From an uncultured Rhodospirillales bacterium (GTDB lineage: Bacteria > Pseudomonadota > Alphaproteobacteria > Rhodospirillales > Defluviicoccaceae), in the NCBI GenBank assembly GCA_937127205.1, contig CAKZLS010000501.1, positions 1 through 36,774 of the forward strand: 36,774 nucleotides of DNA. Direction: 5' to 3'. The position numbers and the translations under genes are program-made. Under the pieces are notes generated by a model. It was not told where the DNA came from, searched no databases, and worked only from the letters and a program-made list of their open reading frames with translations. Position 1 is the stretch's first letter; every line of letters starts with the position of its first letter. This document shows, one piece after another, positions 1 to 36,774 of this stretch.

Positions 1-1
1 C

Positions 2-835
2 TATCCCAAATCGGGAAATACCTGGCTGAGGGCATTCCTCGCCAACTACCTGTTGAACACACCCACACCTCAGAACATCAATTCACTGTCCGAGTTCGCT
101 TTTGGCGACATGAGGGCGGACTACTACGAACAGATTTCCGGCAAACCCCAAGCCGAACTCAGTTGGCCTGAGATCAACGGTTTACGCCCCCGCGTCCACC
201 GACATTTGGCTGACGCTCATCCGGGCACCGTCCTGGTCAAGACACACAACGTGCTCTCCGCGATCGACGATATTCCGACCATCACCCCGGATGTAACTTT
301 TGGCGCCATTTACGTGGTTCGTAATCCTTTGGACGTGGCGGTTTCGTTTAGCCATCATTACGGGCTGACCCTGGATCAGGGGGCCAGGGCCATTTGCTAC
401 AAGCCATTGGAGATTCAGCCGAAAGCGGGGCATATTCTGCAGGTGGTGTCGGATTGGAGCAGCAATATCCGCACGTGGCTGAACGCGCCCGGCTTGTATC
501 TCAAGATTCTCAAGTACGAGGAGATGAAGAAATCTCCTTCGAAGGCATTTTCGAGTGTGCTCGAGTTTCTAAAAATTCCGAAAGAAAAAGAGCGCCTCAA
601 ACGGGCCATCCGGCACAGTTCGTTTAAGGTTTTGGCGGGCCAGGAGCGCCAAACGGGATTCATCGAACGGTCCCAGAATGCCGAGCGGTTTTTTCGCAAG
701 GGCGCGGTGGGAACGTGGCGACAAGAACTCGCGCCGGAACAGGTTGATCTGATCGTTGATTGCCACAAAGACATGATGCGCGAGATGGGCTACTTGTCAG
801 CCGATGGCAAACCCGTCGCATCGCCGTCGGCGTAA
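2..835 (+). CDS. Sulfotransferase domain protein, 5'-truncated by the window edge
   Basis: The frame is open from base 2 and reads YPKSGNTWLRAFLANYL, a PAPS-binding 5'-PSB-like loop (PKSGNTW). VRNPLDVAVSFSHHYG follows as a 3'-PB-like segment. The track start at 53 is an internal TTG. Confidence 0.9.
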   Translation, partial: YPKSGNTWLRAFLANYLLNTPTPQNINSLSEFAFGDMRADYYEQISGKPQAELSWPEINGLRPRVHRHLADAHPGTVLVKTHNVLSAIDDIPTITPDVTFGAIYVVRNPLDVAVSFSHHYGLTLDQGARAICYKPLEIQPKAGHILQVVSDWSSNIRTWLNAPGLYLKILKYEEMKKSPSKAFSSVLEFLKIPKEKERLKRAIRHSSFKVLAGQERQTGFIERSQNAERFFRKGAVGTWRQELAPEQVDLIVDCHKDMMREMGYLSADGKPVASPSA

Positions 836-994
836 AGACGAGCCGCCCAACCCTTTGCAGAGTGCCGAATTAAGAAAAAAATAGTCGATTTGTCGGCGAT
901 TGCTCACCGTTTGGCCTGCCACTCCCGCCATTGAAGGCGATGCTCGATAAGGATACAGTTCCGGAGTGGGAGAAACGAGCTCAAGGGAAACCGC

Positions 995-1669
995 ATGCTG
1001 CTTTGGCTACCGGGCGTGCTTACGGCGGAAGAGGTCAACCTGTTTCGCGGCATTGCCGCCGAGGGGAAGTTCAATGACGGCGCCCTGACTGCCCCTGGAC
1101 TCGGTGCATCCGGCATCAAGCGCAATGAACAACTGGCTCCCGATAACGAGAATTACGACCGTTTCTCGCGGTCTTTCGATGCCGCGTTAGACCGCAACGA
1201 AACATTCCGCACCGCCGCGGTGCCCAAGGTGCTTTATCCTCCTATTCTCTCGAGGTATCACCCCGGCATGGCGTATGGCACCCACATCGACAACCCGGTT
1301 CGCCGAAAGCCGGTGCCCATGCGGCTCGACATGTCGATTACCGTTTTCCTGAACAATCCCGACAGTTATCAGGGCGGCGAGTTGGTGGTGGAAACGCCGT
1401 ATGGTGAGAAGCAGGTGAAGCTTCCCGCCGGCGACGGCATCCTCTATCCCACGACCATGTTGCATCGGGTGGCCGAAGTGACATCCGGCGAACGGCTGGC
1501 GGCGCTTACTTGGATACAAAGTATGATCCAAGATCAATCTAAGCGATCGATGGTCTATGACCTTGCGCTGTTGACCCAATGGGCGATGAAAACGGCCCCC
1601 GAAAGCCCGCAATACCACAAATTGAACAACACGCGTGCCAATTTGATCCGGATGTGGGCAACGGACTAG
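995..1669 (+). CDS. Fe(II)/2-oxoglutarate-dependent PKHD-type hydroxylase (YbiX/PiuC family)
   Basis: MLLWLPGVLTAEEV start, YGTHIDNPVR (HxD), YQGGELVVETPYGEKQVKLPAGDGILYPTTMLHRV (distal His) and WIQSMIQD match the PKHD hydroxylase pattern. Confidence 0.9.
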   Translation: MLLWLPGVLTAEEVNLFRGIAAEGKFNDGALTAPGLGASGIKRNEQLAPDNENYDRFSRSFDAALDRNETFRTAAVPKVLYPPILSRYHPGMAYGTHIDNPVRRKPVPMRLDMSITVFLNNPDSYQGGELVVETPYGEKQVKLPAGDGILYPTTMLHRVAEVTSGERLAALTWIQSMIQDQSKRSMVYDLALLTQWAMKTAPESPQYHKLNNTRANLIRMWATD

Positions 1670-1687
1670 GAGGGCCCGAAACGCCAC

Positions 1688-3316
1688 ATGACCCAGCGGC
1701 GCGGACCGACACCGCCATTTCAACCAACCAAACCGGGACACGCGGCCAGTTCTTCGACTCAGGGTCGGCTGGCCGAGGCGGTAAGACATCATCAAGCGGG
1801 CCGGCTGCAAGAGGCCGAACGTCTCTATGATGAAATTCTCAAATCCAGCCCGAGGCACCCCGACACACTGCACCTGTTGGGACTGGTCGCTTATCAGAAA
1901 GGCAACCATGAACGTGCCGAGTCGTTGATCGGCAAGGCGCTGGAAATCAATCCGGACAATCCGGCGTACAGCAACAATCTCGGAAACGTCTTCGCGGCCC
2001 AGCATCGACCGCAGGAAGCCAGCGAATTGTTCAGCCGGGCCACGGCACAGAAACCGGATTTTACCGAGGCACACAACAACTTGGGCAATGCCCTTCAGAA
2101 ATTGGACCGATGGGAAGATGCGGTTGCGGCCTACCAACGCGCCTTGGCATCGCGGCCCCGGTACGCCGAGGCGCATTCCAATCTTGGCGCCGCGCTTAGA
2201 CGGCTGGGACGGCTTGAGGAGGCTCAGGCGTCCTATGAACGTGCGCTCGAGTACAAGCCCGATTACGCCACGGCCTGGAACAACCTCGGCCTCGTGCTTC
2301 ACGAGCGGGCAAGATACGAAGAAGCCCTGCCCTACTACGACAAGGCGCTTGCTCTCGACCCGGACTACGCCGAGGCCCATGCCAACCGGGCAATCCTGCT
2401 GCTGCTGCTTGGCCGCTTCGGCGCAGGCTGGAAGGAGTATGAATGGCGATGGAAGGTGGACGGTTTCACCACGTCGCCCCGGGATCTCGGCCGGCCGCTT
2501 TGGGACGGATCGGAGCTTCGCGGCGAGACAATCCTGCTGCACGCCGAACAGGGATTGGGTTCCGCCATCCAGTTCGTTCGCTACGTATCGAGGGTTGCCC
2601 AACTCGGCGGTCAGGTGATGCTCGAATGCCCGATGCCGCTATTGGGCCTGTTTTCTTCTCTCACGGAAGGTGTGCCGGCGCCGGTGAAACGGCTGATCGT
2701 CAGAGGGGAGACGTTGCCGGAGTTCGATTTGCAGGCGCCGTTGATGAGTCTGCCGCGAATCCTCGGTACCACACTGGATACGATCCCCAACCAGGTGCCG
2801 TACCTTACCGCCGACCCGGCGGTGGCGGATGCGTGGCGTGAACGAATGGGTGCCACGGGACGACCTAAAATCGGCGTCGTCTGGGCCGGCAATCCCCGGC
2901 ACGTGAACGATCGCAACCGCTCCATGCCGTCATCTTTCCTGAGCCCGCTGCTGCACGAGACCGATGCATCGATTTTCAGTCTTCAAATTGGCGCGGCTAC
3001 GCAGGATGACGCGATTCTCGCTTCGGACCGAATTCAGGATCTCGGAAAGGAAATCAGGGACTTTGCCGATACCGCGGCGATCATCGCTAATTTGGATCTG
3101 GTCATTTCCGTTGATACGGCGGTGGCGCACCTGGCCGGCGCCATGGGGCGGCCCACCTGGATGCTGGTTCCCTTTGTTCCGGAATGGCGTTGGTTACTGG
3201 ATCGGGAGGATACCCCGTGGTATCCGACCATGCGGCTGTTTCGGCAAACAGCTCCGGGCGATTGGCGCGAGTTGATGGACCGGGTGACCGAGGCGGTGGC
3301 CGCGTTCGAGTCATAG
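1688..3316 (+). CDS. TPR-repeat protein with C-terminal glycosyltransferase-like (GT9/GT41-type) domain
   Basis: Multiple 34-aa TPR units (AEAHSNLGAALRRLGRLEEAQASYERALEYKPDYA), then LLHAEQGLGSAIQFVRYV ... IGVVWAGNPRHVNDRNRS ... DLVISVDTAVAHLAGAMGRPTWMLVPFVPEWRWLLDREDTPWYPTMRLFRQ. Confidence 0.88.
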   Translation: MTQRRGPTPPFQPTKPGHAASSSTQGRLAEAVRHHQAGRLQEAERLYDEILKSSPRHPDTLHLLGLVAYQKGNHERAESLIGKALEINPDNPAYSNNLGNVFAAQHRPQEASELFSRATAQKPDFTEAHNNLGNALQKLDRWEDAVAAYQRALASRPRYAEAHSNLGAALRRLGRLEEAQASYERALEYKPDYATAWNNLGLVLHERARYEEALPYYDKALALDPDYAEAHANRAILLLLLGRFGAGWKEYEWRWKVDGFTTSPRDLGRPLWDGSELRGETILLHAEQGLGSAIQFVRYVSRVAQLGGQVMLECPMPLLGLFSSLTEGVPAPVKRLIVRGETLPEFDLQAPLMSLPRILGTTLDTIPNQVPYLTADPAVADAWRERMGATGRPKIGVVWAGNPRHVNDRNRSMPSSFLSPLLHETDASIFSLQIGAATQDDAILASDRIQDLGKEIRDFADTAAIIANLDLVISVDTAVAHLAGAMGRPTWMLVPFVPEWRWLLDREDTPWYPTMRLFRQTAPGDWRELMDRVTEAVAAFES

Positions 3317-3408
3317 TGGTGAGTACCGGGGCAATTCGCCGCGAAGCTTCACGGCACGCATAGCCGAGACAGCGTGTGGCGATCGGACAACGGAAAGGGT
3401 CCCTTCTG

Positions 3409-5292
3409 GTGAATCGTCAGCAACGCCGTCTGCAATCGCGACACCCAAAAAGCAGATCCGGCGGCCCGGGAACAAATATCGAAAAAACGCTCATGGATGG
3501 CGCCCGATACCATCAGTCGGGGCAACTGGACAGAGCGGCCGGTCTCTATGAAAAAGTTCTGCGAAGGCAGCCCAACCATCCGGATGCCCTGCATTTACTG
3601 GGTCTGATCGCGAGCAACGGAGAAGAACACGACCGGGCGCTGGACCTGATCTCCCGTGCAATCGAAACGAATAGCGAGAATGCGGCCTACCACAACAGCC
3701 TCGGCACCGTGCTTCTCGCCCTCGATCGCGCCGGCGACGCGGAGAGCAGCTTTCGACGAGCGCTTGCTTTGAACCCAGCCTATGCGGAGGCGCACAACAA
3801 TCTTGGAAACGCGCTTCAGGACTTGGGACGCCCGGAGGAGTCGCTTTCCAGTTACAACAGCGCGGTACAATTAAATCCTCAATATGCCGAGGCTTACTGC
3901 AATTGCGGCAGAGCGTTGCAGGCGCTTGGCGAGCGCAAGGAGGCCGTTGCGGCGTTTCGCCGCGCTCTCGAATTGAAACCCGACTATGTAAAGGCGCACA
4001 GAAGTCTTGGCGAAGTGTTGTGGGAGCTTGGGCAAATGGAGGACGCTCGCGCCAGTTTCGAACGCGCCCTCGCGCTTGCGCCGGAAGATGAGGATACCTG
4101 CGTCGCGCTAGCGGCATTCTTCGAAAGATCCAGCAAACTGGAGGACGGGCTTGCCATGGCCGAGCAGGCGCTGCGCAGTCGGCCCGGGTATGTTCAGGCG
4201 CATGTCTTGGCGGCAAAGTGCGAAAAGCGGCTTGGCCGGGAACGCGAAGCGATCGATCGGCTGGAAGCCTTGAACCTTGAGAATTTGGACATTTTGGGAA
4301 CAGACGTCGCTTTGTATGAGTTGGCCGCGCTGCGCGACCGAACCGGAGACTATGAGCGCGCCTATACTGCCTATAAGAAGGCCAATGAGCTGGCCGCGGA
4401 AACCCCGCAATGGAAGCGGGTCGACAAGAACCGCTTTCCCGACCTCATCGTCGATCTCAAAACCGCCTTTACAGCCGAATGGCTCGCCTCCTGGACACCG
4501 CCGATCCCGTTTCTGGAGCGGCAACCGGTTTTTCTCATCGGATTCCCACGCTCGGGAACAACCTTGCTGGACCAGATCCTCGACGCCCATCCGTCGCTCC
4601 ATACCATGGAGGAAAAACCCGCGATCGATGTGGTCAAGCAGCGGGTGCGCGAGATGCCGGGAGGGTATCCCAATGCTCTCGCGGTCATGACAGCGGAGGA
4701 CGTAGCCGGCCTTCGGCAGATTTATTTCGCGGAAGTCGCCAGCTACATGGACGGCGTTCCTGACGGTATCCTGGTGGACAAGCATCCACTGAACATCATG
4801 GACGTTGGATTGATCCATCGCCTGTTCCCCGAGGCAAAGCTGCTTCTTGCTCTGAGACATCCCTGCGACGTCGTGCTCAGCGGTTTCATGCAATACTTCG
4901 AGCCCAATATGGCGATGGTTCAGTTCGGCTCGCTTCCGGATACCGCCAGGTTCTACCAAGGCGTGATGGGTTTATGGCAGCAGTACGAGGCGACGCTGCC
5001 GGTATCCGTTCACCCGAGCCGCTACGAGGATCTCGTAGCCGAATTCGAGCCTCAGACCCGGCGCATTCTCGATTTTCTGGAGGTGCCGTGGGACGACGCG
5101 ATCCTCGCGTACGCCGAACGGGCAAAAGGCCGCCGCATCGCGACACCCAGCTACCACCAGGTCGTTCAGCCGATCTATTCCCGTTCCGTCAGCCGGTGGC
5201 TGAACTATCGCGAACCGATGGAGCAGGTCCTGCCCATCCTGCGGCCCTTCATCGACGCCTTCGGCTACGGCGAGAACGGCAGCATCGAATAG
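3409..5292 (+). CDS. TPR-repeat sulfotransferase family protein
   Basis: Tandem TPRs followed by PVFLIGFPRSGTTLLDQILDAHPSLHTMEEKPAI and LALRHPCDVVLSGFMQYF. The GTG at 3409 gives the start MNRQQRR, which is preferred over the track GTG at 3376. Confidence 0.9.
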   Translation: MNRQQRRLQSRHPKSRSGGPGTNIEKTLMDGARYHQSGQLDRAAGLYEKVLRRQPNHPDALHLLGLIASNGEEHDRALDLISRAIETNSENAAYHNSLGTVLLALDRAGDAESSFRRALALNPAYAEAHNNLGNALQDLGRPEESLSSYNSAVQLNPQYAEAYCNCGRALQALGERKEAVAAFRRALELKPDYVKAHRSLGEVLWELGQMEDARASFERALALAPEDEDTCVALAAFFERSSKLEDGLAMAEQALRSRPGYVQAHVLAAKCEKRLGREREAIDRLEALNLENLDILGTDVALYELAALRDRTGDYERAYTAYKKANELAAETPQWKRVDKNRFPDLIVDLKTAFTAEWLASWTPPIPFLERQPVFLIGFPRSGTTLLDQILDAHPSLHTMEEKPAIDVVKQRVREMPGGYPNALAVMTAEDVAGLRQIYFAEVASYMDGVPDGILVDKHPLNIMDVGLIHRLFPEAKLLLALRHPCDVVLSGFMQYFEPNMAMVQFGSLPDTARFYQGVMGLWQQYEATLPVSVHPSRYEDLVAEFEPQTRRILDFLEVPWDDAILAYAERAKGRRIATPSYHQVVQPIYSRSVSRWLNYREPMEQVLPILRPFIDAFGYGENGSIE

Positions 5293-5299
5293 TTGCTAA

Positions 5300-5923
5300 T
5301 TATCGGACAGTTCGCCCGGAGCCCGTGAACCCACCGATTCCGGCGAAACCCGCGGCGCCGCTTGAGCAAAGGCGACGGGCCGAGTCGACGTCAACCCCGC
5401 CGAGGGCGTACACGGGCAACGGGCTCCGACGCACCCAGGCGGCGAACCTGAGCGATCCGATGGCCGCGGCACCGGGGTGGCTTTTCGTTGGAAATACCGA
5501 TGATAACAGAACCGCGTTGACGCCTGCCTCGGCGGCGCTCATGATGGCCTTGAGCGAGTGAGCCGCCGCCGTGACCAGCCAGCCGTTGCGAGCACACGTC
5601 CGCCAGGTTCGCGGAGGCATTCGTGTCCGCGTTTCAGGGAGGTGGAGCCCGTGCGCACGAACGCGTGCCGCCAACGAGATATCCTCCGAAATCAACAGGC
5701 GCAATCCAAGCGCGCGGCAGCGGGCGGCAAGACGAAAAGCCAGCAATTCGCGATCCGGATCTCCGTAGTGCCGCAGGATGACCGCGCTTCCATGGGGAAG
5801 CGTTTCCACGATGGAGATTGGATCTGCCAACCTTTGACGATCGGTCATCAGAATCAGCGGCGGCAGCATCGGGTCGGGGACGCGCGGTTTGAGCCGCCGC
5901 GAGAGCTCTGCTAGGTTCGTCAT
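5300..5923 (-). CDS. Thiamine-phosphate synthase-like (ThiE/TenI fold) protein
   Basis: LPPLILMTDRQRLADP ... LLISEDISLAARVRAHGLHLPE ... AAEAGVNAVLLSSVFPTKSHPGAAAIG ... LPVYALGGV. The start MTNLAEL (CAT at 5921-5923) is chosen over the longer ORF. Confidence 0.75.
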   Translation of the reverse strand: MTNLAELSRRLKPRVPDPMLPPLILMTDRQRLADPISIVETLPHGSAVILRHYGDPDRELLAFRLAARCRALGLRLLISEDISLAARVRAHGLHLPETRTRMPPRTWRTCARNGWLVTAAAHSLKAIMSAAEAGVNAVLLSSVFPTKSHPGAAAIGSLRFAAWVRRSPLPVYALGGVDVDSARRLCSSGAAGFAGIGGFTGSGRTVR

Positions 5924-5954
5924 GAGACCAACAATGGGCGCAACGGGTTTTCGA

Positions 5955-6659
5955 ATGCAAATGGTAAACCAATCATCGGAACAAGTGGACGTGCGCCGCA
6001 ATCTTCTGGCGGTCAGGGCGGAGATCGACGCCGCGGCGGCGGCAGTCGAGCGTGAGCCGAATTCCGTTACGATAATCGCGGTGAGCAAAACCAACCCGCC
6101 CGAGCGCATTCTCCCGGCGTTGGATGCGGGTCACAGGATCTTCGGCGAGAACCGGGTGCAGGAAGCGGAGGACAAGTGGCCGGCGTTGAAAGAAGCGTTT
6201 CCCGACGCGCGCTTGCATCTGATCGGTCCATTGCAGCGGAATAAGGTTCGCCGAGCTGTCCAGCTGTGTGATGTGATCGAATCGGTGGACCGCCCTAAAC
6301 TGGCGCGTTCGCTGGCCAATGCGATGGAATCGGAGGATCGCCGGCCCGACGTGCTGATACAAGTGAACACCGGTGACGAGCCGCAGAAACACGGAGCCGC
6401 TCTCGCGGACGTGGACTCATTCATTGAAGAGTGCGTGGAAACCTATGGTCTGCCGCTCAAGGGCTTGATGTGTATTCCGCCGGCAGACGAGGAGCCGTCG
6501 CTGCATTTCGCCTTGTTGCGTGAAATCGCGCGGCGGCACAACCTTCCCGAGCTTAGCATGGGGATGACCGGCGATTATCCCATAGCCGTTCGGTTTGGCG
6601 CCACCATGGTTCGCGTCGGTACGGCCATTTTTGGCCCCCGGCCGCCGCTGCCGGGTTGA
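5955..6659 (+). CDS. yggS: YggS/PROSC family PLP homeostasis protein
   Basis: VTIIAVSKTNPPERI, FGENRVQEAEDKW, LHLIGPLQRNK, LIQVNTGDEPQKHG, LSMGMTGDYPIAVRFGATMVRVGTAIFG. Confidence 0.93.
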   Translation: MQMVNQSSEQVDVRRNLLAVRAEIDAAAAAVEREPNSVTIIAVSKTNPPERILPALDAGHRIFGENRVQEAEDKWPALKEAFPDARLHLIGPLQRNKVRRAVQLCDVIESVDRPKLARSLANAMESEDRRPDVLIQVNTGDEPQKHGAALADVDSFIEECVETYGLPLKGLMCIPPADEEPSLHFALLREIARRHNLPELSMGMTGDYPIAVRFGATMVRVGTAIFGPRPPLPG

Positions 6660-6695
6660 TACCAACTTACGCTCCGGTCCAAACAGGCCATTGGA

Positions 6696-7409
6696 TTAGC
6701 TCAGGACGTCGATCCTCGGAGTTACACGTTGGGTGTCCGAGCGCTCGCCTTTCTCATACATGGACATGGCTAAGACTACGAGATCCGTCACATGTCCTTG
6801 TCTGACCGACGCCATCCTGTTCTCCAGCACGCCAACAGTCGGACCGGTCTTGAGAGCTTGCAACGTGTCGGCGGCGGGATCGGTCGCCAAGTGCGGCCAC
6901 TCGAGAACCTCCAGCGACGTCGGGACGGGCGCGGGCGAAGGTCTGCCGCCGGAAGCGATTTCCAGCGGGACCGTGTCCGCATCGCCCTCCGGCGGGGAGA
7001 TTGCTCCGGCGTACATTTCGGATGGTTCGCTGTCATCGATTCCCAGGAGATCGGTGGCGAACGCCAGGACATGCTCGCCAACATCGCTGCCGGTTATTTC
7101 ATCAACGACCATGTTGACCAACGAGGAGATCGCCCCCATCCAGCCACCGAACAGCGCGCCCCCGGCGATCCGCGGGATCGGGTCGATCTGGTCGTCGGCC
7201 CATTCCCGATAAAGCGTCGAAATAATCGGAATGTGCTGCAGCGGGTTGATGACGTCGAGAATATCCTCGAAGGTCAGACCATCGTCGCCGAAGGGCTCGA
7301 AACGATAGGGTTCTTCTGGCACCTTGCTCGGCGATGCCGTCGAATGATAGGCAATCGGCTGCGATCGGGCCGAATAGCCTGAAGCCGGGCTTGTCGTCGT
7401 GAGATCCAT
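6696..7409 (-). CDS. Conserved hypothetical protein
   Basis: 237 aa with coherent composition: DGLTFEDILDVINPLQHIPIISTLYREWADDQIDPIPRIAGGALFGGWMGAISSLVNMVVDEITG. It resembles uncharacterised alphaproteobacterial proteins from memory. Confidence 0.75.
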   Translation of the reverse strand: MDLTTTSPASGYSARSQPIAYHSTASPSKVPEEPYRFEPFGDDGLTFEDILDVINPLQHIPIISTLYREWADDQIDPIPRIAGGALFGGWMGAISSLVNMVVDEITGSDVGEHVLAFATDLLGIDDSEPSEMYAGAISPPEGDADTVPLEIASGGRPSPAPVPTSLEVLEWPHLATDPAADTLQALKTGPTVGVLENRMASVRQGHVTDLVVLAMSMYEKGERSDTQRVTPRIDVLS

Positions 7410-7567
7410 GATCTTCCATACTTTCGTCTGTTGCTACGTTCTACGCAAACGCAGTGCCAAACGAAAATCATGGAAAATCAGTGTGTTAAAAAGTAGCGGA
7501 TGGATTTGACGGAGAGATCACCGGGCAAAAACTTCCCGCTCCACCGACAATCTTGCCCACCCGGGCC

Positions 7568-8797
7568 CTACAGCAGGTGGCCGCCACGGCCCGCCTTGGT
7601 GCGAATGTAGACTTCGTTGTGCTGGTTCGATGGAAACTTATGAGGGACGCGCTCCTCGACGGTTATCCCGCACAGGGCGAGACCGTCCACCTTTCCCGGG
7701 TTGTTGGTCAGCAGCCGGACGCGGCCGAACCCGAGTTGACGCAACATCTGCGCCGCCGGCAGGTAGACCCGCTCGTCTGCATCGAAGCCTAATTGCTCGT
7801 TCGCATCCAGCGTATCGAAACCCTGGTCTTGCAATTCGTAGGCGCGCAACTTGTTGACCAATCCGATACCGCGGCCTTCCTGAGCGAGATAGAGGAGCAC
7901 TCCTCCCCCGGCTGCCGACACCTCCCGAATGGCGCCCCGCAACTGGTCGCCGCAATCGCAGCGAAGGCTACCCAAGAGATCTCCGGTGAAACATTCGGAA
8001 TGCAGTCGGGTCAGAACCGGTTTTTCATGATCCGGTTCGCCCAGCAACACCGCCAAGTGCTCCAGCCCGCCGTCAAGAGGACGAAAAGCGACAATGCGCG
8101 CGTTTTCGGCACCGGCCAGCGGCACGCGGGCCTCGCTGACGGCGCGCAAGCTCCTGGAGGCGGAGCGCTCGTATTGAAAAACGTCGCCGGTATCGACAAG
8201 CAGCAAATCGTGACGCGCGGCCCAGGCGTCCAAATCCTTTGCGTCTGGATCGGCGATGGTCGCACTGACCGCTGCCGGCAGCAACCGTGCCGTTTTGGCA
8301 AGCTGAACGGCCGCGCTATCACAACTGAACGCAGGAGACTCGGCAACCGTGAGCTCATAGGGAGGCGGAATCGGCAGCCCGGACAGTGGATCGGACAGTT
8401 CCTGAATGACTTCCACGGAAAAACCGGGCTCGGCGGCCAAATTCACAACCTTGAAACCGCCCGGCGTGAGCCCAAGCACCGCGGCGCGCCGCGCCGTAAT
8501 GACGAGACATGGTTGAGAGTGGCTGACCGCAGCCAACTCCGCCAAGCCCTGAGGGGTAACCGCTTCCGCCGCCAGCATCAGCGAAGCCAAACCTCCGCTG
8601 CCGCGAATCACCACGAAGCGGCCCCGGCGCAGGTCGGAGACCGCCCGATCCACCGAGAGCAGCGACAGCGGCTCACGGGTCGCGGGGACAAGGTGCGGAC
8701 GGTTGGTCAAGATCGGTGGTGCCTCCAGGCGTTTGCAGGATCGCGACGATACCCTTGAAGGCGTAGGGGTGGAAGTGAATTGTTTCGGAGTTGGCAA
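7568..8797 (-). CDS. ribA: GTP cyclohydrolase II (RibA) with long N-terminal RibB-like but apparently degenerate domain; exact start uncertain
   Basis: LTRLHSECFTGDLLGSLRCDCGDQLRGAI (Zn-binding Cys), YLAQEGRGIGLVNKLRAYELQDQGFDTLDANEQLGF, LLTNNPGKVDGLALCGITVEERV. Confidence 0.92.
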   Translation of the reverse strand: MPTPKQFTSTPTPSRVSSRSCKRLEAPPILTNRPHLVPATREPLSLLSVDRAVSDLRRGRFVVIRGSGGLASLMLAAEAVTPQGLAELAAVSHSQPCLVITARRAAVLGLTPGGFKVVNLAAEPGFSVEVIQELSDPLSGLPIPPPYELTVAESPAFSCDSAAVQLAKTARLLPAAVSATIADPDAKDLDAWAARHDLLLVDTGDVFQYERSASRSLRAVSEARVPLAGAENARIVAFRPLDGGLEHLAVLLGEPDHEKPVLTRLHSECFTGDLLGSLRCDCGDQLRGAIREVSAAGGGVLLYLAQEGRGIGLVNKLRAYELQDQGFDTLDANEQLGFDADERVYLPAAQMLRQLGFGRVRLLTNNPGKVDGLALCGITVEERVPHKFPSNQHNEVYIRTKAGRGGHLL

Positions 8798-8922
8798 AGC
8801 ATGAAATACCGCTTCCGGACAGCCATCCGCAGGTGAACACTCATCACAGTTGTAAATCGTAGCAAGGGTACTATTGTTTCAATAGGCATAATCCGGAAAA
8901 GAACTGCGGGAAGAGTTTTGAC

Positions 8923-9612
8923 GTGACCACTGGAAAACGAGTTCTTCTTGTTGATGATGACGATCCGCTTCGCGAGATGCTTTCGGAGCAGCTCCAGTTG
9001 CATGAGGAATTCGTGACGGTGACGGCAAATTCTGGGGCGAGCGGTCTGGAGGCGGCTAAGGCCGACCATTTCGATGTGGTGATTTTGGATGTCGGGCTGC
9101 CGGATATGGACGGCCGCGAGGTCTGCCGCTTAATGCGCCGCAATGGTTTGAAATGCCCGGTCATCATGCTAACCGGCGCCGACAGCGACTCCGATACGAT
9201 CCTCGGTTTGGACGCCGGTGCGAACGACTACATCACAAAGCCTTTTCGGCTCGGCGTCTTGCTTGCGCGATTGCGCGCGCACATTCGTCAGCATGAACGC
9301 AGTGACGACGCCGTATTCGTGATCGGTCCGTACACATTCCACCCAAGCGCCAAACTCTTGGTGAACAACGAAAACAGCAAGAAAGTACGCCTAACGGACA
9401 AAGAAGCGGCCATTCTAAAATTTCTTTACCGATCCGGGGGCCGGGTCATCAGCCGCGACATCCTTCTCGATGAAGTGTGGGGATACAATGCTGGTGTCAC
9501 CACCCATACTCTGGAAACGCATGTCTATCGATTGCGCCAGAAAATCGAAGCGGATCCCTCGAGCGCGCGCATTCTTGTTACCGAAGCCGGCGGATATCGC
9601 CTCGTCGCGTAA
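8923..9612 (+). CDS. OmpR/PhoB-family response regulator
   Basis: Receiver domain (VLLVDDDDPLREML, VVILDVGLPDMDG, GANDYITKPF) plus winged-helix output (LTDKEAAILKFLYRSGGRVISRDILLDEVWGYNAGVTTHTLETHVYRLRQKIE). GTG start. Confidence 0.93.
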   Translation: MTTGKRVLLVDDDDPLREMLSEQLQLHEEFVTVTANSGASGLEAAKADHFDVVILDVGLPDMDGREVCRLMRRNGLKCPVIMLTGADSDSDTILGLDAGANDYITKPFRLGVLLARLRAHIRQHERSDDAVFVIGPYTFHPSAKLLVNNENSKKVRLTDKEAAILKFLYRSGGRVISRDILLDEVWGYNAGVTTHTLETHVYRLRQKIEADPSSARILVTEAGGYRLVA

Positions 9613-9660
9613 TCTTGTGGTGGACGGATAACAGATCGACGAAATAACTTAGGCAAAATG

Positions 9661-9697
9661 TAAAAAAAGCGCCCGGCCAGGGGGGTTAACCGGGCGC
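9661..9697 (-). terminator. Intrinsic terminator on the minus strand, downstream of lolA
   Basis: 8-bp perfect stem GCGCCCGG/CCGGGCGC (9669-9676/9690-9697). On the minus strand it is followed by TTTTTTTA. Confidence 0.85.
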
Positions 9698-9895
9698 CTC
9701 AGCTTCCTCGCAAGAAAGCTAACGGATGGCAGGGGAACCATCCGGGGCTTCCGACTCCTTGCGGAATCATCCGCTCCACTTCTTTAGGTGGTTGGCGCTC
9801 TAACCCAAAGCCAATGCGCCAAGCGCATGCCTGACATGCAAAAAACGCACAGCTTGTGATTGATGGTCCACCCCTCTATATCAATAATTTTAGAG

Positions 9896-10588
9896 TTAAT
9901 TGAACTGGTCGCGGAAAATCTTCGGGTTCTTGAAGCGAAACAGTTCTGGATCCAGCGAAACACCAAACTTGGTTTTCACCAGGGAAACGTCGGTGACAAT
10001 GCCCTGGGCGTCGGTTACCGCCCATTTCCTGAGTGTGAGCGGACTGTCGGTAAAGAACAGGCTCAAGCTTCCTTCCATCGGATTGTCCGCGCGGACCAAG
10101 GTTACGCGTACCATTCCGTTTGCTTGTTCAAAACCCGTGATGGTCAGGTCGCCCCCGGTCAAAGCAATGCGCTCGTCCAGGAGAATTCCCGCCGGTGTCG
10201 AACCGAGCGGAATGTAGCTGACCTGGTTGAGTTCGCGGTCATGGTAGATCAAGAACGTTCCGTCGGCGACCACGAGGATCGGAACCGGCGGTTGATATTC
10301 GATGCGAAGCCGGCCGGGACGGGAGATATAGAGCTCTCCTCTCGCTGTGGCACCATTGGAGGATGACTGCAGGAATTCCGCGCGCACGGTCTCGATCCTA
10401 TTCAAATAGGCTTCGATACGGTTAACCGCGTCCAATTCCGATTGCGCGAGGGCCATAGCACGAGGTGCCTCTGCGCTCACCGGGAAAACGACAGCCAAAC
10501 AAGCCACGACCGATAAGATCGCAGCCAGAACTCTTCGCCTTCCGGTGGGAAACAGTTTATCGCAGTGGAGCTTATTCCGCACGCTCAC
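9896..10588 (-). CDS. lolA: Outer-membrane lipoprotein carrier protein LolA
   Basis: Signal peptide, then VRAEFLQSSSNGATARGELYISRPGRLRIEYQPPVPILVVADGTFLIYHDRELNQVSYIPLGSTPAGILL ... SLFFTDSPLTLRKWAVTDAQG. Confidence 0.88.
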   Translation of the reverse strand: MSVRNKLHCDKLFPTGRRRVLAAILSVVACLAVVFPVSAEAPRAMALAQSELDAVNRIEAYLNRIETVRAEFLQSSSNGATARGELYISRPGRLRIEYQPPVPILVVADGTFLIYHDRELNQVSYIPLGSTPAGILLDERIALTGGDLTITGFEQANGMVRVTLVRADNPMEGSLSLFFTDSPLTLRKWAVTDAQGIVTDVSLVKTKFGVSLDPELFRFKNPKIFRDQFN

Positions 10589-12947
10589 CGATCAACACTT
10601 CGCGGCGGCCGACACGATCGGGCTTACTGACAATCCCTTCCGCCTCCATCTGTTCAATAATTCTTGCGGCGCGATTGTAGCCGATCTGCAGGCGGCGTTG
10701 CACGAAGCTTGTCGAGGCTTTTCCGTCGCGGGCGACGATCGCCACGGCTTCGTCATAAAGCTCATCGCCGCTGGACCCTTCGCCGATGCCGAATTCGCCG
10801 ACGCCGGACTCCTCTTCGAATTCGGTAACCTCTTGAAGGTACTGTGGCTCGCCTTGATCCTTCAGGAACTTCACGGCGGCTTCCACCTCTTCATCGGAGA
10901 CAAAAGGACCGTGTACGCGGGTGACCCGCCCGCCGGCCGCCATATAGAGCATGTCGCCTTGGCCGAGAAGCTGCTCGGCGCCCTGCTCTCCGAGGATCGT
11001 GCGGCTGTCGATCTTGGAGGTCACCTGGAAGCTCATGCGCGTCGGGAAGTTTGCCTTGATGGTTCCGGTGATCACGTCCACCGAGGGTCGTTGCGTTGCC
11101 ATGATCAGGTGAATGCCGGCGGCCCGGGCCATTTGTGCGAGACGTTGCACCGCGGCCTCGATATCCTTGCCGGCGACCAGCATCAAATCCGCCATCTCGT
11201 CGACCACGACGACGATGAACGGAAGGGCCTCCAGATCCAGCTCCTGTTCTTCGAACACCGGCTTGCCGTCTTCGCCAAATCCGGTTTGAACCCGGCGGAC
11301 AAGTGTTTCGCCCTTGCTCTTGGCTTCCGCGACACGGGCGTTATAGCCGGCAATATTGCGCACACCCAGCTGCGACATGGCCCGGTAGCGCTCTTCCATC
11401 TCGCGGACGGTCCACTTCAGCGCCACCACCGCCTTGCCGGGTTCGGTAACCACCGGGCTCAACAAGTGCGGAATGCCATCGTAAACCGACAATTCCAGCA
11501 TCTTCGGGTCGATCAGGATGAATTTGCAGGCACTCGGTGAAAGTTGATAGAGCAGCGACAGGATCATCGCATTGATGGCCACGGATTTACCGGAACCGGT
11601 GGTGCCGGCGACCAACAGGTGCGGCATGCGGGTCAAGTCCACCAGCACCGGCGTTCCGCCGATGTCCTTGCCGAGCGCCAACGTCATTTTGCCGCCATAG
11701 CGCTCGAAGGCAGCAGAGGCGAGCAGTTCCCGCAGCCCCACCGTTTCCCGCTTGATGTTCGGTAACTCGATACCGATAACGTTGCGTCCGGGAACGACGG
11801 CGATGCGCGCCGAGATCGCGCTCATGGACCGGGAAATGTCGTCGGCGAGACCGATGACCCGAGAACTCTTGGTGCCGGGTGCCGGTTCAAGCTCGTAAAG
11901 GGTGACGACCGGGCCGGGCCTGACTTTGACGATCTCTCCGCGAACACCGAAATCGTCAAGCACCGAGGCCAGCATTATTGCGTTCTCCTCGAGTGCTTCG
12001 CGATTGACGGATGCATGGACCGCCGCGTTGGGAGGCGCGTTCAAGAGATCCAAGGGCGGGAATGCATAACCGTTGCCGTCTTCGAAATCGAACCGGTGTT
12101 GGGATTGCTCTACCGCTTTGCGGCTCGACTTCATCCGTGGCTGTTTCGGGACGACGATCTCGCCGTCGGCGGAGGCGCTACGCGGCTTTCTGGGCGTTTC
12201 GGCGGCGCTGTCGGCTCTCTCGGTCTTGCCCGCTGCAAACGCCGGTTCCAGACGGCGAGACGACGCGGCGCCGCGAAGTGTTCCCGCGGTCCGCACGATG
12301 GTGCGGTAGACACGCAGCGCGGTGGTTTTCAGCATGACGATGCCGCGAACCGCGGATTGTCCGATGGCCTGCCACTCGGGCCGCGTGAGACCAAGGCTGA
12401 ATGCCCAGCCGAGCATTCCGACGACGAAGCACGCGAGCGCGAGCAGGGTTGTGGAAAATACCGGGCTCAGGCTTTCCGCCGATCCAAATGCGCCCTCCAT
12501 CAAGACGTTTCCGGCGCCGCCACCGAGACCGGTGGCCAGCGGCCAGGAGTCAGGCGCCGGAATAACGGCGAGCGCCGTGCTGAGGAGGACCATGGCCGGG
12601 AGCAAGGTCAGAGCGCGCAGCCATAGCCGCTGCGGCGGGCGGCGGCGCATGATCTGCCAACCCCAAACCGCCAGTGCCGCTAATGGTGCCAACGCGGTCC
12701 AACCCCATACATGCAACAGGAAGTCGGCAACGTACGACCCTTCCCGGCCCAGCAAGTTGGTGGGTGCCGCGTCGGTGGCGTGGTTGAGCGACGGGTCGGC
12801 TGGATTGAAACTGAACACGGCGAAAAACAAGAGTCCCGCGCAGGCGAGAATGGCAACACCCGTGATTTCCGTTGCCCGCCGTTTGAAAAACTCGGTGGTG
12901 CCGTCGGGGAAGACGGTGTCGATCCGATTTTGGACGATCATCGACAT
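10572..12947 (-). CDS. ftsK: DNA translocase FtsK
   Basis: N-terminal TM segments, LLVAGTTGSGKSVAINAM Walker A, LIDPKMLELSVYDGIPHLLSPVVTE, FIVVVVDEMADLM, and C-terminal gamma domain SFVQRRLQIGYNRAARIIEQMEAEGIVS. Confidence 0.97.
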   Translation of the reverse strand: MSMIVQNRIDTVFPDGTTEFFKRRATEITGVAILACAGLLFFAVFSFNPADPSLNHATDAAPTNLLGREGSYVADFLLHVWGWTALAPLAALAVWGWQIMRRRPPQRLWLRALTLLPAMVLLSTALAVIPAPDSWPLATGLGGGAGNVLMEGAFGSAESLSPVFSTTLLALACFVVGMLGWAFSLGLTRPEWQAIGQSAVRGIVMLKTTALRVYRTIVRTAGTLRGAASSRRLEPAFAAGKTERADSAAETPRKPRSASADGEIVVPKQPRMKSSRKAVEQSQHRFDFEDGNGYAFPPLDLLNAPPNAAVHASVNREALEENAIMLASVLDDFGVRGEIVKVRPGPVVTLYELEPAPGTKSSRVIGLADDISRSMSAISARIAVVPGRNVIGIELPNIKRETVGLRELLASAAFERYGGKMTLALGKDIGGTPVLVDLTRMPHLLVAGTTGSGKSVAINAMILSLLYQLSPSACKFILIDPKMLELSVYDGIPHLLSPVVTEPGKAVVALKWTVREMEERYRAMSQLGVRNIAGYNARVAEAKSKGETLVRRVQTGFGEDGKPVFEEQELDLEALPFIVVVVDEMADLMLVAGKDIEAAVQRLAQMARAAGIHLIMATQRPSVDVITGTIKANFPTRMSFQVTSKIDSRTILGEQGAEQLLGQGDMLYMAAGGRVTRVHGPFVSDEEVEAAVKFLKDQGEPQYLQEVTEFEEESGVGEFGIGEGSSGDELYDEAVAIVARDGKASTSFVQRRLQIGYNRAARIIEQMEAEGIVSKPDRVGRREVLIGERAE

Positions 12948-12974
12948 GACATCCTGAAGCTAAGAGGTCTTATC

Positions 12975-14180
12975 TTATAAGATCTTATCGAGACGTCTTA
13001 AAGCTTCTTGTGTAGATGGTAGATCGTCGATCAGCGCCATGCGAATGTAATTGGCGCCTGGATTGGCTCCAAACGCGTCCGACTTGGCCAAATAGGCCCC
13101 CGGGAGCACGCGAAGCGCTCCTTCGGCCCAAAGTTTTTTTGCGGCCTCTTCGCCGTTTCCCACATCCAGCCAGAGAAAAAAACCGCCCTCGGGCCGATAA
13201 AAACCGAATCGATTCGCCAGAATAGCCTCTGCGGCGTCGAATTTCTCGCGATAGAGGGCGCGGTTGTGCTCGGGATAATCCGTGTCTTTCCAAAGCGCGG
13301 CAGAGGCCGCGAGAACAGGAAGCGGCACCGATGCGCCGCCGAAGGACCGCACGCGACGAAACGCTGAAATCAACCGTGGATCGCCAGCGACGAACCCGGA
13401 TCGGAGGCCGGGTACGCTGGATCGCTTCGACAGGGAATGAAACACGAGGACGTTGGCCATGTCCTCGCCGCCGCTGCCGTCGCTCATGGCGGCGCAGGCT
13501 TGCAGCGCGCCGCATGGCGGCTGCCGGTCGTAGATGTCGCTGTAGCATTCGTCGACCACGAGGACGAAATCAAAGCGCCGCGCCAGACGAATTGCATTTT
13601 CCAGGTATCCGCCATCGGCCGCCGCGCCCTGGGGGTTCGCCGGTGAGCACAGATACATGATCGCCGTTCGTTCCAGGGCCGCGTCATCGAGTTGCGTCAA
13701 ATCCGGAAGATGTCCGGTTTCCGGCGTCGCGGCCAGATAGCATGGCTCGGCCCCGCTCATGACGGCGGCACCGTAATAGACTTGGTAGAAGGGATTCGGC
13801 ATCAGGACCGCTGGACGGGACCCGGCACGCCGTTCGGCAATTGCCACGCTGGCAATCAAATACAACGCCTCGCGGGTGCCCGCGACGGGAAGGACATGCT
13901 TGTGGGCGTCCACCAGCCCGTCGGGAAGTGCATAGCGGCGGTTGAGCCAGTCGGTGACGGCAAGACGAAACTCCGGCGTGCCGTCGATGGGCGGATACCG
14001 GCCCCACAGCCCGCTGTTGGCCGCGATGACCTCATGGACCAGCGGTGACGGCGAATGGCGAGGTTCACCCACTGACAACACGAGGGTTTCCAATTCCTTC
14101 GGCGGCGGAAGGCCGTCCAGAAGGGCGCGGAGCCGGTCGAAGGGATAGTCCGCCAGCAGATCGAGACGCGGGTTCATCAT
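12975..14180 (-). CDS. Class I/II PLP aminotransferase (succinyldiaminopimelate aminotransferase/DapC-like)
   Basis: MNPRLDLLADYPFDRLRALLDG, MPNPFYQVYYGAAVMSG, YLCSPANPQGA, VVDECYSDIY, FHSLSKRSSVPGLRSGFVAGD (PLP Lys). Confidence 0.88.
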   Translation of the reverse strand: MMNPRLDLLADYPFDRLRALLDGLPPPKELETLVLSVGEPRHSPSPLVHEVIAANSGLWGRYPPIDGTPEFRLAVTDWLNRRYALPDGLVDAHKHVLPVAGTREALYLIASVAIAERRAGSRPAVLMPNPFYQVYYGAAVMSGAEPCYLAATPETGHLPDLTQLDDAALERTAIMYLCSPANPQGAAADGGYLENAIRLARRFDFVLVVDECYSDIYDRQPPCGALQACAAMSDGSGGEDMANVLVFHSLSKRSSVPGLRSGFVAGDPRLISAFRRVRSFGGASVPLPVLAASAALWKDTDYPEHNRALYREKFDAAEAILANRFGFYRPEGGFFLWLDVGNGEEAAKKLWAEGALRVLPGAYLAKSDAFGANPGANYIRMALIDDLPSTQEALRRLDKIL

Positions 14181-14247
14181 GACGGCGGGAGTGTAGCGGT
14201 CGCTCGAAGTGTGCTCAACACGTGGCGAGCTTCACCGCGCCTCAACA

Positions 14248-14280
14248 ATAAAAATGGCCGGAAGGCAATGCCTTCCGGCC
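14248..14280 (-). terminator. Intrinsic terminator downstream of amtB
   Basis: GGCCGGAAGGCA-A-TGCCTTCCGGCC at 14256-14280. On the minus strand it is followed by ATTTTTATTG. Confidence 0.8.
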
Positions 14281-14347
14281 AAGGTGTCCGGGTTGGAATG
14301 GAGGAGGAAAGGCGAAGGAGTTCGCGAATGTCCAGCCCGGGTTTGGG

Positions 14348-15649
14348 TTAATGGAGAGTTTCGCCGTGGAGGCTCTGATCGAGCCCGACCACTTCCGATT
14401 CCTCGTCGACGCGCAGTCCGACAATCACATCCACGATTTTCAGGAGAATGAAGGACGCGATCGCACAGTAAATGACGGTGGCGAGGATACCGTAGAACTG
14501 GATCCACACCTGGCCGGGGTTGCCCTCGAGCAATCCGGGCGTACCGCCGATGGCTTCGACCGCGAAGACGCCGGTGAGAATGGCACCGATGATCCCGCCG
14601 ATCCCGTGGACACCAAAGACGTCGAGCGAGTCGTCATAGCCGAGTTTCCGCTTCAGCCACACGGCACCCCAGTAACAGCCGGCACCGGCGGCAATGCCGA
14701 TGAACAACGCACCCATGGGATCCACGAAGCCGGACGCCGGGGTGATTGCCACAAGCCCGCCGACGGCGCCGGAGACGATACCGAGCACGCTGGGCTTCTT
14801 GCGCAGGATCCATTCAAGGAACATCCAAGTGAGAGCGGCCGTGGCGGTGGCGATCTGGGTAACCGTCATGGCCATGCCGGCCGCGCCGTTGGCGCCAACT
14901 GCCGAGCCGGCGTTGAAACCGAACCAGCCGACCCACAGCAGGGACGCGCCAATGACGCTCAGGGTCAGGTTGGCGGGCGCCATGTTTTCCGTCGGATAGC
15001 CCCGACGCTTGCCGAGAACGATACACGCCACCAATCCTGCGATACCGGCGTTGATGTGGACCACCGTGCCGCCCGCGAAATCAAGGACACCGTCTCCGCC
15101 GAGGAATCCGCCGCCCCATACCCAATGGCAAATCGGTGCGTAAACGAGCAGCATCCAAGCGCCAAGGAACAACAGCATCGCCGAAAACTTCATGCGATCG
15201 GCAAACGCTCCGGTAATCAGTGCCGGGGTGATAATGGCGAATGTCATCTGAAAGGTCATAAACACGGATTCGGGAATCGTTCCGCTCATGGAATCGACAC
15301 TAAGATCTTTCAAAAACAGATTGCTCAGTCCGCCCACGTAATCATTGAGAGCGCCGCCGTCGCTGAATGCCAGCGAATAGCCTGCAACCATCCAAAGAAC
15401 CGTCATCAGACAGCATGTGGCAAAGCTCTGCATGGCGGTGGCGAGGATGTTTTTGTGCCGAACCATCCCGGCGTAGAACAGCGCAAGCCCGGGAATGGTC
15501 ATCAATAGAACCAAGGCGGTAGATGTCAGCATCCACGCCGTGTCTCCTGTATCGAGTGTCGCCTCCTGGGCGAGTGCGGCGTCGGCTCCGGCCATTAGCA
15601 TCAAGGCGGCCAAACCGAGAAGGCCAAGGTTTCGTATAAGGCAGCTCAT
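14348..15649 (-). CDS. amtB: Ammonium transporter AmtB
   Basis: DTAWMLTSTALVLLMTIPGLALFYAGMVRHKN, DFAGGTVVHINAGIAGLVA, VFGVHGIGGIIGAILTGVFA, and signal peptide. Confidence 0.97.
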   Translation of the reverse strand: MSCLIRNLGLLGLAALMLMAGADAALAQEATLDTGDTAWMLTSTALVLLMTIPGLALFYAGMVRHKNILATAMQSFATCCLMTVLWMVAGYSLAFSDGGALNDYVGGLSNLFLKDLSVDSMSGTIPESVFMTFQMTFAIITPALITGAFADRMKFSAMLLFLGAWMLLVYAPICHWVWGGGFLGGDGVLDFAGGTVVHINAGIAGLVACIVLGKRRGYPTENMAPANLTLSVIGASLLWVGWFGFNAGSAVGANGAAGMAMTVTQIATATAALTWMFLEWILRKKPSVLGIVSGAVGGLVAITPASGFVDPMGALFIGIAAGAGCYWGAVWLKRKLGYDDSLDVFGVHGIGGIIGAILTGVFAVEAIGGTPGLLEGNPGQVWIQFYGILATVIYCAIASFILLKIVDVIVGLRVDEESEVVGLDQSLHGETLH

Positions 15650-16061
15650 TTCTCAGGCTCTCCTAGTATCGCATGTTTGTGGGCGCCGTTGATCAGCGGA
15701 CTGACCGCTTCACATGTGTCCGAAGAGCGTGGCAAACGTGATCGGATTTTGTCGTCCGCCCAACGATTGACTGGTCTCACTCTTTTGCCGGTGCCGGTGC
15801 ACCCGTCCAAAAACCATGTCCAACCTTCTCAACATTCGTGCCAGATTCGTTCATGACGTGTTAATCCACTGAAATATCGCAAAAAACTTGCACTGGAAGC
15901 GGCGTCACCCGGATTGTAACCCTCAAAAAATTGCTCAAGAATTAGGCGCCACTCTCTCGCTTGCTCAATGGGCGTGCAAAAATTTGTGTGGTCTTTGAAC
16001 GCGAATTGCATCGAGTTTCGGCATACCGGGGAGGTGTCCGAATGGCCGATCCGTGCGAGGT

Positions 16062-16493
<432 letters not shown>

Positions 16494-16740
16494 TTACGGT
16501 AACCAAAGGCGCACATGTCAGGGACACTCATGCGTCAATTATCACGAACCATGCCATTCCGAGGGAAATGTGCATTCATGGTTGAAAAATAACAAACTTC
16601 TGAGGGCGCTCCGGCTCTGACCCATCCGGGTAGGATCCTGGCCGCGCCCATTTAGTGTGCGGTTTGGCGTCGATGGTAACTTTTTGGGCATTTGAGCCTG
16701 ACTGTCGTAACGGCAGAATGATTGAACGGAAACCGGAACA

Positions 16741-17979
16741 ATGAACTCGAACGCTGAACAAACAGCCGATATCATTCACGCGGATGTGCTGGTGGTCGGC
16801 GGCGGCCTGGTCGGGGGGCCCATGGCGTGCGCGTTGGCTGAGGCCGGACTGACCGTTGCCGCGGTCGAAATGGGGGATCCGAACGAGGCCTTGTCGGCAG
16901 GCTTCGATGGGCGGGCGTCCGCTGTCGCCCTATCTTCTCGAAGGCTGCTGGAAGGGATCGGTATCTGGGACAAGGTGAAAAGCCAAGCCGCTCCGATCCT
17001 CGACATCCGAGTGTCGGAGGGTGAATCGAGGCTTTTCCTTCATTACGACCATCGCGAGGTGGGCGATGAGCCGCTGGGACACATGGTCGAGAACCGGTTC
17101 ATCCGCCGCGGGACCCTGGAGCGGATTCGGGAAATTCCAAGGATCCAATTGCTGGCCCCTATACGGATAACGAAGCTCGAACGCGGTCCCGGCATGGTCG
17201 ATGCGGCCTTGGCCGATGGCCGTCATATCCGCGCACCGCTGGTGGTCGCGGCCGACGGCCGCTTTTCGCGGCTCCGCGAGGACGCGGGGATTCGCGTAAC
17301 GCAGTGGTCTTACCGTCAATGGGGCATCGTTTGTACGGTGGCTCACGACCGGCCGCATCAGAATGTTGCCCATGAACGTTTTCTGCCCTCGGGACCTTTC
17401 GCGATCCTGCCGTTGCCGGGGAACCGCTCGTCTATTGTCTGGACCGAGCGCGACGACCTGGGCAAGGCCACGATGAAATTGAACGATGAGGATTTCGCCG
17501 AAGAATTGGCCACGCGGTTTGGCGATTTCCTGGGGGAAACCGAAGTGGTCGGACCGCGTTGGAGCTACCCGTTATCGCTGCAGTATGCCCATACATCGGT
17601 GGCGCACCGTCTTGCGCTGGTTGGCGACGCCGCGCACGCAATGCATCCCATTGCCGGACAGGGACTGAATATGGGCTGGCGCGACGTGGCGGCGCTGGCG
17701 GAGGTCCTTGCCGACTCCCGCCGCCTCGGACTGGATCTGGGGGCTCCCGACGTGTTGGAGCGCTATGAAAGATGGCGGCGTTTCGACAACACCTTGATGC
17801 TGGCCATGACCGACGCCTTGAACCGGTTGTTTTCGAACGATGTGGCACCGCTCCGCCTGGCGCGCGACACCGGCCTGGCGATTGTCAATCGCATTCCGCC
17901 ACTCAAGAAGGTGTTCATGCAGCATGCCATGGGTGTGGTCGGCGAATTGCCCAAGCTGATGCGCGGAGAAAGCTTATAG
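16741..17979 (+). CDS. UbiH/UbiF/COQ6-type FAD-dependent monooxygenase (ubiquinone biosynthesis)
   Basis: DVLVVGGGLVGGPMACALAEAGLTVAAVE (Rossmann), VVAADGRFSRLRE, LALVGDAAHAMHPIAGQGLNMGWRDVAAL. Confidence 0.93.
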   Translation: MNSNAEQTADIIHADVLVVGGGLVGGPMACALAEAGLTVAAVEMGDPNEALSAGFDGRASAVALSSRRLLEGIGIWDKVKSQAAPILDIRVSEGESRLFLHYDHREVGDEPLGHMVENRFIRRGTLERIREIPRIQLLAPIRITKLERGPGMVDAALADGRHIRAPLVVAADGRFSRLREDAGIRVTQWSYRQWGIVCTVAHDRPHQNVAHERFLPSGPFAILPLPGNRSSIVWTERDDLGKATMKLNDEDFAEELATRFGDFLGETEVVGPRWSYPLSLQYAHTSVAHRLALVGDAAHAMHPIAGQGLNMGWRDVAALAEVLADSRRLGLDLGAPDVLERYERWRRFDNTLMLAMTDALNRLFSNDVAPLRLARDTGLAIVNRIPPLKKVFMQHAMGVVGELPKLMRGESL

Positions 17980-17999
17980 GACCTGTTCGCTAAATTGGT

Positions 18000-18374
18000 T
18001 CAGGGGTCTCTAGAGAGCCCTTTTTCCTTCAAGGCCTCCATGTAGGCCGCCCACATGGCTTCCTTATTGGCGCCCATATTATACAGCCAGTCCCACGTGA
18101 AGAGACCGGTGTCGTGCATGTCGTCGAAGGCGATGCGCACGGCGTAATTGCCAACGGGCTCAAGCTTCATGATGCCGACGTGGCGGCGCCCCGCCACCAC
18201 GGTCTTTTGCGCCGGGCTGTGTCCCTGCACTTCGGCCGACGGGCTCTCGACGCGCAACAGTTCCGCCGGCAAGCTGAACGACTCGCCGGTTTCGAAATCG
18301 ATTTCCAGCACCTTTTCCTCGCGCTTGAGGCGGATCTCGACCGGATGGTGAACGTTCCCGTAGGTGGTGGTCAC
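18000..18374 (-). CDS. DUF971 / gamma-butyrobetaine hydroxylase-like N-terminal domain protein
   Basis: [40 protein letters not shown] ... [28 protein letters not shown]. Confidence 0.92.
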
Positions 18375-18577
18375 GGTGCCACCTTGCCGCTGGAATCCGT
18401 GTCGAGTGGGCGTGCTTCATCGGGCAGCATGATCGGAATGCCGTCACGGATGGGATAGGCCAGGCCGGCCCGTTCGCTGATCAGTTCCTGATGCTCGGAG
18501 TCGTATCGCAAGGGTTCCTTGGTCAACGGGCATACGAGGATCTCCAGGAGTTTTGGGTCGACGGACTCGGTGCTCAT
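18371..18577 (-). CDS. Trm112 family protein
   Basis: [50 protein letters not shown]. Confidence 0.95.
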
Positions 18578-18614
18578 CCCGTGCCTCCCATTATATAATT
18601 ATCGATTGCCGGGT

Positions 18615-19289
18615 TCAGTGACTGGTCCCCCGGAAGTGAGTCTCGCCGCTGTGAGATGCCATCTCGAACAATGACATGAGCATGCGGCTCCGGTCATGAC
18701 ACCCTCGGCATTCGAGCAGCGCTTGTTTCTCGCGCGGCTCGAACGGACAGATCATAGAGAGAGCGGACACCAGCTCGTCATCCGGGATGGTCTCCACCGC
18801 CGACCAATCGACGGCCAGATCCTTCGTCCGCAAATATCCGTTCGCAGCGTCGAGCATTTCGGTGCGGTCGAAGATATCCTCTTCGTCCGATTCATCGAGA
18901 TCCATATGGAACGGCCCGAAATCCGGAACGATCCTACGAAATCCCTGCTTCAACGGCATTTCCTCAATGATCCGAAAACGGCAAATGCCGCGCAGCGTGA
19001 TCAAAAACCGGTCGTCGTCGGTTTCGCTAAACTCGACGATGCGTCCGGCGCAACCGACCTGGTAGACTTCCGCGTTATCGGCAACCTTGTTCGGGTCGTC
19101 GCCCAGCGGCTGTATCATGCCGATGGTCCGGGTATGGCTGAGCGCGTACTCCACCATTCTGAGATAGCGCGGCTCGAAGATCTGAAGAGGAAGATGCCCG
19201 TGCGGTAGCAACAGCGCGCCCGGCAGCGGAAACAGCGGCAGTTTTGTCGGCAACCGGCCCTCCATCTCGTTCAGCGCTTCGCTGCTCAT
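18615..19289 (-). CDS. LON substrate-binding (Lon N-terminal) domain protein
   Basis: LPLFPLPGALLLPHGHLPLQIFEPRYLRMVEYAL ... VGCAGRIVEFSETDDDRFLITLRGICRFRI. The start at MSSEAL overlaps the upstream stop by 4 nt. Confidence 0.93.
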   Translation of the reverse strand: MSSEALNEMEGRLPTKLPLFPLPGALLLPHGHLPLQIFEPRYLRMVEYALSHTRTIGMIQPLGDDPNKVADNAEVYQVGCAGRIVEFSETDDDRFLITLRGICRFRIIEEMPLKQGFRRIVPDFGPFHMDLDESDEEDIFDRTEMLDAANGYLRTKDLAVDWSAVETIPDDELVSALSMICPFEPREKQALLECRGCHDRSRMLMSLFEMASHSGETHFRGTSH

Positions 19290-20269
19290 GAGAACAGCAA
19301 CGACGACAACCGGCGGCGAGACGCCACGGTCAATGGATGGGTTGGCCCCATCGCATCGAAGATTTTGACCAATTGTTTGCGGGCGGCATCCTCGTTCCAA
19401 TCGCGCTCCCGGCGAACCAGTTCCAACAATTCATCGACGGCGGCCTCGGCACGGTTGGCTCCGTACAGGGCCACGGCGAGGTCATAGCGCGCCTGATGAT
19501 TGTCCGGTTCCTTGGCAACTGTACTCTGCAGATCGGAAATGCTGTCGCCAGAGCCGCCCTGCTCGGCCAGTTCGATCGCGGCAATTGCCGCCGCCACTTC
19601 CGTAACGCCTTTCAGCTCCGCGGTGAGGCCGTCCGCGACCTCTCGTGCGCTGGCCGTATCGCCAGTGGCGACGCAACTGCGAATCAACCCGGCCACCGCC
19701 TTGGGATTGGTGGAATCCTGACCCAGGATCTGTGAGAAAATCGCCAACGCGCCCTCGGGGTCGCCGCCATCGAGGGTAGCCTGTGCCTGCTCCAGGGCAT
19801 CATCGAGAGGGGCATGGGCATCGCCGGTGAGCTGACTGATGAACGCGCGCAGCTTGCTTTCGGGCTGAGCGCCGACAAACCCATCGACCGGCCGGCCGCC
19901 AACGAAGGCGTATACCATCGGAACCGATTGGACACGCAACTGAGCCGCCAGTTCCTTGTTCTCATCGATATTGATTTTGACCAGCCGTACCAGGCCAGCG
20001 GCCTGGTTAACCAGCTTCTCCAGCATCGGTCCCAACTGCTTACAAGGGCCGCACCATGGCGCCCAGAAGTCGACGATGACCGGGATTTGCGTGGATGCCT
20101 CGATGACATCGGCGGTGAACGACTGGGTGTCGCCGTCCTTAATGACATCGCTGGCTGGCGCCGCGCTCGCGCCTGGGGATTGAGGGTCGATGATAACGGA
20201 CATTGCTAAACTCACTTCAGGCGAATGCGCCACTCCCCGTAACATGGCGGGATCGTGGGCGTCGCTCAA
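19286..20269 (-). CDS. Thioredoxin-TPR co-chaperone-like protein (CnoX/YbbN type); start may be the internal ATG at 20203
   Basis: VIVDFWAPWCGPCKQLGPMLEKLV, SVPMVYAFVGGRPVDGFVG, and C-terminal TPR-like DNHQARYDLAVALYGANRAEAAVDELLELVRRERDW. Confidence 0.93.
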   Translation of the reverse strand: MSDAHDPAMLRGVAHSPEVSLAMSVIIDPQSPGASAAPASDVIKDGDTQSFTADVIEASTQIPVIVDFWAPWCGPCKQLGPMLEKLVNQAAGLVRLVKINIDENKELAAQLRVQSVPMVYAFVGGRPVDGFVGAQPESKLRAFISQLTGDAHAPLDDALEQAQATLDGGDPEGALAIFSQILGQDSTNPKAVAGLIRSCVATGDTASAREVADGLTAELKGVTEVAAAIAAIELAEQGGSGDSISDLQSTVAKEPDNHQARYDLAVALYGANRAEAAVDELLELVRRERDWNEDAARKQLVKIFDAMGPTHPLTVASRRRLSSLLFS

Positions 20270-20287
20270 GGGTTATATGGTGTATTC

Positions 20288-20776
20288 TTACAGTTCAACG
20301 ACGCTTGGCTGGTGTCCGCACGAAAGGATGAATGTCATCAGACCGTCCGGCGTAATCGTGGTAGAAGCCGTATTGGTCAACGGATGGTAGTTGAGCGTTT
20401 CGCAGGCCATCATCTCGGCATCGAGCACGACGCGCACATTATTTTCCGTGTCGTTAATCAACGCGAACGGCGTGACCGAACCAGGATCGACCCCGAGCGT
20501 TTCCTTGAGCCGCTCCGCCCGCGCGAACGACAGTTGCGCCGCGCCAATCTGGCGGCGCAGCGTTTTCAGGTCGATCTCCCGATCCTCCAGCGTGACGACC
20601 AGCCAATACGTACCCTTCTTATCCTTTAAAAACAGGTTCTTGCTGTGCGCGCCCGGAAGATTGCCGCGAAGCGCCTTGCTTTCTTCGACGGTAAACACGG
20701 CAGGATGACGGACGGTGGTCGATTCGATGCCGAGGTCCGCCAGACGCGCGTGTAGTTCTTTTTCAGTTGCAGCCAT
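20288..20776 (-). CDS. Prolyl-tRNA synthetase-associated / ProXp-ala (YbaK-fold) trans-editing deacylase
   Basis: TVRHPAVFTVEESKALRGNLPGAHSKNLFLKDKKGTYWLVVTLEDREIDLKTL ... GSVTPFALIND ... YHPLTNTASTTI. Confidence 0.9.
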   Translation of the reverse strand: MAATEKELHARLADLGIESTTVRHPAVFTVEESKALRGNLPGAHSKNLFLKDKKGTYWLVVTLEDREIDLKTLRRQIGAAQLSFARAERLKETLGVDPGSVTPFALINDTENNVRVVLDAEMMACETLNYHPLTNTASTTITPDGLMTFILSCGHQPSVVEL

Positions 20777-20902
20777 GAAGGCACATTTATCTGCAAAACG
20801 GCGGCGTCTCAATACTTTGGCAACAATTGGATCCTATAATCCGTCTTGCAAACAAATTCGCATCTGGTCATATTCTCTCTTCACCGTCAGTTGGCGGTCA
20901 TG

Positions 20903-20977
20903 CGGGCGTAGCTCAGCGGTAGAGCGCAACCTTGCCAAGGTTGAAGTCGTGGGTTCGATCCCCATCGCCCGCTCCAT
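20903..20977 (+). tRNA. tRNA-Gly (anticodon GCC), 3' CCA encoded
   Basis: GCGGGCG TA GCTCAGCGGTAGAGC G CAACC TTGCCAA GGTTG AAGTC GTGGG TTCGATC CCCAT CGCCCGC T CCA. All four stems pair. Confidence 0.97.
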
Positions 20978-21097
20978 TCTCCTTATTTCCTTGAAACCTT
21001 GTTGATTCTCGGTTTGTAATCCGGCGTTGCCACCCGATATGTGGACCAGTCGTCCATACTCAATCAAAAAAACGGGCGGCGGGGAGGAGACCGGACC

Positions 21098-24000
21098 ATG
21101 CCGCATATTACGGAATCATTTAAAGCCGAACTTATTGCCAAGGTGGTCGATACCGCGCTCCGCAAGCTGGGTGAGGATCAGGCCCCGGCGGTCGCCGGGT
21201 TCATGCGAAATTACTTCGCCGATGTACCGCCGGAAGACATTCACGGAGAAACCGTCGATACGCTGTTCGGCGCGGCTTTTGCCCATTGGCGATTCGGAAG
21301 TCATCGCAAACCTGGAACGCCAATCGTCCGTGTTTATAATCCCCAACTGGAAGAGCACGGGTGGCGGAGCGAGCATACCATCGTCGAAATCGTCACCGAC
21401 GATATGCCATTCTTGGTGGCGTCGGTCACCGCGGAGCTGAACCGCCACGATCTAGCGGTCGCCCTGGTCATCCACCCGGTGGAGCGGGTTCGTCGCGATG
21501 GCGACGGCAACCTGCTCGGCGTCGCCGCCGCCGATGAAGAAGGCGATGATGTGCTTGCCGAGAGTTTCATGCATGTTGAGGTGACCCACCAGTCCGGCGG
21601 GGTCCTCGACCAGATTGCCGCCGACTTGAAGGAAGTTCTCGGCGAAGTGCGGGCCGCGGTCGAGGATTGGTCCCCCATGCGCGAGCGGCTGAGGGCGATT
21701 ATCGACGCGCCGGCGCCAAGCGGAGACCATATTCCGGAGGATGATGTTGCGGAGGTTCGGGAGTTCCTTGATTGGATCTACCACCATAACTTCGCCATCC
21801 TCGGTTATCGCAAGTACACGCTTCAAGGAGAAGGCGAGGACGCGCGGGTCGAGGAAGTTCCCGATGCTGGCCTCGGACTGTTGCGCGACCCCGATTTTGT
21901 GGTCCTGGATGCGCTGCGCGATCTCGAATCCACGCCAGCGGAGGTGCGCCAGTTCATATCGCGACCCGATATGCTGGTGGTTACAAAGGGCAACCGCGTT
22001 TCGCGGGTTCACCGGCCCGTCCACATGGACACCATCGGTGTAAAGGAATTCGACGGCGTCGGGCGCGTTGTCGGCTTGCACCTGATTGTCGGTCTGTTCA
22101 CCGCCGGCGCCTACAACAGAAGCCCGCACGACATACCGCTGCTGCGCCGCAAATTGCAAAAAGCCATCGAAATGGCGGGCTTCAAGCCCCAGGGCCACGA
22201 TGCTCGGGCGTTGATCCACATCGTGGCGAACTTCCCCCGTGACGAGTTGCTGCAGGTTTCGGCTGAGCATCTGTTTAAGACCAGCATCCGGATCCTCCAT
22301 CTGCAGGATCGCCAGCGGGTAGCGCTGTTCATTCGCCGCGACGATTTCGAGCGGTTCATCACCTGCCTGGTTTACGTGCCGCGAGACCGCTACACCACGG
22401 ACCTGAGGCTTCGCATTCAGGCCATTCTCGAACGCGCATTCGCGGGTAAGGTGACCGCCAATTATGGTGAATTGGGCGACTCGCCACTGGCCAGACTCTA
22501 CGCGATCGTCCGCACCACCCCAGGTCAGATCCCGGAATATAATGCAGCCGAGATTGAAGAGGAGATCGTTGCCGCGTCGCGTTCGTGGTCGGACCATTTG
22601 CTCACGGCGGTGACCACGGCACACGGCGAAGAAATCGGGTTCGCCATGCATCGGCGTTACGGCGCTGCATTTCCGCCGGGCTATCAAGATCGCTTTAATG
22701 CCGACCAGGCGGTCGCCGATATGGACAAGATCGAACAGACCTTGGAGAGCGGCACACTGGGGATGACGGTCTACCGGCCCTTCGATGCCGCCGACCACCA
22801 GCTTCGATTTAAGTTGTTCCACCCCGACGAGCCCATCGTGCTGTCGCAGGTGCTGCCCATGCTCGAGGATCTCGGCCTGAGGGTGATCGACGAGGTTCCG
22901 CACAACATCCAGGTGCAAAGGGACGGGGGCCGAAACGTCCTGATCCACGATTTCGGACTGGAAACCGAGAGCGGGGCCGCCGTCGATCTCGGCAAGATTC
23001 GCGACAATTTTCAGAACGCCTTTTTCCGTGTCTGGCAAGGCGAGGTCGAAAGCGACGGGTTCAACAGCTTGGTGCTCGACGCGGGGCTGACCTGCCGAGA
23101 GGTCGTCGTGCTGCGCGCCTACTGCAAATATCTGCGTCAGGCCGGGATTGCGTTTTCGCAGGAGTACATGGAGCAGACGCTGTCGGCGAATGCGGGCATC
23201 ACGCGCCTGATCGTCGATCTATTCATGACCATGTTCGATCCGGCCGGCGGGTCCGGCGCCGGGGGGCGCGCGGAGACCATTCGCGAATCGCTCGCCAAAC
23301 AGCTCGACCAAGTGGTCAGCGCCGACGAAGATCGCATTCTCCGCCGGTTCGCCAATGCCATCGAATCCACCTTGCGGACCAATTATTTCCAGGCCGGCGC
23401 CGACGGCGAGCCCAAGCCGTATCTATCCTTCAAGCTCGACAGCCGTGCCATCGACGACCTGCCGCTGCCGCGTCCCATGGTTGAGGTTTTCGTCTATTCG
23501 CCGCGAATGGAGGGCGTGCACCTGAGGGGCGGCAAGGTGGCGCGCGGCGGTCTGCGCTGGTCCGATCGCCGGGAGGACTTCCGCACCGAAATTCTCGGAC
23601 TGATGAAGGCGCAAATGGTCAAGAACGCCGTCATCGTGCCGGTGGGCTCCAAAGGGGGTTTCGTGCTGAAGCGGGCGCCGGCGCCGAGCGACCGCGAGGC
23701 ATTCCTGGCCGAGGGCATCGAATGCTACAAGACGCTCATTCGCGGCCTTCTGGACATTACCGACAACCTGGTGGGCGGCGATGTCGTGCCGCCCCAAACC
23801 GTGGTTCGCCGCGATGCCGACGATCCCTATCTGGTGGTGGCCGCCGACAAAGGCACGGCCACCTTCTCGGACATCGCCAACGGGGTTTCGGCCGACTACG
23901 GGTTCTGGCTCGGCGACGCCTTCGCGTCCGGTGGCAGCCAGGGTTACGATCATAAGAAGATGGGCATCACCGCCAAGGGTGCCTGGGAATCGGTCAAACG

Positions 24001-25933
24001 CCATTTCCGCGAGTTCGGCGTGGATACCCAAAGCCAGGAATTTACAGTGGTCGGCGTCGGCGACATGTCCGGCGACGTCTTCGGCAACGGCATGCTGCTG
24101 TCGCCCCACATCAAGCTGCTTGCCGCCTTCAACCACATGCACATCTTCATCGATCCGGATCCCGATCCGGCGGTTAGCTTCGCGGAACGCCAGCGGCTGT
24201 TCGATTTACCGCGCTCGGCGTGGACCGACTACGACGCCAAGCTGATTTCGGCGGGCGGCGGCATCTTCGAACGCAAGGCCAAGTCCATCGCGTTGTCGCC
24301 GGAGATCCGCCAAACCTTCGGCATCGGTGCTGAAAAGATGACTCCCAATGAGCTCATGCGTCATTTGCTGAAGAGCGAGGCTGATCTGCTGTGGTTCGGC
24401 GGCATCGGAACGTATGTCAAGGATGCGACCGAGTCCCACGGTGACGTGGGTGACCGCGCAAACGACGCGATCCGGGTCAACGGCGGCGAGCTTCGCTGCA
24501 AGGTCATTGGCGAGGGTGCGAATCTGGGCATGACTCAGCTCGGGCGCATTGAATTCGCCCACGCCGGCGGCCGCGTCAACACCGACTTCATCGACAATTC
24601 GGCCGGCGTCGACTGCTCGGACCACGAGGTCAATATCAAGATTCTGCTGGATACGGCGATCTTCGATGGCGACTTGACCGAAAAGCAGAGAAACAGCCTG
24701 CTCACCAAAATGACCGACGAGGTGGGAGGCCTGGTTCTGCGCGACAACTATCTGCAGACCCAGGCAATCAGCCTGATCGAGGCCGAAGGCGCCGACACCT
24801 TGGAGAACCAGGGGCGGCTCATCCGCATGTTCGAGCGGCTTGGCTTGCTCAACCGGGCGGTGGAGTTCCTCCCCGATGACGAGGCGCTGACGGAGCGGGC
24901 GGCCAACAGGCAGAGCCTGACCCGGCCGGAGATCTCGGTGCTGTTCTCCTACTGCAAGCTGTGGCTGTACGACGATATCCTCGAGTCCGATCTTCCCGAC
25001 GATCGCCATTTGGCCGAGGACGTGATCCGGTATTTTCCGACGCCGCTTCACAAGACCTACAAGAAACGCATCGCCAACCATCGTCTGCGCCGCGAGCTCA
25101 TCGCCACATCCATCGTCAACAGCCTGATCAACCGGGTCAGCGGAACGTTCGTCACGGAAATTGCCGAAAAGACGGGTATGCCTCCGGTGGACATTGCTCG
25201 CGCTTACATTATTTCGCGCGACGTGTTCTCTCTTCGTGACGTTTGGGAACAGATCGAGGCGCTGGACAACCAGGTCCCGGCGTCCGTGCAGGTTGCCTTG
25301 CTTCGTCAGATGCAGACCCTGACCCAGCGCGGCGCGCTGTGGTTCCTGCGCAATGGTGGCAGCCCCATCGATATCACCGTCAACATTTCGGCGTTCGGTT
25401 CCGCTGTGTCGTCGCTTCGCGACATGATCGATATGGTTGTGCCGGAGGAATTGAACGATCGGATCCTGCACCGTGCCGCGCAGTTTCAAGAACAGGGAGT
25501 GCCGGAGCCCCTGTCCCGCCGTGTGGCGTACTCAATCGTCATGCCGTCGGCATGCGACATCGTGCGATTGTCGGCGTCCCGAGGGATTGCAATCGACGAA
25601 GTCGCGAAACTCTACTTCACGGTTGGCGAGAACCTGGGTTTCGGCTGGCTCCGCTATCAAGCCGAGAAGCTGGCCGCGACGAGCTATTGGGAAAAACTGG
25701 CGGCCGCCGCGGTGATCGAAGAGTTCTACGCCCATCAGCGCGATGTCACTCAAGGCATTCTGGAGACGGCGGGCAGTGCGGCCAACGGCGCCATCGACGC
25801 TTGGTCCGCCAGCCGCAAGGCGGCTGTGGAGCGCGCGCGTGGACTGGTGACGGAGTTGGAAGCGGCAAGTGCGGTTGATTTATCCATGCTGACCGTCGCC
25901 AGCCGCCAGTTGGGTTCGCTCATCGAGCGGTAG
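21098..25933 (+). CDS. gdhB: Large (about 180 kDa) NAD-dependent glutamate dehydrogenase
   Basis: About 1611 aa: YSPRMEGVHLRGGKVARGGLRWSDRREDFRTEILGLMKAQMVKNAVIVPVGSKGGFVLKR, VVGVGDMSGDVFGNGMLLS. Start follows the RBS GGGGAGGAG. Confidence 0.95.
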   Translation: MPHITESFKAELIAKVVDTALRKLGEDQAPAVAGFMRNYFADVPPEDIHGETVDTLFGAAFAHWRFGSHRKPGTPIVRVYNPQLEEHGWRSEHTIVEIVTDDMPFLVASVTAELNRHDLAVALVIHPVERVRRDGDGNLLGVAAADEEGDDVLAESFMHVEVTHQSGGVLDQIAADLKEVLGEVRAAVEDWSPMRERLRAIIDAPAPSGDHIPEDDVAEVREFLDWIYHHNFAILGYRKYTLQGEGEDARVEEVPDAGLGLLRDPDFVVLDALRDLESTPAEVRQFISRPDMLVVTKGNRVSRVHRPVHMDTIGVKEFDGVGRVVGLHLIVGLFTAGAYNRSPHDIPLLRRKLQKAIEMAGFKPQGHDARALIHIVANFPRDELLQVSAEHLFKTSIRILHLQDRQRVALFIRRDDFERFITCLVYVPRDRYTTDLRLRIQAILERAFAGKVTANYGELGDSPLARLYAIVRTTPGQIPEYNAAEIEEEIVAASRSWSDHLLTAVTTAHGEEIGFAMHRRYGAAFPPGYQDRFNADQAVADMDKIEQTLESGTLGMTVYRPFDAADHQLRFKLFHPDEPIVLSQVLPMLEDLGLRVIDEVPHNIQVQRDGGRNVLIHDFGLETESGAAVDLGKIRDNFQNAFFRVWQGEVESDGFNSLVLDAGLTCREVVVLRAYCKYLRQAGIAFSQEYMEQTLSANAGITRLIVDLFMTMFDPAGGSGAGGRAETIRESLAKQLDQVVSADEDRILRRFANAIESTLRTNYFQAGADGEPKPYLSFKLDSRAIDDLPLPRPMVEVFVYSPRMEGVHLRGGKVARGGLRWSDRREDFRTEILGLMKAQMVKNAVIVPVGSKGGFVLKRAPAPSDREAFLAEGIECYKTLIRGLLDITDNLVGGDVVPPQTVVRRDADDPYLVVAADKGTATFSDIANGVSADYGFWLGDAFASGGSQGYDHKKMGITAKGAWESVKRHFREFGVDTQSQEFTVVGVGDMSGDVFGNGMLLSPHIKLLAAFNHMHIFIDPDPDPAVSFAERQRLFDLPRSAWTDYDAKLISAGGGIFERKAKSIALSPEIRQTFGIGAEKMTPNELMRHLLKSEADLLWFGGIGTYVKDATESHGDVGDRANDAIRVNGGELRCKVIGEGANLGMTQLGRIEFAHAGGRVNTDFIDNSAGVDCSDHEVNIKILLDTAIFDGDLTEKQRNSLLTKMTDEVGGLVLRDNYLQTQAISLIEAEGADTLENQGRLIRMFERLGLLNRAVEFLPDDEALTERAANRQSLTRPEISVLFSYCKLWLYDDILESDLPDDRHLAEDVIRYFPTPLHKTYKKRIANHRLRRELIATSIVNSLINRVSGTFVTEIAEKTGMPPVDIARAYIISRDVFSLRDVWEQIEALDNQVPASVQVALLRQMQTLTQRGALWFLRNGGSPIDITVNISAFGSAVSSLRDMIDMVVPEELNDRILHRAAQFQEQGVPEPLSRRVAYSIVMPSACDIVRLSASRGIAIDEVAKLYFTVGENLGFGWLRYQAEKLAATSYWEKLAAAAVIEEFYAHQRDVTQGILETAGSAANGAIDAWSASRKAAVERARGLVTELEAASAVDLSMLTVASRQLGSLIER

Positions 25934-25997
25934 GCGTATGGGCCCACTTATGGTAGTCGTACGCTAAACTCGATAATAGCGACAGCGGAGACCCAGG

Positions 25998-27293
25998 GTG
26001 GAGGCACGCCAAGCCGGCGCACAGCTCGAGGCCACCCCGTGGCAACGGTTCGCGTGGTGTACCCTCGACTGGGCCAACTCGGCCTTTCCCACCGTCGTTA
26101 TCACTTTCGTGTTCGCCGCCTACTTCACCAAGGCAGTGGCGGCCGACGAGGTGACCGGCACCAGCGAATGGGCGTACGCCCTGAGCCTGTCGGCGCTTGC
26201 GGTCGCGGTGGCGAGCCCGATCCTCGGCGCCATTGCCGACAAGGCTGGCCGTCGCAAGCCGTGGATCGGCGTGTTCTCGGTGCTGTGTGTCGGCGCCACC
26301 GCCGTGTTGTGGTTCGCCGCGCCGGACCCGTCGAATGTGTTGTGGGTTTTGGCGTTCGTGGCTCTCGCCAACTTCGCTTTCGAGACCGGCATGGTGTTCT
26401 ACAACGCCATGCTGCCGAGCCTGGTTCCGCCCGACAAGGTGGGACGGCTGTCGGGCTGGGGCTGGGGCTTCGGCTATGCCGGCGGCTTGGTTTGTCTGGT
26501 GATTTCGTTACTGGTGCTGGTTCAGCCGGATCCGCCATTGTTCGGCTTGGACAAGGAAACCTACGAGCCGGTCCGGGCGACGGCGCTTCTGGTGGCCGGC
26601 TGGTTCGCGGTGTTCTGCATTCCCTTTTTCCTGTTCGTACCGGATGTGCCCGCAGGAACGCTGCCGGCCTCGGAAGCGGTACGGCAAGGACTGCATACCC
26701 TGCTGCAAACCTTCCGGCGGATCCGCGAACACCGCCAGATCGCGCTCTTTCTGCTGGCCCGGATGATCTACACCGACGGTCTCAACACCATGTTCAGTGT
26801 CGGTGGCATCTACGCGGCGGTGACCTTCGGCATGACTTTCGACGAAATCCTCCTGTTCGGCATTGCCTTGAACGTGACCGCCGGCATCGGCGCGTTCGTA
26901 TTCGGCTGGGTGGACGACTGGATCGGCGCCAAGCGCACCATCCTGATTGCGGTCGGTGCTCTGACCATCCTCGGCGCGGCGTTGCTGGTGATTGAATCAA
27001 AGACCCTGTTCTGGGTTATCGCTCTGCCGCTGGGCCTGTTCTTCGGTCCGGCGCAATCGGCCAGCCGGTCGCTGATGGCGAGGGTCGCCCCGCCCCACCT
27101 CCGCACCGAGATGTTCGGGCTTTACGCGCTATCAGGCAAGGCGACGGCGTTTCTCGGTCCGGCGGCCTTTGGCTTTGTGACGGCGATGGCTGACAGCCAG
27201 CGTGTGGGTCTTGCCACCGTTCTGGTCTTCTTTGTCGTTGGCATGCTGCTTCTGCTGCCGGTCCGCGATCCGCAGGCTTCCGCCAAGCGTTAA
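25998..27293 (+). CDS. MFS transporter, UMF1/Atg22-like family
   Basis: [45 protein letters not shown], multiple TM segments, [31 protein letters not shown] start. Confidence 0.9.
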
Positions 27294-28861
27294 TGCCGGA
27301 AGTGGCGCATGCCGGTGAACACCATGGCGAGGCCCTTCTCGTCGGCGGCGGCGATCACCTCGTCGTCGCGCATTGAGCCGCCGGGCTGAATGACCGCTGT
27401 GGCGCCGGCTTCGGCGGTGGCCAACAGGCCGTCGGCGAAGGGGAAGAACGCGTCGGACGCGACCACCGAGCCCTGAGTGCGCGGCGTCGTCGCGCCGGCC
27501 GCTTTGTCGGCATCGGCGGACTTCCAGGCGGCGATCCGGGCCGAATCGACCCGGCTCATCTGTCCCGCCCCGACACCAACCGTGGCGCCGTCCTTGCAGT
27601 ACACGATGGCATTGGACTTTACGTGCTTGCAAATCTGATAAGCGAACTCGAGATCCGCCATTTCGGCGTTGGTCGGTGCGCGCTTGGTCACCACCTTCAG
27701 TTCGCCGGACGTGACCGCGTTGTCGCGGCCTTGCAGCAGGTAGCCGCCCGAAAGGGATCGCAGGGTCATTCCCGGCGCCGTCGAATCGGGGAGTGCGCCG
27801 GCCACCAGGACGCGCAGGTTTTTCTTGGCGGCGAGAATGGCGCGGGCCTCGGAATCGATCTCCGGCGCGATGATCACTTCCGCGAACAATTTGGCGATCT
27901 CTTCGGCGGTGGCCGCGTCGAGGGTGCGGTTGAGCGCGATTATGCCGCCGAAGGCGCTGACCGGATCGCAGGCTAGTGCTTTAGAATAGGCCTCGTTCAC
28001 CGAGTCCGCGACGGCGACGCCGCACGGATTGGCGTGCTTGATGATGGCGACTGCGGGCGGTTCGAACTCGGCGACCAATTCGAACGCGGCGTCGGTGTCG
28101 TTGAGGTTGTTGAAGCTCAATTCCTTGCCCTGAATCTGCTCCGCCGTGGCCACTCCCGGCCGCTGCTCGCCGGATACGTAAAACGCGGCCATCTGATGCG
28201 GGTTTTCGCCATAGCGCATGGTCTGTTTACGCGTTCCCGCAAACACCAATCGATCGGGAAAGGTTTCGCCCTCGACGCCGTTGAACCAAGCTGAAATGGC
28301 GGCGTCGTAGGCGCCGGTCCGGCCATAGGCCTTGGCGGCCAGCCGGCGGCGAAACGCTTCCGTGGTGCTGCCGCCGTCTGAATTCATCTCTTCCATCAAC
28401 TGCGGGTAGTCGCCGGGATCCACCACCACGGTCACAAATGCGTGATTTTTAGAGGCCGCCCGAATCAATGCCGGTCCTCCGATATCGATATTCTCGATAC
28501 AGGTTTCGAACGAAGCGCCCGCAGCGACCGTCGCCTCGAACGGATAGAGATTGACCACGAGCAGGTCGATGGGGGAAATCCCGTGATCCGACATGGCGCG
28601 CTCGTGATCGGGATTGCCCCGGATGGCCAAAAGGCCGCCGTGAATGGCTGGCTGCAGGGTTTTGACGCGGCCGTCCATGATTTCGGGAAACCCTGTATGA
28701 TCAGAGACTTGTACGACTGGCACCCCCGCCTCTTTCAACGCCGTGGCCGAACCGCCGGTCGATAGGATCTCAACGCCTTGGCTGTCTAGGAATCGGCCGA
28801 GATCCACCAACCCGGACTTATCCGAGACGGAAATCAGCGCGCGACGGATGGGTGTGCTCAT
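27290..28861 (-). CDS. purH: Bifunctional AICAR formyltransferase / IMP cyclohydrolase PurH
   Basis: [76 protein letters not shown] ... [11 protein letters not shown] ... [10 protein letters not shown]. Confidence 0.98.
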
Positions 28862-29247
28862 GTTGAAATTCTCCCCTGAAAACCCTCTGGCAAATGTTAG
28901 AGAGGCGTATAGCAGAGCTGGGCAATTTCGCGCACCTGTTTGATGGGAGACTCAGGGCCTTTACATTCCATATGGCCTAACCCATATCGAGAATGTTGTA
29001 GGATCTGTTGTAAATTTGCATCGGGCGGTAGGGAACCGTTGTCATATGGGGATTAGACTGAAATGTCCCCATTATCCACAGAGCGCTAGGGTATGTTGGC
29101 GACGCCCTTCGGCGTATCCTTCGCCGGCCCTCTAAATACACGCACCGGTCGTATTTTTTTGAGGGTAAGGTTTTTAACGATATTTATACAATATTCAACT
29201 AACTTGAGAGGAAGAGGTCCACAGTATACAAACTCGGAGTGTATGTG

Positions 29248-29454
29248 ATGACCCCCGTTATTGAGATCAGTACCGAGCGCTACGAGCGGGTTTACAGACG
29301 CAAGCCGCGTGGCTTCACGCTCTGGCACTTCCGCATGCCTGACGGATGGACATTCAGCCAAACGGGCACCTATGCCTCGGCGAAGCGCGCGGCGGCGGAG
29401 CACGCTCGGCGGAGAAGCTTCGGTCCAGTGGCCCGTTTGCAAGTATGGTGCTGA
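29248..29454 (+). CDS. Small hypothetical protein
   Basis: MTPVIEISTERYERVYRRKPRGFTLWHFRMPDGWTFSQTGTYASAKRAAAEHARRRSFG. Protein-like composition, with GGAG upstream of the start. No recognised family. Confidence 0.5.
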   Translation: MTPVIEISTERYERVYRRKPRGFTLWHFRMPDGWTFSQTGTYASAKRAAAEHARRRSFGPVARLQVWC

Positions 29455-29481
29455 CCCCGTCCTTTTCCTGAATTAGTTTGT

Positions 29482-29703
29482 TCAGACCGTCGCGGCCGGA
29501 CCTAGCACCGGTTTCCGCAGCCAATCCCGATGATACCTCAAGAACCCCAGAATTCCTCGAGTAATATAGGCTTGGCGTCGGCGTTTTGCGTCATCCACTT
29601 GCCGCAATACGTCTTGCCAGCCAATCTCCGGGAGCGGAGGCGTTTCGTGCCTCGATCGATTGGTGAAATTGCCGTACGCAAGGTCGTTCTCATGCTTTTT
29701 CAT
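29482..29703 (-). CDS. Small hypothetical protein
   Basis: MKKHENDLAYGNFTNRSRHETPPLPEIGWQDVLRQVDDAKRRRQAYITRGILGFLRYHRDWLRKP. AAGGAA ribosome-binding-like sequence upstream of the ATG. Confidence 0.5.
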   Translation of the reverse strand: MKKHENDLAYGNFTNRSRHETPPLPEIGWQDVLRQVDDAKRRRQAYITRGILGFLRYHRDWLRKPVLGPAATV

Positions 29704-29870
29704 GGTTTACCGTTCCTTGAAAAACGAGGTCCGTCGAGAACTTTTCTGTAGTGTGCTGCTTGGCTACCGCGAGCATCGAATCTCATTCGGTGGTTTTCCA
29801 CTTTCCCAAAACCTCTCTTCCTCACACCGATGAAATGCCAATAACGATAAGGTCTCGTTTTGCCGCGGTC

Positions 29871-29886
29871 TGTGAACCAGTTCACA
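29871..29886. promoter_or_regulatory. Perfect CRP/FNR-family-type operator TGTGAAC-CA-GTTCACA
   Basis: 7+2+7 perfect inverted repeat matching TGTGA-N6-TCACA, about 130 nt upstream of the first gene of the exported-protein cluster. Confidence 0.55.
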
Positions 29887-30019
29887 CTTCGGCAAAAAAA
29901 TTCGTTCCGGGTGCGATGAGGGCTAATCCCAGACGAGGCAGGGTTGACAGGAACTCGGAAACGGTTGATCTGCCTCCGAGAACCGATGACTGATCCAGAT
30001 TGCTCCAGGAGGATACTCG

Positions 30020-30331
30020 ATGCAGTCCGCCCTCGTTAGCCGCACCTTCACACCGTCAACCGCAGTTATGTTGGCCCTCGTGCTGACCCTCGCCGCCTGT
30101 TCGTCCAAGCAACCGAACAAAGTGCTCAATTCCGGCTCGGGCGGGATCACCATCGAATATGACACCCGGTATCCGACCATGGCCGGCGTGGACGCAGACG
30201 AGCATTGCGCCAAATTCGGCAAAGTCGCGAAGCGGGTGGAGACAAAAAGCGCGGATACCATGGAAAGAGTTTCCCATCGGCACGCCGCCGTGGCCGTTTT
30301 CGCGTGCGAGAATCCGGGCGGAGCGGGTTGA
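30020..30331 (+). CDS. Putative small lipoprotein
   Basis: Hydrophobic signal with lipobox LTLAAC|SS. Mature part contains DEHCAKFGKVAKRVE and VAVFACENP. Confidence 0.75.
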   Translation: MQSALVSRTFTPSTAVMLALVLTLAACSSKQPNKVLNSGSGGITIEYDTRYPTMAGVDADEHCAKFGKVAKRVETKSADTMERVSHRHAAVAVFACENPGGAG

Positions 30332-30454
30332 TCGCCGAGAGACCCGTTGGCCGTCGCAGAAAAGGTGAACTTGCCGCTTGATAATTCTAGCGAAACCGCC
30401 AATGCTCGGTCCCGGCGATGACGACATCGTTCGGGACGGATGACGGAGAATGTA

Positions 30455-30967
30455 ATGACAAGAGCTAAGTTGTCTTATGTGGTTTTAGCGATCGTGATCA
30501 CGATCGCCGGTGCGGCACCCGCAGCTGCCGTAGACTGGTCGGCCACCGGCCACAACGACGTCTCCGTCACGTTGTCCGAAGAAGCAGGGAAATGTGGCAT
30601 CCGCAGTAAGGATGAGTTCGCCAAGCAGCTGCGCGGCAGCCTCGGGGAGATTGGGCAGCGCGTCGACCCGAGCCAGCCGCTGGTCGCCCAACTGCACGTT
30701 TCCGCCAAACCTGTCCAGGCGATTCAAGGCCAGTGCGTGGCCGTGGTCAGGCTGGCGTTCGTCATTCCCATGGAAATGGATTTCATCGAGATCACCGAGA
30801 AGGTCACCAATCGTGAAGCGGTAATCTCGGTGTTGGAGAAGGCCCGCCAGTTCCCCATCGTGCTATACGAAAACAGCGAATTCACCGCGGCGTGGCCCAC
30901 CAACATGCACAGCGATGCCCTATATTTGGTGGAGCAGTTGGTCCAACAATACGCCGGGCGACGCTGA
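30455..30967 (+). CDS. Putative secreted protein of unknown function
   Basis: Sec-type signal MTRAKLSYVVLAIVITIAGAAPAAA. Start at 30455 follows GGAG. Two cysteines in the mature region (EAGKCGIR, IQGQCVAV). Confidence 0.72.
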   Translation: MTRAKLSYVVLAIVITIAGAAPAAAVDWSATGHNDVSVTLSEEAGKCGIRSKDEFAKQLRGSLGEIGQRVDPSQPLVAQLHVSAKPVQAIQGQCVAVVRLAFVIPMEMDFIEITEKVTNREAVISVLEKARQFPIVLYENSEFTAAWPTNMHSDALYLVEQLVQQYAGRR

Positions 30968-31016
30968 GAGCGCATCCGCCCGAAACTGGAAACGAGGGAT
31001 AGAGGAAAATTTCGAT

Positions 31017-31469
31017 ATGAAAACCATTGTTCGCGGCATCGGCTTGCTCGCCGTTCTTGTGGTCCTGGCGTCGGCGGGTAGCGTGAGCGCCCAGGACAAA
31101 CCGCAAAAAATCACCGCCACCATCGATTTCCATGAGTTACAGGTGGCCTATATCGGCAGCGGAACCATGGGTCACGGCACGCTCAATTTCCAGGGCCAGT
31201 CCTATCCCATCAAGGTCGCAGGCCTCGGCATTGGCGGCATCGGCCTTTCCGAGATTCAGGCCCACGGCGACGTCTATGACCTCGAAAACATCGAGGACTT
31301 CGCAGGTCTCTATGGTCAGGTGCAAACCGGTTATGCGCTTGGCGATCAGAGCGGGGGTCAAATGTGGCTGGAGAATCCAAACGGCGTCACCATCCATCTC
31401 GACACCAAGCGCGAGGGATTGATGCTGTCCATGGGCGCCAACGGATTGGACATTGAGATGGATGAATGA
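31017..31469 (+). CDS. Putative secreted protein of unknown function
   Basis: Signal MKTIVRGIGLLAVLVVLASAGSVSAQ, then YPIKVAGLGIGGIGLSEIQAHGDVYDLENIEDFAGLYGQVQTGYALGDQSGGQMWLENPNGVTIHL. Confidence 0.75.
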   Translation: MKTIVRGIGLLAVLVVLASAGSVSAQDKPQKITATIDFHELQVAYIGSGTMGHGTLNFQGQSYPIKVAGLGIGGIGLSEIQAHGDVYDLENIEDFAGLYGQVQTGYALGDQSGGQMWLENPNGVTIHLDTKREGLMLSMGANGLDIEMDE

Positions 31470-31548
31470 CCCGCGCACAGCCTACGGCCCTCGCACCGCA
31501 GGCCATAGAAGCGACACCCAATGACATTCGATTGATGACGGAACTCTG

Positions 31549-32238
31549 ATGATAAAGATGACTCGCTACCTATTGGCCCTCGTGTTGATGTTCGCCGCCG
31601 CCGGAACCGCCCATTCCGACGACACGCAGGGATCCCTGGTGGAAGGCGCGCTGGAGGAAATCCAGCAATTTTCCCAGCACACGCAATGGGACGGCGTGGA
31701 AAACGTCCTCGGCGGCGCGAAAGCGGTGATCATCGCTCCAGATGTGAAATCCGGCGCCTTTATCGTCGGCGTCGAAAATGGAACCGGTGTTCTGTTGGCG
31801 CGCCACGGAGAGGTATGGAGTGATCCGGTGTTCGTAAAGCTCTGGGAGGAGAGCGCGGGTCTTCAGGCGGGGATCAAGCAATCGGAAGTCCTGATGCTGA
31901 TCCTGACGCGCAATGCCATCAAGGAGGTCGCCAGCGGTGTTTCGCGGGTTGGCGGAACGGGCGGGTTCGCGCTTGGTCCCCTCGGCGTCAATGCGAGCGG
32001 CGCCGGCGGCATTTCGGGCGGGGTTCAAATCCTGACCGTCGCCACTTCCGAAGGACTGGAAGCGGGAACCGGGCTTGCCAATATGAACATCAGTCCGATC
32101 GAGGACCTGAACACCGCCGCCTACGGCACCACCTTCAATGCCACCGACATCCTCTCGAAACCGGGCGGACAACTGCAAATCGCGATATCGCTTCGGGACG
32201 CGTTGGCGAAAATCACCAAGAGCGCATGGAACAATTAA
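31549..32238 (+). CDS. SYLF (Ysc84/DUF500) lipid-binding domain protein, exported
   Basis: Signal MTRYLLALVLMFAAAGTAHS, then VLGGAKAVIIAPDVKSGAFIVGVENGTGVLLARHGEVWSDPVFVKLWEESAGLQAGIKQSEVLMLILT. Confidence 0.85.
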   Translation: MIKMTRYLLALVLMFAAAGTAHSDDTQGSLVEGALEEIQQFSQHTQWDGVENVLGGAKAVIIAPDVKSGAFIVGVENGTGVLLARHGEVWSDPVFVKLWEESAGLQAGIKQSEVLMLILTRNAIKEVASGVSRVGGTGGFALGPLGVNASGAGGISGGVQILTVATSEGLEAGTGLANMNISPIEDLNTAAYGTTFNATDILSKPGGQLQIAISLRDALAKITKSAWNN

Positions 32239-32240
32239 AT

Positions 32241-32759
32241 ATGACCGAAATGAAATACCGCCAATCCGTGATCCGCGCCCTCGGCATTGCGGCCATTGTT
32301 ACCATGGCAATAGCGGGGGCAGCAGCAGGGGCGACGGCGATCGCCACCGGCGCGCGGGCCGCCGATGACACCGCCTTGGAGAAATTGGCGGCGCAGGACG
32401 AGTGCCCGAAATGCGATCTCAGCAAGGCCGATCTGAGCGGCGGCGGCTACCCCGGGAGCGACTTTTCCGAGGCCAATTTGAGCGGCGCCAACCTCGAGAG
32501 CGTGGTCATGAACGAAGCCACCCTGCAAGGCGCCAACCTGAGCGACGTCAACTTGACCGACGCCATTCTCGAGTCCGCCAACCTGAAAGGCGTCAATTTA
32601 ACCGGTGCCGATCTGACTCGCACCGACCTGAGCGGCGCGGATCTGAGCGGCGCCACCGGCCTAACCCAGGCTCAGCTCGACGAAACCTGTGACGACGGCT
32701 CGGCAGATCCGGACGCCGCGATCCTACCGGATGGCTTAGAATTGAAACGGTGCGAATAG
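32241..32759 (+). CDS. Exported pentapeptide-repeat protein (paralogue A)
   Basis: Signal region ending GARAADD, then CPKCDLSKADL followed by A(D/N)LxxxNL repeats. C-terminal GLTQAQLDETCDDGSADPDAAILPDGLELKRCE. Confidence 0.87.
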   Translation: MTEMKYRQSVIRALGIAAIVTMAIAGAAAGATAIATGARAADDTALEKLAAQDECPKCDLSKADLSGGGYPGSDFSEANLSGANLESVVMNEATLQGANLSDVNLTDAILESANLKGVNLTGADLTRTDLSGADLSGATGLTQAQLDETCDDGSADPDAAILPDGLELKRCE

Positions 32760-32792
32760 TCTTTGGTTTGGATGGAATAAGGGACGACGGAT

Positions 32793-33284
32793 ATGAGCGA
32801 TTTGGTGGTGATGGGCTTCGACGATGACGTCAAGGCCTTCGAGATGCGTGCGGCGCTGGCCAAGATGCAGAAGGAATACCTCATCGAGATGGAAGACGTG
32901 GTGGTGGTGACCAAGGACGACAAAGGCAAGGTCAAGCTCCACCAGGCCGTCAACCTGACCATCGCGGGGGCCGCCGGCGGCAGCTTCTGGGGGCTGCTGA
33001 TCGGCATGCTGTTCCTCAATCCGCTGCTCGGCGTTGTGGCCGGAGCGGCGGCCGGTGCGGTCGGCGGCGCGCTCTCCGACATCGGCGTCGACGACAAGTT
33101 CATGAAGCAGCTGGGCGAAACGTTCCAACCCGGAACCTCGGCTTTGTTCGTGCTCATCCGTAAGGTCACCACCGACAAGGTCCTCGAGGAAATGAAGGCC
33201 ATGGGCCTGCATGCGCACATCCTGCAGACCTCGCTCAGCAAGGACACCGAGGACGAACTGCGCGAGGTGCTCGAACATGCGTAG
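32793..33284 (+). CDS. DUF1269 domain membrane protein
   Basis: MSDLVVMGFDDDVKAFEMRAALAKMQKEYLIEMEDVVVVTKDDKGKVKLHQAVNLTIAGAAGGSFWGLLIGMLFLNPLLGVVAGAAAGAVGGALSDIGVDDKFMKQLG. Confidence 0.9.
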   Translation: MSDLVVMGFDDDVKAFEMRAALAKMQKEYLIEMEDVVVVTKDDKGKVKLHQAVNLTIAGAAGGSFWGLLIGMLFLNPLLGVVAGAAAGAVGGALSDIGVDDKFMKQLGETFQPGTSALFVLIRKVTTDKVLEEMKAMGLHAHILQTSLSKDTEDELREVLEHA

Positions 33285-33546
33285 GCGCGCGCTCGCGGCC
33301 GGCATCGCCCTAACCGTCGGCGCGTTACTGCTCTCGGACGCGCTCGCGGAAGAGAACGTGGCGGAGATCGTCGCCGTGCACGTGCGCGAACAGGGCCATC
33401 CCTGCGACAAGGCGGAAAGCGCGAAACGCGACACTAAGGCCGGCGCGCCCGAGGCCGAAGCGGTTTGGATCCTGACGTGCAGCAACGCCGTCTATCGTGT
33501 TCGATTGGTCCCCGACATGAGCGCGAAAATCGAGAAGATAGAGTAG
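33277..33546 (+). CDS. Small putative secreted protein
   Basis: ATG overlaps the DUF1269 stop. Signal MRRRALAAGIALTVGALLLSDALA. Mature region has two Cys (GHPCDKAE, WILTCSNAVYRVRLVPDM). Confidence 0.7.
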   Translation: MRRRALAAGIALTVGALLLSDALAEENVAEIVAVHVREQGHPCDKAESAKRDTKAGAPEAEAVWILTCSNAVYRVRLVPDMSAKIEKIE

Positions 33547-33573
33547 AACTCGGCCGCTCTTAGCCCTTAACGG

Positions 33574-34266
33574 TCACGGTTGGCAGGATCCGCCCTGCTC
33601 TCCCGTGGCCGGCGTGCAGTTCAGCACGAAATCACGCTCCGCGTCGGTTCCGAGCGCGGCCATTGCAATCCCGGTCATTGCGCGAAGCAAGGCGGCCGGT
33701 TCATCCACCGCGCCCGATGCCGTGACCGTCGCCCGCCACACCGGGGTTTCCCCGTGCTCGAAAAGGAGGAACGAGATCGAAGACTCCGTCGGGTTCTCGG
33801 AACCGCCATCCGGTGTCAGGGGGACCGTGACCTGATTGACCACATCCAACGGGCGGTAAGGCTCACCAGGCGGGTGAGGCGCGGGAGCCCCGTCCTCGGG
33901 ATCGCGTGCGGGTGGAGACGGGGGCTGAGGTGCCGGTGACAGTGCGGAGCCACGGGCCGACGACACCTCGTACCGAAGGACTGGCGATCCGTCCTTCGCG
34001 ACGGTGATCCCGCGGTCCTTCAAGGCTTCGCCGACCGCCTCGCGGACGGCTGCCACCCGGGGCCCATCGACGCCGTCGAAATCCGTGTCACGGGTTTGCA
34101 CCACCATGACCGGCGATTGCCGCCATGGTTCGCCGGAGGATACGGCGGAAAGGTGACCGGAAACCGATCGGACGCCGCCAGCGTCGGACAGCGCACGCGG
34201 ACCCGCGGTGACGACCATCAGCATCGCGAGCGCCACCGACACGTAAATAATCCGCGGTTTCGCCAT
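33574..34266 (-). CDS. Putative exported protein, possibly DUF4136-like
   Basis: Signal MAKPRIIYVSVALAMLMVVTAGPRALS, Pro-rich linker (PAPQPPSPPARDPEDGAPAPHPPGEP), AVREAVGEALKDRGITVAKDGSPVLRYEV, C-terminal NCTPATGEQGGSCQP. Confidence 0.65.
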   Translation of the reverse strand: MAKPRIIYVSVALAMLMVVTAGPRALSDAGGVRSVSGHLSAVSSGEPWRQSPVMVVQTRDTDFDGVDGPRVAAVREAVGEALKDRGITVAKDGSPVLRYEVSSARGSALSPAPQPPSPPARDPEDGAPAPHPPGEPYRPLDVVNQVTVPLTPDGGSENPTESSISFLLFEHGETPVWRATVTASGAVDEPAALLRAMTGIAMAALGTDAERDFVLNCTPATGEQGGSCQP

Positions 34267-34558
34267 CGTCTTTGTCCTTCCATGTCCATCGCCGGTCCGC
34301 AAGATCGCCGGCAAAGGCATACATCCATCGACCGATGCAGACAATCGCGCTCGTTGCTCGTCATCTCAAGACAACCTGGTGGGCGGCGTCATGAGGATCA
34401 ATGGGCGTTCTCCGCCGGCTCGGGCGAGGGCTCCAAACATGACAATTTGCAGATGGCGCAATATTGAAACGATGCTATTAGGAGATTCGCGCGGCGTTCC
34501 GAACGCTCGAACCACCAGGGACGACGATCGGCCGCAGGTTGAACACGGAGTGACGGAC

Positions 34559-35050
34559 ATGATCGATCGGGCGGCAAGGGGCATGCGGCGCGCGGCGTTT
34601 GCTCTGTCGGTTGCCGGGCTGTTAGCGGCGGCAACCGACAGTGCCAACGCCTTCGATCCCAAGTCCATCGGTCAGTTGATGGACGACAATCACTGCGAGG
34701 GCTGCGATCTGAGCGGTGCCGATCTGGCCAGAGCCGAGCTCTCCGGCGCCGGCCTCACCGGTGCCAATCTCGAAGGCGCCAACCTGACCAAGACGATCCT
34801 CCTCGGCGCCACCCTCGACGACGCCAACCTCAAGGACGCCGATCTCGCCGGGGCCTATCTCAGCGACGCCAAGTTCGGCGGGGCGGACCTCACCGGTGCC
34901 AATCTCCGGGGGGCCAAGCTGGACGGCGCCGATCTCGCCACCGCCGCCGGGCTCACCCAGGCGCAACTGAACCACGCCTGCGCCGGCCGCGCCGGAGCGC
35001 CGTTCAAGACCCGCCTGCCCGAAGGTCTGACCGTGCGGGCCTGCAAGTAG
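34559..35050 (+). CDS. Exported pentapeptide-repeat protein (paralogue B)
   Basis: Signal MRRAAFALSVAGLLAAATDSANA, HCEGCDLSGADL then pentapeptide repeats, C-terminal GLTQAQLNHACAGRAGAPFKTRLPEGLTVRACK. Confidence 0.87.
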   Translation: MIDRAARGMRRAAFALSVAGLLAAATDSANAFDPKSIGQLMDDNHCEGCDLSGADLARAELSGAGLTGANLEGANLTKTILLGATLDDANLKDADLAGAYLSDAKFGGADLTGANLRGAKLDGADLATAAGLTQAQLNHACAGRAGAPFKTRLPEGLTVRACK

Positions 35051-35100
35051 CAACCGCGTACTCGAACAACGAACGCGTTATCAGACGAAGGAAACATGCC

Positions 35101-35595
35101 ATGATCCATCTGAAATCCGGAACGAAACCGTTGTCGTTGCCAACATCATGGGCGCGCCAATCTTGGGCTGCTGTCGCCGGCATCTGCCTTGTGGCCGCGG
35201 CGGCCACCGCGGGCTGCCAGGCCATCGAGGACGAGCGGACGGTCAACACCGAGAGCCTGTTGCAGGAGGCCGGTTTCCAGGCCCGGTTCGCCGATACGCC
35301 CGAAAACCTGGGGCACGTGACCGCCCTGGAGCAGCGCACCTTCGTCAAGAAGGAGCATGCTGGCAAGCAATTCCACGTCTACGCCGATGCCAAGGGCTGC
35401 AAGTGCATCTACTACGGCACCCCGGCCGAGTATCAGCGCTACCGCGTCCTCGAGAACGACCAGCAAATCGCCGTCAACAACCGGATGAACGCGGTCATGA
35501 ACAACGCCGCCGCCGAACGCTATTACAGCCTTTGGTCCGGCGAGAACGCCATGCCTAACACACCGCCGCCTCCGGGCACCCTTCCGCCGCTCTAA
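35101..35595 (+). CDS. Putative lipoprotein of unknown function
   Basis: Signal with lipobox-like TAGC|QA. Mature region has GCKCIYYGTPAEYQRYRVLENDQQIAVNNRMN and a Pro-rich C-terminus. Confidence 0.72.
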   Translation: MIHLKSGTKPLSLPTSWARQSWAAVAGICLVAAAATAGCQAIEDERTVNTESLLQEAGFQARFADTPENLGHVTALEQRTFVKKEHAGKQFHVYADAKGCKCIYYGTPAEYQRYRVLENDQQIAVNNRMNAVMNNAAAERYYSLWSGENAMPNTPPPPGTLPPL

Positions 35596-35649
35596 CGGCC
35601 ACCGCGTCTCCGAAACCGGGGCAACGGAGCAAAGCCAAACCAAACCACC

Positions 35650-35765
35650 TAGAGCAATATCTGTTCAAGTTGGGTCACTTGATCGGATTTACTTGCTCTA
35701 AACAGTGATAGTTTAGAGCACGACCATGCGGGCAGATCGGGTCGATCTGAGCGCATCGTGCTCTA
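35650..35765. repeat. Composite palindromic intergenic repeat (nested TAGAGCA-type inverted repeats)
   Basis: TAGAGCAA(35650-35657)/TTGCTCTA(35693-35700); CTCTAAAC(35696-35703)/GTTTAGAG(35711-35718); TAGAGCACGA(35714-35723)/TCGTGCTCTA(35756-35765). Confidence 0.8.
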
Positions 35766-35806
35766 GCCGGTCCGCCGGTCACACCGAACTCAGAGGAACT
35801 CCGGCC

Positions 35807-36589
35807 ATGACCCTCGCGGGCAAGACCGCCATCGTCACCGGCTCCACCAGCGGCATCGGCCTCGGCATCGCCCGGGGCTTCGCCGACGCCGGCATCAACA
35901 TCGTGATGAACGGCCTCGGCGACGCCGAAGACATCGAACGCACCCGCGAAGACATTGCCGCGCGCAACGTGCGGTGCGTCCACGACCCCGCCGACATGAC
36001 CAGGCCGGACGAGATCGTTGCCCTGGTGAAGCGTGCCGCCGCCGATTTCGGCTCCGTTGACATCGTCGTCAACAACGCCGGCATCCAGACCGTCAGCCCC
36101 GTCGAGGACTTCCCGCCCGAACGCTGGGACCAGATCATCGCCATCAACATGTCGGCCACATTCCACACCACCCGCGCCGCCATCCCGCACATGAAACGCC
36201 AAGGCTGGGGCCGCATCATCAACATCGCGTCCACCCACGGCCTGGTGGCATCGCCGTTCAAGACCGCCTACGTCACCGCCAAACACGGCATCGTCGGTTT
36301 CACCAAGACCGCCGCCCTCGAAGTGGCTCAAGACAGCATCACCGTCAACGCCATCTGCCCTGGCTACGTCAAAACCCCGCTGGTGGAAAACCAGATCGCC
36401 GACACCGCCAAGGCCCGGCGCATCACCGAGGACGAGGTGGTCCGCGATGTGCTCCTGGCGGCCCAGTGGACCAAGAAGTTCGTCACCGTCGAACAGCTCG
36501 CCGGCGTCGCCCTGTTCCTCTGCTCCGACGCCGCCGAAAACATCACCGGCATCGCCCTGCCGGTAGACGGCGGCTGGACCGCCGCCTAA
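35807..36589 (+). CDS. bdhA: 3-hydroxybutyrate dehydrogenase (SDR family)
   Basis: LAGKTAIVTGSTSGIGLGIARGFADAGINIVMNG, VNNAGIQTVSPVEDFPPERWDQIIAINMSATFHTTRAAIPHMK, YVTAKHG, GIALPVDGGWTAA. Confidence 0.92.
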   Translation: MTLAGKTAIVTGSTSGIGLGIARGFADAGINIVMNGLGDAEDIERTREDIAARNVRCVHDPADMTRPDEIVALVKRAAADFGSVDIVVNNAGIQTVSPVEDFPPERWDQIIAINMSATFHTTRAAIPHMKRQGWGRIINIASTHGLVASPFKTAYVTAKHGIVGFTKTAALEVAQDSITVNAICPGYVKTPLVENQIADTAKARRITEDEVVRDVLLAAQWTKKFVTVEQLAGVALFLCSDAAENITGIALPVDGGWTAA

Positions 36590-36590
36590 A

Positions 36591-36752
36591 CCAGCCATCG
36601 CGATGGCTGGCAAGCGCAAGTGCGCGCCCGTAGCGGAGCGAGGATAGCCAAGCGGACGGATGTCCGCGCCCGGCGCTTGAGGGAACAACAACGAAGTCCC
36701 GCCCAGGGGCGACTGCGCGTCGCGGCGATCTAAGACAATCCACCGCGCAGTC
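36591..36752. repeat. Palindrome-rich intergenic element downstream of bdhA
   Basis: 20-bp perfect palindrome CCAGCCATCGCGATGGCTGG (36591-36610); CAAGCGC/GCGCTTG (36611-36617/36673-36679); GCGGAC-GGAT-GTCCGC (36652-36667); GACTGCGCG/CGCGCAGTC (36711-36719/36744-36752). Confidence 0.6.
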
Positions 36753-36774
36753 CTGACGGCGCTTGGCTGTTGCC

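Follow-up and report, generated by a model that had tools for sequence, protein, structure and literature searches.

Does a dense run of small exported proteins with few recognisable domains make up one envelope system? The question is raised by positions 30020-35595 of the window, the whole 36.8-kb stretch of DNA analysed here, where ten mostly small and secreted open reading frames, nine on the plus strand and one on the minus strand, are flanked by purH and a short-chain dehydrogenase gene. A sequence-only reading had proposed a co-exported envelope module at this site, perhaps for stress or lipid-surface maintenance, with a single upstream CRP-type site.

The cluster starts on the plus strand with g1 (30020-30331), encoding a small lipoprotein of 103 amino acids (lipobox LAAC) without family assignment, and continues with the exported orphan g2 (30455-30967, 170 amino acids), the exported g3 protein with a predicted EipA/SYLF fold (31017-31469, 150 amino acids), the exported SYLF (Ysc84) protein g4 (31549-32238, 229 amino acids), the exported pentapeptide-repeat protein g5 (32241-32759, 172 amino acids), the DUF1269 protein g6 (32793-33284, 163 amino acids), in which an N-terminal signal is absent, and the exported g7 protein (33277-33546, 89 amino acids). 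The minus-strand gene g8 (33574-34266), coding for an exported orphan of 230 amino acids, converges with g7 at 27 nt from its end and lies 292 nt from g9 (34559-35050, plus strand), which encodes an exported pentapeptide-repeat protein of 163 amino acids and is followed by g10 (35101-35595, plus strand), encoding a lipoprotein of 164 amino acids (lipobox TAGC). Gaps on the plus strand measure 123 nt between g1 and g2 (ATG at 30455), 49 nt between g2 and g3, 79 nt between g3 and g4, 33 nt between g5 and g6, and 50 nt between g9 and g10; only 2 nt separate the end of g4 (32238) from the ATG of g5 (32241), and the reading frames of g6 and g7 share 8 nt. Gene number, strand distribution and the claimed short spacing were thus borne out, as was the statement that only SYLF, DUF1269 and pentapeptide domains can be recognised: these scored above the Pfam cut-offs in g4 (SYLF/Ysc84), g6 (DUF1269) and g5 and g9 (pentapeptides), and Pfam and NCBIfam searches returned no domain for g1, g2, g3, g7, g8, and g10. 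The nine Sec or lipoprotein signals proposed earlier were also recovered by a home-made heuristic (used in place of SignalP), which was positive for all cluster products except g6 compared with about 4 of the 23 other open reading frames in the window; by this measure, the enrichment in export signals exceeds chance.

The most useful result of the analysis concerns g3, which we propose to represent an unrecognised EipA-like family. Its AlphaFold (AF2) model, built from two sequences (g3 of the window and one relative), comprises ten strands with a pLDDT of 72 and a pTM of 0.66, residues 1 to 28 falling below 50. In a Foldseek search, the best PDB match of this model was Brucella EipA (5uc0; E 7.6e-5, probability 1.00, TM 0.56-0.59), followed by the SYLF protein BefA (7rfq; E 0.087, probability 0.95). 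A profile of the g3 family likewise ranked 5uc0 first in the PDB, at a non-significant E of 0.13, and two g3 relatives matched the Pfam EipA family (PF06577) with 22.8 and 18.9 bits (E 9e-5 and 0.0014), below the curated cut-off of 30.8 bits. Profile-profile comparison of g3 with SYLF gave a weak match (probability 12%). Most likely, g3 adopts the EipA/SYLF fold, as judged from the model, although the Pfam cut-off places it outside EipA.

EipA (DUF1134) is a periplasmic protein of ten antiparallel strands (PMC10787603). Its loss renders Brucella abortus sensitive to EDTA, SDS, and ampicillin and is synthetically lethal with loss of the O-polysaccharide (PMC10787603), and its structural resemblance to the SYLF protein BPSL1445 suggests interaction with lipids (PMC10787603). 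Like EipA (PDB 5UC0), g3 is exported, about 150 amino acids long, and predicted to form a small ten-stranded beta-barrel; unlike EipA, it has no Pfam match of its own and its relatives remain below the curated cut-off. In Rhizobiales, EipA is encoded near ctrA/chpT and subject to CtrA control, whereas g3 sits in the interval between purH and the short-chain dehydrogenase gene; CtrA control was rejected here, no CtrA-type motif being found at the cluster. The g3 family also occurs in Bosea, Azospirillum, Polymorphobacter, Mesorhizobium, and Methyloprofundus, its members in the first four being annotated merely as "hypothetical protein". In the nearest genome, the g3 relative adjoins an OmpA-like gene and another exported protein without assignment rather than SYLF or DUF1269 genes.

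Directly downstream, g4 is by its sequence a genuine SYLF protein: it matched Pfam SYLF/Ysc84 (PF04366) with 56.2 bits (E 3.7e-15, cut-off 25.1 bits) and hit 7ofn in the PDB (E 8e-4). A SYLF profile search gave g4 57.6 bits but the copy on contig 40 of the same genome 98 bits, which marks g4 as a divergent paralog. Compared with the SYLF/Ysc84 proteins of known structure (BPSL1445, 7OFN; BefA, 7RFQ), g4 is a clear family member that differs by the absence of a lipobox, and g3 is predicted to share the broader fold. The adjacent genes g3 and g4 thus probably encode two exported proteins of a lipid-binding fold, ahead of a DUF1269 protein with a predicted glycine zipper.

This DUF1269 protein, g6, is a full-length member of its family (PF06897; 131.8 bits, E 1.3e-38, cut-off 26.9 bits) with a central glycine-rich hydrophobic segment. 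Its AF2 model shows two alpha/beta halves flanking this segment, which is of low confidence, and yielded no confident structural match in the PDB; a PDB sequence search with g6, g10, and g2 also found nothing. A scan of the genome collection returned 45 DUF1269 loci, the best of them 70-73% identical and belonging to Desulfofustis (73%) and other Desulfobacterota; by name, the nearest relatives were found in Desulfobacterota and Gammaproteobacteria. Adding loci from plasmids, relatives, and the phylum brought the comparison to 75 DUF1269 loci. A SYLF gene lies directly upstream on the same strand in two of them (L042 and L045, both Deltaproteobacteria), a divergent g3-like (EipA-like) gene lies beside DUF1269 in one (L052, Methyloprofundus), and the remaining 72 have neither neighbour. 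Two SYLF genes within 2 kb of DUF1269 correspond to a Poisson P of about 0.003 at the SYLF density of the relatives and 0.03 at one SYLF gene per Mb, so that the excess of SYLF or EipA-like neighbours is slightly above chance and suggestive only. In contrast to g6 with its nearby SYLF gene, DUF1269 genes elsewhere usually stand alone or beside stress genes, such as those for RND efflux, for ClpB with Hsp20 and a PRC-barrel protein, or for arginine deiminase with AI-2E. One of the 75 loci combines a remote DUF1269 gene with a pentapeptide gene. In two loci (L033 and L167), DUF1269 has a fasciclin gene as its immediate neighbour, and this pairing may be a recurrent one.

Among the other cluster members, g5 and g9 each contain several pentapeptide repeats (PF00805; E 1e-23 and 1.4e-37, respectively) and share the same architecture, including the C-terminal motif LTQAQL...C...LP.GL...C. 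Export and this paired-cysteine C-terminal cap set them apart from pentapeptide repeat proteins in general. A Qnr/MfpA-type role in quinolone resistance was ruled out, NCBIfam scores being far below the cut-offs. Homologs of g1, g2, and g8 were not found in the plasmids searched, and g2 was absent from 119 other relatives, its own genome being the sole match in 120. Likewise, g7 was absent from 189 other genomes of the class; one relative (41%) was detected on a Bradyrhizobium plasmid. The g10 family has two further copies in the same genome (L030 2139-3142 and L031 2733-3155), one flanked by ppk and a fasciclin gene and the other near genes that we named by eye as YceI-like and cytochrome b561-like.

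The CRP-type site put forward in the sequence-only reading stands in part. The sequence TGTGAACCAGTTCACA at 29871-29886, located 133 nt before the g1 ATG and thus outside 30020-35595, has perfect half-sites and is the sole zero-mismatch TGTGA-N6-TCACA in the window. It lies inside a 40-nt nested palindrome (29858-29897), whose outer arms, TTTTGCCG and CGGCAAAA, match exactly (expected 0.00 in shuffles); because of this embedding, assignment of the putative site to CRP/FNR is plausible but not secure. The palindrome is unremarkable as a hairpin (z only -1.6), and a terminator was ruled out by the absence of a U-run after the stem on both strands. It is also located 5' of a possible 73-amino-acid open reading frame on the minus strand (29482-29703), which diverges from g1 across the palindrome. 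This frame and another on the plus strand (29239-29454) are two small open reading frames without Pfam match in the long intergenic region between purH and g1.

A regulator bound at this site could serve g1-g7 at most, and neither g8 nor g9-g10 directly. As the minus-strand gene g8 lies between g1-g7 and g9-g10, the gene order calls for at least three transcription units: g1-g7 (plus), g8 (minus), and g9-g10 (plus). The tightly spaced core g3-g4-g5-g6-g7 is probably one operon. A consensus scan found neither a sigma-70 promoter nor a plus-strand terminator, and an EcfG general-stress promoter was rejected, GGAAC-N15-18-GTT being absent near the cluster. Past g10, in the stretch leading to the short-chain dehydrogenase gene, positions 35640-35775 form a strong double hairpin (z -4.8), which is probably a dispersed palindromic repeat, since 55 nt of it recur as an 84% copy in G010, a genome of the same family (L111 6776-6830). 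Elsewhere in the window, a tRNA gene is located at 20902-20973 (Rfam RF00005).

The cluster families are unequally spread among 120 relatives: profile searches detected SYLF in 97, DUF1269 in 7, the g3 family in 4 (its own genome included), and the g10 family in 4, and g2 occurs in 1. The class is taken to be Alphaproteobacteria, since genomes belonging to it carry loci that resemble plasmid loci of Sinorhizobium and Tardiphaga. Single-sequence searches of 190 genomes of the class detected SYLF in 85, DUF1269 in 4, and g7 and g10 in their own genome only. In the single-contig genome G010, DUF1269 is encoded at 1.77 Mb, a g10-like protein at 3.28 Mb, and four SYLF proteins at 1.08, 2.32, 3.92, and 4.19 Mb, so that the three families are hundreds of kilobases to megabases from one another, and regions around the matches of each family in same-family genomes contained no second cluster family. 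The families thus do not keep together in relatives, an outcome that the sequence-only reading had itself named as its refutation. This dispersal, together with the 72 DUF1269 loci devoid of SYLF or EipA-like neighbours, rules out a conserved ten-gene module. The earlier description of a dense exported cluster holds, but the single co-regulated system is not supported, given the dispersed families and the opposite strand of g8; the 3 of 75 DUF1269 loci with a SYLF or EipA-like neighbour lend linkage some faint remaining support.

We consider it an even call that these genes for exported and membrane proteins form a neighbourhood particular to this lineage, not a conserved machine, with a role in envelope maintenance. 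Gene order, signals, family memberships, the fold prediction for g3, and the lack of conservation are direct results. Somewhat less probable, though a serious contender, is that an insertion-tolerant interval between purH and the short-chain dehydrogenase gene gathered functionally unlinked small exported genes by chance. The patchy distribution of the families fits such accretion, and the Desulfobacterota and Gammaproteobacteria affinities of g6 suggest transfer, but nine exported products out of ten are unlikely by chance, the g6/g7 overlap and the g4/g5 junction are operon-like, g3 and g4 are neighbours of one fold class, and SYLF or EipA-like genes are slightly overrepresented beside DUF1269. 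That all ten genes form a co-evolved envelope system under one regulator is improbable: tight spacing, common export, the perfect CRP-like half-sites, and recurrence of DUF1269-SYLF and DUF1269-EipA-like adjacency across unrelated phyla speak for it, but it is largely refuted by the dispersal of the families in same-family genomes, and the lack of g2 and g7 homologs in the sampled relatives and class and of g8 homologs in plasmids, the orientation of g8, and the g10 paralogs located elsewhere, one next to ppk, also stand against it.

Within a lineage-specific neighbourhood, the likeliest role of the g3/g4/g6 set would be envelope maintenance under stress. The operon, lipid binding, this envelope-stress role, and any joint action are inferred, the proposed mechanism from fold and neighbours. 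Most likely, g3 and g4 would reside in the periplasm, contact lipid or LPS, and stabilise the outer envelope under stress. The small lipoproteins and the pentapeptide-solenoid proteins g5 and g9 would act alongside them, and g6 would probably sit at the inner membrane via a glycine-zipper hairpin as a stress-linked partner. The envelope and lipid theme of the sequence-only reading is supported, and strengthened because g3, too, is predicted to have an EipA/SYLF-type fold. That DUF1269 inner-membrane proteins and periplasmic proteins of this fold constitute an envelope-spanning pair for lipid sensing or transport is a long shot; both fold members are present here, and the adjacency recurs in Desulfobacterota and Methyloprofundus.

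Given its lack of conservation, the full ten-gene cluster would be of little consequence. Both EipA and the SYLF proteins of bacteria have been linked to the integrity of the envelope, and the g3 family would widen this superfamily beyond the ctrA-linked gene. The rare adjacency of g3-family genes to DUF1269 may point to a candidate partner for EipA-like proteins.
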